NCBI RefSeq assembly: GCF_014646875.1
Contig: NZ_BMOC01000010.1
Coordinates: 1 to 64,000 of the forward strand
Reading direction: 5' to 3'
Origin: Halobellus salinus
GTDB lineage: Archaea; Halobacteriota; Halobacteria; Halobacteriales; Haloferacaceae
DNA length: 64,000 nt
The notes beneath the pieces were generated by a model. The model was not told the DNA's origin. It saw only the letters and a program-made list of their open reading frames with translations, and made no database searches. Shown here piece after piece: positions 1 through 64,000 of this stretch (its first letter is position 1; each line of letters begins with the position of its first letter). Position numbers and translations under genes: made by a program.

Positions 1-51
1 CTCACCCGCTTCAACTACTTTGATTTACCGGCCTATCCCGACGCTGTCTAG
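1..51 (+). CDS. C-terminal end of an unidentified gene (partial)
   Basis: The first 51 bases are open in frame 1 and read 16 residues, ending FDLPAYPDAV, before a TAG. The stop lies 21 bases from the stop of the small gene on the other strand, which is a normal convergent arrangement. The rest of the gene is outside the window, so no function can be given, and a chance open frame cannot be excluded over so short a length. Confidence 0.35.
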   Translation, partial: LTRFNYFDLPAYPDAV

Positions 52-72
52 TGATTCAATGGAGCCGTGGAG

Positions 73-213
73 TTAGATATTCACATTCGATATGCCGAGT
101 ACAGCACCGCAATAGCCACAAACGTGTGCGTTGGCATTCGTATCTGTTGGTACACCGTCAAACTGAATATCTCCCTTACTCAGGTCTCGCTCACAATAGG
201 GGCAGTGCGTCAC
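73..213 (-). CDS. 46-residue zinc-ribbon protein
   Basis: A GTG-started frame encodes MTHCPYC near the N terminus and CGYC about 25 residues later, ending GISNVNI. Two CPYC/CGYC knuckles are the usual layout of a four-cysteine zinc ribbon, and tiny proteins of this type are frequent in haloarchaea. The frame is open a few codons further upstream, but no ATG occurs there, so the GTG next to THC is the best start. The gene sits in AT-rich DNA beyond the 3' end of tRNA-Ile. The biological role is unknown; nucleic-acid binding or protein interaction would fit a ribbon this size. Confidence 0.6.
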   Translation of the reverse strand: MTHCPYCERDLSKGDIQFDGVPTDTNANAHVCGYCGAVLGISNVNI

Positions 214-581
214 AACTGCGCTTTTATGCCGATAATGTAAAAAGACGTTGCTGTCGATGAATTGTCTTTTGACACGTCAACCAGTCTCTGGACTTCTTGA
301 ACCAATCCACTTGTGAGTTCCCTGTACCAAACGATTCGTAGCTCCCCTGCAGTGAACAATTCACTCTAAAAATGCTGTAACAAACATCTTAGTAAGTCTT
401 TTAATTATTCTTCATTGAGGCGGCAAAGCAGAATCGACGGACATCATAGAGGTGCGTGAGAACGACGGTTCAACCAATAAGAGATATGCGCTTCTATTCA
501 GGAGTTAGTCCAACGGAATTAGGTGGCTGGGGAGTTCCCGGCCCCTAACACGCCACGGCCAAAGACCGTGAGCGTTGTAGG
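214..581. other. AT-rich intergenic stretch beyond tRNA-Ile
   Basis: No convincing gene is seen here. The stretch is much richer in A and T than the core of the window, with runs such as ttttaattattcttc near 400-415. It borders the 3' end of tRNA-Ile, a typical integration point, which suggests the left edge of the window may be foreign DNA. No integrase gene or repeat of the tRNA 3' end is visible within the window. Confidence 0.4.
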
Positions 582-655
582 TGGGCCAACACGGATTTGA
601 ACCGTGGACCTCCCGGTTATCAGCCGAGCGCTCAACCTGACTGAGCTATTGGCCC
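582..655 (-). tRNA. tRNA-Ile (anticodon GAT)
   Basis: Read on the minus strand, a 7-bp acceptor stem GGGCCAA/TTGGCCC closes the cloverleaf. A D arm follows, then an anticodon arm with loop CTGATAA giving anticodon GAT, then a T arm with GGTTCAAATCC. The discriminator base is A at 582. CCA is not encoded, as is common in haloarchaea. There is no intron. Confidence 0.95.
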
Positions 656-745
656 AGGCGAGCGCATCTATGGGTAGTTCGATGAGGATTTTAAGGGTTT
701 CCTTTCAGCAACGCCCGCCATCTAGGAGCCGTACGGATCGAGTAG

Positions 746-1209
746 TCGACCACGACGGTGGTGTTCAGGTGACCCTGTGACCACCTCGAAAGCCCCCGGT
801 CGCTCGCCGTCGCCGGCACTTTGCGCCGGCTGCCGGAGGGACCGCAGGTCCCTCCCCGCCTGCGACTCGCTGCGCTCCTCACTACGTTGCGGTGCTTACG
901 TCGTCTCGGCTGACGAGCGACCGGCCCGTTTCATACTGTCGGCTATAACTCCGTGAAGATTTTCGACACCCCGGGGTGTCGAAATACGTCACGCGACTAT
1001 AGCCGACAGTATCAGTCCCGCCCATCGGCTGGCTAACCGGCCGTCGCCGGCGGGGACTGAAATGGGCGCTTCGCTGAAGGAAGGCGGGCGGCACAAGCAC
1101 ACGATCGCAGGGAGCGTGCGCAGCGAGCTCCCCGACTCAAGCGAAGCGGGGCTTTCGAGGTGTCTCCAGTCGCACCGCCCTCATCTGAACACTGCCACCA
1201 CGACGGTCG
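746..1209. repeat. Large nested inverted repeat, gene-free
   Basis: The arms 747-796 and 1148-1209 are imperfect inverted copies: both contain a block like ACCTCGAAAGCCCC and a block like GTGTTCAG(A/G)TGA. Inside them lies a second pair. The sequence reading gcccgtttca plus gtcccgcc (split by the MITE at 934-1011) faces its complement near 1055-1078. Short GC-rich hairpins with tcgctcgc motifs fill the rest. Frames open on both strands here have no family resemblance and are taken as compositional. A related gaaagccccc block recurs at about 1805, so this is probably a dispersed haloarchaeal intergenic repeat. Confidence 0.5.
934..1011 (-). mobile_element. 78-bp MITE, copy 1, with 3-bp target duplication
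   Basis: The element has perfect 14-bp terminal inverted repeats (TACTGTCGGCTATA) and a central 24-bp perfect palindrome centred on CCCCGGGG. It is flanked by the direct duplication TCA at 931-933 and 1012-1014. The reverse complement matches the copy at 55611-55688 at 77 of 78 positions. No coding capacity exists. Duplications of the form TNA fit several IS5-family groups, so an IS5-type transposase elsewhere in the genome probably mobilises it. Strand is given relative to the second copy. Confidence 0.85.
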
Positions 1210-1215
1210 GTATTA

Positions 1216-1716
1216 TTAACTGTCGTCGCCCGACCGGCCGTACTCCTCGGGATCGAGGTTCACCACGTCGTCGGCTTCGGCGTCGGCGTCGGCGTCGGGA
1301 AACCCGCCGACCCAGACGTTGCCGGAGACGAACCCGCCGGTCGCCCGGTCGAGGTACGGCGTCACCACGTACCGCTTCAGCACCGTGCGGATCGGATACC
1401 GAGTCACCGGGAGTGCCAGCGCGAACCCGAGCGCGTCGGTCACGATCCCCGGCGTCAGGAGGAACGCCCCCGCCGCGATCAAGAGCCCGCCGTCGAGGAG
1501 TTCGTTCGTGGGCACCTCCCCCGTGGCGGCCTTCCGCCGGAGCTTTCCGAGGGTGTGGCGGCCCTCGGCGCGAACCAGGAGCATCCCGACGAGGCCGGTG
1601 AGCACGACGAGCAGAACGGTCGGGACGAACCCGATGGCTCCCGCGACCGGGAGCAAAAGCAGGGTATCGACGAGCGGGATCGCCAGCAGGATCGCGATGA
1701 CCCAGCGTGTGCGCAT
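1216..1716 (-). CDS. fxsA: FxsA family membrane protein
   Basis: This 166-residue protein starts with two hydrophobic helices (about residues 5-22 and 28-48) separated by a short loop. A third hydrophobic stretch covers about 77-100 and contains LLTPGIVTDALGF, the recognisable FxsA signature region. The C terminus is acidic and Asp-rich, as expected of a haloarchaeal cytoplasmic tail. FxsA in bacteria is an inner-membrane protein named for suppressing exclusion of phage T7 in F-plasmid cells; its role in archaea is not known. The gene is divergent from the DUF255 gene and preceded by 200 bp of repeat-bearing spacer. Confidence 0.85.
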   Translation of the reverse strand: MRTRWVIAILLAIPLVDTLLLLPVAGAIGFVPTVLLVVLTGLVGMLLVRAEGRHTLGKLRRKAATGEVPTNELLDGGLLIAAGAFLLTPGIVTDALGFALALPVTRYPIRTVLKRYVVTPYLDRATGGFVSGNVWVGGFPDADADAEADDVVNLDPEEYGRSGDDS

Positions 1717-1799
1717 ATCTCGGTTTTGCGGTGGTCGTTCATAGCCCTTGTGTCCCGGTGGGATGTGGGTCGAGCGACGACTGTGGTGAAGGGAACAGG

Positions 1800-1872
1800 C
1801 GGATCCCGAAAGCCCCCGCGTCTCCGCGGGTGTCGGGCCAGCAACCGCAACCCGGGGGTCGCTCGGGACGAC
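1800..1872. repeat. GC-rich palindromic intergenic repeat
   Basis: A cccgaaagccccc block is followed by the small hairpin CCCGCG-TCTC-CGCGGG and then by cgggggtcgctcggga, an imperfect inverted copy of the first block. It resembles the arms of the large inverted repeat at 746-1209 and lies between two divergent genes. It is probably one member of a dispersed intergenic repeat family. Confidence 0.35.
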
Positions 1873-1915
1873 GACCCCTCGAAGCCCTTACCCGCCACCG
1901 AACCCGAACGGGCGT

Positions 1916-3583
1916 ATGACCGCAGGTCGGACACACGTCGAGTGGCGGGGATGGGGGGCGGCTCCGTTCGAGGAGGCACGCTCGGCCGACAGGCCCGTAC
2001 TGCTCTCGTTGACCGCCACCTGGTGTGACAGCTGTCACGAGATGGACGGGGAGACCTACGCCGAGCCGCGGATCGCCGCCAACGTCAACGACGGGTTCGT
2101 TCCCGTTAGAGTCGACGTCGACCGCCGCCCGCGGATCCGCGAGCGGTACAACATGGGCGGGTTCCCCTCGACGGTCTTCTGTACGCCCGACGGCGACGTC
2201 ATCACCGGCGCGGGCTACCTCGGCCCCGACGGGATGCGCCAGGTGCTTGACTCCGTCCGCGAGGTGTGGGCCGACCGCGGCGACGACGCCGGTCGGGTGC
2301 CGCGGGCGCTCGCCGGCGACCCCACGCCCGGCGGGACCGTCGACGAGCGGATCGAAGAGCACCTCGCGGGGCAACTCGACGAACAGTGGGACGACCGGTT
2401 CGGCGGGTGGGGCGACGACGCGAAGTTTCCCCTCCCGCAAACCGTGGAGTTCGCGCTGAAGCGCGACCGACCGAAAGCCACCCAGACACTGCGCGCGATC
2501 GCCGAGTCGCTCATCGACCACGACGCCGGCGGGTTCTACCGGTACGCCGCCGCGCGGGACTGGTCGGAGCCCGAGAGGGAGAAGCTCCTGACCGACAACG
2601 CCGCCCTGATCCGAGCGTTCGCCAATGGGTACCTCTACACCGGCGAGGAGTCGCTCTTGAATCCCGCTACGGGGGCACAGGAGTTCCTGACCGATCGGCT
2701 CTGGAACGGGGCCGCATTCGGGGGAAGCGTCGCCCCGCCCGACGACGACAGCGAGCCCCGCCGCGACCACACCGGGTACGCCGGCGGAAACGCGCTGGCC
2801 GCCGAGGCGCTGCTCACGGTCGCGGCCTACACCGACGACGAAGCGTCTCGGGAGTACGCCGAGCGGGTTCTGCGAACGCTCGAGGAGTCATTCGTCGACG
2901 ACGGCGTCGTGTCACACATCGCGCCAAGCGACGTGGGAGCCGACGACCCGGACCCGCCGGCGGGGCTACTGGAGGACCACGCCCGGGTGATCGCCGCGTT
3001 CGCGACGGCCCGACAGGTGCTCGGCCCCGACGCGCTCCCGGTGGATCCGCTGACCGTCGCAGGGACCGTCGCCGACGAAGCGATCGAGACGCTGCAGGAG
3101 CCGGCGGGCGCGTTCCGCGACGGACCGCCGCAAGGCGTCGGCCTGGTGTCAGAACCGCTCAGGCCGCTCGACGGGACCGTCGAGGTGGCCGACGCGCTCG
3201 TCGACCTCGCTGCAGTGGCCGACGTCGTCGACGACCCCGAGGCCGATAGCGACGGCCACCGGAGCGACGACTACGCCGCCGCCGCCCACGACGCAGTCGC
3301 CGCCTTCGCCGGCGCGTGGGACCGGTTCGGGGTCCAGGTCGCGGGGTACGGCTCGGTGGCGTCGCGGCTGACCCGCCCGAACCTCGTCGTTGCCGTCGGT
3401 GACGGCGCCGGGAGCGACCTCCACCGCGCCGGGCTCCGGGTCGCAGACCACGAGGCCGTCGTTGTGCCCGCCGCCCCCAACACCCCCGAAGGAGTCGCGA
3501 CCATCCACCGTGGCGCCGACCGCCGCGACGCGACGGCCCCCGAGGAGCTCCTCGACGCCGTCGCCGCGCTCACCGACGGCTGA
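1916..3583 (+). CDS. DUF255 thioredoxin-domain protein (YyaL/SPATA20-like)
   Basis: The 555-residue protein begins with the DUF255 thioredoxin-like fold: HVEWRGWG, then ATWCDSCHEMD with a CxxC pair at residues 37 and 40, then NMGGFPSTVF containing the cis-proline. The remaining 400 residues match the all-helical six-hairpin (glycosidase-like) part of YyaL/SPATA20 proteins but are somewhat shorter than the usual 600-700 total. The cellular substrate of the family is unknown; a redox or thiol-handling role is inferred from the CxxC. The start is supported by a position 49 codons before the first motif that would be lost in any alternative. Confidence 0.85.
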   Translation: MTAGRTHVEWRGWGAAPFEEARSADRPVLLSLTATWCDSCHEMDGETYAEPRIAANVNDGFVPVRVDVDRRPRIRERYNMGGFPSTVFCTPDGDVITGAGYLGPDGMRQVLDSVREVWADRGDDAGRVPRALAGDPTPGGTVDERIEEHLAGQLDEQWDDRFGGWGDDAKFPLPQTVEFALKRDRPKATQTLRAIAESLIDHDAGGFYRYAAARDWSEPEREKLLTDNAALIRAFANGYLYTGEESLLNPATGAQEFLTDRLWNGAAFGGSVAPPDDDSEPRRDHTGYAGGNALAAEALLTVAAYTDDEASREYAERVLRTLEESFVDDGVVSHIAPSDVGADDPDPPAGLLEDHARVIAAFATARQVLGPDALPVDPLTVAGTVADEAIETLQEPAGAFRDGPPQGVGLVSEPLRPLDGTVEVADALVDLAAVADVVDDPEADSDGHRSDDYAAAAHDAVAAFAGAWDRFGVQVAGYGSVASRLTRPNLVVAVGDGAGSDLHRAGLRVADHEAVVVPAAPNTPEGVATIHRGADRRDATAPEELLDAVAALTDG

Positions 3584-3645
3584 CACGCGAGCGAGTGAGC
3601 CGGAGTGTCGCCACCGGGCGACTCCAGAAATGAACTTCCGACGTG

Positions 3646-3653
3646 TTTTTTTA
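3646..3653 (+). promoter_or_regulatory. TATA box of the TrmB-type regulator gene
   Basis: A T-rich box (tttttttta-like, ending in ttta) is centred about 27 bp before the GTG at 3676. This is the spacing of haloarchaeal leaderless promoters and is the reason for preferring that start over the ATG at 3643, which would lie inside the promoter. Confidence 0.5.
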
Positions 3654-3675
3654 CCACGGGTGTGGAACGTCGGCC

Positions 3676-4497
3676 GTGGCTGACCTCAGAGATCTTGGGC
3701 TGTCGGAGTACGAGGCGCGGGTGTACCGGTCGCTACTCCGAACCGGTCCGACAACCGCAAAGGAGTTGTCCAAGGCCAGTGACGTGCCGATGGGTCGGAT
3801 CTACGACGTATTGAACGCGTTGGAGCAACACAGCTTGGTGCGGAGCCAGACCGCTGGCCGGCCGAAAAAGTACGCCGCGGTCGAACCCGACACCGCCTTG
3901 GACCGGCTCCTACAGAGCAAGCGCGAGGAGCTCCGAACCCGGATCGACCAGTACGAGGCCGCGGTTGAGGAACTCACTGCGGACCTGGAGGCCACCGCCC
4001 CGATCGACGGCCAGTTCTGGACCGCGGCGGTCGGGGCCGAGGCGTCGGTCGACCTCCTGGTCGAGCGGCTGGCGGCGGCCGAACAGTCGCTCGTGGTCGT
4101 CGCCGGCGGCGTGTCCCCGCAGTTCGACTTCGGCACGGTCGGCGAGCGGGTCGCCGTTGAGTTGGAGGCGGCGGTTGATCGCGGGGTCGACGTCTCGCTT
4201 CTGATGGAGCCGGACCTCATCGCGTTGCTGCCCGCCGGGATCGGGGGCGTGTACACCGAGCGCCTCGCGAACCACGACGCGTTCGTCGCCCGGACGGCGC
4301 CAGGGCTTTCGGGAACGTTCGAGCTCATCGACGACGCCGAGGTGTGTATCGAGGTCCCGAACCCGTTAGACCCGGGGGAGGCGTTCGCCGTGATCGACCT
4401 GAAGGACCCGGAGTTCGCCGCGAACGTCCGCGGGATGTTTGATCCGAAGTGGGAGGCCGCCGAGCCGCTCCCGTTGTCAGCGCTGGTAGAGGAGTAG
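3676..4497 (+). CDS. TrmB family sugar-type transcriptional regulator
   Basis: The 273-residue protein starts MADLRDLGLSEYEARVYRSL, the winged-helix opening of the TrmB family, with recognition-helix residues in KASDVPMGRIYDVLNAL. The linker after about residue 80 is charged and helical (EELRTRIDQYEAAVEEL), a likely dimerisation coiled coil. The C-terminal half has the TrmB effector-binding pattern, including a phospholipase-D-like fold segment (VDLLVERLAAAEQSLVVVAGG). TrmB proteins sense sugars or related ligands and repress or activate transport and central-carbon genes. The target here is unknown; the gene stands alone, convergent with mptA. Confidence 0.85.
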   Translation: MADLRDLGLSEYEARVYRSLLRTGPTTAKELSKASDVPMGRIYDVLNALEQHSLVRSQTAGRPKKYAAVEPDTALDRLLQSKREELRTRIDQYEAAVEELTADLEATAPIDGQFWTAAVGAEASVDLLVERLAAAEQSLVVVAGGVSPQFDFGTVGERVAVELEAAVDRGVDVSLLMEPDLIALLPAGIGGVYTERLANHDAFVARTAPGLSGTFELIDDAEVCIEVPNPLDPGEAFAVIDLKDPEFAANVRGMFDPKWEAAEPLPLSALVEE

Positions 4498-4528
4498 GCG
4501 TTGACGCGGCCGGCAGTGTGGCCGCCGA

Positions 4529-5461
4529 TCAGATCCGGCCGTCGAGTTCGTCTCGGAGGCGCCCGACCGGCACGTCCCGCTCGGCGTGGGCGTTGTGCTG
4601 GTGGATCGACTCGTCGTTCGACTGTTTCATGTGAACGACCGCGTCGTCGGGAAGGTGGTCGAACTCCTCGACCACCTGCTCGGCCATCGACCGGACGCAG
4701 TCCTCAACGAACTTCGCGTCCGCGTGTGCGTGGTAGGTCATGTAGTCCTCGTCGGGGCGCTTCGCGAGGTTGTAGATCCGGGCGGACATCGAGTCGCGTG
4801 CGATCTCGACGATGTCCATCAGATCCACCTCGGGGGAGCCGTCGGCGGTGACCGTCAGGGTGGCGTGGCCCCGCTGGGAGTGGCCGGGCTGGGGGACCTG
4901 TTCGAGGAACTCGTCGATGGTTTCGGCGTCGATGTCGAGATCGCGCAGCACGTCACGGGCGCGGGACGCCGACATACCCTGCGAACAGGGACAGACCGTC
5001 ATCCCGACGACCTCGGCGCCGATCTCGGCTCTGGTACGTTCCTCGGTCGCCTCCGCGCTGGCGACGATGGTGATCGTACTCTGGCTCGGGAGCTCGCTCG
5101 CGGGAGTGTCCTCCCGAACCACGAAGTCCGCGGTCATACGGACCTCGGCGGTCGAGGTGTAGTCGTGTTTCTCTAGGAGCCGCTCGGCGACGTCGCCGCA
5201 CATGTCCTCAACGCGGTAGGTCGGCTCCGAGACCGCGTCTTCGAGGATCTCGTCGATGACCTGCATGTTCCGGCTCATGTCGATTCCCTTCCGGCCGCTC
5301 GGGAGGTCGACGAAGACCTCGAAGTCGGCCATCAGGACAAAGGGTCGCTTGCCGTCACGAGCGATCTTGACGAGTTTGTCGACGTTCGTCACGCCGACCT
5401 GACTCAAGCCGACGGAGATGTCGGGCTGGCTCGCCTGTACGTCAGGCAGCTGGTGACTCAT
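4529..5461 (-). CDS. mptA: GTP cyclohydrolase MptA (FolE2/GCYH-IB class)
   Basis: MptA converts GTP to 7,8-dihydro-D-neopterin 2',3'-cyclic phosphate, the first step of archaeal pterin and folate-like cofactor synthesis. The 310 residues match the FolE2 family along their length: [20 protein letters not shown] at the N terminus, the FVDLP segment, the metal-binding Cys pair in VCPCSQ, and HSQRGHATL followed by the C-terminal [13 protein letters not shown]. Length is normal for the family. The start is an ATG with the conserved LPD motif four residues in. It fits with the pterin dehydratase and molybdopterin genes found later in the window. Confidence 0.95.
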
Positions 5462-5641
5462 CGTGAAACGGGAGGGACCCAGTTTGATTAACGCTTTCGT
5501 TAACGGTTCTCGAGAGGGTTGTCGCCGGAGCCGGGGTCGAGCCCGGAGGGTCGTATCGAGAGTCGATACGGAGGTAGTGGAGACGCAGACCGGGGACCGG
5601 CGCCACGCCCGCGCCGGCTGGACGCCCGGCGGACGGCGGCG

Positions 5642-6088
5642 TCAGGGCCAGTCGTCGCGGTCGCTTTCCTTGAAGAGATCCTCGGAGTCGTCGTCGCCGT
5701 CCGCGACAGCCCACCCCGCGGCGTCCGCGGCCCGGTCGACGGGGAGATACTCCCACTCGGCTGACTCGGCGGCTGCGGCGTCGTCGTCGGCTGTTCCGAC
5801 GAGGACGTGCCGGTCGGTGTCGAACTGCTCTTTCACGTTCCCCAGGCTCTCGACGACCCCGCGCGGACCGGAGAAAAAGTCCTGTCTGATCCGGTGTTTC
5901 CGGGTGAAGTTGGTCACGACGTACGTGGGTTTTTCGCTCACGACGCCGACATACTCCGTCCACTGCCTGGCGTCGTTGAACACCGCGCCCGGGTCTGCGA
6001 GGGTTTGGAGCGCCCCCAACTCGAACGCCAAGGTCATGTCGGCGTCACCGCCGCCCGGGCCGCCACCCGACGAAGCGTCGTTGCTCAT
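5642..6088 (-). CDS. Conserved haloarchaeal protein (DUF7124-like)
   Basis: The 148-residue protein has a Gly-rich leader, then a compact conserved-looking core, DMTLAFELGALQTLADP to FDTDRHVLVG, containing YVVTNFTRKHRIRQDFFSGPRG. A low-complexity acidic tail ends DDWP. I recall this core as a haloarchaeal domain of unknown function (DUF7124); the label is from memory. There is no signal peptide or membrane helix, so it is cytoplasmic. The gene lies between mptA and an FAD oxidoreductase, all on the minus strand but with spacers over 150 bp, so they are probably not one operon. Confidence 0.75.
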   Translation of the reverse strand: MSNDASSGGGPGGGDADMTLAFELGALQTLADPGAVFNDARQWTEYVGVVSEKPTYVVTNFTRKHRIRQDFFSGPRGVVESLGNVKEQFDTDRHVLVGTADDDAAAAESAEWEYLPVDRAADAAGWAVADGDDDSEDLFKESDRDDWP

Positions 6089-6169
6089 ACAACCGCTACC
6101 GGTCTCCGGACGAAAACAGCATCGGTCTGTGGCGGGGTGTCGCCGCCGCGCGCCCCGTCAGCTCGATCC

Positions 6170-6250
6170 GGTGCCGGTGCCGGAGTCAGTGCCGGTGCCG
6201 GAGTCAGTGCCGGTGCCGGAGTCAGTGCCGGTGCCGGAGTCAGTGCCGGG
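6170..6250. repeat. 18-bp tandem repeat (about 4.5 copies)
   Basis: The unit agtgccggtgccggagtc is repeated head to tail with no visible change between copies. The array begins just beyond the stop codon of the FAD oxidoreductase gene. It would read as Ser/Gly/Thr or Pro/Val/Glu repeats in different frames, but no credible gene runs through it. An array this uniform suggests recent slippage and possible copy-number variation between strains. Confidence 0.8.
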
Positions 6251-6261
6251 GGCGAGCGGTG

Positions 6262-7506
6262 CTATTCGGCCGCGGTCTCGGGGGCGTCGAGGTCGTCGAG
6301 CTCGAAGGTCTGCTGCATCAGCACGTCCTTTTGACCCGCGACCCGGCGTCGCTCGCGCATGAGCTGTTTGTACTTCGTCTGCGGCGAGAGGTCGCCGATC
6401 AGGACGCCGCCGACGATCCGGCCGTCTTTGAACGCCAGCCGCCGCCACTCGGAATCGGAGTATTTCGCCTCGGCCTCGTCGTCGCCAAGCGTCGGGTGAC
6501 CGAAGGACAGAAACGGGAAGTCGAAGTGGGTGATCGAATACGACGACACCCACTCGAAGGGTTCGGAGCCGTAGTCGACCATGTTCTGTGCCGCGATCGA
6601 CCCCTGCTCTTTCGCGGAGCCCCACGCGCCGTTTTGGCCGCGCTCGCCCAGGATGAGATCCTCGAACTCGGTGATGTCGCCCGCGGCGAAGACGTCCTGT
6701 TGGTTGGTCTGCATATACTCGTCAACGACGATGCCGTCGTCGACCTCAATGGGTGTGTCTTGGATGATCTCGGTGTTGAAATCCAACCCGATGGCGATCC
6801 CGACGAAGTCGGCGTCGTACTCGTCGCCGTTGGGGTCAATTGCCGTCGTCACGCGGCCGCTGTCGTTGACCTCGAAGCGGTCGACGCCCGACTGAAAGAC
6901 GGGTTCGACGTTGCGTTCCCGGAGCGCGTTGTGGATGATCTCCGCACCCTGCTCCGACAGCGCGTAGCGCCACCAGCAGTTTCCGCGCATCAGATACTTC
7001 CCCTCGACGTCCTGGGCGGCCGTGATCGCGGCGAGGTCGATCCCGAGCAGTCCCGCACCCACGACGACGGAGGAGTCGGCCTGTTCGATGTGGGACTTGA
7101 TCGACCGCGCGTCCTCGAACGTCCAGAAGTGGTGGACGCCGTCGGCGTCGGAGTTCTCGACCGGCAACTGGGTGGGGGTCCCGCCGGCGGCCACGAGCAG
7201 TTTGTCCCACTCGTGGACGTCACCCTCGTGGGTCTCGATGGTGTGGGCGTCGACGTCGATGTCCACGACCAGCGTGTCGAGTTCGAGGTCGATATCGCGG
7301 TCGGCGTACCACGACTCGTCGTGAATCGAGATGGGCGCCTCCGGGAGCTTCCCTTTGGCGAACTCCTTGATCAGGATCCGGTTGTAGAGGGCCTCGCCCT
7401 CGTCAGTAACGACGGTGATGTTGGCATCGGGCTCTTCCTCCCGAAGGGTTTCGGCGGCGGAGCTGCCTGCGACGCCGTCGCCGATGATCACGTACGACTG
7501 AGTCAT
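6262..7506 (-). CDS. NAD(P)/FAD-dependent oxidoreductase
   Basis: The 414-residue protein opens MTQSYVIIGDGVAGSSAAETLRE, a GxGxxG FAD-binding loop. A second dinucleotide fold follows around SSVVVGAGLLGIDLA (residues about 143-157), and then the FAD-contact segment VFAAGDITEF. The C terminus resembles the NADH-rubredoxin reductase / NirB-type FAD family (FKDGRIVGGVLIGDL). An in-frame ATG 27 codons upstream exists, but the stretch between has no family resemblance and covers the likely promoter, so the later ATG is chosen. The electron acceptor is not identifiable; no rubredoxin or ferredoxin gene adjoins it. Confidence 0.85.
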   Translation of the reverse strand: MTQSYVIIGDGVAGSSAAETLREEEPDANITVVTDEGEALYNRILIKEFAKGKLPEAPISIHDESWYADRDIDLELDTLVVDIDVDAHTIETHEGDVHEWDKLLVAAGGTPTQLPVENSDADGVHHFWTFEDARSIKSHIEQADSSVVVGAGLLGIDLAAITAAQDVEGKYLMRGNCWWRYALSEQGAEIIHNALRERNVEPVFQSGVDRFEVNDSGRVTTAIDPNGDEYDADFVGIAIGLDFNTEIIQDTPIEVDDGIVVDEYMQTNQQDVFAAGDITEFEDLILGERGQNGAWGSAKEQGSIAAQNMVDYGSEPFEWVSSYSITHFDFPFLSFGHPTLGDDEAEAKYSDSEWRRLAFKDGRIVGGVLIGDLSPQTKYKQLMRERRRVAGQKDVLMQQTFELDDLDAPETAAE

Positions 7507-7712
7507 ATCCTGCGGTTTGGCTTCGGGGTTAATGTGGATTGCTATACGTGGGTGGACGAGCGTGTGACGAGCGGCCGGCGGGGGCAACGAAACTCAAGCT
7601 GTCGGGTGAGACATGTGTGCATTCGACAGCCGCGCGCCGGCGCCGCGGTCGGTGGCCAGTGGTTATACCCGAAACGTGAGGAGAAGGCCCCGCGCTCCGG
7701 AGCGGGAAGGTG

Positions 7713-8537
7713 TCAATCCAGTTTCTCCAAGGCCTCGAAGAAGTCCGAGGCGGGCCCGGCAGTCCGGAGCGGTTCCTCCCCGGCCCTGACGGTCACCTCC
7801 GTCGGGACTTCGACCCGCTCGCGGATCCGCCCATCGACAACGACAACCGCTTCCGCGGCGTCCTCAACCGACACCGACACGATCGAGTCGGCGTCAACGA
7901 CAAGCGGCGGCATCCCGCGTGTGGCCGCCATTCCTGTGACGACAAACCCCGACACCCCCGGGTGGACGAGCGGACCGTCCTCGCTGAGATTGTACGCAGT
8001 GCTCCCGGTCGGGGTCGCGATCAACACGCCGTCGGCGTGGCCACGCGAATACGCCGACCCGTCGATCTGAACCGCGAGGTCGGCGCCACCGCCGTGGCCG
8101 CGGCGCTGCCCCTGTACCACCACCTCGTTGACCGCCGGCGGGAGCGTCCACCCGTCCCCGTGGGTTGTGAGCCGCGGCCGCGACCGGGTTGGGACCGACC
8201 CCGCAGCCTGGAACTGCCGGACCTGCGCCAGCACCGCGTCGACCGCATCGTCCGGGCGGACCGGGTTGAGAAACCCGACTTCGCCCAGGTTGACACCCAG
8301 GATGGGCGTGTCACCCGCGCCGTGGGCGGCGAACAGGAACGTGCCGTCGCCTCCGATGCTCACCACCAGGTCGGCGGCGTGAAACTCCCCGACCGGCCGC
8401 CCCTCAGCCTCGAACCGCTCGGCGGTCGCGTCATCGAGCCACACCGACACCCCGGCCTCGCGGAGGCGGTCTCGGATGTCGGCCGCCAGCCCGGCGGTTC
8501 GGTCGTTACCCCACTGTGCGACGATGGCAACCTGCAT
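7713..8537 (-). CDS. nadK: NAD(+) kinase
   Basis: This cytoplasmic enzyme phosphorylates NAD(H) to NADP(H). The 274 residues show the diagnostic GGDGT motif at residues 62-66. They also show LGVNLGEVGFLNPV, the second family block, and GVLIATPTGSTAYNLSEDGPLVHP with the conserved substrate-binding segment. Length is normal for archaeal NAD kinases. A much longer open frame continues upstream, but the family begins at MQVAIVAQWG. The gene is divergent from a KaiC-like ATPase gene, with 190 bp between the starts. Confidence 0.95.
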   Translation of the reverse strand: MQVAIVAQWGNDRTAGLAADIRDRLREAGVSVWLDDATAERFEAEGRPVGEFHAADLVVSIGGDGTFLFAAHGAGDTPILGVNLGEVGFLNPVRPDDAVDAVLAQVRQFQAAGSVPTRSRPRLTTHGDGWTLPPAVNEVVVQGQRRGHGGGADLAVQIDGSAYSRGHADGVLIATPTGSTAYNLSEDGPLVHPGVSGFVVTGMAATRGMPPLVVDADSIVSVSVEDAAEAVVVVDGRIRERVEVPTEVTVRAGEEPLRTAGPASDFFEALEKLD

Positions 8538-8727
8538 TCCCGTAGGGGTTTGCCGCACCCGGTCAAAAGGGCTCGGTCGCGGACCCGGGACAGTCCGGGT
8601 CACACGGGCAACATTGATGCCCGCCCCGGCCGTGAACTTGACCACGCGATGGAACGCACCCGGTCGGGCGCGGGGCGAGCAACCCGAATTCAGCGGCACA
8701 ACCCGGTCGCAGGGGCGGGTGGTTGGC

Positions 8728-9933
8728 GTGAGTGACGACGACGACTGGTTCGAGCGTGCGCTCCGCGAGGACGACGAGGCGGGTCCCGAGTCGGCGGCGG
8801 ATTCGAGCGACAGCGAGACCGACACCGCAGAGGAAGCGGCGGCCGGGGAAGACGACGCGCACGACACAGACAGTGCCGGACGCGGCACGCACGGCGAGGG
8901 CGGCATCGTCCGTGACGAGGGCGACACGGCTGCAGCGGACCACGACGGCGGGGGCGAGGATAACGTCAGCGATGGGACCACCCACAGCGATGGCGACGAC
9001 GGCGACAGCCAGTTCGAGCAGGACTTCGAGTCGGCGTTCGAGAACGCCCCCGATCCGGACGTCGGCCGATCACCGACCGGCGGAGGCGGGCGGGGCGGCG
9101 GCTCCGACCCGTTCGGTGGCGGGAGTGGCGAAGAGACCGGCTCACCCTTCGGGAGTGGCAACGACGAGTTCGGGTTCGGTGGCGTTGGCGGGGAGGAACC
9201 GGCGTCGTTCGACCGGGACGGGGAGTTCGAGTCTGACCTCGACCGGCTCGATATCGGGATCGGAGGGCTGGATCAGATGATCCTCGGCGGCGTGCCCGAG
9301 CAGTCGCTGATGGTCGCGATCGGGTCGGCCGGGACCGGGAAGACCACCTTCGGGCTCCAGTTTCTCCACCACGGGCTCACGCAGGGCGAGGATGCAGTCT
9401 ACATCACCTTAGAGGAGGGGTACGATCGGATTGTGGCGACCGCTGACGAAAAGGGGTGGGGGTTCGGGGAGTACGCGGACGACGACCGGCTGGCGATTAT
9501 CGACATCGATCCGATCGAGATGGCGAACAGTCTTGACAGCATCCAAAACGACCTCCCGGACCTGATCGAAGCGTTCGGCGCCGACCGGTTGGTACTCGAC
9601 TCGGTGTCACTGCTCGAGATGATGTACGAGAGCGCGCCGAAGCGGCGGAGCCAGGTGTTCGAGTTCGCGCGGTCGCTCAAAGAGGCGGGGGTCACCACCC
9701 TTTTGACGTCGGAGGCGGACCGCGATCACGCGTACGCCTCGCGGTTCGGGATTGTGGAGTACCTCGCCGACGCGGTGTTCGTGCTCCAGTACGTCCGCCC
9801 CAGCGACTTCCGGGAGACCCGGCTCGCAATCGAGATCCAGAAGATCCGTGACGCGAACCACTCCCGGGAGACGAAACCATACGACCTGACTAACGAGGGG
9901 ATCAGTGTCTACCGACAGGCCAACATCTTCTGA
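8728..9933 (+). CDS. KaiC-like RecA-superfamily ATPase with acidic low-complexity N terminus
   Basis: The 401-residue protein has two parts. Residues 1-165 are low-complexity, first Asp/Glu/Ser-rich and then Gly/Phe-rich (GGGGRGGGSDPFGG), and presumably disordered. Residues 170-401 are one KaiC domain: Walker A GSAGTGKTT at 199-207, then ITLEEGYDRIV, a Walker-B-like DRLVLDSVSLLEMM, and the C-terminal FRETRLAIEIQKIRDANHS. Single-domain KaiC relatives in archaea act in signalling and motility regulation; no specific partner is shown. The start is a GTG followed by SDDDDWF. The frame is open upstream, but that part is compositional. Confidence 0.85.
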   Translation: MSDDDDWFERALREDDEAGPESAADSSDSETDTAEEAAAGEDDAHDTDSAGRGTHGEGGIVRDEGDTAAADHDGGGEDNVSDGTTHSDGDDGDSQFEQDFESAFENAPDPDVGRSPTGGGGRGGGSDPFGGGSGEETGSPFGSGNDEFGFGGVGGEEPASFDRDGEFESDLDRLDIGIGGLDQMILGGVPEQSLMVAIGSAGTGKTTFGLQFLHHGLTQGEDAVYITLEEGYDRIVATADEKGWGFGEYADDDRLAIIDIDPIEMANSLDSIQNDLPDLIEAFGADRLVLDSVSLLEMMYESAPKRRSQVFEFARSLKEAGVTTLLTSEADRDHAYASRFGIVEYLADAVFVLQYVRPSDFRETRLAIEIQKIRDANHSRETKPYDLTNEGISVYRQANIF

Positions 9934-10195
9934 TCGCCGGTGGCGCCGAGCCATCCAAAAATAAATAGTAATATATATCTAACTTTTTGCTATGTATTCG
10001 ACCGCTTCCGGAGTCGGTCACATCCGCCCGGCTACTCCGGGATCTACGGCCCGTCATTCCGTCCGTTCTGTCCTCTCTCAACGGTTATGTGGAGTTTTGG
10101 GAGGCCGCGTCTGTTGGGGGTTGTCACATCGTCGCTGTGGTTCACCCATCGCTGGGCCGGGGTGGCGGCTGGGATTCTCTATATATATGGGCAGG

Positions 10196-10201
10196 TTTAT
10201 A
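10196..10201 (+). promoter_or_regulatory. TATA box of the PhoU-type regulator gene
   Basis: TTTATA is centred 27 bp before the ATG at 10225, giving a leaderless transcript. The 290-bp spacer it ends is AT-rich. At 9956-9988 it has an AT run ending in ttttt that may terminate the KaiC-like transcript, and at 10181-10189 a tatatata stretch. No gene is seen in that spacer. Confidence 0.6.
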
Positions 10202-10224
10202 CTGTGGCGTCAGCAACCGCGGGT

Positions 10225-11229
10225 ATGGTCGAAACGCGGAAGGTCCAGGTAACCGGTGGTTCGACGTTTACGGTTTCGATTCCGAAAGAGTGGGCGACCG
10301 CGAACGACGTCTCGGCCGGGAGCACCGTCGAGTTCTACCCGGAGGGCGACTCGCTTTTTTTGGCTCCAACCGACGGGAAAGAGGATCGAACCGAGGGGAC
10401 GCTCGACATCACCGACCTCACGAGCGACGAACTGACCCGCGCCGTTATGACGATGTACGTCAGCGGGTTCGACATCATCTCACTCGAGAGCTCTCGGATC
10501 ACCACAGCCCAGCGTCGGACCGTCCGGGAGGCCACCCAGAGCCTCGTCGGCTTAGAGGTGCTCGAGGAGACCAGAGACGAGGTGGTGATCCGTGACCTGC
10601 TGGATTCGGCAGAACTGTCGATTCACACCGCTGTCAGGCGGATGCGCCTCATCTCCCTGTCTATGCTGAGAGACGCCGTTGACGCCCTCGCGGAACTCGA
10701 TGCCGACATGGCCCGGGACGTGATCCAACGCGACGACGACATTGACAGGCTGTGGATGGTGGTCTCGCGGATCTTCCGGGCGACGCTCCGGACCCCGAAG
10801 GCCGCAGAAGAGCTTGGACTCCCCCGCGAGGTGTGTTTCGACTACCAGTCCGCGGCGCGCCAACTCGAACGCGTCGCCGACCACGCCGCGAAGATCGCCC
10901 ACCTCACGCTGGAGTTCGAGGATCCGGTTCCGGACGAGGTGGTCAACGCGGTCTCGGAGCTCCACAAAGAGGCGCAATCGACGATCGACGGCGGTATGAA
11001 CGCGCTCCTCGCGGAGGACACCGAGGAGGCCACTCGGTTGGCGAACGAGGCCAGGGAGTCGGTGTACGAGATCAACGAGCGGGCGCGACGGATCGATGAA
11101 CTCCTTCGCAGTCTCGACCCCGCACGGGCGCACCTGTTGGGGCTCATCGTGGATTCGGTGTCGCGGAGCGCGGACTACGGCGGCAACGTCGCCGAGACCG
11201 CGCTGCAGAAGGCGGCGCCGACGCCGTAG
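10225..11229 (+). CDS. Phosphate uptake regulator, AbrB-PhoU fusion
   Basis: The 334-residue protein starts with a SpoVT/AbrB-like DNA-binding hairpin (ETRKVQVTGGSTFTVSIPKEWATANDVSAGS). This is followed by two PhoU helical repeats covering about residues 100-330, with the family pattern in DYQSAARQLERVADHAAKIAHL. Such fusions in haloarchaea are annotated as phosphate uptake regulators and are thought to bind DNA and respond to phosphate status. No Pst transporter genes lie nearby. The ATG is chosen because it begins the AbrB hairpin and sits 27 bp from a TATA box. Confidence 0.9.
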   Translation: MVETRKVQVTGGSTFTVSIPKEWATANDVSAGSTVEFYPEGDSLFLAPTDGKEDRTEGTLDITDLTSDELTRAVMTMYVSGFDIISLESSRITTAQRRTVREATQSLVGLEVLEETRDEVVIRDLLDSAELSIHTAVRRMRLISLSMLRDAVDALAELDADMARDVIQRDDDIDRLWMVVSRIFRATLRTPKAAEELGLPREVCFDYQSAARQLERVADHAAKIAHLTLEFEDPVPDEVVNAVSELHKEAQSTIDGGMNALLAEDTEEATRLANEARESVYEINERARRIDELLRSLDPARAHLLGLIVDSVSRSADYGGNVAETALQKAAPTP

Positions 11230-11256
11230 GCGTCAGTGCGCGTTGTGCGGAGACCG

Positions 11257-11631
11257 CTACTCGTCGAGGAGGACAGCGCTGACCTGGCCGGTCTGGCCCG
11301 GTCGCGAGGTCACGCGCGCCCGACCCTCGGTGGTCTCAACGATGGCGCCTTTCGTGACGATGTTCCGGCGGACGTAGTTGACGTTTGCGGGGTTCTCGAC
11401 CACGTCTTCGATCGTCGCGGTCGTCACATCGCCGTCGTCTGCGACCTGGGCGGTGTCCGTCGAGAGCGCGCGGACCTTCGTCCCGGTCCCGCGGGCGTCA
11501 ACCACCTGGAACCGTGGTTCCCCGACGGTGGTCTCCGATGGTTCGCGGCCGAGTTGGTGGCGGGTTTTCTTGTGCGACCGGCGGCGGCGGCCCCCAGTGC
11601 GTTTCCGTTTTGAGCGTCCCTGATCCTTCAT
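11257..11631 (-). CDS. rps8e: 30S ribosomal protein S8e
   Basis: This component of the archaeal small ribosomal subunit is 124 residues long. It opens MKDQGRSKRKRTGGRRRRSHKKTRHQLGRE-like basic sequence typical of S8e and ends with the short beta-rich body (VRRNIVTKGAIVETTEGRARVTSRPGQ). Length is normal for archaea. It is convergent with the PhoU-type gene, whose stop is only 27 bp away, and is preceded by a spacer with two strong stem-loops. Confidence 0.95.
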   Translation of the reverse strand: MKDQGRSKRKRTGGRRRRSHKKTRHQLGREPSETTVGEPRFQVVDARGTGTKVRALSTDTAQVADDGDVTTATIEDVVENPANVNYVRRNIVTKGAIVETTEGRARVTSRPGQTGQVSAVLLDE

Positions 11632-11720
11632 ACGGAGCCTTCGACGCGGTGAGTACTTGAATGACTCGAAGGAGCCGCGGCCGGATGGCGTGTGGTTGCG
11701 ACTCGGGAGCTAACGGCGAA

Positions 11721-11812
11721 ATGGAAGCAGCCGTCCGGGAACAGCCCGGACGGCCGCTGCCGCCCTGAATTGGTCCCCGCTGACGCTTCGGCCCTCCAGA
11801 CGAAGCGTCACG
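11721..11812. other. Paired stem-loops in the S8e upstream spacer (candidate structured RNA)
   Basis: Two perfect inverted repeats lie 27 bp apart: a 9-bp stem CCGTCCGGG with loop AACAG at 11731-11753, and a 10-bp stem TGACGCTTCG with a 10-base loop at 11781-11810. On the minus strand they would lie in a leader of the S8e mRNA or in a separate small RNA; on the plus strand they would precede the DUF5813 gene. No known RNA family is recognised. Confidence 0.4.
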
Positions 11813-11930
11813 TGACACAAACAACGGGGTTCACTTAATTGTGCCGCAGGCGGAAACGAGTGTCGTCACTCGGGCCGTTCCCACCGGAACAACCGACACG
11901 AGCCGCTTTTGACGCTACGATCCCTATGGG

Positions 11931-12446
11931 ATGGTAATGAGCGAGTCCGACACCATCGAGCGGGCCCGGCGCGCCGCCGGGGCGAACGAGTCGTTCGAGC
12001 CGAGCGAGGACGGCACCTACGCGGTGAGGACGACGGCGTTCGAGGGGAGTGTCGAGATCGATGCTGACGGGGGAGCCGTGGTGTTCAACGTCACCGTGGC
12101 CGTGCCGATGCTTGACGCCGTGACCGAGGACGCGGTCGCGCCGGTTGTCGAGGAGGGGTGGTTCGAGACGTTCGAGCTCCGGATCGGCGACGTCGACGGC
12201 GCGATCCGCGGCGACGACGGGAGCGTGTCGGTCAGCCAGGACGGCGACGAGGCGGTCGTAGCGGTCGAACTCCGGGACCTTGACGCGACTCGAGCGGCCG
12301 CCGACGCAGTCGCGGTCGTGGAGTACGTCGAGGGGACCTACGTTGAGGGCATCGTTCCCGGGTACGAGTACACCGAGCCGGTGACGCTTCTGGTCCGGCA
12401 GGCGACCGACGCCGCCGGCGGCAGCGAGGGCGGGACGCCCTTGTAG
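11931..12446 (+). CDS. Conserved haloarchaeal protein (DUF5813-like)
   Basis: The 171-residue acidic cytoplasmic protein has the DUF5813 pattern: ANESFEPSEDGTYAVRTTAFEG near the start, VVEEGWFETFELRIGD in the middle, and VVEYVEGTYVEGIVPGYEYTEPV near the end. The function is unknown. Two ATGs lie six bases apart (11931 and 11937); the second gives MSESDTIERA and may be the real start. It stands between the S8e leader and the minus-strand Lrp-type gene, convergent with the latter. Confidence 0.8.
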   Translation: MVMSESDTIERARRAAGANESFEPSEDGTYAVRTTAFEGSVEIDADGGAVVFNVTVAVPMLDAVTEDAVAPVVEEGWFETFELRIGDVDGAIRGDDGSVSVSQDGDEAVVAVELRDLDATRAAADAVAVVEYVEGTYVEGIVPGYEYTEPVTLLVRQATDAAGGSEGGTPL

Positions 12447-12456
12447 GCGGCCGGGG

Positions 12457-12687
12457 CTAGTCCATCGCGATGTAGGTCCGGGTGTCTTCGATCCCGACCA
12501 TCTCGTGAATCGACGCGGCGACCGCCTTGACGTCGCTCGGGCCGTCGACGCGGAGCTTCACGATGTAGTCGATGTCGCCAGCGACGACGCTGACACCCTC
12601 AACTGTGTCGTCGGCCGCTGCCATCTCGCGTTTCAGTCGGCCGACGTCGCCGCTGGACGCTTTCACCATCACGTAGGCGGTGATCAT
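12457..12687 (-). CDS. Stand-alone RAM (Lrp/AsnC ligand-binding) domain protein
   Basis: The 76-residue protein is only the C-terminal ligand-sensing domain of Lrp/AsnC regulators: MITAYVMVKASSG, VVAGDIDYIVKLRVDG and the closing TRTYIAMD. It has no helix-turn-helix, so it probably assembles into oligomers that bind an amino acid or other ligand and act on a partner. Its ATG overlaps the stop of trkA upstream in an ATGA, so the two are translationally coupled and most likely work together. A paralogue is encoded just upstream of trkA on the other strand. Confidence 0.9.
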   Translation of the reverse strand: MITAYVMVKASSGDVGRLKREMAAADDTVEGVSVVAGDIDYIVKLRVDGPSDVKAVAASIHEMVGIEDTRTYIAMD

Positions 12688-13370
12688 CAGGCCGTCCCCC
12701 CTTCTGGCGCGAGCGTTTCGCCGACGATCAGCTGTCTGGCTTCCTCCAGAACATCGAAGTCCGCGAGGACGGCCAACCGGTCGCCGACCGCCAAGGTGTC
12801 GTCGGACAGCGGCAGCCCCATCGATTCCTCAGCCTTCCCGAACGCGATGATGGTGGCGTTGGCGGGAAGTTGGACCTCCTCGATCGTGTAGCCCCGCATC
12901 GGTGACGCCTCGGTCACGGTCATGAGGACCACCTGAAGATGCTGGGCGACGTCGGCAATCGCGCGGATCGACCCGCCGAGGAGCGCGTTCTTTGCGCCGA
13001 TCGCACCGAGGCGCTCGGGGTAGACCACCTCATCAACCTCGTCGGCGTACGCCTGGTAGACCCCTTCGCGGTAGTCCTCGTCGACCCGGAGAACGGTCCA
13101 CGTCCGGTTGTGCTTCGCGATCGAACACGCCGCAAAGTTGACATTCAGGTCGCTCGTGAGCGCCCCGAGCCCGTCGGCGTCCTCGATTCCGGCCTCGCGG
13201 AGGACCTCCTCCCGAGAGCCGTCGCCGTGTATCACCTCAAAGCCGGCGTCGCGGGCGTGTTCGACCCGGTCGCGGTCGAGTTCGACCAGCGTGACCTGGT
13301 GCCCTTCCTCCCGCAGGACACGGGCCGTCCGGAGTCCGACACGACCTGCACCAATGATAACGAACCGCAT
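12687..13370 (-). CDS. trkA: TrkA-type potassium uptake regulatory subunit
   Basis: The 227 residues comprise a TrkA-N (RCK) NAD-binding fold, starting MRFVIIGAGRVGLRTARVL, with acidic residues after strand 2 (LVELDRDRVE). A TrkA-C domain covers about residues 140-215 (GYTIEEVQLPANATIIAF). It is a cytoplasmic gating subunit for a Trk/Ktr-type K+ channel or a related transporter; no membrane subunit gene is adjacent. The long in-frame extension upstream lacks family resemblance. The stop overlaps the start of the RAM-domain gene. Confidence 0.9.
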   Translation of the reverse strand: MRFVIIGAGRVGLRTARVLREEGHQVTLVELDRDRVEHARDAGFEVIHGDGSREEVLREAGIEDADGLGALTSDLNVNFAACSIAKHNRTWTVLRVDEDYREGVYQAYADEVDEVVYPERLGAIGAKNALLGGSIRAIADVAQHLQVVLMTVTEASPMRGYTIEEVQLPANATIIAFGKAEESMGLPLSDDTLAVGDRLAVLADFDVLEEARQLIVGETLAPEGGTA

Positions 13371-13502
13371 ACGACGTGGTACGCCGGCGGGTGTCAATAA
13401 TGTTTCTCCGGGCGGTCGTCGGGTCGTTGACCGCGGCCGCCAGCGTCGGTGGAACCGAACGACGGCGCAAACTCTATGCCGTGGTGTCACGTACCGCGGT
13501 GT

Positions 13503-13736
13503 ATGGTTCACGCGTTCGTGATGATCGAGACCGGACCGGGCGAGTCCGAGGGGCTCTTGGAGACGGTCCGAGCGCTCGACTCCGTGGTTGAGGCGCACGT
13601 CGTCGCCGGTGGATACGACATCGTCGCTGAGGCCGACGCTGCGGAGGTGTACGAGGTGCTCAGCACTGCCTCGACAGGGATTCGGAACCTCGAATCGGTG
13701 ATGGACACCAAAACGTACATCGCGATGGACGAGTAG
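13503..13736 (+). CDS. Stand-alone RAM domain protein (second paralogue)
   Basis: The 77-residue protein again consists only of a RAM domain: MVHAFVMIETGPGESEGLLETV, VVEAHVVAGGYDIVAEAD and the ending TKTYIAMDE, which closely mirrors the TRTYIAMD end of the paralogue beyond trkA. It has no DNA-binding helix-turn-helix. It is divergent from trkA with 132 bp between the starts, and a weak TATA-like ctctatg lies about 27 bp before its ATG. The symmetrical placement of two paralogues around trkA suggests a shared role in K+ transport control. Confidence 0.9.
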   Translation: MVHAFVMIETGPGESEGLLETVRALDSVVEAHVVAGGYDIVAEADAAEVYEVLSTASTGIRNLESVMDTKTYIAMDE

Positions 13737-13783
13737 CGGACCGAAGCCGAACGCGTAAAGTTCTCCGCACCCGTACGCAGCAT

Positions 13784-14104
13784 ATGGTATCGGTCGTCGG
13801 ACTCGTTGCGTTCGGGGTCGTCCTCCTGGTACACACCCTGCTCGCGGCGGTGACGACCCGGTTTTTCCGGCTCCGGCTCGAGACACAGTGGGGGTACGTC
13901 GTGTACTCGTTTCTGGCCATCCCGGTGGTGCTTCTCGCGACCTCGTTGGTTTTTTTTGGGGTGCTGGGGATCGACGGCGGACTCGACCTGCGACCGCCGG
14001 CGTTTCTCGGGGTCGCAGTCGGACTCCCTCTGGCGCTGGGGTTCACCATCGACACGCTCTACGTGCCCGCACCAGAGGAGTACGACCTGCCCGAACGGAC
14101 GTAG
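13784..14104 (+). CDS. Small integral membrane protein, unknown function
   Basis: The 106 residues hold three clear hydrophobic helices at about 2-24, 40-62 and 72-92. An Arg-rich loop (TRFFRLRLETQWGY) lies between the first two, and the C-terminal tail (APEEYDLPERT) is short and acidic. I do not recognise the family with certainty; it looks like a conserved haloarchaeal membrane protein. It follows the RAM-domain gene by 47 bp and may be cotranscribed. It is convergent with tmk. Confidence 0.75.
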   Translation: MVSVVGLVAFGVVLLVHTLLAAVTTRFFRLRLETQWGYVVYSFLAIPVVLLATSLVFFGVLGIDGGLDLRPPAFLGVAVGLPLALGFTIDTLYVPAPEEYDLPERT

Positions 14105-14165
14105 CACCCGGCTCGAACGGGTGCGGTCCGCGTGCGACCGAACGCTGTGGACCGCCCGCGCCCGG

Positions 14166-14765
14166 CTACGCGCCGTCGACCAACCGTTCGACGTGACGTT
14201 CGACCGCGTCGACGACAGTTGATTCGGATCGGGTGGCGTCGACGCGCACGAACCGGTCGGGGTCAGCGTCGATCAGCCGCTCGTAGTTCTCCCGGACGTC
14301 TTCGAGGTAGGCGGCGCGCTCGAACTTGTTGGTTGCGCCCGCCCGCGCGGCAGCGGTCTCGGGGTCGATATCGAGGTAGATCGTCGCGTCCGGGGGTCGC
14401 GAGAACGGCTCGTGGACCGCCCGGATGTAGGAGAGGGGGTCGCGGTCGTCGGCGAGTCGAGAGTCCGACAACGACGCCGCTTGGTAGGCCAGCCGCGAGT
14501 CGGAGTAGCGGTCCGAGACCACCACCGACCCCGCCGCAAGCGCGGGGCGGATCACTCGCGAGAGGTGATCGGCGTGGTCGGCGGTGAACAGAAACAACTC
14601 CGCAAGCGGGTCGGCGTCGTCGTCACCCATCGACCGGGCGACGGCGTCGCCGTACCGCGAACTAGTCGGCTCCCGGGTGAAGGTCACGTCGGGGTGCGAC
14701 CCCGCGAGCGCCTCCCACGCGGTGGTCTTGCCGCTACCGTCCAGCCCTTCCAGCGTGAGGAGCAT
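14166..14765 (-). CDS. tmk: Thymidylate kinase
   Basis: This enzyme phosphorylates dTMP to dTDP in the cytoplasm. The 199 residues start [20 protein letters not shown] with the P-loop at residues 7-14. The dTMP-binding segment [10 protein letters not shown] follows, then [14 protein letters not shown] with the DR(Y) catalytic pair, a lid segment around [10 protein letters not shown] and the closing [10 protein letters not shown]. Length matches the family. The start directly before the P-loop strand is decisive; the open frame upstream is non-specific. Confidence 0.95.
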
Positions 14766-14944
14766 ACTCCTACGTGGCGGGTGTGCGAGTAAAACCTCAC
14801 GAAGCCGCGCGGAGTGTTGTGACCGGTCGCCGGTCATCGCGGGGGACGGGGCCGGTGGTGACCGGCAACGGACCACGGCCGGCCGTATCAGGCGTCGACC
14901 TCGCGGCAGTTACTTTTACGTCGTCGCGGGGTGGCTTCAGACGT

Positions 14945-15865
14945 ATGAGAGTGCTCGTTGTCGGCGGCACCGGATTCATCGGAACCTCCCTCTGTTCGGA
15001 GTTGAAACACCGCGGCCACAACGTGACCGCGATGTCGCGCAACCCGGGCGGGGGCGACCTGCCCGACGGCGTGAACAAGGCGATGGGCGATGTGACCGAC
15101 TACGGTTCCATCAGCGGGGCGTTCGAGGGGATGGACGCCGTGTACAACCTCGTGGCGCTGTCACCACTGTTCAAGCCCAGTGGCGGCGACACGATGCACG
15201 ACCGGATCCACCGACAGGGGACTGAAAACGTCGTCCGTGCCGCCGAGGACCACGGTGTCGATCGACTCGTCCAGATGAGCGCGCTGGGCGCCGACCCCGA
15301 CGGGGGGACGGCGTATATCCGCTCGAAGGGGCGGGCTGAAGCGACCGTCACCGGCGCCGATCTCAAGTACACCGTTTTCCGCCCGTCGGTCGTCTTCGGC
15401 GACGGCGGTGAGTTCGTCTCCTTCACGAAACTGCTCGCGCCGCCGTACGTCAGCGCGCTCCCCGGCGGCGGCAAAACCCGGTTCCAGCCGATCTGGGTTG
15501 GCGACCTCGTCCCGATGCTGGCTGACGCTATCGGCTCCGAGGAGCACGCGGGTGAGACCTACGAGATCGGCGGCCCCGACAAACTCACGCTCGCAGAGAT
15601 CGCCCGCCTGATCCACCGCTCGGACGGCCGGTCGACCACCGTGGTTCCGGTACCGATGGCGCTCGCGAAACTCGGATTGAGCGTTGGCGACCTGATCCCG
15701 GGGTTCCCGATGGGGAAAGACCAGTACCGGTCGCTGCGGTTCGACAACGTCACCGACGACAACGATACCGGAGAATTCGGCGTCGGAACGAGCGAGCTCA
15801 CAACGCTCAAGGCGTATCTCAGCGGCCGAACCGGAGGGACAGCCGACGCCGCCGCAACGTCGTAG
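14945..15865 (+). CDS. NAD(P)-binding epimerase, complex-I NDUFA9-like
   Basis: The 306-residue atypical short-chain dehydrogenase begins MRVLVVGGTGFIGTSLCSEL, the GxxGxxG cofactor loop. It carries YNLVALSPL and TAYIRSKGRAEATV with the Tyr-x-x-x-Lys pair, followed by FRPSVVFGDGGEF. This is the pattern of NDUFA9-like/NmrA-related epimerases; many haloarchaeal members are annotated as NADH dehydrogenase 32 kDa-like subunits, without proof of the reaction. Its promoter is ttacttttacg at about 14911, slightly further than the leaderless spacing. Its substrate is unknown. Confidence 0.9.
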   Translation: MRVLVVGGTGFIGTSLCSELKHRGHNVTAMSRNPGGGDLPDGVNKAMGDVTDYGSISGAFEGMDAVYNLVALSPLFKPSGGDTMHDRIHRQGTENVVRAAEDHGVDRLVQMSALGADPDGGTAYIRSKGRAEATVTGADLKYTVFRPSVVFGDGGEFVSFTKLLAPPYVSALPGGGKTRFQPIWVGDLVPMLADAIGSEEHAGETYEIGGPDKLTLAEIARLIHRSDGRSTTVVPVPMALAKLGLSVGDLIPGFPMGKDQYRSLRFDNVTDDNDTGEFGVGTSELTTLKAYLSGRTGGTADAAATS

Positions 15866-16106
15866 GCGCCGGGGATGTGGGGTACGGACGGGCCGCGGGT
15901 CGACAACCGTGACGACGCGTGGTCGGTCAACCCGTGAGGTGGACCAACACCCCGTTGCGCATACCCGATATAAACAGCGTCTGACGCAGGTCTGACCGGA
16001 GCGGAATCGGAGAGAACCACCCTGTCGCAGTAGTGCAGTTTCCGGGTTTGCGCCGCGAATGCGCGGTTTTCACACCATCACAAGGTTTATGTCCGCGTTA
16101 CTACTG

Positions 16107-16113
16107 GCATATA
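16107..16113 (+). promoter_or_regulatory. Promoter region of cetZ
   Basis: A catatac box is centred 27 bp before the cetZ ATG and would give a leaderless mRNA. A stronger-looking TTTAT at 16086-16090 would instead give a leader of about 25 bases carrying ggagagggg, a possible ribosome-binding site, at 16120-16129. Both options are open, so cetZ may have two promoters. The rest of the 270-bp spacer before it holds no gene. Confidence 0.45.
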
Positions 16114-16137
16114 CCCAATGGAGAGGGGACCCGACAT

Positions 16138-17325
16138 ATGAAACTCGCAATGGTCGGTTTCGGGCAGGCCGGGGGAAAGATCGTCGACAAGTTCCTCGAG
16201 TACGATCAGAAACACGGATCGGGAATCGTTCGTGACGCGATCGCGGTGAACACCGCGAAGGCCGACCTGATGGGACTACAGCACATCCCTGACAACGATC
16301 AAAAGCGGGTCCTCATCGGCCAGTCGCGGGTGAAAGGCCACGGGGTCGGCGCGGACAACGAACTCGGCGCGGAGGTCGCCGAGGAAGACATCGACGAGAT
16401 CCAAGGCGCGATCGACAGCGTGCCCGTCCACGAGGTCGATGCGTTCCTCATCGTAGCCGGCCTCGGGGGCGGGACCGGCAGCGGGGGGTCGCCCGTGCTC
16501 GCGAAACACCTCCAGCACATCTACACCGAACCCGTCTACGGTCTCGGCGTGCTGCCCGGCAGCGACGAGGGAGGGATCTACACGCTTAACGCCGCGCGGT
16601 CGTTTCAGACGTTCGTTCGGGAGGTCGACAACCTGCTGGTCTTCGACAACGACGCGTGGCGGAAGACCGGCGAGTCGGTCCAGGGCGGCTACGACGAGAT
16701 CAACGAGGAGATCGTCACCCGATTCGGCGTGCTCTTCGGTGCGGGCGAGATCGGCCAGGGCGGTGAGGTGGCCGAAAGCGTTGTCGACTCCTCGGAGATC
16801 ATCAACACCCTCGAGGGTGGTGGGGTCTCCACGATCGGGTACGCCTCGGAGACGGTCGAGACCAGTTCCTCCGGTGGCGGCTTCCTCTCCCGGATCACCG
16901 GTGGCAACGACACCGACGACCTCGACACCACCCACACCACGAACCGGATCACCTCTCTCGTACGGAAGGCCGCCCTCGGCCGCCTGACCCTCCCGTGTGA
17001 GATCGAGGGGTCCGAGCGTGCGCTGTTGGTTCTTGCGGGTCCGCCACAGCATCTCAACCGGAAGGGAATAGAGCGCGGCCGGAAGTGGATCGAAGAGCAG
17101 ACCGGAAGCATGGAGGTCCGGGGCGGCGACTACCCTATCACCAGCTCTGGCCGCGTTGCGTCGGTTGTCCTGCTTTCGGGCGTCACCAACGTGCCGCGGA
17201 TCAAGGAGCTCCAGCAGGTCGCGATCGAGGCGCAAGACAACATCGACGACATCAGACAGGAAAGCGAAGACAACCTTGACGATCTCATCAACGATGACGA
17301 AGACGAGCTGGAGTCGCTTTTTTAA
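16138..17325 (+). CDS. cetZ: Tubulin-superfamily cell-shape protein CetZ
   Basis: The 395-residue protein has the CetZ start MKLAMVGFGQAGGKIVDKFL and the tubulin signature GLGGGTGSG at residues 108-116. A T7-loop-like VDSSEIINTL near 216-225 carries the acidic residue expected to activate GTP hydrolysis in the neighbouring subunit. A long acidic C-terminal tail follows (DDLINDDEDELESLF). CetZ proteins polymerise at the envelope and control rod shape and motility in Haloferax; the length and tail match the CetZ1 group. Its last 32 bases overlap the start of the next gene. Confidence 0.95.
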   Translation: MKLAMVGFGQAGGKIVDKFLEYDQKHGSGIVRDAIAVNTAKADLMGLQHIPDNDQKRVLIGQSRVKGHGVGADNELGAEVAEEDIDEIQGAIDSVPVHEVDAFLIVAGLGGGTGSGGSPVLAKHLQHIYTEPVYGLGVLPGSDEGGIYTLNAARSFQTFVREVDNLLVFDNDAWRKTGESVQGGYDEINEEIVTRFGVLFGAGEIGQGGEVAESVVDSSEIINTLEGGGVSTIGYASETVETSSSGGGFLSRITGGNDTDDLDTTHTTNRITSLVRKAALGRLTLPCEIEGSERALLVLAGPPQHLNRKGIERGRKWIEEQTGSMEVRGGDYPITSSGRVASVVLLSGVTNVPRIKELQQVAIEAQDNIDDIRQESEDNLDDLINDDEDELESLF

Positions 17326-18085
17326 GATCGCGGTGGTCTGTCTCCTGGGCCTCTCGGTGGCTTCGGTCCCCGCTGCCGGCGTTTCGGTCGGCGACTCGAC
17401 AGTCACGAGCGACGCGGCGGTCGGCGAGCAGGTCACGGCAACGGTCACGCTGACCGAACCGTACCAGAACCCCTCCCTGGAGGCGTGGACGCTCGAGGGC
17501 GAGACCGAACTCACCGACGTGACGTGGACGGTGGAATACTACGACCAGACCGGCGCGAGGGTGAACCAACAGTCGTTCGACGGCCAGTCGTTCTCCGGTG
17601 CGAACATCGCCGCCGAGGACGGAACCAGCGAGGTCCAGGTCCGGATCACCGGAACAGTTCCCGCGGTGACGGAGTACTCCTACGACCCGGCGCAGTCGTT
17701 CATAGTGCTGGATCTGACCCAGGCCCGTGAAGGGGGGTCGAGCAACGACATCGACTCGTGGTCTGCGACCCACTACACCGAGGAGAGCCGCGAGGCGCGG
17801 AACGAGATCGACGACGCCGCCGCGGCGATTGAGGGTGTCGACTCCCGGGAAGCCGGTGAGGATCTCCAGAGCGCGATCGAGGCGTACAACGGCGGCGGCG
17901 AGGAGTTTTCGCTCGCGGTCGACCTCGCGAACCGAGCACAGGAGACGGCCGATCAGACCCAGCAGTCGAACCGGCTGGTCCGGTTCGCGTTGTACGGCGC
18001 CGGTGCGCTGGTCGTGGTTGGGGTGTTGATCGGCGGGTTCCTCTACTGGCGGTCCCAACAGGACGGCCCGGACAGGCTGGGCTGA
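17294..18085 (+). CDS. Secreted-face membrane protein overlapping cetZ
   Basis: The 263-residue protein has an N-terminal signal sequence (MTKTSWSRFFKIAVVCLLGLSVASVPAAG). A beta-rich extracellular domain with Gly/Thr/Ser and acidic residues follows, then a helical segment with EARNEIDDAAAAIEGVDS, and one C-terminal membrane helix at about 233-253 followed by a short polar tail. I do not recognise a named family. The ATG lies inside the cetZ coding sequence in another frame, and the two genes surely share a transcript. A later GTG (17332) would shorten the basic N region of the signal peptide but is possible. Co-expression with cetZ suggests an envelope role. Confidence 0.75.
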   Translation: MTKTSWSRFFKIAVVCLLGLSVASVPAAGVSVGDSTVTSDAAVGEQVTATVTLTEPYQNPSLEAWTLEGETELTDVTWTVEYYDQTGARVNQQSFDGQSFSGANIAAEDGTSEVQVRITGTVPAVTEYSYDPAQSFIVLDLTQAREGGSSNDIDSWSATHYTEESREARNEIDDAAAAIEGVDSREAGEDLQSAIEAYNGGGEEFSLAVDLANRAQETADQTQQSNRLVRFALYGAGALVVVGVLIGGFLYWRSQQDGPDRLG

Positions 18086-18093
18086 ACGGCCCG

Positions 18094-18744
18094 ATGCGCG
18101 TTGTCATCCCGTACACCGACCGCGACCCGAAGAGTCGGTTAGCCCCCGTGCTCTCGGAACCGGAGCGTCGCGCCTTCGCGCGTGTGATGCTCGGCGACGT
18201 CGTCGCGGTCGTCCGGGACGCGGGCCACGAACCCGAACTCCTGGTTCCGGCGCCGATCGACTTCGCGGACGCGGACACGGCTGTCGGCGTCGACGGCGTG
18301 CCGACAACTGTCGACGACCGAGCGCTGACGCCCGCCGTTGACGCCGTTCTCGACCGGCTCGGCGAGGGCGTCGCCGAGGTGGGGATCGTGATGGCGGATC
18401 TGGCGCTTGCGACCCCGGCGGCGCTCCGCCGGCTTACGGCTGTCGGCGGCGAGGTCGGGATCGCGCCGGGGCGCGGGGGCGGCACCAACGCGTTGGTGGT
18501 TCGTGAGCCGTCATTCTCGGTGGACTACCACGGCGCGTCGTACCGGGATCACCGCGAGGCAGCCGCGACGGCGGGCGTGTCGGTCGGCGTCGTGGACTCA
18601 ATGCGGCTCGCGACCGACATCGACGAGCCGGCGGATCTTGCGGAGGTGCTGCTCCACGGTGACGGACGCGCCCGCGGGTGGCTGGTCGACGCCGGGGTCG
18701 AACTCGACGCCTCCGGTGGTCGCGTCGGGGTGCGGCGAGGTTGA
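18094..18744 (+). CDS. cofC: 2-phospho-L-lactate guanylyltransferase CofC
   Basis: CofC activates the lactyl (or phosphoenolpyruvyl) side-chain precursor with GTP in coenzyme F420 synthesis. The 216 residues match the family: MRVVIPYTDRDPKSRLAPVLSEPERRAFARVML at the start, APGRGGGTNALVVR in the nucleotide-binding core, and the C-terminal ATDIDEPADLAEVLLHG. Length is normal for haloarchaea. It follows the membrane-protein gene by 8 bp and precedes cofG by 70 bp on the same strand, with cofH beyond, so the F420 genes are clustered here. Confidence 0.92.
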   Translation: MRVVIPYTDRDPKSRLAPVLSEPERRAFARVMLGDVVAVVRDAGHEPELLVPAPIDFADADTAVGVDGVPTTVDDRALTPAVDAVLDRLGEGVAEVGIVMADLALATPAALRRLTAVGGEVGIAPGRGGGTNALVVREPSFSVDYHGASYRDHREAAATAGVSVGVVDSMRLATDIDEPADLAEVLLHGDGRARGWLVDAGVELDASGGRVGVRRG

Positions 18745-18814
18745 CAGGCGGTAGCCGAGCCGGGATCCGGTACCACGACAGTTTTTGTGCGTCGACCGCT
18801 CAGGTCCGAGTACG

Positions 18815-19981
18815 ATGTTCCCCGCGGCCGAGGAGTACGGCGTCGAGATCGACCTCGACGAGTCAGACGTTGCAGCGGTGCGTTCGACGACGCCGGCGGA
18901 CGTCGACGCGACCGCGGAGCTGACGTTCGCGCGGAACGTGTTCGTTCCACTGACCACCGCGTGCCGGTATACGTGCACGTACTGCACCTACTACGACGTG
19001 CCGGGGGAGGCGACGCTTCTATCGCCCGAAGAGGTCCGCGAGCGCGTCCGTGTCGGTGCTGACGCGGGGTGTACGGAGGCACTTTTCACCTTCGGCGACG
19101 ACCCCGACGACAGGTACACCCGGATCCACGATCAGCTGGCCGAGTGGGGGTACGACGATATCGTCGGGTATCTCCGACGGTGCTGTGAAATAGCGCTGGA
19201 GGAAGGGTTGCTCCCCCACTCCAACCCCGGTGACCTGACCGCAGCCGACTTCGAGCGGGTCGCGCCGGTCAACGCGAGCATGGGCGTGATGCTCGAAACC
19301 ACCGCTGACGTCGCCGCCCACTCGGGATCCCGCCGGAAGACACCGGGCCAGCGGCTGCACACGATCCGGGCCGCGGGCGAGGCCGGAGTTCCGTTCACCA
19401 CCGGGCTCCTCGTGGGGATCGGCGAGACGTGGCGGGACCGCGCCGAGAGCCTGCTCGCGATCGCCGACCTCCACGATCGGTACGACCACATTCAGGAGGT
19501 GATCGTCCAGAACGTCGTCCCCAACGAACGGTCTGACTTCGAGCGGCCCGCCGTGGCGACGATGCGCCGGACCGTCGCGATGGCCCGGGCCGCGCTCCCG
19601 CCGGAGGTGTCGGTGCAAGTGCCGCCGAACCTCTCGCCGACCCGGGAGCTGTTGGACTGCGGCGTTGACGACCTGGGCGGCGTGTCGCCGGTCACCAAAG
19701 ATTACATCAACCCCGAGTACGAGTGGCCCGCGCTCCGGGAACTCCGTGAGATTGCCGACACTGCCGGCGTCCCACTCCACGAGCGGCTGCCGGTCTACGA
19801 CCGGTATCTTCCCACCGGGGTCCGCCGCGACAGCTTCGGCGGACGGTCCGCCGATGGCCGGTGGCTCCCGGAACGGGTCACCGACGCGATCGATGCTGAC
19901 GACGTCCACGGGCAGCGGTACCGAAGCGTCGCCCGCCGGGAGGGGCCGCTTGCGGTTCCCCGTCCCGTCAGTGGCGATTGA
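18815..19981 (+). CDS. cofG: FO synthase subunit CofG (radical SAM)
   Basis: With CofH, CofG makes 7,8-didemethyl-8-hydroxy-5-deazariboflavin (FO), the chromophore of F420. The 388 residues carry the radical SAM cluster motif CRYTCTYC (CxxxCxxC) near residue 50. They also carry the SAM-binding FTFGDDPDD region, VAPVNASMGVMLET, and the C-terminal GVSPVTKDYINPEYEWP characteristic of CofG. The ATG at MFPAAEEYGV is preferred to an in-frame ATG ten codons upstream because the family starts there. It converges on cofH. Confidence 0.95.
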   Translation: MFPAAEEYGVEIDLDESDVAAVRSTTPADVDATAELTFARNVFVPLTTACRYTCTYCTYYDVPGEATLLSPEEVRERVRVGADAGCTEALFTFGDDPDDRYTRIHDQLAEWGYDDIVGYLRRCCEIALEEGLLPHSNPGDLTAADFERVAPVNASMGVMLETTADVAAHSGSRRKTPGQRLHTIRAAGEAGVPFTTGLLVGIGETWRDRAESLLAIADLHDRYDHIQEVIVQNVVPNERSDFERPAVATMRRTVAMARAALPPEVSVQVPPNLSPTRELLDCGVDDLGGVSPVTKDYINPEYEWPALRELREIADTAGVPLHERLPVYDRYLPTGVRRDSFGGRSADGRWLPERVTDAIDADDVHGQRYRSVARREGPLAVPRPVSGD

Positions 19982-20046
19982 GCGGCGACAGCGTCCGCTG
20001 GACAGTGGTGGGGGCACCGCGGTGCCGTGGCCGACGGCCGCCCGAC

Positions 20047-21438
20047 TCAGTCGTCCGCGCTCGCAACGTCGCGGCTGACGGCCGCCCGGCCGCCGAGCAT
20101 TGGTGTCCCGTCCGCACGCGGCCCGAGTTCCGGGCCGTACGGCGGGTCGTCTGGATCGATCCGGCGCCGGGTCCGGTAGTCGGTGGAGCGCTCAACCGCC
20201 GGGCGCCCGATCGCGCCGATCATCTCCATATAATCGGCGAACGACCGGAACTCCCCGTGGTCGCCGCCGGCGCGGGTGGTGATCTCTTCGGAGAGAATGG
20301 TCCCCATCAGGTCGTTTGCGCCGCAGTTGAGGAGTTTCAGCGCCTTCGCGTCGCCGAACTTCACCCACGACGACTGGAGGTTCTCGACGTTGTCGAGGAA
20401 GAGTCTCGACACCGCGATCACGAGTTCGTCTTCCGCGTCACTGGCGCCGCCGGAGACGACGCCGCGCTCGTACAGCGGGGTGTTCTGATGGACGAACGAG
20501 AGCGGCACGAACTCCGTGATCCCGCCAGTCCGGTCCTGGAGGTCGCGGACGGTCTTCAGGTGGTGGATCCGGTGGGCGGCGTTCTCGACGTGGCCGTACA
20601 TCATCGTGGCGGTGACGTCGAGCCCGGCCGCGATCGCGCCCTCCATCGCGGCGACCCACTCGTCGCTGCCGATCTTCCCGGGACAGATCACGTCGCGGAC
20701 CTCCTCAACGAGGATCTCGGCGGCGGTCCCGGGCGCGGAGTCGAGGCCGGCGGCCCGGAGCGCTCGGTAGACCGACTCGTAGGACCACTCGGTGCCGCGG
20801 CGGGCGTGGGCGGCCTCTTCGGGGGTCACGGAGTGGAGGTGGACGTCGCCGACCGACATCGCGCGCATCTGGTCGAGGTAGGTGCCCGGGTCCGTGTCGT
20901 AGACCGTCGGCGGCTTGTAGTCGACCTGCGTCGCGGGGTCGTCGTACCCCGCCAGGATCTCGTGGTGCTCGTCGTTCAGCGCGAACCCGGGGTGGAGTCC
21001 CGACACCGACGTGACCTCGTAGATCCCCATCTCGAGCGCGTCCTCAACGGCCGTGCGGGACTCCGCCGGCGTCTTCGTGAACCCGGCGTGGTCGGCGTCG
21101 GAGTCGGCCTCGAAGCGGTGAGCGCTGTCCTTGAAGTTGCAGAACAGACAGCCGGTGTTGCACGCGGTGGTGACGTTGTTGTTGAGGTTGGCCACGAACG
21201 TCACGTCGTCGCCGACGACCGCCGCGCGCCGCCTGTCTGCGGCCTCCAGCACCTGTTCTTTCCGGACCGGGTCGATCCCGTCGGTGTCGGTCCCGGTGGT
21301 GATGAGCTCGATTCCGTCGTCGACCGCGAGCCGGTCGCCGGCCCGGGCGGTCGCGAGGGCGTTCTCGAACGACTGGTCCGTCTCGGGGACAATCGAGAAC
21401 TCGAAGTCGTCGTCCGCCGGGACGGGTGACTCGCGCAT
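20047..21438 (-). CDS. cofH: FO synthase subunit CofH (radical SAM)
   Basis: CofH joins tyrosine-derived and diaminouracil fragments in FO formation, handing its product to CofG. The 463 residues carry the radical SAM motif CNTGCLFC (CxxxCxxC) in [18 protein letters not shown]. Further family blocks are [33 protein letters not shown] and [12 protein letters not shown]. The start is the ATG opening [14 protein letters not shown]; a far longer open frame upstream is a shadow of purC. It is divergent from purC. Confidence 0.95.
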
Positions 21439-21561
21439 ACCGGGTTGAGGGCGTCGGACGGCAAAAACAGCGGTGGTACCGGAACCCATCGAACGGTCGC
21501 GGACCCGTCGCCGAGGCGCGGAGGTGAACCCTTTTGTGCTACGGCACCGCGAGTTCGGCGT

Positions 21562-22596
21562 ATGACGAGCGTCAAGGAGTTCCGGGTGGCACAGGAGCCG
21601 ACCGGCACCGACCTCGGGCGGGGCCGGTTCGTCTTCACCGACCGGTACTCCGTTTTCGACTGGGGGGAGATGCCCGATCACGTCCCGCAGAAGGGGGCGT
21701 CGCTGTGTACGATGGGTGCGCACAACTTCGAGGTGCTCGAAGACGACGGCGTCCCGACGCATTACCGCGGCGTCTACGGGCCCGAAGTACGCGAGGGCGA
21801 CCGCCCCGTCGGTCTCGACGCCTGTGCCGCGGCACCGACCGCGATGGCGATCGACCTCACGCGGGTTCCGGACCTCCCGTACCTCAACGCCGAGTACGAC
21901 TACGACGCCTACCACGACGCCGCTGACGGGAACTTCCTGGTCCCGCTGGAGATCGTCTTCCGGAACACCGTCCCCGTCGGGTCGAGCCTCCGGTCGCGGG
22001 GGTCGCCGGCGGACTACGGCCTCGACACCGACACCTGGCCCGAGGAGACCGTCGACCTGCCGGAGCCCGTGGTCGAGTTCTCCACCAAATACGAGGAACA
22101 GGACCGGTACCTCGACCGCGAGGAGGCCGACCGGATCGCGGGCGCGGCGGACCTCGACGAGTTGGAGTCGGTCGCGCTCGCGGTCAACGACGTCCTGACC
22201 CGGCAGGCCGAGTCGCAGGGATTCCACCACGAGGACGGCAAGATCGAGTGTCTCTACCACGACGGAACGATCGAAGTCGCGGACGTGGTGGGGACGTTCG
22301 ACGAGAACCGGTTCGCCTACCGGGGTCAAGAGGTCTCAAAGGAGGTGATCAGACAGTACTACCGGCGGACCGACCCAGAGTGGGTCGAGGCGGTCTCGGC
22401 GGCGAAATCGCGGGCGCGAGAGAAGGGCGTCGCCGACTGGCGGGGGTTGTGTGAGCCGACGCCGGAGCCGCTCCCGGAGTCGGTGCTCGGTGCCGTCTCC
22501 GACCTCTACGCCGCGGGCGCGAACGCCTACACCGGGACCGAGTGGTTCGATGCGCCGGCGGTGGACGCCGCGGTGGATCGAGTACGCGAACTGTGA
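21562..22596 (+). CDS. purC: SAICAR synthase
   Basis: PurC condenses CAIR with aspartate in purine synthesis. The 344 residues follow the archaeal PurC pattern: [21 protein letters not shown] early on, [26 protein letters not shown], then [18 protein letters not shown] and the nucleotide-binding [11 protein letters not shown]. Length is longer than the short bacterial form, as in other haloarchaea. It is the first gene of a purC-purS-purQ run, separated from purS by 79 bp. Confidence 0.93.
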
Positions 22597-22675
22597 GCCG
22601 GTGTCGCGTCGGGGGTCGGTGCCGCCGGCCGGTCCAAAACGACTTTGCCACGTCACCGCGGAGTTGGGGTCGATG

Positions 22676-22933
22676 ATGACGTACACCGTGACGGTGACCG
22701 TTCGGCTCAAGCGGGGCGTGTTGGACCCCGAAGCCGAGACCACGAAGCGGGCGCTCGAACGTCTGGGGTTCGAGCTTGAAGCCCTCCGATCGGCCGACCG
22801 CTTCGAGGTCGATCTCGACGCCGACTCCGCGTCGGCAGCGGCCGACCGCGCCGACGAGATGGCCGAGCGGCTGCTCGCGAACCCCACGATACACGACTAC
22901 AACGTCGAGGTCGAGGGTGAGGACCCGGAATGA
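22676..22933 (+). CDS. purS: FGAM synthase subunit PurS
   Basis: PurS bridges PurQ and PurL in formylglycinamidine ribonucleotide synthase. The 85 residues show MTYTVTVTVRLKRGVLDPEAETTKRALERLGF and end TIHDYNVEVEGEDPE, the complete PurS pattern. A second ATG three bases upstream (22673) is equally readable. purQ starts 58 bp later. purL is not in the window. Confidence 0.93.
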   Translation: MTYTVTVTVRLKRGVLDPEAETTKRALERLGFELEALRSADRFEVDLDADSASAAADRADEMAERLLANPTIHDYNVEVEGEDPE

Positions 22934-22991
22934 CGATGGCTTCCGAGGGTACGACACCAACTGTCGTTTTCCACCACAAGAGGTGGTCGCC

Positions 22992-23669
22992 GTGACAGTT
23001 GCTGTCGTCCAATTCGGCGGCTCGAACTGCGACCGCGACGCCGTCCGCGCGCTCTCACACCTCGGCGTCGACGCCGAGCGCGTCTGGCACGAGGACGGCC
23101 TGCCCGAAGACACCGAGGGGATCGTCGTCCCGGGCGGGTTCTCCTACGGCGACTACCTCCGCGCGGGGGCGATGGCGGCGCACTCCCCGATTATGAACGC
23201 GGTTCGTGACGCCGCCGCCGACGGCGTGCCCGTCCTCGGGGTCTGCAACGGCGCACAGATCGGGTGCGAGGCCGGGCTCACTCCGGGCGCGTTCACCACC
23301 AACGCCAGCGCCCGCTTCCAGTGTGAGTACGTCCACCTCCGGATCGAGAACGCCGATACGCCGTGGACCGCCGCGTACGACGAGGGCGAGATCGTGTCGG
23401 TGCCGATCGCCCACGGGGAGGGACGCTTCGAGATTGCCAACGACCGGTACGACGACCTCGTCGCCGACGACCGGGTCCTGTTCCGCTACTGCGACGCCGA
23501 CGGCAACGTCACCGACGACGCCAACCCCAACGGCTCGAAGGGCAACGTCGCCGGGATCCTCGGGCAGCGGGAGACCGTTGCCGTGCTGATGCCTCACCCC
23601 GAACGGGCGTCGCTGCCGGATTTGAATCGTAGTGTCGACGGGCGGGGTATTCTGCAGGTGTTCGGCTGA
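22992..23669 (+). CDS. purQ: FGAM synthase subunit PurQ (glutaminase)
   Basis: PurQ releases ammonia from glutamine for PurL. The 225 residues have VAVVQFGGSNCDRDAV at the start, the nucleophile segment GVCNGAQIGCEAGL with the active Cys, and the C-terminal MPHPERAS carrying the catalytic His and Glu of class-I amidotransferases. The GTG start directly precedes the family's first strand. It completes the purC-S-Q cluster. Confidence 0.95.
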   Translation: MTVAVVQFGGSNCDRDAVRALSHLGVDAERVWHEDGLPEDTEGIVVPGGFSYGDYLRAGAMAAHSPIMNAVRDAAADGVPVLGVCNGAQIGCEAGLTPGAFTTNASARFQCEYVHLRIENADTPWTAAYDEGEIVSVPIAHGEGRFEIANDRYDDLVADDRVLFRYCDADGNVTDDANPNGSKGNVAGILGQRETVAVLMPHPERASLPDLNRSVDGRGILQVFG

Positions 23670-23778
23670 CTCCTCAACGGCAGACTCGACGCCGGCGAAA
23701 GGGTTCAATCCGTTCGGGTCGAAGCGGTGGTGTGAACCGATTCCAACGAACGCGGCGAGCGGGGAGGCGTTGGCCGCC

Positions 23779-24174
23779 GTGAACGGACAGTCGGACAGAG
23801 GCGACGGCCCGGGGGGCGCCATCGTCGCCGCGCTCGACGTCGAGCCCTGGCCCGCCGCGGTCGGGCTTTTGGTGGGGCTGGGCGGCCTCCTCTTCCTCTT
23901 AGAACCGGTGGTCGGCCCGGTCGCGGTCGGGCCGGTCCGCGCCCGACCGGTGGCGCTCTCGACGGTCGCCCTCGCCGCGGGGTTCTGTCTCGGCGCACCC
24001 GTGTTCCTCCGGCGCGGCCGCCGGGTGTTCGGGATCGCACACGGGATCTTCGGGGTCGCGTGGGCGGGCGTCGCGGTCGGGACTGCCGCCCGGAGCGAGG
24101 CAGTCGTCGTCGGGGCGGTCCTCCTCGTCGTTGCGGGGACTGGGTTCCTGATTGCGCGGGCCCGAACGTGGTGA
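23779..24174 (+). CDS. Small haloarchaeal membrane protein
   Basis: The 131 residues contain four hydrophobic helices at about 20-42, 48-68, 79-96 and 104-126 after a Gly/Asp-rich leader. I do not recognise a named family. A GTG start (MNGQSDRGDGPGG) is chosen because it begins the hydrophilic leader; the frame is open further upstream without family resemblance. It is convergent with raSEA with 22 bp between stops and may be cotranscribed with purQ 110 bp before it. Confidence 0.6.
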   Translation: MNGQSDRGDGPGGAIVAALDVEPWPAAVGLLVGLGGLLFLLEPVVGPVAVGPVRARPVALSTVALAAGFCLGAPVFLRRGRRVFGIAHGIFGVAWAGVAVGTAARSEAVVVGAVLLVVAGTGFLIARARTW

Positions 24175-24196
24175 CCGGTGGCCGGGAGGAGACGCC

Positions 24197-25294
24197 CTAC
24201 CGCGAAAGCGGCATCCCGTAACTCGTCTCCGCGTCGACAACGTAGTCCCAGGTCGTCTCACACTCACAGCGCACCTGCTCGAACACCGACGGGTCCTGCC
24301 GGCGGTCGAAATCCTTGATCGCTTTCTGTACTCTGTCGTCGCACTCGCCGCAGTTGTGCGGGCCGCGGTCGGAGCCGTGGCCGACGGGATCGGACACCAC
24401 GATGGCGTCGACGTCGGTGGTGGCTTCCAGGACCGCCGCGACCGACCACAGCCACGGCGGGCGGTAGCCGCCCTGGAAGAACAGCTCGTCGACCATCGTG
24501 TACCGCTGGACGTTGGTGGGGTTTATGGAGACGGTGTGGCAGCCGTCGACCGCCGCACACCGCCGGACCGACGAGACCATGTCGTCGATCGCCTCCGACT
24601 CCGAGAGGAACGGGGGTTTCAACAGGAGATACGCCTTCACGCCGGCGTCAACGCCGTCGGCCGCGCGGTCGGCCGCGCGGGATTCGGCGCAGGCGGCCTC
24701 GAAGTCCGCGAAGTCGAAGTACTTGTTGACGCAGTCGTGACGGACGCGGTCTGTCGCGGTCTCCAACCCGATCGCGACGTCGGTCGACAGGCCCACGTCG
24801 GTGAAGTCTGCGATGGTTTCCCGGTCGACGAAGTCCGGCAGCGACTCCACGACGATCCGGTCGCGATCCGCGAAGGTGTCCGCGATCGCTTGTCGGGTCT
24901 CGGCGCCGACCTCCCGCTCGTCGAGGAACGACCCGGAGGTGTAGATCTTGATCAGATCCGCGGGCTCCGCTGCGTTTTCGGCCTCGTGTTCCAGACAGAC
25001 GTCGATCTGGTCCATCAGCGCGTCGTGAGCGACACTGCCGCCCTCGACGGACTCGGCGACGTACCCGCACATCGTGCACCCACCGGCGCGGGCCCACCGA
25101 CACCCGCCGGTGTTGAGGATGATCGTCAGCGACCGGACCACCCCGTCGGGGGTGTTGTCCTCGTCCAGCCAGACCCGCGTGGGTTCGTGCGGGTCGTAGT
25201 GTTTGTCCTTCTCCGCGCGAATCCCCCGCATCACCTGGTTGTGGGCGTCCATACCCTTTCCCTGCTCGTAGACCTCCGGGCTCGGCTGGCTCAT
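24197..25294 (-). CDS. Archaeosine biosynthesis radical SAM protein RaSEA
   Basis: RaSEA works with ArcS to convert the lysine adduct of preQ0 in tRNA into archaeosine. The 365 residues contain an unusual cysteine arrangement, CRWARAGGCTMCGY (C-x7-C-x2-C), as expected for this radical SAM group. They also contain KIYTSGSFLDEREV, IGLETATDRVR and SINPTNVQRYTMVDELFFQGGYRPPWLWS. A further Cys set, NCGEC, lies near the C terminus. The ATG at MSQPSPEVYEQG is chosen over an in-frame one 12 codons upstream, which lacks resemblance. It is divergent from the aldehyde oxidoreductase gene. Confidence 0.9.
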   Translation of the reverse strand: MSQPSPEVYEQGKGMDAHNQVMRGIRAEKDKHYDPHEPTRVWLDEDNTPDGVVRSLTIILNTGGCRWARAGGCTMCGYVAESVEGGSVAHDALMDQIDVCLEHEAENAAEPADLIKIYTSGSFLDEREVGAETRQAIADTFADRDRIVVESLPDFVDRETIADFTDVGLSTDVAIGLETATDRVRHDCVNKYFDFADFEAACAESRAADRAADGVDAGVKAYLLLKPPFLSESEAIDDMVSSVRRCAAVDGCHTVSINPTNVQRYTMVDELFFQGGYRPPWLWSVAAVLEATTDVDAIVVSDPVGHGSDRGPHNCGECDDRVQKAIKDFDRRQDPSVFEQVRCECETTWDYVVDAETSYGMPLSR

Positions 25295-25457
25295 TGGACG
25301 CAGATAACCGACCCCGGGGTAAATCCTCATCGGAGCGGGACCGGGCGACCCCCAGCCGCCGACACCCCCTCACCCGACGTCACGAAACCGTTTTTGATTA
25401 CTCCTCCGGGGTAACGACTAACATAGTAGAGGGTGTAGTAGATAATGTACATTAACA

Positions 25458-27398
25458 ATGACCGAATTAGGCGGATTCAACGACCACATCGCCCGGATCG
25501 ACCTGTCGGGCGACGACGTGCAGTACGAGGGGATCGACGAGGAGGACGCCGAGAAGTACATCGGCGGCCGCGGGCTCGGAGTGAAATACGTCTTCGATCA
25601 GGGTCCCGATGTCGACCCCGAGGGCCCGGAGAACCTGCTCGCGTTCACCAACGGGCCGCTCACGGGGACGCAGGCCCCGATGAGCGGTCGGATCGCGGTC
25701 TGTACCAAATCCCCGCTGACCGGGACAGTCACCGACTCCCACCACGGCGGCTGGTCCGGCGCGCGGCTCAAGTGGGCGGGCTTCGACGGCCTCATGTTCG
25801 AGGGCGAGGCCGACGCCCCGGTCTACGCCTATGTCGAGGACGGCGAAGTCGAACTCCGTGACGCCTCCGACCTGTGGGGGCTCGGCGTCCACGAGACGAT
25901 GGACCTGATCGAGGAGGAACACGAGGGGGCGTTCGGCAAGAACCTCTCGGCGATGGCGATCGGCCCCGGCGGCGAGAACGGCGCGAAGTACGCCTGCATC
26001 GTCAACGAGGACGACCGCGCATCCGGCCGCGGTGGCACCGGCTGCGTGATGGGCTCGAAGAACCTGAAAGCCGTCGTGGTCAAGTCCGGGACGCGGATGC
26101 CGAAGCCCGCAAAGCCCGAGACGTTCACCGAGGGCTACCAGCAGGCCATGCAGCTCATTCAGGAGTCGGACGTGACCGCCCCCAACGAGGGCGGGCTCTC
26201 GATGTACGGCACTAACGTCCTCATGAATCTCACCGAGGAGATGGACGGGCTGCCGACCCGGAACGGCAAGTACACCTCAACGCACTCCGAGGCGGAGGCC
26301 GAACCCGACGACGTCAACATCGACGCCGAGAAGGTCTCCGGCGAGAACGTCAGAGAGAACATCCTGGTCGACGAGCCGACGTGTCACTCCTGTCCGGTCG
26401 CGTGCAAGAAGGAGACCGAAGTCACGTACGAGCGGAAGGGCGAAGAACTGAACGTTCGCGGCGAGTCCTACGAGTACGAGTCGGCGTTCGCGCTCGGCCC
26501 CAACTCCATGAACGACGACCGCGACAGCATCGCGGTCATGATCGATATGTGCAACGACCTCGGGATGGACACCATCGAGGCCGGCAACATGATGGCGATG
26601 GCCATGGAGATGACCGAGGAGGGCAAACTCGACGACCTCGACGACGACCTCGACTGGGGCGACACCGAGCACATGCTCGACCTGTTAGAGGAGATGGCCC
26701 ACCGCGACTCCGACCTCGGCGACCTGCTGGCGAAAGGCGCCCGCCGGGTCGCGGACGAGCGGAACGCCCACGACAACTCGCTTGCGGTCAAGGGCCAGAC
26801 CATTCCCGCGTACGACCCCCGTGCCATGAAAGGGATGGGGATCGGCTACGCCACCTCGAACCGCGGCGCGTGTCACCTCCGCGGGTACACCCCGTCGGCG
26901 GAGATTCTGGGGATCCCGGAGAAGGTCGACCCCACCGAGTGGGAAGGCAAAGGCGAGCTGTGTGCGCTCTTCCAGGACCTCCACGCGATCTCGGATTCGT
27001 TCGACATCTGCAAGTTCAACGCCTTCGCGGAGGGCATCGACGAGTACGTCGCCCAGTACAACGGGATGACCGGCCGGGACGTCACCGAGGACGAACTCAT
27101 GGAGGCCGGCGACCGGATCTACACCCTCGAACGCTACTACAACAACCTCGCCGGCTTCGACGGCGCGGACGACTCGCTGCCGGGACGCTTCGTGGACGGC
27201 CACGACGAGGCCATTCCCGGCCAGGGCGGTATGGAGGGCGAGCTGTGTGAACTCGATGAGATGAAGCAGGAGTACTACGACCGCCGCGGGTGGGTCGACG
27301 GGGTCGTCCCAAACGAGCGCCTCGAAGAGCTCGGGATCGACGTCGGGCCCGGCACGGGCGTCTCCACCGGCGACAGCCCCGCGCCCGCCGACGACTGA
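25458..27398 (+). CDS. aor: Aldehyde ferredoxin oxidoreductase (tungstopterin enzyme)
   Basis: This enzyme oxidises aldehydes to acids with ferredoxin and carries a tungsten bis-pyranopterin plus a 4Fe-4S cluster. The 646 residues show the N-terminal IDLSGDDVQYEGIDEEDAEKYIGGRGLGVKY, the first pterin region (NGPLTGTQAPMSGR), RASGRGGTGCVMGSKNLKAV, and cluster ligands C309, C312 and C316 in CHSCPVAC plus C518 in DICKFNAF. Length is normal for the family. The AOR group includes several substrate types, which this reading cannot separate. A TATA-like taacatagtag region precedes the start. Confidence 0.93.
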   Translation: MTELGGFNDHIARIDLSGDDVQYEGIDEEDAEKYIGGRGLGVKYVFDQGPDVDPEGPENLLAFTNGPLTGTQAPMSGRIAVCTKSPLTGTVTDSHHGGWSGARLKWAGFDGLMFEGEADAPVYAYVEDGEVELRDASDLWGLGVHETMDLIEEEHEGAFGKNLSAMAIGPGGENGAKYACIVNEDDRASGRGGTGCVMGSKNLKAVVVKSGTRMPKPAKPETFTEGYQQAMQLIQESDVTAPNEGGLSMYGTNVLMNLTEEMDGLPTRNGKYTSTHSEAEAEPDDVNIDAEKVSGENVRENILVDEPTCHSCPVACKKETEVTYERKGEELNVRGESYEYESAFALGPNSMNDDRDSIAVMIDMCNDLGMDTIEAGNMMAMAMEMTEEGKLDDLDDDLDWGDTEHMLDLLEEMAHRDSDLGDLLAKGARRVADERNAHDNSLAVKGQTIPAYDPRAMKGMGIGYATSNRGACHLRGYTPSAEILGIPEKVDPTEWEGKGELCALFQDLHAISDSFDICKFNAFAEGIDEYVAQYNGMTGRDVTEDELMEAGDRIYTLERYYNNLAGFDGADDSLPGRFVDGHDEAIPGQGGMEGELCELDEMKQEYYDRRGWVDGVVPNERLEELGIDVGPGTGVSTGDSPAPADD

Positions 27399-27513
27399 TC
27401 GGATCCGTCGGCGTCGGGCCGGTTCCGGGTCGTCCGCGTGGTGATGGCCGCCCCGACGACAGCCCGAGACGACAACGCTGATTTGGTGCGGTCCCGAATC
27501 CCGGGTGTCGGCA

Positions 27514-27531
27514 CGGCGCGTTGACGCGCCG
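27514..27531. terminator. GC hairpin between convergent genes
   Basis: CGGCGCG-TTGA-CGCGCCG forms a 7-bp stem with a 4-base loop, extended by partly complementary flanks. It lies in the 253-bp spacer between the converging aor and MBL genes and could end both transcripts. No T run follows it, so its role is inferred from position only. Nothing else is seen in the spacer. Confidence 0.35.
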
Positions 27532-27651
27532 GCACGACACGCCCGGCCGGATCGGGCGGCGGGCGGGATCGAACCACGCGAACCCGCTTTCTGACGGAGG
27601 CATCGGCACCGAGCCGCGCGACTGTCGGGAGGTGTACCCGTCCGCCGACGC

Positions 27652-28560
27652 CTACGCCTTGCCGCGATCCAACGCCACGAGCACGCCGCGTGCGTTCAGG
27701 CGCTCCTCGGCGCGTGCCTTCCGGTCGCTCCACACCGTCTCCAACTCGGCGGTGTCCGCGAAGTGGGCGGCCACCGCGTCGTCGTCGCCGAGTTCGGCAC
27801 GCGTCTGCCGGACCGCTTCGACCCACTCCACCAGGGTCCGTTTGTAGTTCGCCATCAGCTCCGGACGGTACGCGAGTGACCCGAAGTGGCCGAAACAGAG
27901 CGTGTCGGGGTCGATGGCCTCGATCGCCCGGACGTCGTCGAGACACGCCTCAAGATCGAACTGCGGCGGCGGTGAGGTCTCTTTGACCACCGCACGCCCG
28001 GGCACGTAGATCCCGGCCGCATCCCCGGTAAAGAGCAGACCGTCGTTGGGCTCGAAGAAGGTCGTCTGGTGGGGCGCGTGCCCCGGCGCGCCGTGAACGG
28101 TGAGCGTCCGGTCGCCGAGGTCGACCGCGTCGCCGTCGGTCAGCGACGCGACGCGCGCCGCCGGTATCGAAATCGGGTCGGCGTAGAACTCCCACTGGTC
28201 GCCGACTGCCTCCTTCGTGCCCGCGACGATGCGTTCGGGGTCGACGAGGTGGGGAGCGCCCGCCTCGTGAATCCGGACGGTCGCGTTCGGACACGCCTCC
28301 GCGAGGTGGCCGGCGCCGCCGGCGTGGTCCAAGTGGACGTGCGTCAGGAGGACGTGTCGGACGGCCTCGGGGTCGACACCGAGGTCGTTGAGCGCGTCGA
28401 GCACGAGGTCGTTGTTCTGCCCGGTTCCGGTGTCGACGATGGCCGGTTCCGCGGCGTCGACGACATAGACCGACCCGTAGTTCGGGACTCCGTGCGTCCC
28501 CACGTCGACGTAGTGGACATCGCTCGCGGCGTCGACCGAGTACAGCTCCCCGATTGCCAT
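27652..28560 (-). CDS. MBL-fold metallo-hydrolase
   Basis: The 302 residues have the metallo-beta-lactamase zinc motif THVHLDHAGG (HxHxDH), a third His in HGAPGHAPHQ, the Asp in FTGDAAGIYV and the last His in CFGHFGSL. This is the complete ligand set for two metals. Family members include glyoxalase-II-like and quorum-type lactonase-like hydrolases; the substrate cannot be read from sequence. The start MAIGELYSVDAASDVHYVD is the normal family opening. Confidence 0.9.
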   Translation of the reverse strand: MAIGELYSVDAASDVHYVDVGTHGVPNYGSVYVVDAAEPAIVDTGTGQNNDLVLDALNDLGVDPEAVRHVLLTHVHLDHAGGAGHLAEACPNATVRIHEAGAPHLVDPERIVAGTKEAVGDQWEFYADPISIPAARVASLTDGDAVDLGDRTLTVHGAPGHAPHQTTFFEPNDGLLFTGDAAGIYVPGRAVVKETSPPPQFDLEACLDDVRAIEAIDPDTLCFGHFGSLAYRPELMANYKRTLVEWVEAVRQTRAELGDDDAVAAHFADTAELETVWSDRKARAEERLNARGVLVALDRGKA

Positions 28561-28698
28561 ACCCGAGGGCCGCCCGGCGGCGAAAAAAGCGTTCCGCAGT
28601 GGGTCGGCGAGCCAGCGCGGAGAGGTCACAGCGGGCCGCCGGACCGTCCGGAGCGGCGAACCGCCACCCGTTTATTCGGTGCCGACCACCATCCGGAC

Positions 28699-29097
28699 AT
28701 GGGCGAGACACTCGACGACGACCTCTACCGGCGGACCAAGGCGCTGCTCGAGCCCGGAGAGATCGAGCTCCTCGGCGCGGTCGTCCACACCGACCTCGGT
28801 GGCGAGGAGGACCTGGAGATGCACGAGCTCACGGTCGACATCAACCGAAGCATCGCCGACCACGCCGGGAAGGGCGAGACCTACATCTACGCCGGCAACG
28901 ACACCGACGAGTTCGCGTCGAACCAGTTCCAAGGGCTGACCCTCGACGAGGAGTCGTTCGTGTGGGAGTGCCAGCAACTCCTCCGGGACGGGACCTTCGA
29001 CATCGTCTTCTACTACGAGGCGACGGTCGATCAGGCGTCGCTGGTCGACGACCTCGCAGCACTGGCCCACGTCGACGGCGTGACCGCGGTTCCGTAG
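28699..29097 (+). CDS. Conserved haloarchaeal protein (DUF5778-like)
   Basis: The 132-residue acidic cytoplasmic protein contains MGETLDDDLYRRTKALLEPGEIELLGAVVHTDL-type sequence and the block NQFQGLTLDEESFVWECQQLLRDGTFDIVFYYEA. I recall this pattern as the haloarchaeal DUF5778 family. The function is unknown. It is divergent from the MBL gene and 78 bp before the siroheme decarboxylase gene, on the same strand. Confidence 0.8.
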   Translation: MGETLDDDLYRRTKALLEPGEIELLGAVVHTDLGGEEDLEMHELTVDINRSIADHAGKGETYIYAGNDTDEFASNQFQGLTLDEESFVWECQQLLRDGTFDIVFYYEATVDQASLVDDLAALAHVDGVTAVP

Positions 29098-29175
29098 GCC
29101 GCGCCACACCGGGATGGCGGCCCCGGCGTCTGACCGCTTCGAGACGCTTATCCTCCTCGCACCCCCACTTCGAGT

Positions 29176-30246
29176 ATGAGCGACGCACACGCCGAGACCG
29201 GGGAACTGGCCCGCCTCGACCGGGCGATACTCAACGCGTTCCAAGGCGGGTTCCCGGTCGTCGAGCGGCCGTTCGAGCCCGCTGCGGCAGCGCTGGGAGA
29301 CCGCGGCGTCGACGTGACCGCGGCCGACCTCCGCGAGCGGGTGGCCAGCCTCGACGACGAGGGGACCCTGAGCCGGTTCGGTGCACTGGTGAACGCCGAG
29401 GAGATCGGCGGCACCGCCACACTGGTCGCGATGCACGCCCCGGAGGAGCGCTTCGACGAGGTCGCAGAGGCGGTCAACGCCCACCGCGAGGTCGCACACA
29501 ACTACGAGCGGGCGCACCCCCACCTGAACATGTGGTTCGTCGTCAGCGTGGCGGACGAAGACCGGGTCAGGGCAGTGCTCGACGAGATTGAAGCCGAAAC
29601 CGGCCAGGAGACGTATAACATGCCGAAACAGCGGGAGTTCCGGGTCGAGGCGAAGTTCCTGGTCGACGGTCCCATCAAGGGCGGCGACGTCGACCTCTCG
29701 CACCTCGGGCCCGAGGTGACACCGACCGACCGGCGGACGTTGACGCCCGCCGAACGCGACCTGGTCGTCGAGATTCAGGGTGGACTCCCGATTACCGACA
29801 CCCCGTACGCGGGTGTCGCCGACGCGGTCGGACGGGAGACGGCGTGGGTGGTCGAGACGATCAAGCGGTTCGAGCGGGAGGGGAAGGTTCGTCGCGTCGG
29901 CGTCGTCCCAAACCACTACGCGCTTGGATACACCGAGAACGGCATGACGGTGTGGGACGTGCCCGACGACTTGGTCGATGAGGTCGGGCCCGCGGTCGCG
30001 TCGCTGCCCTTCGTCACGCACTGTTACCAGCGCCCCCGTCATGACGGGGTGTGGCCGTACAACTTCTTCGCCATGACCCACGGGCGCTCGGAGGCCGAGA
30101 GCGACCGCCGGATCCAGAGAGTAAGCGAAAAGATGGCGGAGTACTGGGACGTCGACAGCGGCGACTGGGACTCGCTGTTCTCGACGGAGATCCTGAAGAA
30201 GACCGGGATCAGGCTGGACGAGCGCGCCGACGCCAACACGGAGTGA
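29176..30246 (+). CDS. ahbB: Siroheme decarboxylase, AhbA-AhbB fusion
   Basis: This enzyme decarboxylates siroheme to didecarboxysiroheme in the alternative (archaeal) haem pathway. The 356 residues comprise two tandem Lrp/AsnC-like halves, each a winged helix plus an alpha-beta domain. The first has LDRAILNAFQGGFPVVERPFE and YERAHPHLNMWFVV; the second has ERDLVVEIQGGLPITDTPYAGVAD and CYQRPRHDGVWPYNFFAMTHG. This is the AhbA/AhbB pattern rather than a DNA-binding regulator. The adjoining sirC-like gene and hemA support the assignment. Confidence 0.88.
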   Translation: MSDAHAETGELARLDRAILNAFQGGFPVVERPFEPAAAALGDRGVDVTAADLRERVASLDDEGTLSRFGALVNAEEIGGTATLVAMHAPEERFDEVAEAVNAHREVAHNYERAHPHLNMWFVVSVADEDRVRAVLDEIEAETGQETYNMPKQREFRVEAKFLVDGPIKGGDVDLSHLGPEVTPTDRRTLTPAERDLVVEIQGGLPITDTPYAGVADAVGRETAWVVETIKRFEREGKVRRVGVVPNHYALGYTENGMTVWDVPDDLVDEVGPAVASLPFVTHCYQRPRHDGVWPYNFFAMTHGRSEAESDRRIQRVSEKMAEYWDVDSGDWDSLFSTEILKKTGIRLDERADANTE

Positions 30247-30253
30247 GGCACGG

Positions 30254-30958
30254 ATGATCCCGCTGTACCACGACTTCACCGACGAGACGGTCCTGGTCTT
30301 CGGCGGCGGCCCGATCGGCGCGCGGAAGGCCCGGCGGTTCGCCGAGGAGGCGGCGGTGGTCGTCGTGAGTCCCGCGTTCGACGCCGACGACTTCGGCAAC
30401 GCGGAACTGGTTCGGGCGCGACCCGCTCCCGGTGACGTTGGGGCGTGGGTCGACCGGACGGCCCCCGCACTGGCCGTGGCCGCGACCGACGACGACGGGG
30501 TGAACAACGCGGTGGCGGCGGCGGCGCGGGCGCGCGGCATCCTCGTGAACCGGGCCGACCGGAGTGCAGCGACCGGGGACGGCGGGGGGGCCGACACCCA
30601 CGGCCCCGACACCCACGGCCCCCCGATCGACGTGGTGGTCCCGGCGACCGTGGCCGACGGCGACGTCCGGGTCGCGATCTCCACTGGCGGCCGGAGCCCG
30701 GCGCTCGCGAAACACCTCCGCGAGCGGATCGAGTCGGTGGTCGACGGCGCCGAGGGGATGGCCGCACTCACCGCCGATCTCCGGGCGGAACTCCGGTCGT
30801 CGGAGCTGGCTCCGTCCGAGCGCCGTGATGCGGTTCGGGCGGTGGTTCGGGCGCCTGATGTTTGGAAGGCTTTACGTACGGGGACCTCCAACCCCCGCCA
30901 AGAGGCGACACGCGTGATACGAAACACGATGGGGGGTGACCGATGGACACAGAGGTGA
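30254..30958 (+). CDS. Precorrin-2 dehydrogenase / sirohydrochlorin synthase (SirC-like)
   Basis: This protein oxidises precorrin-2 to sirohydrochlorin with NAD. The 234 residues open MIPLYHDFTDETVLVFGGGPIGARKARRF with a GGG cofactor loop. The typical segment PIDVVVPATVADGDVRVAISTGGRSPALAKHLRERIE follows. A low-complexity insert around 108-128 (GGGADTHGPDTHGPP) is unusual. The gene starts 7 bp after ahbAB, and its last 16 bases overlap hemA, indicating one operon. Confidence 0.9.
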   Translation: MIPLYHDFTDETVLVFGGGPIGARKARRFAEEAAVVVVSPAFDADDFGNAELVRARPAPGDVGAWVDRTAPALAVAATDDDGVNNAVAAAARARGILVNRADRSAATGDGGGADTHGPDTHGPPIDVVVPATVADGDVRVAISTGGRSPALAKHLRERIESVVDGAEGMAALTADLRAELRSSELAPSERRDAVRAVVRAPDVWKALRTGTSNPRQEATRVIRNTMGGDRWTQR

Positions 30959-32313
30959 TCCGTGGGGCTCGTGTGTCGCACGAGCGAGCGAGCGTCGGCC
31001 AGATCGAGACGGCCGCGGGCGAGGACACCCGGGGCGTTGTCGAGTCGTTGCTCGCACACGACGGCATCGCGGAGGCGTTCGCGCTCCAGACCTGTAATCG
31101 CGCGGAGGCGTACGTGGTCGCCGATTCCACCGAGGCCGGGCGGGCGGCGCTCAGTCTGCTCGGCGCCGGGCTCGACGACGGGAGTGTGGTCGCTGAGACG
31201 GGCCACGAGGAGAGCCTCCGGCATCTTATGCGGGTCGCGTCGGGGCTCGAGTCGCTGGTTATCGGCGAAGACCAGATCCTCGGACAGTTCAAACGCGCCG
31301 TCGAGATCGCCCGCGGCGCCGGCGGACTCGGCCCCACACTGGAGACGGGGCTGACGAAAGCGGTCCACGTGGGTGAACGCGCCCGGACTGAAACGGTGAT
31401 CAACGACGGCGTGACGTCGGTCGGGTCGGCGGCCGTCAGGCTCGCCGAACGCGAGCGGACCCTCGACGGTGCGACCGCCCTGGTCGTCGGCGCGGGCGAG
31501 ATGGGGAAACTCGCCGCGCGGGCGCTCGCTGACGCGGGCGTCGCGAAGGTGGCCGTCGCGAACCGGACGATTCCACACGCCGAACACGTGGCGGGCTACG
31601 TCGACGCCGACGCCCACGCGGTCGCGTTGGACGACGTCAGGGATGTCCTCCCGGACGCCGACGTTGTCGTGACCGCGACGGGCCACTCGGAGTACCTCGT
31701 CGACCCCGAGGACGTGGCGGTCGCCGGCGAGACGTTCGTGATCGACCTCGCACAGCCCCGAGACGTCGACCCGGCGGCTGCGGGCGTCGACGCGGTCGAG
31801 ATCCGGGACATCGACGACCTCGAGTCGGTGACGGCCGAGACCCGCGCGAACCGGGAGGCGGCCGCCCGGGAGGTCGAGGCGATGATCGACGCGGAGTTCA
31901 ACCGGTTGCTCGAGGAGTACAAGCGACGGCAGGCCGACGAAGTCATCAGCACGATGTACGAGGCCGCAGAGCGGATGAAGGCCCGGGAGGTCGAAACCGC
32001 AGTCTCGCAACTGGAGGCCGGGGGCGACCTGTCCGACGAGCAGCGGGAGGTCGTCGAGTCTATGGCGGACGCTCTGGTCGGGCAGTTGCTCGCCGCGCCC
32101 ACAAAGAGTCTGCGCGAGGCTGCCGTCGAGGACGACTGGGCGACCATCCGAACCGCGATGGAGCTTTTCGACCCGGAGTTCGGAGACGCCGGGCCGGGCG
32201 GCGACGACCCCCCCGACGGGGTGCCGGTCGACGGGACCGACGGGGCGCCGGGACCGCCGCGCCGTGACGGCGGGAAACCGGGGTTCCCGATCGAGGGAAC
32301 CTCCGACGACTGA
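30943..32313 (+). CDS. hemA: Glutamyl-tRNA reductase
   Basis: HemA makes glutamate-1-semialdehyde, the start of tetrapyrrole synthesis. The 456 residues show the catalytic Cys at 51 in LQTCNRAEAY, ESLRHLMRVASGLESLVIGEDQILGQ, the NADPH-binding LVVGAGEMGKLAARAL, and the C-terminal helical dimerisation region. A Gly/Asp/Pro-rich tail of about 40 residues ends the protein. Its position after ahbAB and sirC joins both ends of the siroheme-dependent haem pathway in one operon. Confidence 0.95.
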   Translation: MDTEVIRGARVSHERASVGQIETAAGEDTRGVVESLLAHDGIAEAFALQTCNRAEAYVVADSTEAGRAALSLLGAGLDDGSVVAETGHEESLRHLMRVASGLESLVIGEDQILGQFKRAVEIARGAGGLGPTLETGLTKAVHVGERARTETVINDGVTSVGSAAVRLAERERTLDGATALVVGAGEMGKLAARALADAGVAKVAVANRTIPHAEHVAGYVDADAHAVALDDVRDVLPDADVVVTATGHSEYLVDPEDVAVAGETFVIDLAQPRDVDPAAAGVDAVEIRDIDDLESVTAETRANREAAAREVEAMIDAEFNRLLEEYKRRQADEVISTMYEAAERMKAREVETAVSQLEAGGDLSDEQREVVESMADALVGQLLAAPTKSLREAAVEDDWATIRTAMELFDPEFGDAGPGGDDPPDGVPVDGTDGAPGPPRRDGGKPGFPIEGTSDD

Positions 32314-32375
32314 GGCGGGGCTGTCAGTCGAAGGCCGGGAGAAACGTTATGCGGCCGGCGGGAGAGAGTTGAGGT

Positions 32376-32651
32376 ATGCCGGAACTACTATCAGACGAGG
32401 AGGTCCGATCGCAGCTACCGGAGGGTTGGGAGCGCGACGCTGACGAAATAACACGCACCTACGGGTTCGAGGACTACCTCTCGGGAATCTCGTTCGTCAC
32501 ACAGGTCGGCGAAGTCGCAGAAGAGGAGTTCCACCACCCAGAGATCGTCGTGGGCTACAAAGAAGTCGAAGTCCGGCTCACCAGCCACGAGGAGGGTGGA
32601 ATCACCGAGCAGGACATCCGGCTGGCGAACCTCTTCGACGCGGAGTACTGA
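32376..32651 (+). CDS. Pterin-4a-carbinolamine dehydratase
   Basis: The 91-residue protein matches the PCD family over its whole length: LLSDEEVRSQLPEGWERDADEI, the core FVTQVGEVAEEEFHHPEIVVGYKEVEVRLTSHEEGGIT and the DIRLANLFDA end. The active-site histidines in EFHHPE are present, as is the later TSHEEGGIT motif. PCD recycles pterin cofactors or has a role in molybdopterin use; the family is common in haloarchaea without aromatic hydroxylases. It is 62 bp after hemA and probably has its own promoter. Confidence 0.92.
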   Translation: MPELLSDEEVRSQLPEGWERDADEITRTYGFEDYLSGISFVTQVGEVAEEEFHHPEIVVGYKEVEVRLTSHEEGGITEQDIRLANLFDAEY

Positions 32652-32725
32652 TCGGTCGCGGCCGACCCCGTCTCCGGACACACGGGACGAAACCCACTTG
32701 CTGCCCTGGACCGTATTCGAACGCG

Positions 32726-33436
32726 ATGAGTGGTGACGACGTCGGCTACGACTTCTGGCTGTTCGATCTTGACGGGACGCTCGTCGACGCGGAGTGGTCC
32801 TACACGCGCACGGTGTTCGATCGGGTGGGAGACCGGCTCGGACGGGCGTTCACCGACCGGGAGGCCGAGGTGATCTGGCACGGCCTCGACGGTTCACGCG
32901 ACCGGAAGCTTCGGGAATGGGGAGTCGACCCCGACCGGTTCTGGAGCGCGTTCCACGACATCGAAAACCCCACGGCTCGTGCGGAAGCAACGTATCTTCA
33001 CGACGACGCCGCCGACCTGGTCTCGGAGCTGTCGGCCGCGGACGTCCCCGTGGGCGTGGTGACCCACTGTCAGGAGTTCCTCGCGGAGCCGGTGGTCGGC
33101 CGCCTCGACATCGGCGGGTGGTTCGACGCGTTCGTGTCGTGCACCCCCGATCTGGGGTGGAAACCCGACCCCCGACCGGTGTACCACACCATCGAACAGC
33201 TGGGGCGGGACCCGACAGAGCCGGGGCGTGGCGTCCTCGTCGGCGACGGCGCGAGTGACATCGGGGCGGCGTGGAACGCGGGACTCGACGGGATTCACAT
33301 CGAGCGACACTCACCGACGCGGCGGGGGCACTGCGTTCTCGCCGACCGGCGGATCTCGTCGTTCGCGGAACTGTCGGACGTGGGGGTTCGGGCCACCGGT
33401 GGGGCCGACACCGACCCGTCTCACTCCGGGTCGTAG
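32726..33436 (+). CDS. HAD-superfamily hydrolase
   Basis: The 236 residues carry the nucleophile motif FDLDGTLVDAEWSY (DxDGT), the third motif Lys in LGWKPDPRPVYHTIEQLG, and the closing acidic motif GDGASDIGAAWNAGL. A helical cap follows the first motif, so this is a phosphoglycolate-phosphatase-like subfamily I member. The substrate is unknown. Its stop overlaps the stop of the moeA-type gene on the other strand by 16 bases. Confidence 0.9.
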   Translation: MSGDDVGYDFWLFDLDGTLVDAEWSYTRTVFDRVGDRLGRAFTDREAEVIWHGLDGSRDRKLREWGVDPDRFWSAFHDIENPTARAEATYLHDDAADLVSELSAADVPVGVVTHCQEFLAEPVVGRLDIGGWFDAFVSCTPDLGWKPDPRPVYHTIEQLGRDPTEPGRGVLVGDGASDIGAAWNAGLDGIHIERHSPTRRGHCVLADRRISSFAELSDVGVRATGGADTDPSHSGS

Positions 33437-35322
33437 CCGGCGAGCCCATCGGTGACGGGGTCGAGAGCGTCAAGTCGGGCCGAGAGCTGCTCCACACCGG
33501 GTTTTTTCACGCGGTCGGGATTCGCGCGCACCCGGACCGACTCAGTGCCGAGCGAGACGAATCCGAGCCCCAGCGATTCCGCGGTCGCGCGGAGCCCCAG
33601 CCCCGCGTCGGCGTCGCCGCGGGCGACCGCTCGCGCGGGGCTTTCGACCCCTTTCGTGCCGACCGCGAACCCGCGGATCGCGTCGGTGAGATCCGAGCGC
33701 GCCACGCCACGGGTGTCCGCGAGGTCGTCGACCGCGGCGTCGAGACTCGACCGGAGTCCGGCGTCGGTGTTGCGGTTGACGAACCCGAGATCGCGGTCGA
33801 CGAGGTCCCCGAGGCTCTCGGTGTCGTCAGGGGTGCCCGCGGGGACCACCAGCCCCCACTCGCGAGTCCATCCCCCGAGATCGACGGCGTCGACCTCCCG
33901 GTTGGTCGGGCCGGCGACGACCGCGACGTCGGGAACACCGCCGCGGAGTCGGCGCAGCCCCTCGCGGCTGCCGACGGGGCGGAACCGCGGCGAGTCCAGC
34001 CGGTCGAGCAGCCGGGAGAGCGCGGGGTCGTCCTCGCCGACCGCAAGCAGCGTCGGCGGACGGACATCCGGCGAGAAGAGCTGGACCGCCACCTCGTCGC
34101 CCGCGCCCAGATACTCGGTGTCGGGGTCGACCGCAACGACGCCGTCGGCGTCGACGAGGGAGGTGGTCGCACCGGAGCCCTTGTCGACGGGGTACACAAG
34201 CGTGTCGCCGTCAGCGTCGGTCACGAGCCCCGCGGGCATCAGCCGGAGCCGGCCCTCGGCGTACCGCTCGCGGACGGCCATCCGACCCCGGACAGTCGCG
34301 GTCTCGGGTTCGGGGAGTCCCGAGGCTTCACGGATCGCGGGCGCGACGAACGTCCGGAAGATGGTGAGCGCCGAAACCGGGTAGCCGGGCAGGCCGACGT
34401 AGGCACCCCCGCCGAGTTCGCCCACTAGCATCGGCTTGCCGGGCTTGACCGCGACGCCGTGGAGCAGGAGGTCGCCGCGCTCTTCGATCACTCGGTAGAT
34501 CACGTCAACCGCCGACGCCGACGTCGACCCCGAGGAAAGCACGAGATCGCACTCGGATGCGGCCTCGAACAGGAGCTGTTCCATCTGCTCGTAGTCGTCG
34601 CCGGCGTGTGGGTAGAGTTTCGCCTCCCCACCGGCCTCCTCGACGCCCGCCGCGACCGTGTAGCTGTTGACGTCGTAGATCTGTCCCGCCTCGCTCCGGA
34701 GGTCTCCGCCGGGGCGGACGAGTTCGTCGCCGGTGGAGACGATACCGACTGTGGGCCGGCCACGGACCGGGACCTCGTCGACCCCGAGCGCCGACAGCAG
34801 CCCGATCTCCCGGGGCGTGAGCCGGGTCCCGGGGCCGAGCGCACGGGCCCCCGCGGCGATGTCGGTGCCCGCGAGCATCACGTTGTCGCCGGGCGCGACC
34901 GCGGTCCGGGCCTCGACGCCGCGGACCGCGCCGTCGGCCTCCACCTCCTCGGTGCGCTCGACCATCACGACCGCGTCCGCGCCGTCGGGCATCACCGCTC
35001 CCGTCGAGATCTCCGCGGCCTCGCCCTCGCCGACGACGACATCGGGCTCCGCACCCGCGTGGACGGTTCCGACCAGATCGAACGCGACGGGGTCGGCCTC
35101 GTCGGCGCCGAAGGTGTCGCGGCCGCGGACGGCGTAGCCGTCGACGCTCGCTCGGTCGAACCCGGGCACGTCGAGGTCGGCGTCGACCCGCTCAGCCAGG
35201 ATCCGTCCCCGGGCGTCCGACAGCGGGACCGTCTCCGGGTCCGGGGCGAGATCCAGCGAGTCGATGGCGTCGTGGGCGGCCTCGGGCGCGGCGAGGTCAC
35301 GGAACTGTTTCCGGTCACTCAC
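33421..35322 (-). CDS. moeA: MoeA-type molybdenum insertase with C-terminal substrate-binding domain
   Basis: The 633-residue protein has a full MoeA part (about residues 1-400). Recognisable elements are LDVPGFDRASVDGYAVRGRDTFG, GDNVMLAGTDIAAGA, GIVSTGDELV, LSSGSTSASAVDVIYRV and GLPGYPVSALTIF. The C-terminal 200 residues resemble a periplasmic-type molybdate/LysR-like ligand-binding domain (VAVVAGPTNREVDAVDL). It inserts molybdate or tungstate into the pterin. The GTG start overlaps the stop of the upstream moeA by 4 bp, so the two are coupled. Confidence 0.9.
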   Translation of the reverse strand: MSDRKQFRDLAAPEAAHDAIDSLDLAPDPETVPLSDARGRILAERVDADLDVPGFDRASVDGYAVRGRDTFGADEADPVAFDLVGTVHAGAEPDVVVGEGEAAEISTGAVMPDGADAVVMVERTEEVEADGAVRGVEARTAVAPGDNVMLAGTDIAAGARALGPGTRLTPREIGLLSALGVDEVPVRGRPTVGIVSTGDELVRPGGDLRSEAGQIYDVNSYTVAAGVEEAGGEAKLYPHAGDDYEQMEQLLFEAASECDLVLSSGSTSASAVDVIYRVIEERGDLLLHGVAVKPGKPMLVGELGGGAYVGLPGYPVSALTIFRTFVAPAIREASGLPEPETATVRGRMAVRERYAEGRLRLMPAGLVTDADGDTLVYPVDKGSGATTSLVDADGVVAVDPDTEYLGAGDEVAVQLFSPDVRPPTLLAVGEDDPALSRLLDRLDSPRFRPVGSREGLRRLRGGVPDVAVVAGPTNREVDAVDLGGWTREWGLVVPAGTPDDTESLGDLVDRDLGFVNRNTDAGLRSSLDAAVDDLADTRGVARSDLTDAIRGFAVGTKGVESPARAVARGDADAGLGLRATAESLGLGFVSLGTESVRVRANPDRVKKPGVEQLSARLDALDPVTDGLAGYDPE

Positions 35323-36617
35323 GCCGACCACTCCCACCGTTCGACCGCGACGGTCTCGCCCGCGTCGTACCCCTCCCGCCCCTCGGGGACGGCGACCCAC
35401 CCGTCCGCGAGCGCGACCGAGGAGAGCACCCCCGACCCCGACGCGCGGGTGGGTGTCGCGGCGGGCACGGAGGCGTCGCCGGCGTCGTCCGGCGCTGTAT
35501 CGGCGTCACCCTCCTCGTCGAGTTCAACCCGCGCGAACGTCCGGACGCCGGGTTCGCTCGGGATCTTCCGCGTGAGCCGCGCTCGGAGTGTCGGCGGCGG
35601 GTCGTCCGGGAGGTGGCCCAGCCGTTTCACCAGCGGCCGGAGGAACTGCACCGCGTTCACGATGGCGGCGACCGGGTAGCCGGGGAGCATCACCACCGGC
35701 GTTTCGTCGACCACGCCGAGCGCGACGGGGTGGCCGGGTTTGAGCGCGACCCCGTGGACCAGGACCTCCCCCAGGTCGTCGACGACCTCCGGGATGAGGT
35801 CGCGGGCGCCGACCGAGGACCCACCGGTCGTCACCACGATGTCTTTGGTGAGGTCGCGCTGAACCGCCGCGCGAAGCGCCGCTTCGTCGTCGGTCACGAC
35901 GTTTCGGTAGGTGGGGACGCCGCCCCACCGCTGGACCAGTTGGGAGACGGTGAGTCCGTTGGTCTCGATGACCTCGCCGGGGTCGGGATCCGACTGGACG
36001 AGTTCCTCGCCCGTGGGGATCACGCCGACGGTCGGGCGCTCATAGGCGGTCACGCGGTCAACGCCGACGGATTTCAACAGCCCGAGATCGGAGGGTCGAA
36101 GCTGGTGGCCGCGGTCGAACAGTGGCTGCCCCTTCGAGACGTCCTCGCCGACCGGCGCGACGTTTTCGCCTGCAGTGACCGCATCGAACACCTCCAACTC
36201 GCTGCCGACGTGGTCGGCGTGTTCGATCATGACGACTGCGTCCGCGCCGTCGGGGAGTTCGCTCCCGGTGTGGACCCGAACGGCAGACCCGTCGGCGACC
36301 GCTGTCTCCGGCGACGACTCGGCGGTGTCGTCGGCGACGCGGAGCGCGCCCGGCGAGCGGTCCGAGGACCCGAACGTGTCCTGCGCGCGGACAGCCCACC
36401 CGTCCATGGCGGCTCGGTCGTAGTCGGGAACCGCCCGCGGCGATTCGACGGGGTCGGCGAGCGCGCGGCCGTCGGCGGGGATCAGTGCGAGGCGTTCGGT
36501 CCGATCGTGGGGTGTCACGGCGTCGAGAACGCGCTCGCGGGCGTCGTCGATGCGGGTGCGGTTCTTGAACCCGGCCGATCGGCGGTCGGGGGCGTCGTCG
36601 GTGTCCGCGGAGTCCAT
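35319..36617 (-). CDS. moeA: Molybdenum insertase MoeA
   Basis: The 432 residues show AVPDYDRAAMDGWAVRAQDTF, AGENVAPVGEDVSKGQ, GVIPTGEELVQ, VVTTGGSSVGARDLIPEV and MLPGYPVAAIVNAVQF, the standard MoeA blocks. The ATG at MDSADTDDAP is chosen; an earlier in-frame codon lies in the promoter area. Two MoeA paralogues in tandem are common in archaea and may divide molybdenum and tungsten insertion. This is consistent with the tungstopterin AOR in this window. Confidence 0.92.
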   Translation of the reverse strand: MDSADTDDAPDRRSAGFKNRTRIDDARERVLDAVTPHDRTERLALIPADGRALADPVESPRAVPDYDRAAMDGWAVRAQDTFGSSDRSPGALRVADDTAESSPETAVADGSAVRVHTGSELPDGADAVVMIEHADHVGSELEVFDAVTAGENVAPVGEDVSKGQPLFDRGHQLRPSDLGLLKSVGVDRVTAYERPTVGVIPTGEELVQSDPDPGEVIETNGLTVSQLVQRWGGVPTYRNVVTDDEAALRAAVQRDLTKDIVVTTGGSSVGARDLIPEVVDDLGEVLVHGVALKPGHPVALGVVDETPVVMLPGYPVAAIVNAVQFLRPLVKRLGHLPDDPPPTLRARLTRKIPSEPGVRTFARVELDEEGDADTAPDDAGDASVPAATPTRASGSGVLSSVALADGWVAVPEGREGYDAGETVAVERWEWSA

Positions 36618-36744
36618 ACGGTCGATTGCGCCCGCGGACGCAAAAAGGTCCGCGGCCTGCTCTGGCGAGAACAGTATATCCCTTGTGGCCGGGACAACGA
36701 CCACAACCGCGGCCTTTTTCGACCTCCCGTCACTACCGACTGGT

Positions 36745-37113
36745 ATGCAAGGACTGCGGAACGCGCTTCGGGACCTCCCCGAGTCGGTGTTCGCCGATCT
36801 GCTGGAGTCCGACGACGCCTACCTCATCGTGCTCGACCTCCCCGGGGTGACCGCCGACACCGCAGAGCTCCGCGTCGAGGGCGGCCGGCTCGTCGTTGAG
36901 GCGCGGCGTCGCAAGGACGTACCGGGGGAGTTCCGCTACGTCGACGAGGAGCGGTCGCTGTTCGTCGACGCCGAACTCCCGCTGCCACCGGACGCGACCG
37001 GTGCGGGGGCGTCCGCGGAGTCGGACAGCGGGGTTTTCGAGGTACAGATCCCGAAGCGGGAGGCAGCCCCCAAGGAGTCAATCCCGATCACGTCGGCCGG
37101 AGACGACGCGTAA
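36745..37113 (+). CDS. Hsp20/alpha-crystallin family protein
   Basis: The 122-residue small heat-shock protein has a short N-terminal helix, then the alpha-crystallin beta sandwich: DDAYLIVLDLPGVTADTAELRVEGGRLVVEARRR and ESDSGVFEVQIPKRE. The usual C-terminal IxI anchor is represented by the SIPIT segment. A ctttttc box 28 bp before the ATG serves as a leaderless promoter. It is divergent from moeA and 9 bp before the UbiB kinase gene, so it may be the first gene of a two-gene operon. Confidence 0.9.
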   Translation: MQGLRNALRDLPESVFADLLESDDAYLIVLDLPGVTADTAELRVEGGRLVVEARRRKDVPGEFRYVDEERSLFVDAELPLPPDATGAGASAESDSGVFEVQIPKREAAPKESIPITSAGDDA

Positions 37114-37122
37114 CCGCCGCCC

Positions 37123-38805
37123 GTGAATCTCCGCGCGTACTGGCGGTTCCTCCGCGTCATCCGGCAGTTCTTCCCGTTGATCGTCGCCTACACCCGCGAC
37201 CGTCGGAGGTACGTCCTCTTCGGCGGGACCCGGCGGGTCGACCCCGAGACGCAGCTCAAGCGGGCGGACATCCTGCTCAACTCGCTTCTCACGCTCGGGC
37301 CGACGTTCATCAAACTCGGGCAGTTGCTGTCGACTCGCCCGGACATCCTCCCGCCGGCGTACATCGATGTGCTATCCAGCCTCCAAGACGACGTGCCGCC
37401 CGCCCCGTGGGACGAGTCCCAGCGGGTCATCGAGGACGAACTCGGCCCCGTTGACGAGGCGTTCGACGACTTCGACCGCGACCCCATCAGCGGCGCCAGC
37501 CTCGGCCAGGTGTACACCGCAAAGCACGACGGCGACCCCGTCGCGGTGAAGGTCCGCCGGCCGGGGATCGAGTCGTTGGTCGAAGCCGACCTCCGGGTTG
37601 TCAAGTGGTCGCTCCCGCTCGTGAAGCGGTTCATCGGGCAGGGCCGAGCCTTCTCGTTGGAGAACCTCGCCGACGAGTTCTCGAAGACCATCCGTCAGGA
37701 GATGGACTACAGCCGGGAGAGGCGGATCTTAGCGGAGATCGGCGGGAATTTCCGTGAGAGTCCGGAGATCCGGATCCCGCGGGCGATCGATGACCGCTCG
37801 GGCCCCCGCGTGCTCACGATGGAGTATCTCCCGGGGACCAAGATCAACGACACCGACACCCTCGACGAGAAGGGAATCGACCGGACCGAGTTGGCGACGA
37901 CGCTTCAGCGCGTCTACCTCCAGATGATCGTTGACGACGGGGTGTTCCACGCCGACCCCCACCCCGGGAACCTCGCGGTCACCGACAACGGGGAGATCAT
38001 CTTCTACGACTTCGGGATGTCGGGGACGGTCGATCCCTTCATCCAAGACAAGATCATCGACTTCTATCTCGCGGTCGCAAACCAGGACATCGACGCTATC
38101 CTCGATACCCTCATCGAGATGGGAACGCTGTCGCCGGAGGCCGACCGCCAGGTCATGGGCGACGTGATGGAACTCGCCATCGCGGACGCACGGGGCGAAG
38201 ACATCGAGCAGTACCGCGTCCAGCAGATCATCGAGCAGGTGGAGTCGACCATCTACGAGTTCCCGCTCCGGCTGCCGCGCAACCTCGCTTTGATCCTCCG
38301 GGTCGCGACCGTGGTCGAGGGCGTCTGTGTCACGCTCGACCCCGACTTCGACTTCATTTCGGTCGCGACCGACTACCTCCAAGAGGAGGGCTACTACGAG
38401 GAGACCGCAAAACAGCTCATCACTGAGGGCGGCCAGCAGATCCAGGCGACCACCCGGGCACTGTTCGAGGTGCCGCCGAAGCTGAACCGGACGCTCGACC
38501 GGGTCGAAAACGACAACCTCACTGTCAACGTCCGGCTGGAGGACGACAACGACGTACTCGACCAGCTTGCGCGCCGGATCGTCTACGGGCTGTTCGTCGC
38601 GGTTGGCGCGCTCTCGACTGCGATCCTCTTTGCGTTCGATGGGACGAGCGTCCTGCCGGCAGCGGTGGCCGCCGCGCTTTCGATCCCGCCGCTGATCGCG
38701 CTCTACCGGTCGTTCCGCCAGAAGCGCGGACTCAAGGCGAAACCCCAGTTCACTCGCCAGAGCATGCGCGAGGGTCGCGATCAAGAGGAGCGTCCGGGCA
38801 GGTGA
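37123..38805 (+). CDS. UbiB/ABC1/COQ8-family atypical kinase
   Basis: The 560 residues carry the UbiB N-terminal motif LGPTFIKLGQLLSTRPD. They also carry the ALGQ-loop equivalent PISGASLGQVYTAKHDGDPVAVKVRRPG with its catalytic Lys, MEYLPGTKIND, the catalytic FHADPHPGNLAV and the metal-binding IIFYDFGMSG. Two membrane helices close the protein. Relatives support quinone synthesis or lipid homeostasis through ATPase activity. It begins with GTG. The TGA stop lies in the end of a transposon-derived hairpin (38803-38831), so the original C terminus may have been different. Confidence 0.93.
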   Translation: MNLRAYWRFLRVIRQFFPLIVAYTRDRRRYVLFGGTRRVDPETQLKRADILLNSLLTLGPTFIKLGQLLSTRPDILPPAYIDVLSSLQDDVPPAPWDESQRVIEDELGPVDEAFDDFDRDPISGASLGQVYTAKHDGDPVAVKVRRPGIESLVEADLRVVKWSLPLVKRFIGQGRAFSLENLADEFSKTIRQEMDYSRERRILAEIGGNFRESPEIRIPRAIDDRSGPRVLTMEYLPGTKINDTDTLDEKGIDRTELATTLQRVYLQMIVDDGVFHADPHPGNLAVTDNGEIIFYDFGMSGTVDPFIQDKIIDFYLAVANQDIDAILDTLIEMGTLSPEADRQVMGDVMELAIADARGEDIEQYRVQQIIEQVESTIYEFPLRLPRNLALILRVATVVEGVCVTLDPDFDFISVATDYLQEEGYYEETAKQLITEGGQQIQATTRALFEVPPKLNRTLDRVENDNLTVNVRLEDDNDVLDQLARRIVYGLFVAVGALSTAILFAFDGTSVLPAAVAAALSIPPLIALYRSFRQKRGLKAKPQFTRQSMREGRDQEERPGR

Positions 38806-38900
38806 ACCGCCTCGGGGTCAAGCCCCGAGGCACTCGGCTTGGTCTTCTGTGGAACACCGGAGCCTGTGTGTCCGCGCGGTGGATGGCCGCCGCAGTTATC
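38803..38900 (-). mobile_element. Solo right end of an IS1341-type (IS200/IS605 group) element
   Basis: Read on the minus strand, this carries a perfect 9-bp hairpin, GCCTCGGGG with loop CTTGA, followed by the terminal ggttca. This is the form of haloarchaeal tnpB-element right ends, from which omega/reRNA-type transcripts arise. The same block ends the element at 47525. No tnpB adjoins it. The TGA of the UbiB gene (38803-38805) is the complement of the terminal TCA. The inner boundary near 38900 is approximate. Confidence 0.6.
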
Positions 38901-38923
38901 AGGTTTGAGTGTGTGACGCGTGG

Positions 38924-38929
38924 TTTTAT
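38924..38929 (+). promoter_or_regulatory. TATA box of the DUF5518-like gene
   Basis: TTTTAT is centred about 28 bp before the ATG at 38955, consistent with leaderless transcription. It fixes the start of the gene within a frame that is open for another 51 codons upstream. Confidence 0.55.
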
Positions 38930-38954
38930 GTCCGGATGCGTGGATTCGGGCGGT

Positions 38955-40314
<1,360 letters not shown>

Positions 40315-40483
40315 GCAAATGATTGGGGAGTCAGACTGCCACCGTAGCGTGGCTTATGTCTTCGGGTGTCGGCTTCCGACCCGAGTGCAGGGGTCGGGGC
40401 ATCCGCCTCATACCGCCTGCGAAGCAATCACCCGGGGTGGCGGTACCGGCTGGCGAACACCGTGAGGCCGCGTTTCCAAACCG

Positions 40484-40489
40484 TTTATA
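40484..40489 (+). promoter_or_regulatory. TATA box of aif5A
   Basis: TTTATA is centred 27 bp before the ATG of the aIF5A gene, the expected position for a leaderless haloarchaeal transcript. It lies just outside the debris of the tnpB element, so the promoter survived the insertion. Confidence 0.65.
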
Positions 40490-40513
40490 CCGGCCACACG
40501 ACAATCCCGAGGT

Positions 40514-40888
40514 ATGCCGAAAGAGCAGAAGCAGGTCCGTGATCTGCAGGAGGGCAGTTATGTGATGATGGACGAGTCGCCGTGTAAGATCAACGCCTAC
40601 AGCACAGCGAAACCGGGAAAACACGGGAGCGCGAAGGCCCGCGTCGAGGGTCGCGGCGTCTTCGACGGCCGGAAGCGATCGCTGAGCCAGCCGGTCGACG
40701 CGAAGGTGTGGGTCCCGATCATCGAGCGGAAGCAGGGGCAGGTCGTCTCGGTGACCGGCGATGACGCCCAGATCATGGACCTCGAGACCTACCAGACGTT
40801 CACGATGCTGATCCCCGACGACGAGGCGCTCTCGCCCGACGACGAGATCGAGTACCTCGAGTACGAGGGCCAGCGGAAGATCGTCTGA
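40514..40888 (+). CDS. eif5A: Translation factor aIF5A
   Basis: aIF5A helps ribosomes through difficult peptide bonds after hypusine modification. The 124 residues contain the modification loop [16 protein letters not shown], with the target Lys at 36, in the SH3-like N-terminal domain. The OB-fold C-terminal domain ([31 protein letters not shown]) follows. It heads a cluster with agmatinase and, two genes on, deoxyhypusine synthase, which together make the modification. Confidence 0.96.
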
Positions 40889-40898
40889 GGCGACGCGG

Positions 40899-41768
40899 AT
40901 GTTCCCAGGGGCGACCGCGTCACAGGAGGAGGCGGCGTACGCCGTTGTGGGGGCTCCGCTCGACGCGTCCACGTCGTTTCACCCGGGAACCCGGTTCGGC
41001 CCCGAGCGGATCCGACGGTTCGCCCGGCCGTTCGACGACTACGACCGGGCGAGCGGCCTGCGGTTTTCTGACCTTGCCGTCCACGACCGCGGCGACGTCC
41101 GCGCGTGGGACGACATCCCGGAGTACCTACGGTGGCTGGCGGGTACGTTGCGTGATGTCGTTGGCGACGGCGCCACCCCGGTGGTGCTCGGCGGTGAACA
41201 CACGGTCTCGGCGGCGGGCGTGAACGCGGTCGCCCCCGAGGTGTTCGTCTGTCTCGACGCTCACCTCGACCTCCGGGAGGAGTACGACGGCAACGGGTAC
41301 AGCCACGCCACCGTAACCCGGCGGATTCTCGACCGGGTCGGCGCCGGCGTCGGCCGAGACGGAAGCAGAGACGACGCCAGCAGCGTCGAGGAGGTGGTCA
41401 TCATCGGGGCGAGAACCGGCTCGCCTGCGGAGTGGGATCGGGCCGGGCGGCCGGATGTCACCGTTGTCGCCCCCGAGGACGTTCCCGAGTTCGACCTCGA
41501 CGCCCGCGTGAACGGCCGGAGTGCGTACCTGAGCGTCGACATTGACGCCGCCGACCCCGGGTTCGCGCCGGGGACGGGGACCCCCGAGCCGTTCGGGCTG
41601 GCGCCCCGGACGATGCGCGACGTGGTCCGTACCGTCGCGCCGTCGGCCGAGGGGTTCGATGTCGTCGAAGTCAACGACCGGGACGACGGCCAGGCGGCGT
41701 CGCTCGCGGCGAAGCTGTGTCGGGCGTTCGTGTACGCGCACGCCGACAGCCGGGAACAGTCCGACTGA
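40899..41768 (+). CDS. speB: Agmatinase / arginase-family ureohydrolase
   Basis: The 289 residues hold the dimanganese ligands GGEHTVS, DAHLDLR and SVDIDAADPGFAPGTGTPEP in proper order, and the N-terminal GAPLDASTSFHPGTRFGPERIRRF. Family members hydrolyse agmatine to putrescine and urea. In haloarchaea an agmatinase-like protein acts in the IF5A modification route, where the aminobutyl-guanidine adduct is converted to deoxyhypusine. The gene starts 10 bp after aif5A, supporting that role here. Confidence 0.93.
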   Translation: MFPGATASQEEAAYAVVGAPLDASTSFHPGTRFGPERIRRFARPFDDYDRASGLRFSDLAVHDRGDVRAWDDIPEYLRWLAGTLRDVVGDGATPVVLGGEHTVSAAGVNAVAPEVFVCLDAHLDLREEYDGNGYSHATVTRRILDRVGAGVGRDGSRDDASSVEEVVIIGARTGSPAEWDRAGRPDVTVVAPEDVPEFDLDARVNGRSAYLSVDIDAADPGFAPGTGTPEPFGLAPRTMRDVVRTVAPSAEGFDVVEVNDRDDGQAASLAAKLCRAFVYAHADSREQSD

Positions 41769-41816
41769 GAGCCGCCGACCGGGGGGTACAAGCCGCCGGC
41801 GGCCGACACAGGCGGT

Positions 41817-42581
41817 ATGGAGCTTTCGACCCTCGTCGATCGACTCGACGACCGGCTCCGGACGGGAGAGTACGCCGACGTCGACGCCAGCGCCAACGGC
41901 CTCCAGGTCGGCCCCGACGACGCCACCGTCGAGCGCGCGGCGTTCGCGGTCGACGCCGCGGCCGCGACCATCGAGGACGCCGCCGCCGCCGGCGCCGACC
42001 TGCTCGTGACTCACCACGGCCTCGTGTGGGGTGGGATGGACCGGGTGACCGGTCGGGAGTACGACGCCGTCGCCGCGCTCGTCGATCACGACATCGCGCT
42101 GTACGTCTCACACCTCCCGCTCGACGGTCACCCCTCGCTGGGGAACGCCGCGGGGCTGGCCGACCACCTCGACCTCGACGACCAGACACCGTTCGGGACG
42201 ATCGGCCCCGTGACGATCGGGCGACAGGGCCGGGCGGCCGACGCGTACTCGACCGATGACCTCCGCGAGCGACTGTCGGAGCTGGCCACCGGCGGCCGGG
42301 AGCCGCAGGTACTGGAGTTCGGTCCCGACGAGATCGAGGAGGTCGCGATCGTGACCGGCTCGGGCGTCGACTGGCTCGACGAGGCGGTCGCGTCGGGCGC
42401 CGACGCCCTGGTCACCGGCGAGGGGAAACAGCAGGTCTACCACGAGGCCAGAGAGGCGGGCATCACGGTCGCGCTCGGCGGTCACTACGCGACCGAGACC
42501 GTCGGCGTCGAACGGCTCGCCGATCTCGTCGCCGACTGGGGCGTCGAGACGACGAGTCTCTCGCACCCGACCGGGCTGTGA
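41817..42581 (+). CDS. Nif3-like dinuclear-metal hexameric protein
   Basis: The 254 residues match the Nif3/YbgI group: NGLQVGPDDATVERAAFAVDAA at the N terminus, LLVTHHGLVWGGMDRVTGREY with the metal-binding HH, YVSHLPLDGHPSLGNAAGLA, and the C-terminal VTGEGKQQVYHEAREAGITVALGGHYATETVG with the last ligands. The family binds two metals and has hydrolase-like features, but its physiological role is unresolved. It lies 48 bp after agmatinase and 102 bp before dhs. Confidence 0.92.
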   Translation: MELSTLVDRLDDRLRTGEYADVDASANGLQVGPDDATVERAAFAVDAAAATIEDAAAAGADLLVTHHGLVWGGMDRVTGREYDAVAALVDHDIALYVSHLPLDGHPSLGNAAGLADHLDLDDQTPFGTIGPVTIGRQGRAADAYSTDDLRERLSELATGGREPQVLEFGPDEIEEVAIVTGSGVDWLDEAVASGADALVTGEGKQQVYHEAREAGITVALGGHYATETVGVERLADLVADWGVETTSLSHPTGL

Positions 42582-42683
42582 TCGGAGAGCGGGACCGAGC
42601 GGGTCCGACACCGGACGCCACCTCCGAGACCGTCGCCGCGCCGGACCGCGACACCTAACCCCGCAGGCCGTCCACGGGGTCGT

Positions 42684-43775
42684 ATGCACGACGACTCCGA
42701 CGACACCCACGGACAGGGAGGGCACGGCCCCAACCGCGAGGAGTTCCACGAGGCACCCATCGGCCACGCGGAGGTCCGCGGCGGGATGACCGTCGGCGAA
42801 CTCGCCACGGAGTACGGGAAGGCCGGGATCGGCGCCGCGACGGTCGACGAGGCCGTCGACATCTACGCGGAGATGCTGGCCCGCGATGACGTGACCAACC
42901 TCTTCGGGCTCGCAGGCGCGATGGTCCCAACCGGGATGCGGGCGATCGTCGCTGATCTGATCCGTGACGGCCACATCGACGCCCTGGTGACGACGGGCGC
43001 GAACCTCACCCACGACTCGATCGAGGCGATCGGCGGAAAACACCACCACGGCCGCGCCGACCCCCACGATCCACACCCCGCCGGCGACAGCGGGGCCGGC
43101 GATGGCAGCGGCAACGGGAGTGAGACCGCGCGGGAACACGACGAGACCCTCCGCGACGAGGGTGTCGACCGCATCTACAACGTCTACCTCCCGCAGGAGC
43201 ATTTCGCGCTGTTCGAGACCCACCTCCGGGACAACGTGTTTCCGACCGTGGAGCGCCGGGTGTCGATTCAGGAGTTTACCGCAGAGCTCGGACGCGCGAA
43301 CGCCGCGCAGAACGCAGAGCGCGATGTCGACGAAGACAGCGGGATCGCCGCCGCGGCGTACGAAAGCGACGTCCCGATCTACTGCCCCGCGATCCAGGAT
43401 TCCGTGCTGGGGATCCAGGCGTGGATCTACTCGCAGACCTCGGAGTTCGGGCTGGACGCCTTGAGCGATATGACCCACCTCTCGGACCTGGCGTTCGACG
43501 CCGACCGGGCGGGCGCGATGGTGGTCGGCGGCGGCGTCCCGAAGAACTACGTGCTCCAGACGATGCTGACGATTCCCGACGCGTACGACTACGCCGTCCA
43601 GCTGACTATGGACCCCGACCACACGGGAGGGTTGTCGGGCGCGACGCTCGACGAGGCGCGGTCGTGGGGGAAACTGGAGAAGTCCGCGCGGAACGCCACT
43701 GTGGTCGGCGACGCGACGGTCACGCTGCCGCTGGTCGTCGCCGCCGCGCGCGAACGGGCCGGCGAGCGGGAGTAG
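42684..43775 (+). CDS. dhs: Deoxyhypusine synthase
   Basis: This enzyme transfers an aminobutyl group (or in archaea an agmatine-derived one) to the Lys of aIF5A. The 363 residues show NLFGLAGAMVPTGMRAIVADLI, TGANLTHDSIEAIG and YCPAIQDSVLG. The active-site segment DEARSWGKLEKSARNATVVGDATVTLPL carries the catalytic Lys at 330. An Asp/Gly/His-rich insert at about 121-160 interrupts the usual fold and is likely a surface loop. The clustering with aif5A and agmatinase is strong functional context. Confidence 0.95.
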   Translation: MHDDSDDTHGQGGHGPNREEFHEAPIGHAEVRGGMTVGELATEYGKAGIGAATVDEAVDIYAEMLARDDVTNLFGLAGAMVPTGMRAIVADLIRDGHIDALVTTGANLTHDSIEAIGGKHHHGRADPHDPHPAGDSGAGDGSGNGSETAREHDETLRDEGVDRIYNVYLPQEHFALFETHLRDNVFPTVERRVSIQEFTAELGRANAAQNAERDVDEDSGIAAAAYESDVPIYCPAIQDSVLGIQAWIYSQTSEFGLDALSDMTHLSDLAFDADRAGAMVVGGGVPKNYVLQTMLTIPDAYDYAVQLTMDPDHTGGLSGATLDEARSWGKLEKSARNATVVGDATVTLPLVVAAARERAGERE

Positions 43776-43831
43776 CGCGCGGTCGGGCGGAGTCGCGGAC
43801 TGCGTCCCCGTGGCGCCCGTCTCCGAGCCGA

Positions 43832-44407
43832 TCACTCACCGCGGTCGAGGCACTCGCTTGCGGCGTCGACGTCTCGGAACCGGGACCCGTCGGGGCACTC
43901 GTCGAGGAGAGCCGTCAGCGCGTCCAGTCGCAGCGGCCGGAAGTCCAGGAGTTCGCTGCTCACGTTGACACGCCGCCGGTCGTGAGCCACGAACGGGAAC
44001 GTCTCGGTGTCGTTGTTGTGATGGTGGCCGTGGAGCACCCACCCATCCCACGTCTCGGGGACGTCCGCCGGGCGGTGCGTGCAGTAAAACTCGTACCCGT
44101 CGTGGGAGAGTGTGCAGTGGTCGACGACCGGGAACGGGGCGTCCTCGGGATTCAACCCGACATCGTGGTTGCCGCGAACCAGGAGGTCCCCGTCGAGTTG
44201 GCTGAAGTACGCGATGGTGTCTTCGCCGGTCGACATGTCCATCGCGACGTCGCCGAGATGGACGAGGAGGTCGTCGGCGTCGACGGTCTCGTAGTGCCTG
44301 TTGAGCAGGGTCGTATCCATCTCCCCGACCGAACTGAACGGCCGGTCGCAGTAGTCGATGATGTTGGCGTGGCCGAAGTGGTGATCGGAGATCAGAAACC
44401 GGGCCAT
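43832..44407 (-). CDS. Metallophosphoesterase
   Basis: The 191 residues have the calcineurin-like metal motifs: MARFLISDHHFGHANI (DxH), LLVHLGDVAMD (GDxxx), LLVRGNHDVGLN (GNHD), YCTHRPADV and the closing WVLHGHHHNN (GHxH). It is a compact MJ0936/YfcE-like phosphodiesterase, with metal ligands complete. Substrates in the family range from nucleotides to cyclic mononucleotides; this member is unassigned. The start at MARFLISDHHFG is clear. It is divergent from aif2b. Confidence 0.9.
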   Translation of the reverse strand: MARFLISDHHFGHANIIDYCDRPFSSVGEMDTTLLNRHYETVDADDLLVHLGDVAMDMSTGEDTIAYFSQLDGDLLVRGNHDVGLNPEDAPFPVVDHCTLSHDGYEFYCTHRPADVPETWDGWVLHGHHHNNDTETFPFVAHDRRRVNVSSELLDFRPLRLDALTALLDECPDGSRFRDVDAASECLDRGE

Positions 44408-44552
44408 ACACCCGTCTCCGCCGAGTAAAGCAAATAGCTTGTGTGCGAGTCCGACCCCGATCGCTCGAGGGGTCGGCCACGTCACCCCCGAAAGTGCACG
44501 ATGCACACGCGTCTCACGGAACGGATTTACGCCCCCAACCACACCACATAGT

Positions 44553-45164
44553 ATGAACTACGCCGATTCTCTCGACAGAGCGCTCGAGGAGTTGCCCGAA
44601 CGGAACGTAGAGGAGTCGCGGCTGAACGTCCCCGACCCGGAAGGCGAAACCGATGGGGCGTTCACACGCCTCACGAACCTCGGGGAGATCGCCGACGCCC
44701 TCGGTCGCGAGGTCGAACACGTCCACCGGAACATCCAGGGCGAACTGGGGACCAACGGCCAACTCGAGGACGACCGCGCGCGGTACAACGGGTCGTTCAC
44801 GGTGGCCGACTTCGAGGCCGCAATCGACGAGTACGTCACCGAGTACGTGGCGTGCTCGGAGTGTGGCCTCCCCGACACCCGGTTGGTGACCGAGGACGGC
44901 GTGGATATGCTCCGGTGTGAGGCCTGCGGCGCTTTCCGGCCGGTCGCGAAGCGCTCGGCGTCCACGCAGACCTCTCAGTCCGGGCCCGCCGTTGAGGAGG
45001 GCACGACCTACGAACTGGAGATCACCGGTACCGGCCGGAAGGGCGACGGCGTCGCCGAGAAGGGGAAGTTCACCATCTTCGTCACGGGCGCACAAGAGGG
45101 CCAGACGGTCCGGGCGATCGTCGAACGGACCAGCGGGACGCTGGCGTTCGCTCGCGTGGTGTAG
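44553..45164 (+). CDS. eif2b: Translation initiation factor aIF2 beta subunit with TRAM domain
   Basis: The 203 residues include the aIF2-beta core (YADSLDRALEELPERNVEESRLNVPDPEGE) and a zinc ribbon with CSECGLPDTRL and CEACGAFRPV (two CxxC pairs). From about residue 148 there is a TRAM domain (VEEGTTYELEITGTGRKGDGVAEKGKFTIFV). The subunit helps deliver initiator tRNA. TRAM fusion to aIF2-beta is known in haloarchaea. A TTTAC box lies 27 bp before the ATG, so it is probably leaderless. Confidence 0.95.
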   Translation: MNYADSLDRALEELPERNVEESRLNVPDPEGETDGAFTRLTNLGEIADALGREVEHVHRNIQGELGTNGQLEDDRARYNGSFTVADFEAAIDEYVTEYVACSECGLPDTRLVTEDGVDMLRCEACGAFRPVAKRSASTQTSQSGPAVEEGTTYELEITGTGRKGDGVAEKGKFTIFVTGAQEGQTVRAIVERTSGTLAFARVV

Positions 45165-45738
45165 GTCGGAAGCGGCGGCGCGGAACGTTCTTTTGTTCGC
45201 TTTTCGTAGTCCCATTCGGCCGATGACGACGGCACCGCTCCGAGCCGGGGTGGCGCTCGGCAATGACGAACCCTATGAGTGCCGAGGCCACCGATTCACT
45301 GGTACCAATCGCGGATCAAAGAGGCTCTCCCGCTCTGGGATGGCTCAACCGGGCGGTGTGAGCCCCGGGGTTTGCAGCCATCGTTGTGATCCGACCGCGC
45401 CTCCGGAGCCACCGGGAAGCGGTCGTCGCCCCAAAAAACCGCCTGCAAGACCGCTAGGACGTCGGAACACCTACTGAAACGGGTGGTCAGTATGGATCCA
45501 TGTGGCTCTGTTGGAACCCTCGGAAGTGATACAGACGACGTGCTGAGTATAGTCACTCAATGTACAAAAGTTCCAGTCGGGCGATGTTCTGGACCCGATC
45601 CGGACGTCCAGCGGTAGCTCTCATAGCAGCGCAACGGGGTGCTGTGAGCCTCAGTAGTTATAGCCGACAGTATTAGACCAGAACACCAGGGCTATGTATC
45701 CACCAATTTCAAATGCGTGGGTTGGCAATAAATAGATA
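45165..45738. other. Gene-free spacer, likely insertion debris
   Basis: Frames here are short and lack any family pattern. The stretch shifts from high GC to AT-rich at about 45480. It contains a lone copy of one end of the 78-bp MITE (45654-45672) and a cggggtg-type remnant upstream. It separates aif2b from the AT-rich acquired genes, so it is probably an island boundary. Confidence 0.45.
45654..45672 (+). repeat. Orphan end of the 78-bp MITE family
   Basis: gtagttatagccgacagta is identical to the last 19 bases of the copy at 55611-55688, including the terminal inverted repeat. The rest of the element is degraded or absent: only a faint caacggggtg/caccccggggtg match is visible 20-30 bases upstream. 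It may be an old decayed copy or one end of the parent insertion sequence. Confidence 0.6.
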
Positions 45739-46131
45739 GTGGGCGCTCTTCAACTCGCCCTTCTGATTGTTGGATTGCCAGTAATAATGCTTGGATTACA
45801 CGAAATAACGCACCTAGCAGCCGCTCGGACGCTATCTCCTGTTTCGGTTGACATCGTTTCATACGTCCCATTCCGATTGCAGGTTGGTTTTGACCATCCC
45901 GTTAGCCAGCGTAGATGCCGACTCGTTGCACTTGCCCCGCTGTTTGTCGGAATTATAGTTGTGGTTGTCGCTACCCAAAGCGGATTGTGGAAACGACTCC
46001 AAAATATCGGCCCGTATTACTTACACTATCTTGTTGGGATCAATTGGTTGTTGTATACCTCACCAAGCCCTGCTGACCTTCGATCAGCCCTAGTTACTCC
46101 CGAAATGCCAGCAAACGGAGGTGCGGGTTGA
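45739..46131 (+). CDS. Membrane HExxH (zincin-like) protein
   Basis: The 130-residue protein has a first hydrophobic helix that runs into HEITHLAAART, an HExxH metal motif at about residues 21-25. A second helix CRLVALAPLFVGIIVVVVA follows, then a third hydrophobic stretch near LHYLVGINWLL. An HExxH inside a membrane segment with a following LAP-type helix is the layout of small intramembrane or DUF3267-type zincin peptidases. The activity is inferred only. Codons are AT-rich relative to neighbours. The end overlaps the pilin-like gene by 11 bp, so the pair is cotranscribed. GTG start. Confidence 0.6.
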   Translation: MGALQLALLIVGLPVIMLGLHEITHLAAARTLSPVSVDIVSYVPFRLQVGFDHPVSQRRCRLVALAPLFVGIIVVVVATQSGLWKRLQNIGPYYLHYLVGINWLLYTSPSPADLRSALVTPEMPANGGAG

Positions 46132-47527
46132 GGTGACAAAATCCCCATCTGACTCAGTACTTCGTCAAGATGATCGGGGGGTAGCACCGCTTATTGGATT
46201 TATCATACTTTTCGGTTTTTTTATTATCGCACTCTCAAGCTACCAAGCATATATAATTCCCCAGCAAAACAGCGAGGTGGAATTCCAGCACTTCGAAGAA
46301 GTGCGGAATGATATGATCGAAGTCCGGAGTTCGATTTCCACGGCCGGACAAGCAGACGTTTCCCAATTTCCGACAGTGAAACTCGGGACATATTATCCGA
46401 CGCGTGTGGTCACGGTCAATCCCCCTCCACCGTCTGGGACCTTGCGAACGAGCCAACCGTATAATATCAGTATAACGAATCAAACTGGCGCCGATCCAAA
46501 GACTGTGTCAACCCGTTTTCTTAAATACCAGAATGGATACAATGAAATGCGCATTGGGTCACTATGGTACGAACATTCTGTTCTCTATCTCGATGAGCGA
46601 AGCATGGGCGGAGAAATAGTAATTTATCAAGATCAGAACATTGTCTCCGGAAATGAGGAAGCGCGTGTAACCGCATTACAAAACGAATTTCGCGTCTCAT
46701 CAAGCGGTAGGGTAACAGTAAATCTGTATCCAACCGAGAACGCTAGTATAACCACCAGCGATTTAACCGGGGATATAACGGTCAAAGTACCCAGCCGATT
46801 GAATGGGTCCACGTATTGGGATGAGGCGATTGATACAACCGAATCGGATAACCTGTCGTATGAGGGAACCGAGTCATACCCTGGAGAATCAGACATTTAC
46901 TGGGTGGTTCTGACTGTCGAGGCCGACGCACTCAATTTCAACACCGTTGGAATAAATTCGGCGCCCGAACGTCAAGAGTCAGCACGTCAAGGAGTGGGTA
47001 CTGGGAGTAGTGAGAGTACCACTGGGGAGGGAGATTCAACTCCAGCACCAGCTCAACCCATAAGTGAGGGTGTGAGCATCGTTAGTGGCTCAACCCCAAG
47101 CGGTGAGTCGCCGTTCCTTGATTTCAAACTCAAGGCTGAGGATGGAGCTTATGCAGATATTGTGAGTTTCGAAGTAACAAAGCCAGGCAATCAGAATAAT
47201 GTTGATCCCATTAATAGTTTACAAAGAACCGGGAACGAGGAAGAGGTGGAGTTAGACCCTACGGTCACTACAGGAAATAATCAAGCCGGCGATTGGAACG
47301 GAAAATATAATATTGGTACTGATGGAGCGGAATCACTAGACACGACTGCTATTTTTGAAGACGGAACTGAAATTGATGTGTTAATGGGTGAATTGAACAA
47401 AGGGAATGTGAAGAGCACCTACGACTTAGTCAACAGCGAGTCGAACTCTGACATTACTGTCATCTTTTATTTTTCAGACGGTAGTAAGCTTGAAGTATAT
47501 CTGAGAGTGTCTAAGCTAAATACGTGA
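46121..47527 (+). CDS. Type IV pilin-like / archaeal surface protein
   Basis: The 468 residues begin with a short charged leader, then DDRGVAPLIGFIILFGFFIIALSSYQAYIIPQQN. This looks like an archaeal prepilin signal: a charged residue pair before a long hydrophobic helix, as in haloarchaeal DUF7289-type secreted proteins. The remainder is a beta-rich Ser/Thr/Asn-rich ectodomain with many NxS/T sites and a Thr/Gly-rich linker around 285-315. Codon use is AT-rich. The TGA stop sits in a tnpB-element right end. A role in surface structure or adhesion is inferred. Confidence 0.65.
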   Translation: MRVEVTKSPSDSVLRQDDRGVAPLIGFIILFGFFIIALSSYQAYIIPQQNSEVEFQHFEEVRNDMIEVRSSISTAGQADVSQFPTVKLGTYYPTRVVTVNPPPPSGTLRTSQPYNISITNQTGADPKTVSTRFLKYQNGYNEMRIGSLWYEHSVLYLDERSMGGEIVIYQDQNIVSGNEEARVTALQNEFRVSSSGRVTVNLYPTENASITTSDLTGDITVKVPSRLNGSTYWDEAIDTTESDNLSYEGTESYPGESDIYWVVLTVEADALNFNTVGINSAPERQESARQGVGTGSSESTTGEGDSTPAPAQPISEGVSIVSGSTPSGESPFLDFKLKAEDGAYADIVSFEVTKPGNQNNVDPINSLQRTGNEEEVELDPTVTTGNNQAGDWNGKYNIGTDGAESLDTTAIFEDGTEIDVLMGELNKGNVKSTYDLVNSESNSDITVIFYFSDGSKLEVYLRVSKLNT

Positions 47528-47764
47528 ACCGCCTCGGGGTCAAGCCCCGTGGCATTCGCCTTGAACAGCCTGTAAATTGCCTCGGGGTCGAGTGGTTCGA
47601 GAGGGTTCGTCGGGTACCTCACTGCAGTCATCCCACCGTTCTCGGATGTAGTATCGGCCGACGTTCCACAGTTTGGACGCGGAGAACCCGTACTGGTTGA
47701 GGTCGTCACGAACCTGTGAGTGGTTCGTGATGCGTGCAACGTAGGTGCGGGTTGTCTCTAGCAT
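47525..47764 (-). pseudogene. tnpB: tnpB deletion derivative with right end
   Basis: From the ATG at 47764 the frame reads MLETTRTYVARITNHSQVRDDLNQ and GFSASKLWNVGRYYIRERWDD, the normal N-terminal section of haloarchaeal TnpB. It then passes directly into the right-end hairpin (47531-47553), so the whole RuvC and zinc-finger part is missing. The right end ends ggttca. It is a non-autonomous remnant. Confidence 0.75.
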
Positions 47765-47865
47765 CGAACTGGCTTCATAATACATTACGAGAACATAAGT
47801 GCTAGAAACTAACGACCGAGCGTTGAATGTCAAGTTGGAGTGGCGTCGGTAGAGTGACAGTCAGA

Positions 47866-47906
47866 GTGTCGGATTCATCTCGCGGCTAAAGCCGCGGGTA
47901 TTCTCC
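47866..47906 (-). mobile_element. Solo right end of a second IS1341-type family
   Basis: The hairpin CGCGGC-TAAA-GCCGCG at 47881-47896 with flanks gaatac and gatgaatcc (minus-strand reading) resembles a third right-end type, distinct from the CCTCGGGG form. No tnpB lies upstream of it. It sits 100 bp from the tnpB deletion derivative. Confidence 0.5.
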
Positions 47907-48283
47907 TCGTTCTTTATAAGCGCCTCTACACCGGCTGCGGAGTACGGAGAAAGCGGCCTCGGGATGGACTCGCTGGGGTTTCGTCACATCGTGTGAAAGA
48001 ACTGGTTAAATCTCCACGTTGTCTGGCGGTTCGATTGATACGAGAAGCCGTTTCTTTTTACAACTTGCTCAGATCTGATCGCTAAGGTTTTTTGAGCCGA
48101 AGGGTTCGTTCAATTGGACGACAGGCTGAACAGCGGCAGCATCATACCGTATCACGTAACAGCGGCTTGTGTCGCTCCGGGTCGCCGCAAGCCAGATCTT
48201 GATGCGGGCACTCTCGCTGTTGTCTTTCAGCCTGAGGTGTGGATAGTAGATAGGGTTATCAGTTGAAAATTGTATAGTAGCTT
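47907..48283. other. Spacer before the LOV receptor gene, AT-rich
   Basis: No gene is found. A tttataagcg box at 47913-47922 and a ttaaatc stretch at 48006 could be promoters. A T run (cgctaaggttttttgagcc) near 48085 looks like terminator-type sequence. The base composition stays lower in GC than the core genome. Confidence 0.35.
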
Positions 48284-51200
48284 ATGATCATATTTGACAA
48301 CTTCAGCACAACCCACTATCTGCTCATTATCCTATTTCTGGCCATCTCTATCGGCTGCTTCGTCGGTGCTGCCCGCGGATCGCGCTTGCAGGGGAGAGAT
48401 ACGCAGCTTGGGCTTAGAGCAGTACTCATCACGAACGGATTGTGGTTAAGCTTCCAAGTGTTCGGATTGGTGACCACCGACGGGGGCCTGAGTAGTGTCT
48501 TCTACATTGGCGGTCTGATCTGTGGCCTCACCGGTGTCGGCGCGTGGGTGTACTTCGTTTCCGCGTACACCGGCCGGTCGTACCACCGCGACCGACGCTA
48601 TCGCGCGCTCGCCGTCAGCATCTACGTTGGGCTCATCGGGGTTAAGCTCACGAACCCGTTGTACGGGCTGTACGTCTCAACGGAACTGCAACAGAGTCCG
48701 TACCCTCACCTCGTCGTTGAGCCGCAACTGTTCTACTGGGTCTCGTTTTCACTCACCTACACCCTCGTGGCGATCAGTTTCTACTGGCTGATACAGACGT
48801 TCCGCAAGTCGTCGTCTCCGACCGTAGGGCTCGGCGCACTCGCGGTCCTCTCGCTGTCGCCGGTTGTGCCACGTGCCGCCATCCAAGCGCTCCCCAACGA
48901 GATACTTCCACCCCTAATCCTGGGATTAAGCTTCGAACCGGTCGGTGTAACCGCATTCCTACTGGGGGTACTGGTGACTGTCGAAGAGCCGTTCCGCCAG
49001 GTTGAGCAGTCTGCTCGCTCAAAGTTCTTCGAAGAGGCCGACGACGCCACGTTCGTGTACGACACCGGCGGCAAGCTCGTCGAAATGAATAATCAGGCCC
49101 AGAAGCTGCAGTCGGAGATCGGCGTTGAATGCCCAACCGTCGAGACCTTTGAGCAGGCGTTCAGACCTGTTGGTGACGGCTTCGATAGCGAAGACACATT
49201 CACTGTTGACATCGACGGGTCCACCCGGTATTTCGAGGTGATAGCTAATCGGATGACTGCCGGCGCTGAAACCGTCGGGTTGGTCGCCAGCGTTCGAGAT
49301 GTCACCGAGCGTCAGTCCCGGAAGCGGGAACTCGAACTGAAAGAACGCGCGATGGACGAAGCGAGTGTGGGGATCACGATCAGCGATCCGACCCAAGAGG
49401 ACAACCCGCTGATCTACGTCAACGATGGGTTCGTCGATCAGACCGGGTACAACCGCGCGGAAGTCCTCGGCCGAAACTGCCGGTTCCTGCAGGGAGATGA
49501 TAGAGACCAGCCCGCGCTTGATGATCTCCGTGAGGCAATCACCAGTAACGAACCCATAACCGTTGAGCTCCGAAACTACCGGAAGGACGGTGAGCAGTTC
49601 TGGAACCGCCTCTCGGTGGCCCCGATCTACGACGAGGCTGGCGAGTTAGTGAATCACGTCGGGATCCAACAGGACGTGACAGCGGTGCGGGAGAGCCAAC
49701 GCGAGCTGCAGGCAGAGCGCGAACGGTTCGAGTTGTTGATCGAGAGTACCGACGAGTACGCCTTCCTTGTCGTTGACGAGGACGGCGCGATTTCGACATG
49801 GAACGACGGCGCAGCGAACCTCTTCGGGTATGACGATGAAACCGCAGTGGGGATGCCGATGGGTGAACTTCACCCTGCGCCAGACCGCGAGGCGGGACTG
49901 CCGGACCGCCTGCTTCAGCAGGCCCGGTACGCCGGCGAGGCCAGCGACGAGGGGTGGCGCGTGCGGGCCGACGGCTCTGAGTTCTACGCTGATGTCCGTT
50001 ATGCCGCTCTGGAAGGTGACGACGGCGACTCAAAGGGGTACGCTCAGATCGTTCGTGATATGACGGACGAACGTCAACAACGACGGCGGACTGAACGCTT
50101 CGTTGAGGAATCGGAAGACGTGGTGACCATCGTTGACCCCGACGGAACCATCACCTATGCCAGCCGGTCGTCGGACCGGGTTCTCGGGTATGAACACGAG
50201 GCCCTCACAAAGAAGAACCTCTTCGACCAGTTACATCCGGACGATCGTACCCAAGCGATGGAAGCGTTCTTCAATGGTACCGAGGATCCTGAAGCGACGT
50301 TCCAGATCGACTGCCGGTTCCAGTCGAACGATGGCGCGTGGCGTGAGATGGAGCTTCGGTGTCGGAATATGCTTGACGATGACGCCATCGATGGGATGCT
50401 CTTGTATCTCCGTGACGTGACGGCAACGAAGGCACGGACGCGCCGGTTGGAAGCCCTGTTTAACGGCACGTTCAGCTTCGCTGGGCTGTTGGAACCGGAC
50501 GGAACGGTACTCAATGCCAACGACGCCGCACTTGAGTTCGGCGGGTTTGACCGCAAGGAGATTATTGGTGAGCCGTTCGACGAGGCATCGTGGTGGACTC
50601 ACTCGACGGCAGTACAGGAGCGACTTCGTGACGCGCTCGACACGGCGGCCACCGGAGAGTTTGTGCGGTACGAGACGGACGTTCGTGGAGTTTCGGGGCT
50701 TGCAACCATCGATTTTTCAGCGAAGCCGGTCACGAACGACGCTGGTGAAGTGACCCTGCTCGTCGTCGAGGGCCGAGAGATCACGGACCAGCGCCGCCAA
50801 CGACAGCAGATGGCGATGGTGCAACGGGTGATGCGACACAATATGCGAAACGATCTCAACAAGGTACGCGGGTGGACACAGGTGCTTGCAGAGGAAGTAG
50901 ACGCCGATGCGAGGGCCGCACATCTCGACCGGATCGAGACGATACTTGACGGGTGGGAAGCAATGACCGAAGGGATGAGACAGATCCGGCAACTCACCAA
51001 CTCCTCTGAGGACCAGTGGCCAGCTATCGACGTGCGGTCAGTCACAGAGTACCTGACAGCGTGGAACCAAGAAACTGAGTTCACTCTCGACGTAGACTCA
51101 ACCGTGTCAGATGACCAGACCGTATGGATCCCTGGTGCGGTCAAGGAAGCACTGGAAAAGTTGATCACGATCGCAGTCCGCCGGGCGACGGATTCGGATA

Positions 51201-51472
51201 CCGGGGTTACGGTGTCATTATCGGATACGACTGACAGGTGGGTTGAGGTTGAGATATTCATTACCGGATCCGGGTTGGCTGAGACGGATACGGAAGTACT
51301 CGCCACCGGAGAAGAGACAGCACTTACACACGCACAGGGACTCGACATCTGGGTTGTTAGAACGATGATCAAAACGGTTGGGGGTGAGATAACAGCACAG
51401 GCGACGGGCACGAAGACACGCGTCAAGTTCAGAGTTCCAGTACAACAGCCACCGGACGCCGACGAGAAATGA
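48284..51472 (+). CDS. 7TM-LOV-PAS sensor with degenerate histidine-kinase domain
   Basis: The 1062-residue protein has an N-terminal membrane region of about seven helices (10-235), then a PAS domain. A LOV domain at about 355-470 has the flavin-binding motif GRNCRFLQGDD, with the photoactive Cys at 399 and the supporting DQPALDDLR. Two or three further PAS domains (480-600, 605-715, 720-835) follow. The dimerisation box RHNMRNDLN carries His852. The ATPase part is unusual: the N-box Asn is replaced (EALEKLITIAV), the DxGxG box reads ITGSGL, and the second Gly box reads GLDIW. ATP binding is doubtful, so it may signal by other means. Confidence 0.8.
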   Translation: MIIFDNFSTTHYLLIILFLAISIGCFVGAARGSRLQGRDTQLGLRAVLITNGLWLSFQVFGLVTTDGGLSSVFYIGGLICGLTGVGAWVYFVSAYTGRSYHRDRRYRALAVSIYVGLIGVKLTNPLYGLYVSTELQQSPYPHLVVEPQLFYWVSFSLTYTLVAISFYWLIQTFRKSSSPTVGLGALAVLSLSPVVPRAAIQALPNEILPPLILGLSFEPVGVTAFLLGVLVTVEEPFRQVEQSARSKFFEEADDATFVYDTGGKLVEMNNQAQKLQSEIGVECPTVETFEQAFRPVGDGFDSEDTFTVDIDGSTRYFEVIANRMTAGAETVGLVASVRDVTERQSRKRELELKERAMDEASVGITISDPTQEDNPLIYVNDGFVDQTGYNRAEVLGRNCRFLQGDDRDQPALDDLREAITSNEPITVELRNYRKDGEQFWNRLSVAPIYDEAGELVNHVGIQQDVTAVRESQRELQAERERFELLIESTDEYAFLVVDEDGAISTWNDGAANLFGYDDETAVGMPMGELHPAPDREAGLPDRLLQQARYAGEASDEGWRVRADGSEFYADVRYAALEGDDGDSKGYAQIVRDMTDERQQRRRTERFVEESEDVVTIVDPDGTITYASRSSDRVLGYEHEALTKKNLFDQLHPDDRTQAMEAFFNGTEDPEATFQIDCRFQSNDGAWREMELRCRNMLDDDAIDGMLLYLRDVTATKARTRRLEALFNGTFSFAGLLEPDGTVLNANDAALEFGGFDRKEIIGEPFDEASWWTHSTAVQERLRDALDTAATGEFVRYETDVRGVSGLATIDFSAKPVTNDAGEVTLLVVEGREITDQRRQRQQMAMVQRVMRHNMRNDLNKVRGWTQVLAEEVDADARAAHLDRIETILDGWEAMTEGMRQIRQLTNSSEDQWPAIDVRSVTEYLTAWNQETEFTLDVDSTVSDDQTVWIPGAVKEALEKLITIAVRRATDSDTGVTVSLSDTTDRWVEVEIFITGSGLAETDTEVLATGEETALTHAQGLDIWVVRTMIKTVGGEITAQATGTKTRVKFRVPVQQPPDADEK

Positions 51473-51709
51473 TCTCCGTCCGCCGAGTGGCTGGGTTGTT
51501 CACCTGTGGATGGATCAAAGTCACCCACCCGGCTGTAGGGACCATTTCGTTAGATTGTACTGACCGATGGACGATTGAGTATCTCTCTGACTCCCTGTGT
51601 TGAATCTACGAATCGGAAGCCAGCGGGTACTCCTGGTACGAATCATCACGAACTCTCCAGCAAATCCAATATAAAACGACCGCCGCTGTCCGACGATTCG
51701 AAACTTAAG

Positions 51710-51781
51710 TGGACTCGCTGGGATTTGAACCCAGGGCCTCTTCCTTGCGAAGGAAGCGATCTACCGCTGATCTACGAGCCC
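51710..51781 (-). tRNA. tRNA-Ala (anticodon CGC)
   Basis: Read on the minus strand, the acceptor stem GGGCTCG/CGAGTCC (with one G-T pair) closes the cloverleaf. The anticodon arm CTTCC-TTCGCAA-GGAAG gives anticodon CGC, which reads alanine GCG codons. The T arm has GGTTCAAATCC. The discriminator is A and CCA is not encoded. Confidence 0.95.
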
Positions 51782-51969
51782 GCATTACACGGAACGGCGG
51801 TGTCCCGTTTGTACCTTCTGTTTTCGAATCGGGCGCCGCGGGCGACCCCGCGGCGGCGCGCCTTAGCGCCGTGCGTCGGTCCGCGCCGGTATACGGACCG
51901 TTGTAGTCAATCCACGATTATCGCCCACACGATTCGGCGATGATCGGGGATTCGTTGCAACGATCCGTA

Positions 51970-52278
51970 TCAGTCTTCGAGGACGATCTCGATGCTGACG
52001 TCGTTGGGCACCTGAATCCGCATCAGCTGCCGGAGCGCGCGTTCGTCGGCGTCAATGTCGATGAGCCGTTTGTGGACGCGCATCTCCCAGTGCTCCCACG
52101 TGGCGGTCCCCTCGCCGTCCGGGGACTTCCGTGCGGGCACTTCCAGCGTCTTCGTCGGGAGCGGGATCGGACCGCTGAGGCTGACCCCCGTCTTCGACGC
52201 GATCTCGCGAACGTCATCGCAGATGTTATCGAGGTCGTCCGGGCTGGTCCCGGCGAGACGGACACGTGCCTGCTGCAT
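51970..52278 (-). CDS. rps10: 30S ribosomal protein S10
   Basis: The 102 residues match archaeal S10 throughout: [43 protein letters not shown]-type opening, then [40 protein letters not shown]. The start codon touches the stop of the EF-1alpha gene, so the two are one operon, the usual archaeal order. S10 forms part of the 30S head. Confidence 0.96.
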
Positions 52279-53544
52279 CTATCGCTCGTTGACCTCGAGG
52301 ACCTTCCCCGCCGCGATGGTCTGTCCCATGTCACGGACGGCAAAGGACCCGAGTTCGGGGATGTCGCCGGATGGCTCGATGCTGAGCGGTTTTTGCGGCC
52401 GGACGGTGACGACCGCGGCGTCACCGGACTGGATGAAGTCCGGATCCTCGTCGGCGACTTCACCGGAGGCGGGGTCGAGCTTCTGGTCGATCGACTCGAC
52501 CGTACACGCGACCTGCGCCGTGTGGGCGTGGAAGACCGGCGTGTACCCCGCGGTGATGACCGACGGGTGCTGCATCACGACGACCTGGGCTGTGAACGTC
52601 TCGGCGACCGACGGCGGGTCGGCGGCGGGACCACACACGTCGCCGCGGCGGATGTCGTCCTTGCCGATGCCGCGGACGTTGAACCCGACGTTGTCGCCGG
52701 GGCCGGCCTGCGGCACTTCCTCGTGGTGCATCTCGACGGTCTTGACCTCGCCGCCGACGTCCGAGGGCTGGAAGGAGACATCGTCGCCGGGGCTCATCGT
52801 CCCCGTCTCGATACGTCCGACCGGAACCGTCCCGATGCCGGAGATGGTGTACACGTCCTGGATCGGGAGTCGAAGCGGCGCGTCCGTCGGCGGCTCCGGC
52901 TCCGGCAGGCTGTTGAGCGACTCCAGCAGCGTCTCGCCGCCGTACCAGGCGGTGTTGTCCGAGCTCTCGGCGACGTTGTCGCCCTCGAACGCGGAAATGG
53001 GGACGTACGTCGCGTCGTCGGAGTTGAACTGAACCTGTTTGAGGAGCTTGTTGACCTCGTCTTTGACCTGGTTATAGGAGTCTTCGCTGTAGTCAACGAG
53101 GTCCATCTTGTTGATGCCGATGATGAGCTCGTTGATGCCCAGCGTGCGGGCCAAGAAGACGTGCTCGCGGGTCTGGGGCGCGACGCCGTCGTCGGCCGCG
53201 ACGACGAGCACCGCGTTGTCGGCCTGGGAAGCTCCCGTGATCATGTTCTTCACGAAGTCACGGTGGCCCGGGCAGTCGACGATGGTGAAGTAGTACTCCT
53301 CGGTGTCGAACTCTTGGTGGGCGATATCGATGGTGACGCCGCGCTCGCGTTCCTCGGCGAGGTTATCCATAACGTAGGCGAACTCGAAGCCACCTTTGCC
53401 CTTCTCTTCGGCTTCCTCTTTGTGCTGCTCGATTACGTGCTCGGGAACGGAGCCTGTCTCGTACAGAAGCCGTCCGACCAGCGTGCTCTTTCCGTGGTCG
53501 ACGTGGCCGATGATGGCCAAGTTCTGGTGCGGTTTGTCACTCAT
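52279..53544 (-). CDS. tuf: Elongation factor EF-1alpha (aEF1A)
   Basis: This GTPase delivers aminoacyl-tRNA to the ribosome. The 421 residues have the G1 box GHVDHGKST (13-21), the switch area [23 protein letters not shown] (G3) and GINKMDL (G4). The C-terminal two domains include [16 protein letters not shown]. Its promoter is an aaaatatc box near 53582. The gene is directly followed by rps10. Confidence 0.97.
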
Positions 53545-53712
53545 AGGTGTGTGTCACGCGCTAAGGCGCTGTGTACCGTGATATTTTGCCAGAAAGACCT
53601 AAAACCATTTCGATACGTAGGCGGCCGAGGCGCCGATGTATCGCGGTTTGTGCGAGCACGTCTCACGGGGACACCGCGTGCCGTCAGTCCGTGCAGGCTC
53701 CGAGACGTTCGG

Positions 53713-54672
53713 CTATCCCAGCCGTCCGACGTCGCCCAGCACCGCCGACGCGGTCTCCTCGCCGCCGGCACCGCGGCCACTGAGGTTCAACTGCCCCGCG
53801 TGGGCGGTCTCCAACTGTACGATGTTTCGGGTGCCGGTCACGGCCAACGCGGCGTTTTGCGGCACCAACCGCGGCCCCACGCGGATCCCTTCGCGGGTCG
53901 CCTCCCCGACCAGCCGGATGGTTCGGCCGTCCTCAGCAGCCAACTCGAGGGCGCTACCGGGGACGTCAGTGATCCCCGCAACGTCGGCGTCCTCGAGTGT
54001 GAACTCCTGGTCGTCACCCGCGAGCACGTTCGCGAGGATAACGCATTTCAGCGCGGCGTCGGTCCCCTCGACGTCGAACGCTGGGTCGGCCTCCGCGACG
54101 CCGAGGTCCTGAGCCTCCGCCAGCACGTGCTCGTAGTCGATTCCCTCCGCGGCCATGCGTGAGAGGATGAAATTAGCCGTCCCGTTGAGCACCCCCCGGG
54201 CTGCAGTGACGTGTGTGGGGTTGAGGTCTCCCACCGTCGAGAGAATCGGGATTGCGCCGCCGACGGTGGCCTCGAACCGGACTGCGCCGTCGCTGTCGCG
54301 CTCCAGCCCCCGCAGGTCGCTGTACCGCTCGGCCACCGGTCCCTTGTTCGCGAGCACGACGTGGCGGTCCCGCTCCAACGCGGCCCGGACGTGCGAAAAG
54401 CCGGGCTCGGCGTCGTCGAGCGTCGTCGGCGTCGCCTCCACCAAGACGTCGTAGTCGGCGTGCAGTGCCTCTTCGGGGTCGGCGTCACCGACGGAGCCGT
54501 CTGCGGACTTCTGCTCGATAGCGGCGTCGGTGTCGACGCCCCCGCTGTCGACGACCGCCGACGAGGAGTCGGCGAAGGCGACGACCGTGTGGCCGTACGC
54601 CGCCGCGAGGTCGGCCACCGACCCGCCGACCGCGCCCGCGCCGACGACCGCGAGCCGCTTGCCCGCGGTCAT
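53713..54672 (-). CDS. hom: Homoserine dehydrogenase
   Basis: This enzyme reduces aspartate semialdehyde to homoserine for threonine, methionine and isoleucine synthesis. The 319 residues have the NAD(P) loop VVGAGAVGGSVADL, the ANKGPVA block with the Lys, VGGAIPILSTVGDL, GVLNGTANFILSRM and AEADPAFDVEGTDAALK, all standard. There is no fused ACT domain; instead a separate ACT protein is encoded upstream with a 4-bp ATGA overlap. Confidence 0.95.
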   Translation of the reverse strand: MTAGKRLAVVGAGAVGGSVADLAAAYGHTVVAFADSSSAVVDSGGVDTDAAIEQKSADGSVGDADPEEALHADYDVLVEATPTTLDDAEPGFSHVRAALERDRHVVLANKGPVAERYSDLRGLERDSDGAVRFEATVGGAIPILSTVGDLNPTHVTAARGVLNGTANFILSRMAAEGIDYEHVLAEAQDLGVAEADPAFDVEGTDAALKCVILANVLAGDDQEFTLEDADVAGITDVPGSALELAAEDGRTIRLVGEATREGIRVGPRLVPQNAALAVTGTRNIVQLETAHAGQLNLSGRGAGGEETASAVLGDVGRLG

Positions 54673-55253
54673 ACCCCACCTCCGGCGAGCGGCTCGATCA
54701 CGTGCAGCCCCTTCTCTTCGGCCAAGTCTCGGACGGTCTGGAGCGCTTCGGAACCACCGCCGGCCCGAGTCGCCAACCGGAGCCGGGCGCTCGATGACTC
54801 GCCCCTCCCCGCTGGGGCGTTCACGGAGACGTCCGCGACCGACGCCGATGGACACGCCTCCACCCGTCGGAGCGTATCCGAAAGGTCGGCACCCACGATG
54901 TCGCCGACGAGGACGACCACGAGTTCTTCAGCGTACTGCTCTGCGCCCGCTTGCACCACGTTGACGCCGGCGTCGCGGAGCGCGGCTACAATCGCCTCGA
55001 AGCGGTCGGGGGTGGCCTCGACGTCGACCTCCACCGGGATCCGGCCCCGCGGGGTGATGCTCCCCCGCTCGTGGAAGATCGACAGCAGGTTGCCGCCGTT
55101 CTCGGAGATCGGTTCGAGCGCAGCGAGCAGTTCCCCCGGTTCGTCCGCGAGTTCCAGCCGGATCGTGTGGGGCTGCGGAGCGCCGTCGTGGCCCGCGTCC
55201 TCACCCGCACGCGATCCCTCCGAGTCGGAGTCGGAGCCGAGCGTGGACGTCAC
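54669..55253 (-). CDS. ACT-domain regulatory protein coupled to hom
   Basis: The 194 residues carry two ACT-like repeats: HTIRLELADEPGELLAALEPISENGGNLLSIFH and a second region with RVEACPSASVADVSVNAPAGRG and LRLATRAGGGSEALQTV. ACT domains bind amino acids to regulate enzymes. Because the gene overlaps hom by 4 bp, the likely partner is homoserine dehydrogenase and the likely ligand threonine or another aspartate-family amino acid. The first 28 residues are low-complexity, so the exact start (GTG) is uncertain. Confidence 0.85.
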   Translation of the reverse strand: MTSTLGSDSDSEGSRAGEDAGHDGAPQPHTIRLELADEPGELLAALEPISENGGNLLSIFHERGSITPRGRIPVEVDVEATPDRFEAIVAALRDAGVNVVQAGAEQYAEELVVVLVGDIVGADLSDTLRRVEACPSASVADVSVNAPAGRGESSSARLRLATRAGGGSEALQTVRDLAEEKGLHVIEPLAGGGV

Positions 55254-55366
55254 CGTCGACCCTCCCCCGACGGCGTCCCACGGACCGGTGTCGGGCGCGA
55301 CACGGCGGCACTGCGGTCGGGTCTCGCGTCGACGGCTCTCGGTCGTGGGGTCGTACCCGTACGCAT
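55250..55366 (-). CDS. Possible 38-residue leader ORF of the ACT-hom operon
   Basis: An ATG at 55366 lies 27-28 bp from a good TATA box and would begin a leaderless transcript. It starts a frame of 38 codons, MRTGTTPRPRAVDARPDRSA and on, with five Thr, ending in TGA that overlaps the GTG of the ACT gene (GTGA). Coupling of termination to re-initiation would set expression of the operon. No homologue is known to me; it could also be a chance frame in a leader. Confidence 0.35.
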   Translation of the reverse strand: MRTGTTPRPRAVDARPDRSAAVSRPTPVRGTPSGEGRR

Positions 55367-55389
55367 ACCACTACCTCAACTCCCCGACC

Positions 55390-55397
55390 GATATAAG
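55390..55397 (-). promoter_or_regulatory. TATA box of the ACT-hom operon
   Basis: cttatatc on the minus strand is centred about 28 bp before the ATG of the leader ORF and about 140 bp before the ACT gene's GTG. The first in-frame start next to it is that of the leader ORF, so either the mRNA carries a long leader or the leader ORF is translated first. Confidence 0.55.
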
Positions 55398-55610
55398 CCT
55401 TCGTCGGTGGCACGCGTTGCCGCCGCCGGAACGGTACTGTGTGGCGAAAGCTGGACTCGTGAGAAGCCGACTCGTGACAGATGGTGCGGAGGAGAGCGCG
55501 GCCCCTTTCAGCCCGACCCAACGACGGCCTTCCGGCCAGCTCAACGACACACGAACCGCACCAGTGAGCGCGGATGGATCCGGCCGACCAACTACCGGTG
55601 TGCGAAGTGA

Positions 55611-55688
55611 TACTGTCGGCTATAGTCGCGTGACGTATTTCGACACCCCGGGGTGTCGAAAATCTTCACGTAGTTATAGCCGACAGTA
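55611..55688 (+). mobile_element. 78-bp MITE, copy 2, with 3-bp target duplication
   Basis: The element is the same as at 934-1011: 14-bp terminal inverted repeats, the 24-bp central palindrome and no coding capacity. It is flanked by TGA at 55608-55610 and 55689-55691. It differs from the first copy, in opposite orientation, by one base in 78. It lies 60 bp beyond the EF-2 stop. Apart from it, no gene is seen between 55398 and 55750. Confidence 0.85.
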
Positions 55689-55750
55689 TGAAAAGCGAAA
55701 GCCGCAAAAAGCGAGTGGGCCGACGGAACACGACGTCGGTGTCGACCGTT

Positions 55751-57940
<2,190 letters not shown>

Positions 57941-58091
57941 TATACCCACGTGTACCGGAAGGAGGGTCAAAAGGGTAGTGCTTTGCCGACGGCGAAATCG
58001 ACGGATACGGCGGGTTCTGCGGAGTATGCTCCGGTTTCACACGGTCGGTGCCGGGGTCCGCCCGACCGCGCCGCGCCGGGTCTCGTGACGG

Positions 58092-59183
58092 TCACTCGAA
58101 CCCGCTGACGAGCGTGACGACCCACTGGGCGGGGTCGCCTCGCCGTCGGACCTCGATCCGCTCGACCCACTTCACCCACTGGAACCCGCGGCGGCCGGGC
58201 GCTACGAGCCGCGCCGGCGCACCGTGACCGTGGGTCAACCGCTCGTCGTCGACGTGGGTCGCGAGCAGCGCGTCGCGCGCTTCGTCGATCGGCAGCGACC
58301 ACCGATACCCCGTGACCGACACGAACCGGACGTACCGTGCGTCGGCGGCGGCGCCCGCCGATTCAAGCAGATCGCCCACCCGGAGTCCCCGCCACCGCTG
58401 GACGGTGTACCACCCGCTGGTGCAGTCGAGGAGTGCCTCGCGCTCCGCGTCGGGCGCGATCCCGTCGTAGGTGAACTCCAGGTCCGAGCCGGTCGCACCC
58501 GCCACGTCCAGCGTCCACTCGTCGGTGTCGACGGGGTCGGGATCGTCGGCGACCCACGAGGTCACGGGGAACGCACCGTTCCCGTCGCCTTCGCGGGGCT
58601 GTGACCCGGTGAACCGCCGGTCCGCTCCCGACGAGTCGAGGACGCGGTTCGCGAACTCCTGTCCCCGGTAGACGACCGCGCCGGAGACGAGCAGCCCCGC
58701 GTACTTCAGACTGGTTCGGCGGCGGTCGAAGTCGCGGCGCCGCGGCAGACGGAACCGGGTCGAAAGGTGTGCCACCACCAGCGGGACCAACACCAGCCCG
58801 AATCCGACGTGAACACTCAGAAGCGTCCAGTAGGAGAGCCGAACGTCGAGCCCGAACACCCACGCGGTCCCCGTCGCGAGCGCGCCGACGGCCGCAATAG
58901 TGGTCAGTACGGATAGCCCGGTCGAGGGCCGCCACTGCCGGCGGTCGGTCACCCGGTGTCGAACCCGAGCGAGTTTGAACCCCAACAGGGCGACGAACGT
59001 CACGCCCGCGACCCGGTGGGCCCAGAAGAGCGGCCACCACGACGCCGACCCGACAGTGAACGAGACCAACCCGGAGACGGCCTCAAAGACAACGATCGCA
59101 AAGAGCGACCAGTCGACGAGCCGTGCTGGGGGTTCGACGGCGTCGCGGGCGCGTCGGAGGAGAGCGGTCGGGCGCCGGTCCAT
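58092..59183 (-). CDS. Cytochrome b561-like membrane domain fused to sulfite-oxidase-type molybdopterin domain
   Basis: The 363 residues start with four hydrophobic helices (about 20-160) containing SWWPLFWAHRVAGVTF, LSVHVGFGLVLVPLVVAHL and other His-bearing helices expected of a haem-b b561 fold. A soluble domain then resembles the YedY/sulfite-oxidase family: the molybdenum-ligand Cys at 254 in LLDCTSGWYTVQRWRGLRVGDLL, YRWSLPIDEARD, and LVAPGRRGFQWVKWVERIEV. It probably passes electrons between a molybdenum centre on the outer face and quinones. Separate subunits do this in bacteria (MsrP/MsrQ). Confidence 0.85.
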   Translation of the reverse strand: MDRRPTALLRRARDAVEPPARLVDWSLFAIVVFEAVSGLVSFTVGSASWWPLFWAHRVAGVTFVALLGFKLARVRHRVTDRRQWRPSTGLSVLTTIAAVGALATGTAWVFGLDVRLSYWTLLSVHVGFGLVLVPLVVAHLSTRFRLPRRRDFDRRRTSLKYAGLLVSGAVVYRGQEFANRVLDSSGADRRFTGSQPREGDGNGAFPVTSWVADDPDPVDTDEWTLDVAGATGSDLEFTYDGIAPDAEREALLDCTSGWYTVQRWRGLRVGDLLESAGAAADARYVRFVSVTGYRWSLPIDEARDALLATHVDDERLTHGHGAPARLVAPGRRGFQWVKWVERIEVRRRGDPAQWVVTLVSGFE

Positions 59184-59313
59184 ACCTCGGAGCCAGGGCT
59201 GCGCGGCAAGAAGTGTTTGGGACGATTCGGGTGGAAGCCGGGGTCCCGCCGGCGCGTATCCGGCTGGGGAGACGCGAGCGGGGCCCGCCCGACGTGGGAC
59301 GGTCAGGTGGCGG

Positions 59314-59619
<306 letters not shown>

Positions 59620-59778
59620 CTACAGTATGGGGATATTAAACAGTATCGGGACTCAGACCGGTACGGTTCGGCGGGGAGCGAACGGCTGGAAGCGGCACCG
59701 AAGAACCCTTCGAGGCCCCCGCGCTCTCGATGTCGCCGGCGCGAGGCGCCGGCTCTCCGAGAGACTGCAACTCCCTGG

Positions 59779-62016
59779 CTACCGGAACCGCCGGACGACC
59801 GGCGTCGACGACCGCACCAGCCGGTCGACTGTCGCCACCGCCTCGTTTGCTTCCTCGGAGTCGACGCCGTCACCGTACCGCGCCCGTTCGTACAGCGTTA
59901 CCATCCGCCGGACGTCATCGCTGTCGAACAGCCCGACAGCGACCGAGTCGACGTACGCCCGCGGCGTTTCCCCGGGCCGACGGGGTCGGTATCGGTGCTC
60001 AAGCAGGACCGCCAGCCGCCGGTACGCCCTGACGGCGTCGGTGTCCGGGTCGCGGCGGCGCTGGAACTGCACGCCGAGCAGCCCCGCGGCCCGCCCCACC
60101 GCGCCGGTCCGGTACGCACCCGCAGTGACGCCCACGAGGGCGGCGACCCCGACGAGCAGCGTCCGCGTCGAGGGGAGCGACGGCAGCGGCGACCCCCCGG
60201 CACCGCCGTCATCGGTTGTCGCCCCCGCGTCCGGCGTGCCCGCACTCGGGGTGGTGTTCGTGCTCCCGTTGCTCGAGACGTTCACGCCCACCGGGGTCAC
60301 CCCCTCGCTGACGTCGATCTCGCCGGGGCGCCCATCGCTGACCGACGGCGTCGTCGCGGAGCCGTTGGTCCCCGGGATGTCGATGTCGGTGGCGCCGCTC
60401 TGTCGCGCCTCCGTCAGCCGGGCGGTCTCTGCGGTCTCACGCGGCCCGGCCGGTGTGGGGTCGAACCGAACCCACCCGACGTCCGGGAAGTACACCTCGA
60501 CCCACGCGTGAGAGTTGAGCCCGCGGACGACCCGCTCGTCGTCGCCGACGGCCTCGCCCGGGGTGTAACCCGTGGCGAACCGCGCGGGCACCCCCTGCGA
60601 CCGGAGCATCACCACCATCGTCGTGGCGTAGTAGGTACAGTAGCCCGCCTCGCGCTCGAAGAGGAAGGTGTCGGCGATCCCGCCGGACGGCGCGGGGACG
60701 CTCAAGGAGTACTCCTTTTGGGCCTCCAGATACCGCTCGACCGCGACCGCCGTGTCGTACGGCGTCTCGGCGTCGCCGGCGACGTCCGCCGAGCGGTCGC
60801 GCACGCGGTCGGTCGTACGCTCCGGAAGTTGGAGTGACGTCTCCGTCACGCGGTCGGGGTAGTCCGTGCCCGCCCGGCGGAGGTCGGCGGCGGTGGCGTT
60901 CGGGACGCGGCTCGTCACTCCGTAGGTCTCGCCGGGGCGCAGCGACCGGCCCGGCCGGACGTTCCCCTGGGGGGTCACCGTCGCGTCGGACCCCACGTTG
61001 TCGGTGACCGCGACCGGTTGCCACGCCGCCGGTAGGACTGATAACGGGTCCGCGGCGGTGACGCGCTGGCGGAGCGTCCGGGTCTCGCCCGGCGGCCCGG
61101 CCAGCTCGCCCCGGTACGGGCGGGCGTCGCCGGTCCGGACCCACCCCTCGCCGGTGTACCGGTCGTACGACGCGGTCTGCCAGTAGGACGCGTCGTCGCT
61201 CTCAACGGTGAACCGGACCGACGGCGACAGCCGGATGCTCCCGACGACCTCGACCCTGTCGTCGGCCTCGACCAGGCTGGCCTCGACGGTGGGCGAGTTA
61301 CGATCAGGCAGCACCGGCGACGTCGCCGCGCCCGGGACCACCGACAGGGTCGCCGAGGCGACGATCATCGTCGCAACCACCACCGTCAACACGTCCGCCT
61401 GTCCCAATCCGGTTCCGTGGCGGTCAGCGGTCGCTGCCGCTGCCGCGAGCGTCGCGCCGAGCGCGCCCACGAGCGCTGTGGCTCCGTCGGCGTCGCCGGT
61501 GAGCACGACGAGCAGGAGGGCTGAACCGCCCGCCGCCGCCGCGGCGCCATACCGTCGCCGAACCGCGAGATACCACGACAGAAACACCGGTGTGGGAACG
61601 ATCGCGGTGGCCCACGTCCCAGCGCCCACCAGCCGGAGAATCGACAGCCCGGTCACGAGCGCGATGGTGTCGTTGAGGATTCGGGCAGGGGTCAGGAGCT
61701 GAAGCTGGCTTGCGGGGAGTGTCAGGATGTAGCCCGAAAACCCCGCCACAACGAACACCGCAGCCACGCCGACCGCAACCCGCACGCTGAGAACCCGGCC
61801 GGCGACGACCGCGAACCCGAGTGCCACCGCGACCGCGGCCACGAACCGGAGGCTCCCGCCGACCACATTGGTCACGCCCAACAACACGCTCACGTACGTC
61901 CAGGTCAGCGCCGCGAGTCCGGCGGTCGCGAGCGCCCGGTCCCCGTCGATCCGGCCGAGCAGTCCGGGCAGCCCCGCCCCGTCCGGCGACCCTGACCGAC
62001 GCTCCGGCGGGCTCAA
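59779..62016 (-). CDS. Transglutaminase-domain membrane protein (DUF3488/DUF4129 type)
   Basis: The 745 residues have at least six N-terminal membrane helices (to about 245), an extracellular domain, and a transglutaminase-like core. The core triad is C460 in AGYCTYYATTMVVMLRSQGVPARFATGY, His in LNSHAWVEVYF and Asp in WVRFDPTP. A Ser/Thr-rich spacer, a helix, and a DUF4129 cytoplasmic tail follow (RAYRRLAVLLEHR). It lies in an operon with DUF58 and MoxR genes, a common set of unknown purpose. It overlaps the DUF58 gene by 4 bp. Confidence 0.9.
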   Translation of the reverse strand: MSPPERRSGSPDGAGLPGLLGRIDGDRALATAGLAALTWTYVSVLLGVTNVVGGSLRFVAAVAVALGFAVVAGRVLSVRVAVGVAAVFVVAGFSGYILTLPASQLQLLTPARILNDTIALVTGLSILRLVGAGTWATAIVPTPVFLSWYLAVRRRYGAAAAAGGSALLLVVLTGDADGATALVGALGATLAAAAATADRHGTGLGQADVLTVVVATMIVASATLSVVPGAATSPVLPDRNSPTVEASLVEADDRVEVVGSIRLSPSVRFTVESDDASYWQTASYDRYTGEGWVRTGDARPYRGELAGPPGETRTLRQRVTAADPLSVLPAAWQPVAVTDNVGSDATVTPQGNVRPGRSLRPGETYGVTSRVPNATAADLRRAGTDYPDRVTETSLQLPERTTDRVRDRSADVAGDAETPYDTAVAVERYLEAQKEYSLSVPAPSGGIADTFLFEREAGYCTYYATTMVVMLRSQGVPARFATGYTPGEAVGDDERVVRGLNSHAWVEVYFPDVGWVRFDPTPAGPRETAETARLTEARQSGATDIDIPGTNGSATTPSVSDGRPGEIDVSEGVTPVGVNVSSNGSTNTTPSAGTPDAGATTDDGGAGGSPLPSLPSTRTLLVGVAALVGVTAGAYRTGAVGRAAGLLGVQFQRRRDPDTDAVRAYRRLAVLLEHRYRPRRPGETPRAYVDSVAVGLFDSDDVRRMVTLYERARYGDGVDSEEANEAVATVDRLVRSSTPVVRRFR

Positions 62017-63248
62017 TCGGCGTCCCCCCGTTCGGAGCCGCCGGGACTGGTGTGGTCGTCCCCGCTCGATGGCTCGGGCGTGACCCCGCGATCGCTCGCA
62101 CCGGCCGATACGGGTGCGTCGTCGCGGTCGGCGACCGAACCCCCGGATCGCTCCTGCGAGGTGTCGACGGGGTCGGGCACATCCCGGAGAGAGACCACAT
62201 CGCCGACCCGCCCCTCGAGACGGTGCTCGCGGCCGTCGAACCGGACCGACACCGCGTCACCGTCCGCGACCACGATCACGTCGGCGTCAACGGTCGGAGC
62301 CGGCCCGCCCGCAGCGACCGCGAGGTGGCGGAGCGCCGGCCGGATCCGTCCCGGTGCGGCGTCGGCGCTGCCCGACGGCGTGGTGAGCGTGACCGACGCC
62401 CCGCCGCGGACGAGCGAGACACACACCGTCGCGGCGGCGTCCGCCATCCTGTCGGCCGGCGTGTCGGTGGCGTTTCCGGCGCCCCCGCGGGTCGCCACGT
62501 CCCCGTTGGTGACGCCGCCCGATGCATCGACGTTGACGCCCGCGGCGACCGTCACCCGCTCGGGGTCGACCCGGTCGTCGAACTCCCGGATCATCAACTC
62601 GTCGTGGCGCGCCGACGACTTCCAGTGGATGTCCCGGAGCGCGTCCCCGCGGACGTACTCCCGGAGGTCGTCGAACTCATCGCGCTGTGTCATCGCCCGA
62701 GACTGGTAGGCCGCCCGAAGCTCCGCGCCGAGGGGCCCCGGGAGGGTCCCGACCCGTGGGAACGCCACCAGGGTGTCACGGCGCTCGACGACTGTCGATC
62801 GTTCGAGGAGTCCGAGCACGTCGGTCACAACGACGGTCGCGGGGCCGACGACGTGCTCGCCGCGGCGCTGCGGCACGACCTCGTACGTCACCGGGTCGCC
62901 GCCGACCGCGGCGTCGACGACCGCCTCGGTGCTCCCTCCACCCCGTCTCCGGGGGCGGTCAGCGGGGGTCACGCCGGCCGGAAGCCGGTCTCGGACCGTG
63001 ACCGGGGCGGTTCGGTCACCCCGAATGTCGAGGCCGACGGTCCCGGTCGTGCCGGCGACGTCGGCCGGCGGCAGCGTCCGAGCGACGTCGGGAACGGGGG
63101 TCCGGCGGAGCTGGATCGCGGCGGCGACCAGCGCGACGATACCGGGGAGCACAACCGCGTCGAGCGCTCGTGCACCGAATACGCCGCCGGCGAGTAATGC
63201 GGCGAGCACAACGCCAACAACCGCATACCCACGTTGTGTCGGCCGCAT
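62013..63248 (-). CDS. DUF58 protein with N-terminal membrane helices
   Basis: The 411 residues start with two hydrophobic helices (about 8-50). They carry the DUF58 signature EFDDLREYVRGDALRDIHWKSSARHDELMIREFDD, followed by a von-Willebrand-A-like half (ERVTVAAGVNVDASGG), and end in a long acidic low-complexity tail. DUF58 proteins are encoded next to MoxR ATPases and are thought to work with them as metal-dependent adaptor domains. The start MRPTQRGYAVV is chosen over an Arg-rich open frame upstream. Confidence 0.9.
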   Translation of the reverse strand: MRPTQRGYAVVGVVLAALLAGGVFGARALDAVVLPGIVALVAAAIQLRRTPVPDVARTLPPADVAGTTGTVGLDIRGDRTAPVTVRDRLPAGVTPADRPRRRGGGSTEAVVDAAVGGDPVTYEVVPQRRGEHVVGPATVVVTDVLGLLERSTVVERRDTLVAFPRVGTLPGPLGAELRAAYQSRAMTQRDEFDDLREYVRGDALRDIHWKSSARHDELMIREFDDRVDPERVTVAAGVNVDASGGVTNGDVATRGGAGNATDTPADRMADAAATVCVSLVRGGASVTLTTPSGSADAAPGRIRPALRHLAVAAGGPAPTVDADVIVVADGDAVSVRFDGREHRLEGRVGDVVSLRDVPDPVDTSQERSGGSVADRDDAPVSAGASDRGVTPEPSSGDDHTSPGGSERGDAD

Positions 63249-63250
63249 AC

Positions 63251-64000
63251 TCACTCGACGGCGACCTCCTCGAGGGCCCGGTCGACGACTGCCGTTCCGT
63301 CGGCGTCGGCGTCGGCGTCGGTCCGCACCCGGTGGCCCCACACCGTCGGCACCTCGGTTTGGACGTCGTCGGGGATGACGTAGTCCCGCCCCTCGAACAC
63401 CGCCCTGACCTGCGACGCTCGGACCGCGGCGATCGCGCCACGGGGGCTGGCACCCAACCGCGCGTGTTCGCGAGTGTACCCCGCCAGCCGGGAGATGTAC
63501 GACCGGACCGGTTCCCTGACGGTCACGCCGGCGACGGTCTCCCGCGCCCGCCGAACGTCCGCGACCGAGGCGACGGCCTCCAGCGACTCGATCGGGTGTT
63601 CGCCGGTGACCCGGCCGAGGAGTTCGGTCTCCTCCTCGGCGTCGGGGTAGCCCAGCCGGATCTTCTTCGTGAACCGGTCGACCTCCGCGACCGGCAGTTC
63701 GTACGTCCGGCCGGGTTCGACGTCGTTCTGCGTTGCGATCACGATGAACGGGTCCGGGACCGGGTAGGTCTCACCGTCGACGGTGACCTGGTCTTCGGAC
63801 ATCACTTCCAGGAGCGCCGCCTGTGTCTTCGGCGGCGCGCGGTTGATCTCGTCGCCGAGGACGACGTTTCCGAACACCGGGCCGGGCTGGAACTCGAACT
63901 CCCGGGTCTTCTCGTTGAACACGCTCACCCCGGTCACGTCCGAGGGCAGGAGGTCAGGGGTGAACTGCACCCGGTTGAACGAGCACTCGAGCGAGGTCGC
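63251..64000 (-). CDS. moxR: MoxR-family AAA ATPase (5' end beyond the window)
   Basis: The visible 249 residues, beginning mid-domain at ATSLECSFNRVQFTPDLLPSDVTG, include the Walker B motif LGDEINRAPPKTQAALLEVM, the sensor area FIVIATQNDVEPGRTYELPVAEVDRF, and the C-terminal SPRGAIAAVRASQVRAVFEG. The Walker A lies outside the window. MoxR ATPases act as chaperones on partner complexes. It starts the moxR-DUF58-transglutaminase operon; DUF58 starts 2 bp after its stop. Confidence 0.93.
   Translation of the reverse strand, partial: ATSLECSFNRVQFTPDLLPSDVTGVSVFNEKTREFEFQPGPVFGNVVLGDEINRAPPKTQAALLEVMSEDQVTVDGETYPVPDPFIVIATQNDVEPGRTYELPVAEVDRFTKKIRLGYPDAEEETELLGRVTGEHPIESLEAVASVADVRRARETVAGVTVREPVRSYISRLAGYTREHARLGASPRGAIAAVRASQVRAVFEGRDYVIPDDVQTEVPTVWGHRVRTDADADADGTAVVDRALEEVAVE

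Follow-up and report, generated by a model that had tools for sequence, protein, structure and literature searches.

How might a light-sensing transmitter signal if the kinase module at its C terminus lacks its ATP-holding residues? This question is raised by a gene in a 64,000-nucleotide stretch of the Halobellus salinus genome (contig NZ_BMOC01000010.1), the whole of which is referred to here as the window. The gene (48284..51472, + strand) begins with ATG and runs as a single open frame with zero internal stops, encoding 1062 residues in the order 7TM-PAS-LOV-PAS-PAS-PAS-DHp-CA, the CA domain being degenerate. Pfam detects five PAS stretches in the protein and places a HisKA_7TM membrane region (PF16927; 42.5 bits against a cut-off of 28.6) over residues 15-201 (48326..48886, +), where hydrophobic segments are also found. 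Three PAS domains occupy residues 476-838 (49709..50797, +; PAS_9 matches at 49760-50068, 50120-50425 and 50489-50788). This arrangement agrees with a sequence-only reading of the locus, which had placed a LOV domain between a 7TM region and several PAS domains.

The LOV domain (residues 346-475; 49319..49708, +) finds its best PDB match in the LOV domain of B. subtilis YtvA (130 bits, E 5e-37). Its motif GRNCRFLQ, residues 396-403, fits the GXNCRFLQ pattern, and alignment with YtvA Cys62 puts the adduct cysteine at Cys399 (49478..49480, +), exactly where the earlier reading had numbered a canonical photoadduct site. N374 is present, Asn398, Arg400 and Gln403 agree with flavin-site residues of YtvA, and N431, N441 and Q462 align with YtvA N94, N104 and Q123, the flavin-contact Asn/Asn/Gln on the beta strands; all YtvA flavin-site residues checked are present. 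The domain reads as a canonical LOV input, and would be expected to respond to light. The same genome holds three further LOV domains with NCRFLQ, at loci L003 (G000:C4:128276-128566), L004 and L001.

The DHp helices (residues 839-915; 50798..51028, +), recognized from alignment, structure prediction and codon models that reject omega=1, contain the intact phosphoacceptor box RHNMRNDLN, as the earlier reading had noted, with the phosphoacceptor at His852 (50837..50839, +). Residues were counted across 60 other homologous DHp-bearing kinases, from its own and related genomes; this His is present in 60/60 of them and in 5/5 degenerate proteins. The CA (ATPase) domain (residues 916-1054; 51029..51445, +) gives only a weak HATPase_c match (residues 953-1054, 30.9 bits against a cut-off of 26.4), and aligns to active haloarchaeal homologues with zero gaps. 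Relative to these homologues, E959/N963 of the N box are K959/I963, D993 of the G1 box is I993, and G1017/G1021 of the G2 box are A1017/D1021. Ile963 (51170..51172, +) replaces the Mg/ATP-binding Asn found in 59/60 relatives, Ile993 (51260..51262, +) the adenine-binding Asp of 58/60, and Asp1021 (51344..51346, +) the last G2 Gly, which is invariant (60/60). No intact N box or Asp was found in another register: the alignment is gap-free and residues 955-972 contain zero Asn. The ungapped alignment with active kinases and the counts in relatives thus bear out the claim that the N-box Asn, the Asp of the DxGxG box (here ITGSGL) and the second Gly box (GLDIW) are altered. A frameshift or assembly artefact was excluded by the ungapped alignment and by the same losses in an independent assembly of another genus.

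Because these ATP contacts (Asn, Asp, Gly) are lost, autokinase activity is unlikely, and the CA domain should not autophosphorylate. The protein has the His of an active HisKA kinase and lacks its N-box Asn, G1 Asp (DxGxG) and G2 Gly; loss of catalytic residues within a homologous DHp-CA fold characterizes pseudo-histidine kinases, and a degenerate ATPase with a retained His characterizes DHp-type phosphotransferases. By sequence, the protein is a pseudo-histidine kinase with a LOV input; a few bacterial pseudokinases are known already. AlphaFold2 modeling of residues 836-1062 (19-sequence alignment) yields a DHp hairpin and an alpha/beta CA sandwich with a pLDDT of 85.2, alongside 81.4 for an intact orthologue modeled as a control, and Foldseek matches the model to histidine kinase cores (HK853), DivL and ChpT. 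Since the alignment consists mostly of active relatives, the model speaks to fold compatibility, not to pocket detail, and is not independent evidence of a closed pocket; the degenerate CA domain is nevertheless predicted to keep its fold.

The closest full-length orthologue (L067/L038), from Halorubrum sp. MAG LUM.57, shares 71% identity over its full length and has its boxes at the same places, reading LVAIAI (N), VTGSEL (G1) and GLDVW (G2), with Ile at the N-box Asn, Val at the G1 Asp and the equivalent of Asp1021 at G2. Seven more orthologues with the 7TM-LOV architecture, from Natronomonas, Halorubrum and others (61-64% identity), are intact. As this pair shares the losses and the seven others lack them, the loss is derived and inherited. 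Phylogenetically, the H. salinus protein and L067 are sisters (100% support). Their degenerate kinase cores are likewise united with 100% support; the stem leading to them is long, at 0.68 substitutions per site, and they fall next to the Natronomonas orthologues with a support of only 66%. A distant source for the kinase module is unsupported, the core lying on a long branch yet within its own subfamily. A search of 394 order-level, 171 own-family, 148 other-family and 294 class-level genomes, samples that overlap, and of PLSDB plasmids turned up no further LOV protein with the losses. Exact matches to the pattern GLD[IV]W are confined to the two known genomes; a third hit reads GLG. The LOV version is rare, with two members found.

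Several observations concern the orthologues themselves. One Halorubrum orthologue sits on a plasmid record. The 7TM-LOV front half also occurs, at 70-75% identity, in shorter frames of 601 aa (L111, genome G418) and 512 aa (L044, genome G344), the former adjoining a different kinase core; domain shuffling likely accounts for these frames. The intact Natronomonas aquatica orthologue is flanked by a DICT-domain protein and a REC-PAS-histidine kinase hybrid (L069:4942-8057), which are possible partners in that species.

We wrote a codon branch model contrasting the two degenerate branches with the rest. The CA dN/dS is 0.232 on the degenerate branches vs 0.226 elsewhere, among active orthologues, and constraining omega to 1 lowers the log likelihood by 15.1 units (2dlnL 30.2). 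For the DHp domain the degenerate pair gives 0.193 (2dlnL 24.1 against omega=1), and pairwise values between the H. salinus protein and L067 agree (CA 0.22, DHp 0.19). These values are approximate because synonymous sites are near saturation between the two, though the rejection of neutrality is still strong. Both degenerate CA and DHp have been kept under purifying selection after the loss, and pseudogene decay is rejected by the codon models. A second genus keeps the altered form under selection; the protein therefore probably signals without being a kinase. The LOV residues, the losses common to an orthologue of another genus, the predicted fold and purifying selection together lend good support to the earlier proposal of a putative blue-light pseudokinase.

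Degeneration of this kind has a counterpart within the same genus. Three Halobellus genomes (G060, G436, G437) encode a GAF/multi-PAS protein of about 1130-1260 aa with a degenerate core and no LOV motif, in which the N-box Asn is His/Asp, the G1 Asp is Ala and the G2 Gly is Ser/Thr; Pfam detects no HATPase_c in the one protein of this clade scanned. The LOV-less clade (100% support) lies elsewhere in the tree from the LOV pair, and its CA domain is under purifying selection (dN/dS 0.23, 2dlnL 64). All five degenerate proteins keep His852, Asn853 (+1), Arg855 (+3) and Asn856 (+4). The LOV-less genes lie at L118:2945-6685 (G060) and L119/L120 (G436, G437); at L118 the gene stands between ABC-transporter and DUF5305 genes, and the flanking ORFs at L120 (390 and 352 aa) have the same lengths as those at L118. 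The H. salinus genome also encodes a 573-aa kinase (L035, G000:C14:69771-70085) with Leu at the N-box Asn, Ser at the G1 Asp and an intact G2 box, a candidate further pseudokinase. Comparisons inside this genome were made on individually retrieved loci.

The gene has a GC3 of 0.70 vs 0.82-0.91 in identified housekeeping neighbors, and two ORFs beside it have 0.43-0.44. It belongs to a low-GC3 block (45739-51472, 0.43-0.70) that lies between translation genes and adjoins a tRNA-Ala gene (51709-51781, -), probably an acquired island. Within this block, a 468-aa ORF (46121-47527) has a pilin-like N terminus w/o a Pfam match, and a short ORF (47540-47833, -) resembles the N terminus of an IS605-type TnpB, a remnant; intact copies of TnpB lie beside the orthologues at L067 (4516-5805) and L069 (12201-13550). 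The neighboring genes checked include neither a response regulator nor a partner kinase, and the neighborhood is not conserved: when the flanks were compared by blastn with the loci of the orthologues, essentially only the gene itself and a TnpB piece matched.

To our knowledge, only a handful of bacteria have yielded pseudo-histidine kinases, and archaeal LOV signaling has barely been studied. ChpT and Spo0B, two of the proteins most pertinent here, are not known to have a sensor domain. PhyT/PhyP of alphaproteobacteria, ChpT and Spo0B resemble the H. salinus protein in being histidine kinase-derived, with the DHp His kept and the ATPase degenerate, and PhyT, with its degenerated ATPase domain, acts as a phosphotransferase via His341 (PMC5898713). 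ChpT is also a Foldseek match of the modeled core. The group differs in having the HWE HRxxN box, in contrast to the HisKA-like RHNxRN box found here, and PhyT has a putative periplasmic sensor whereas the archaeal protein has a 7TM-LOV-PAS sensor. Archaeal proteins with HisKA but no HATPase combine sensor domains with a DHp domain that has the His; they are predicted non-kinases in which, as Galperin and colleagues suggested, that His is still used (PMC5847659). These are mostly from Archaeoglobi/Methanomicrobia and lack a recognizable HATPase, whereas the H. salinus protein retains the HATPase fold with altered boxes and senses through LOV. Haloarchaeal LOV histidine kinases such as ALovD-1 of Halonotius, for which LOV photochemistry was demonstrated, likewise join LOV, PAS and a C-terminal kinase module, although the passages of that report consulted mention no degenerate kinase module (PMC12202551).

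On balance, we favor a LOV-gated pseudo-histidine kinase that acts through its DHp helix as an in-trans phosphoacceptor or phosphotransferase, resembling PhyT/ChpT. In the LOV domain, blue light would join the flavin to Cys399 as an adduct; from there the signal would travel along the three PAS domains and the coiled linkers until it reached the DHp helices, as LOV and histidine kinase biology suggests. The CA domain, with its fold kept but the Mg/ATP Asn, adenine-binding Asp and lid Gly gone, would not support autophosphorylation. If the protein has no kinase activity of its own, its output would therefore run via the face of the DHp dimer on which His852 and Asn856 are retained. His852 would most likely be phosphorylated in trans, either by a partner kinase with which the protein forms a mixed dimer or by a receiver that already carries phosphate; the phosphoryl group would then be passed on or removed in a light-dependent manner, as PhyT, ChpT and Spo0B do without light. 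The H box was kept in two independent lineages that lost three ATP boxes, a pattern suggesting continued use of the DHp His; by analogy, phosphotransfer may be its role. The earlier reading had proposed signaling through a partner kinase or by conformational change. Given that two independent degenerate clades retain His852/Asn856, a role that depends on the His, as phosphoacceptor, phosphotransferase or phosphatase, is no less likely than that purely conformational one; the retention of His852 could instead reflect a shared docking surface for a response regulator or partner.

The main rival, which we regard as less probable but quite possible, is that the protein pairs with an active multi-PAS kinase of its own subfamily and changes its partner's kinase/phosphatase activity in response to light, its own His staying unphosphorylated, as in RocA or DivL. 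RocA of group A Streptococcus, in which we know of no LOV domain, is also a membrane pseudo-histidine kinase, and is comparable by role in working through CovS. It acts beside this active kinase, repressing CovS phosphatase activity (PMC7380576). DivL, which is likewise a pseudo-histidine kinase with several PAS domains and keeps the DHp-CA fold, binds ATP weakly and acts without kinase activity (PMC4211667). Candidate partners exist: the H. salinus genome has an intact paralogue (G000:C6, 1490 aa, 42% identity over PAS-DHp-CA), and G339, home of the other degenerate protein, also has one (1557 aa). However, DivL replaced its His and kept the N/G1/G2 boxes, the reverse of the situation here, where every degenerate protein conserves the His and its neighboring residues. 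The data fit either a phosphotransferase-like protein or an allosteric partner and do not decide between them. That the protein is still an active kinase with unusual ATP binding appears improbable: the preserved overall fold and lid residues (GEE, His1016 and Trp1023) speak for it, but both LOV members lack the Asn, Asp and Gly of three distinct ATP boxes, and these boxes have kept changing from one member to the other (ITGSGL vs VTGSEL; LITIA vs LVAIA). Slightly less credible still is drift in a kinase gained by horizontal transfer and no longer in use; the depressed GC3, the mobile setting with its adjoining tRNA gene and TnpB remnant, and the rarity of the LOV version would suit such decay, which is opposed by a frame of 3.2 kb that stays intact in both genera (71% identity) and by selection on DHp and CA since the loss.

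Automatic annotation will label this gene a histidine kinase. The literature searched, with subscription journals mostly outside its scope, contained no archaeal LOV pseudo-histidine kinase. More broadly, and tentatively, the protein may represent a photoreceptor gating a histidine phosphotransferase/phosphatase, in which blue light would control in-trans phosphoryl flow via a DHp His in an archaeon, within one haloarchaeal multi-PAS kinase subfamily where ATP binding would have been lost at least two times, with LOV and without it. The degenerate LOV protein and the seven intact orthologues of the same architecture form a natural test pair for what becomes of a transmitter after ATP-binding loss, with light as the switch.
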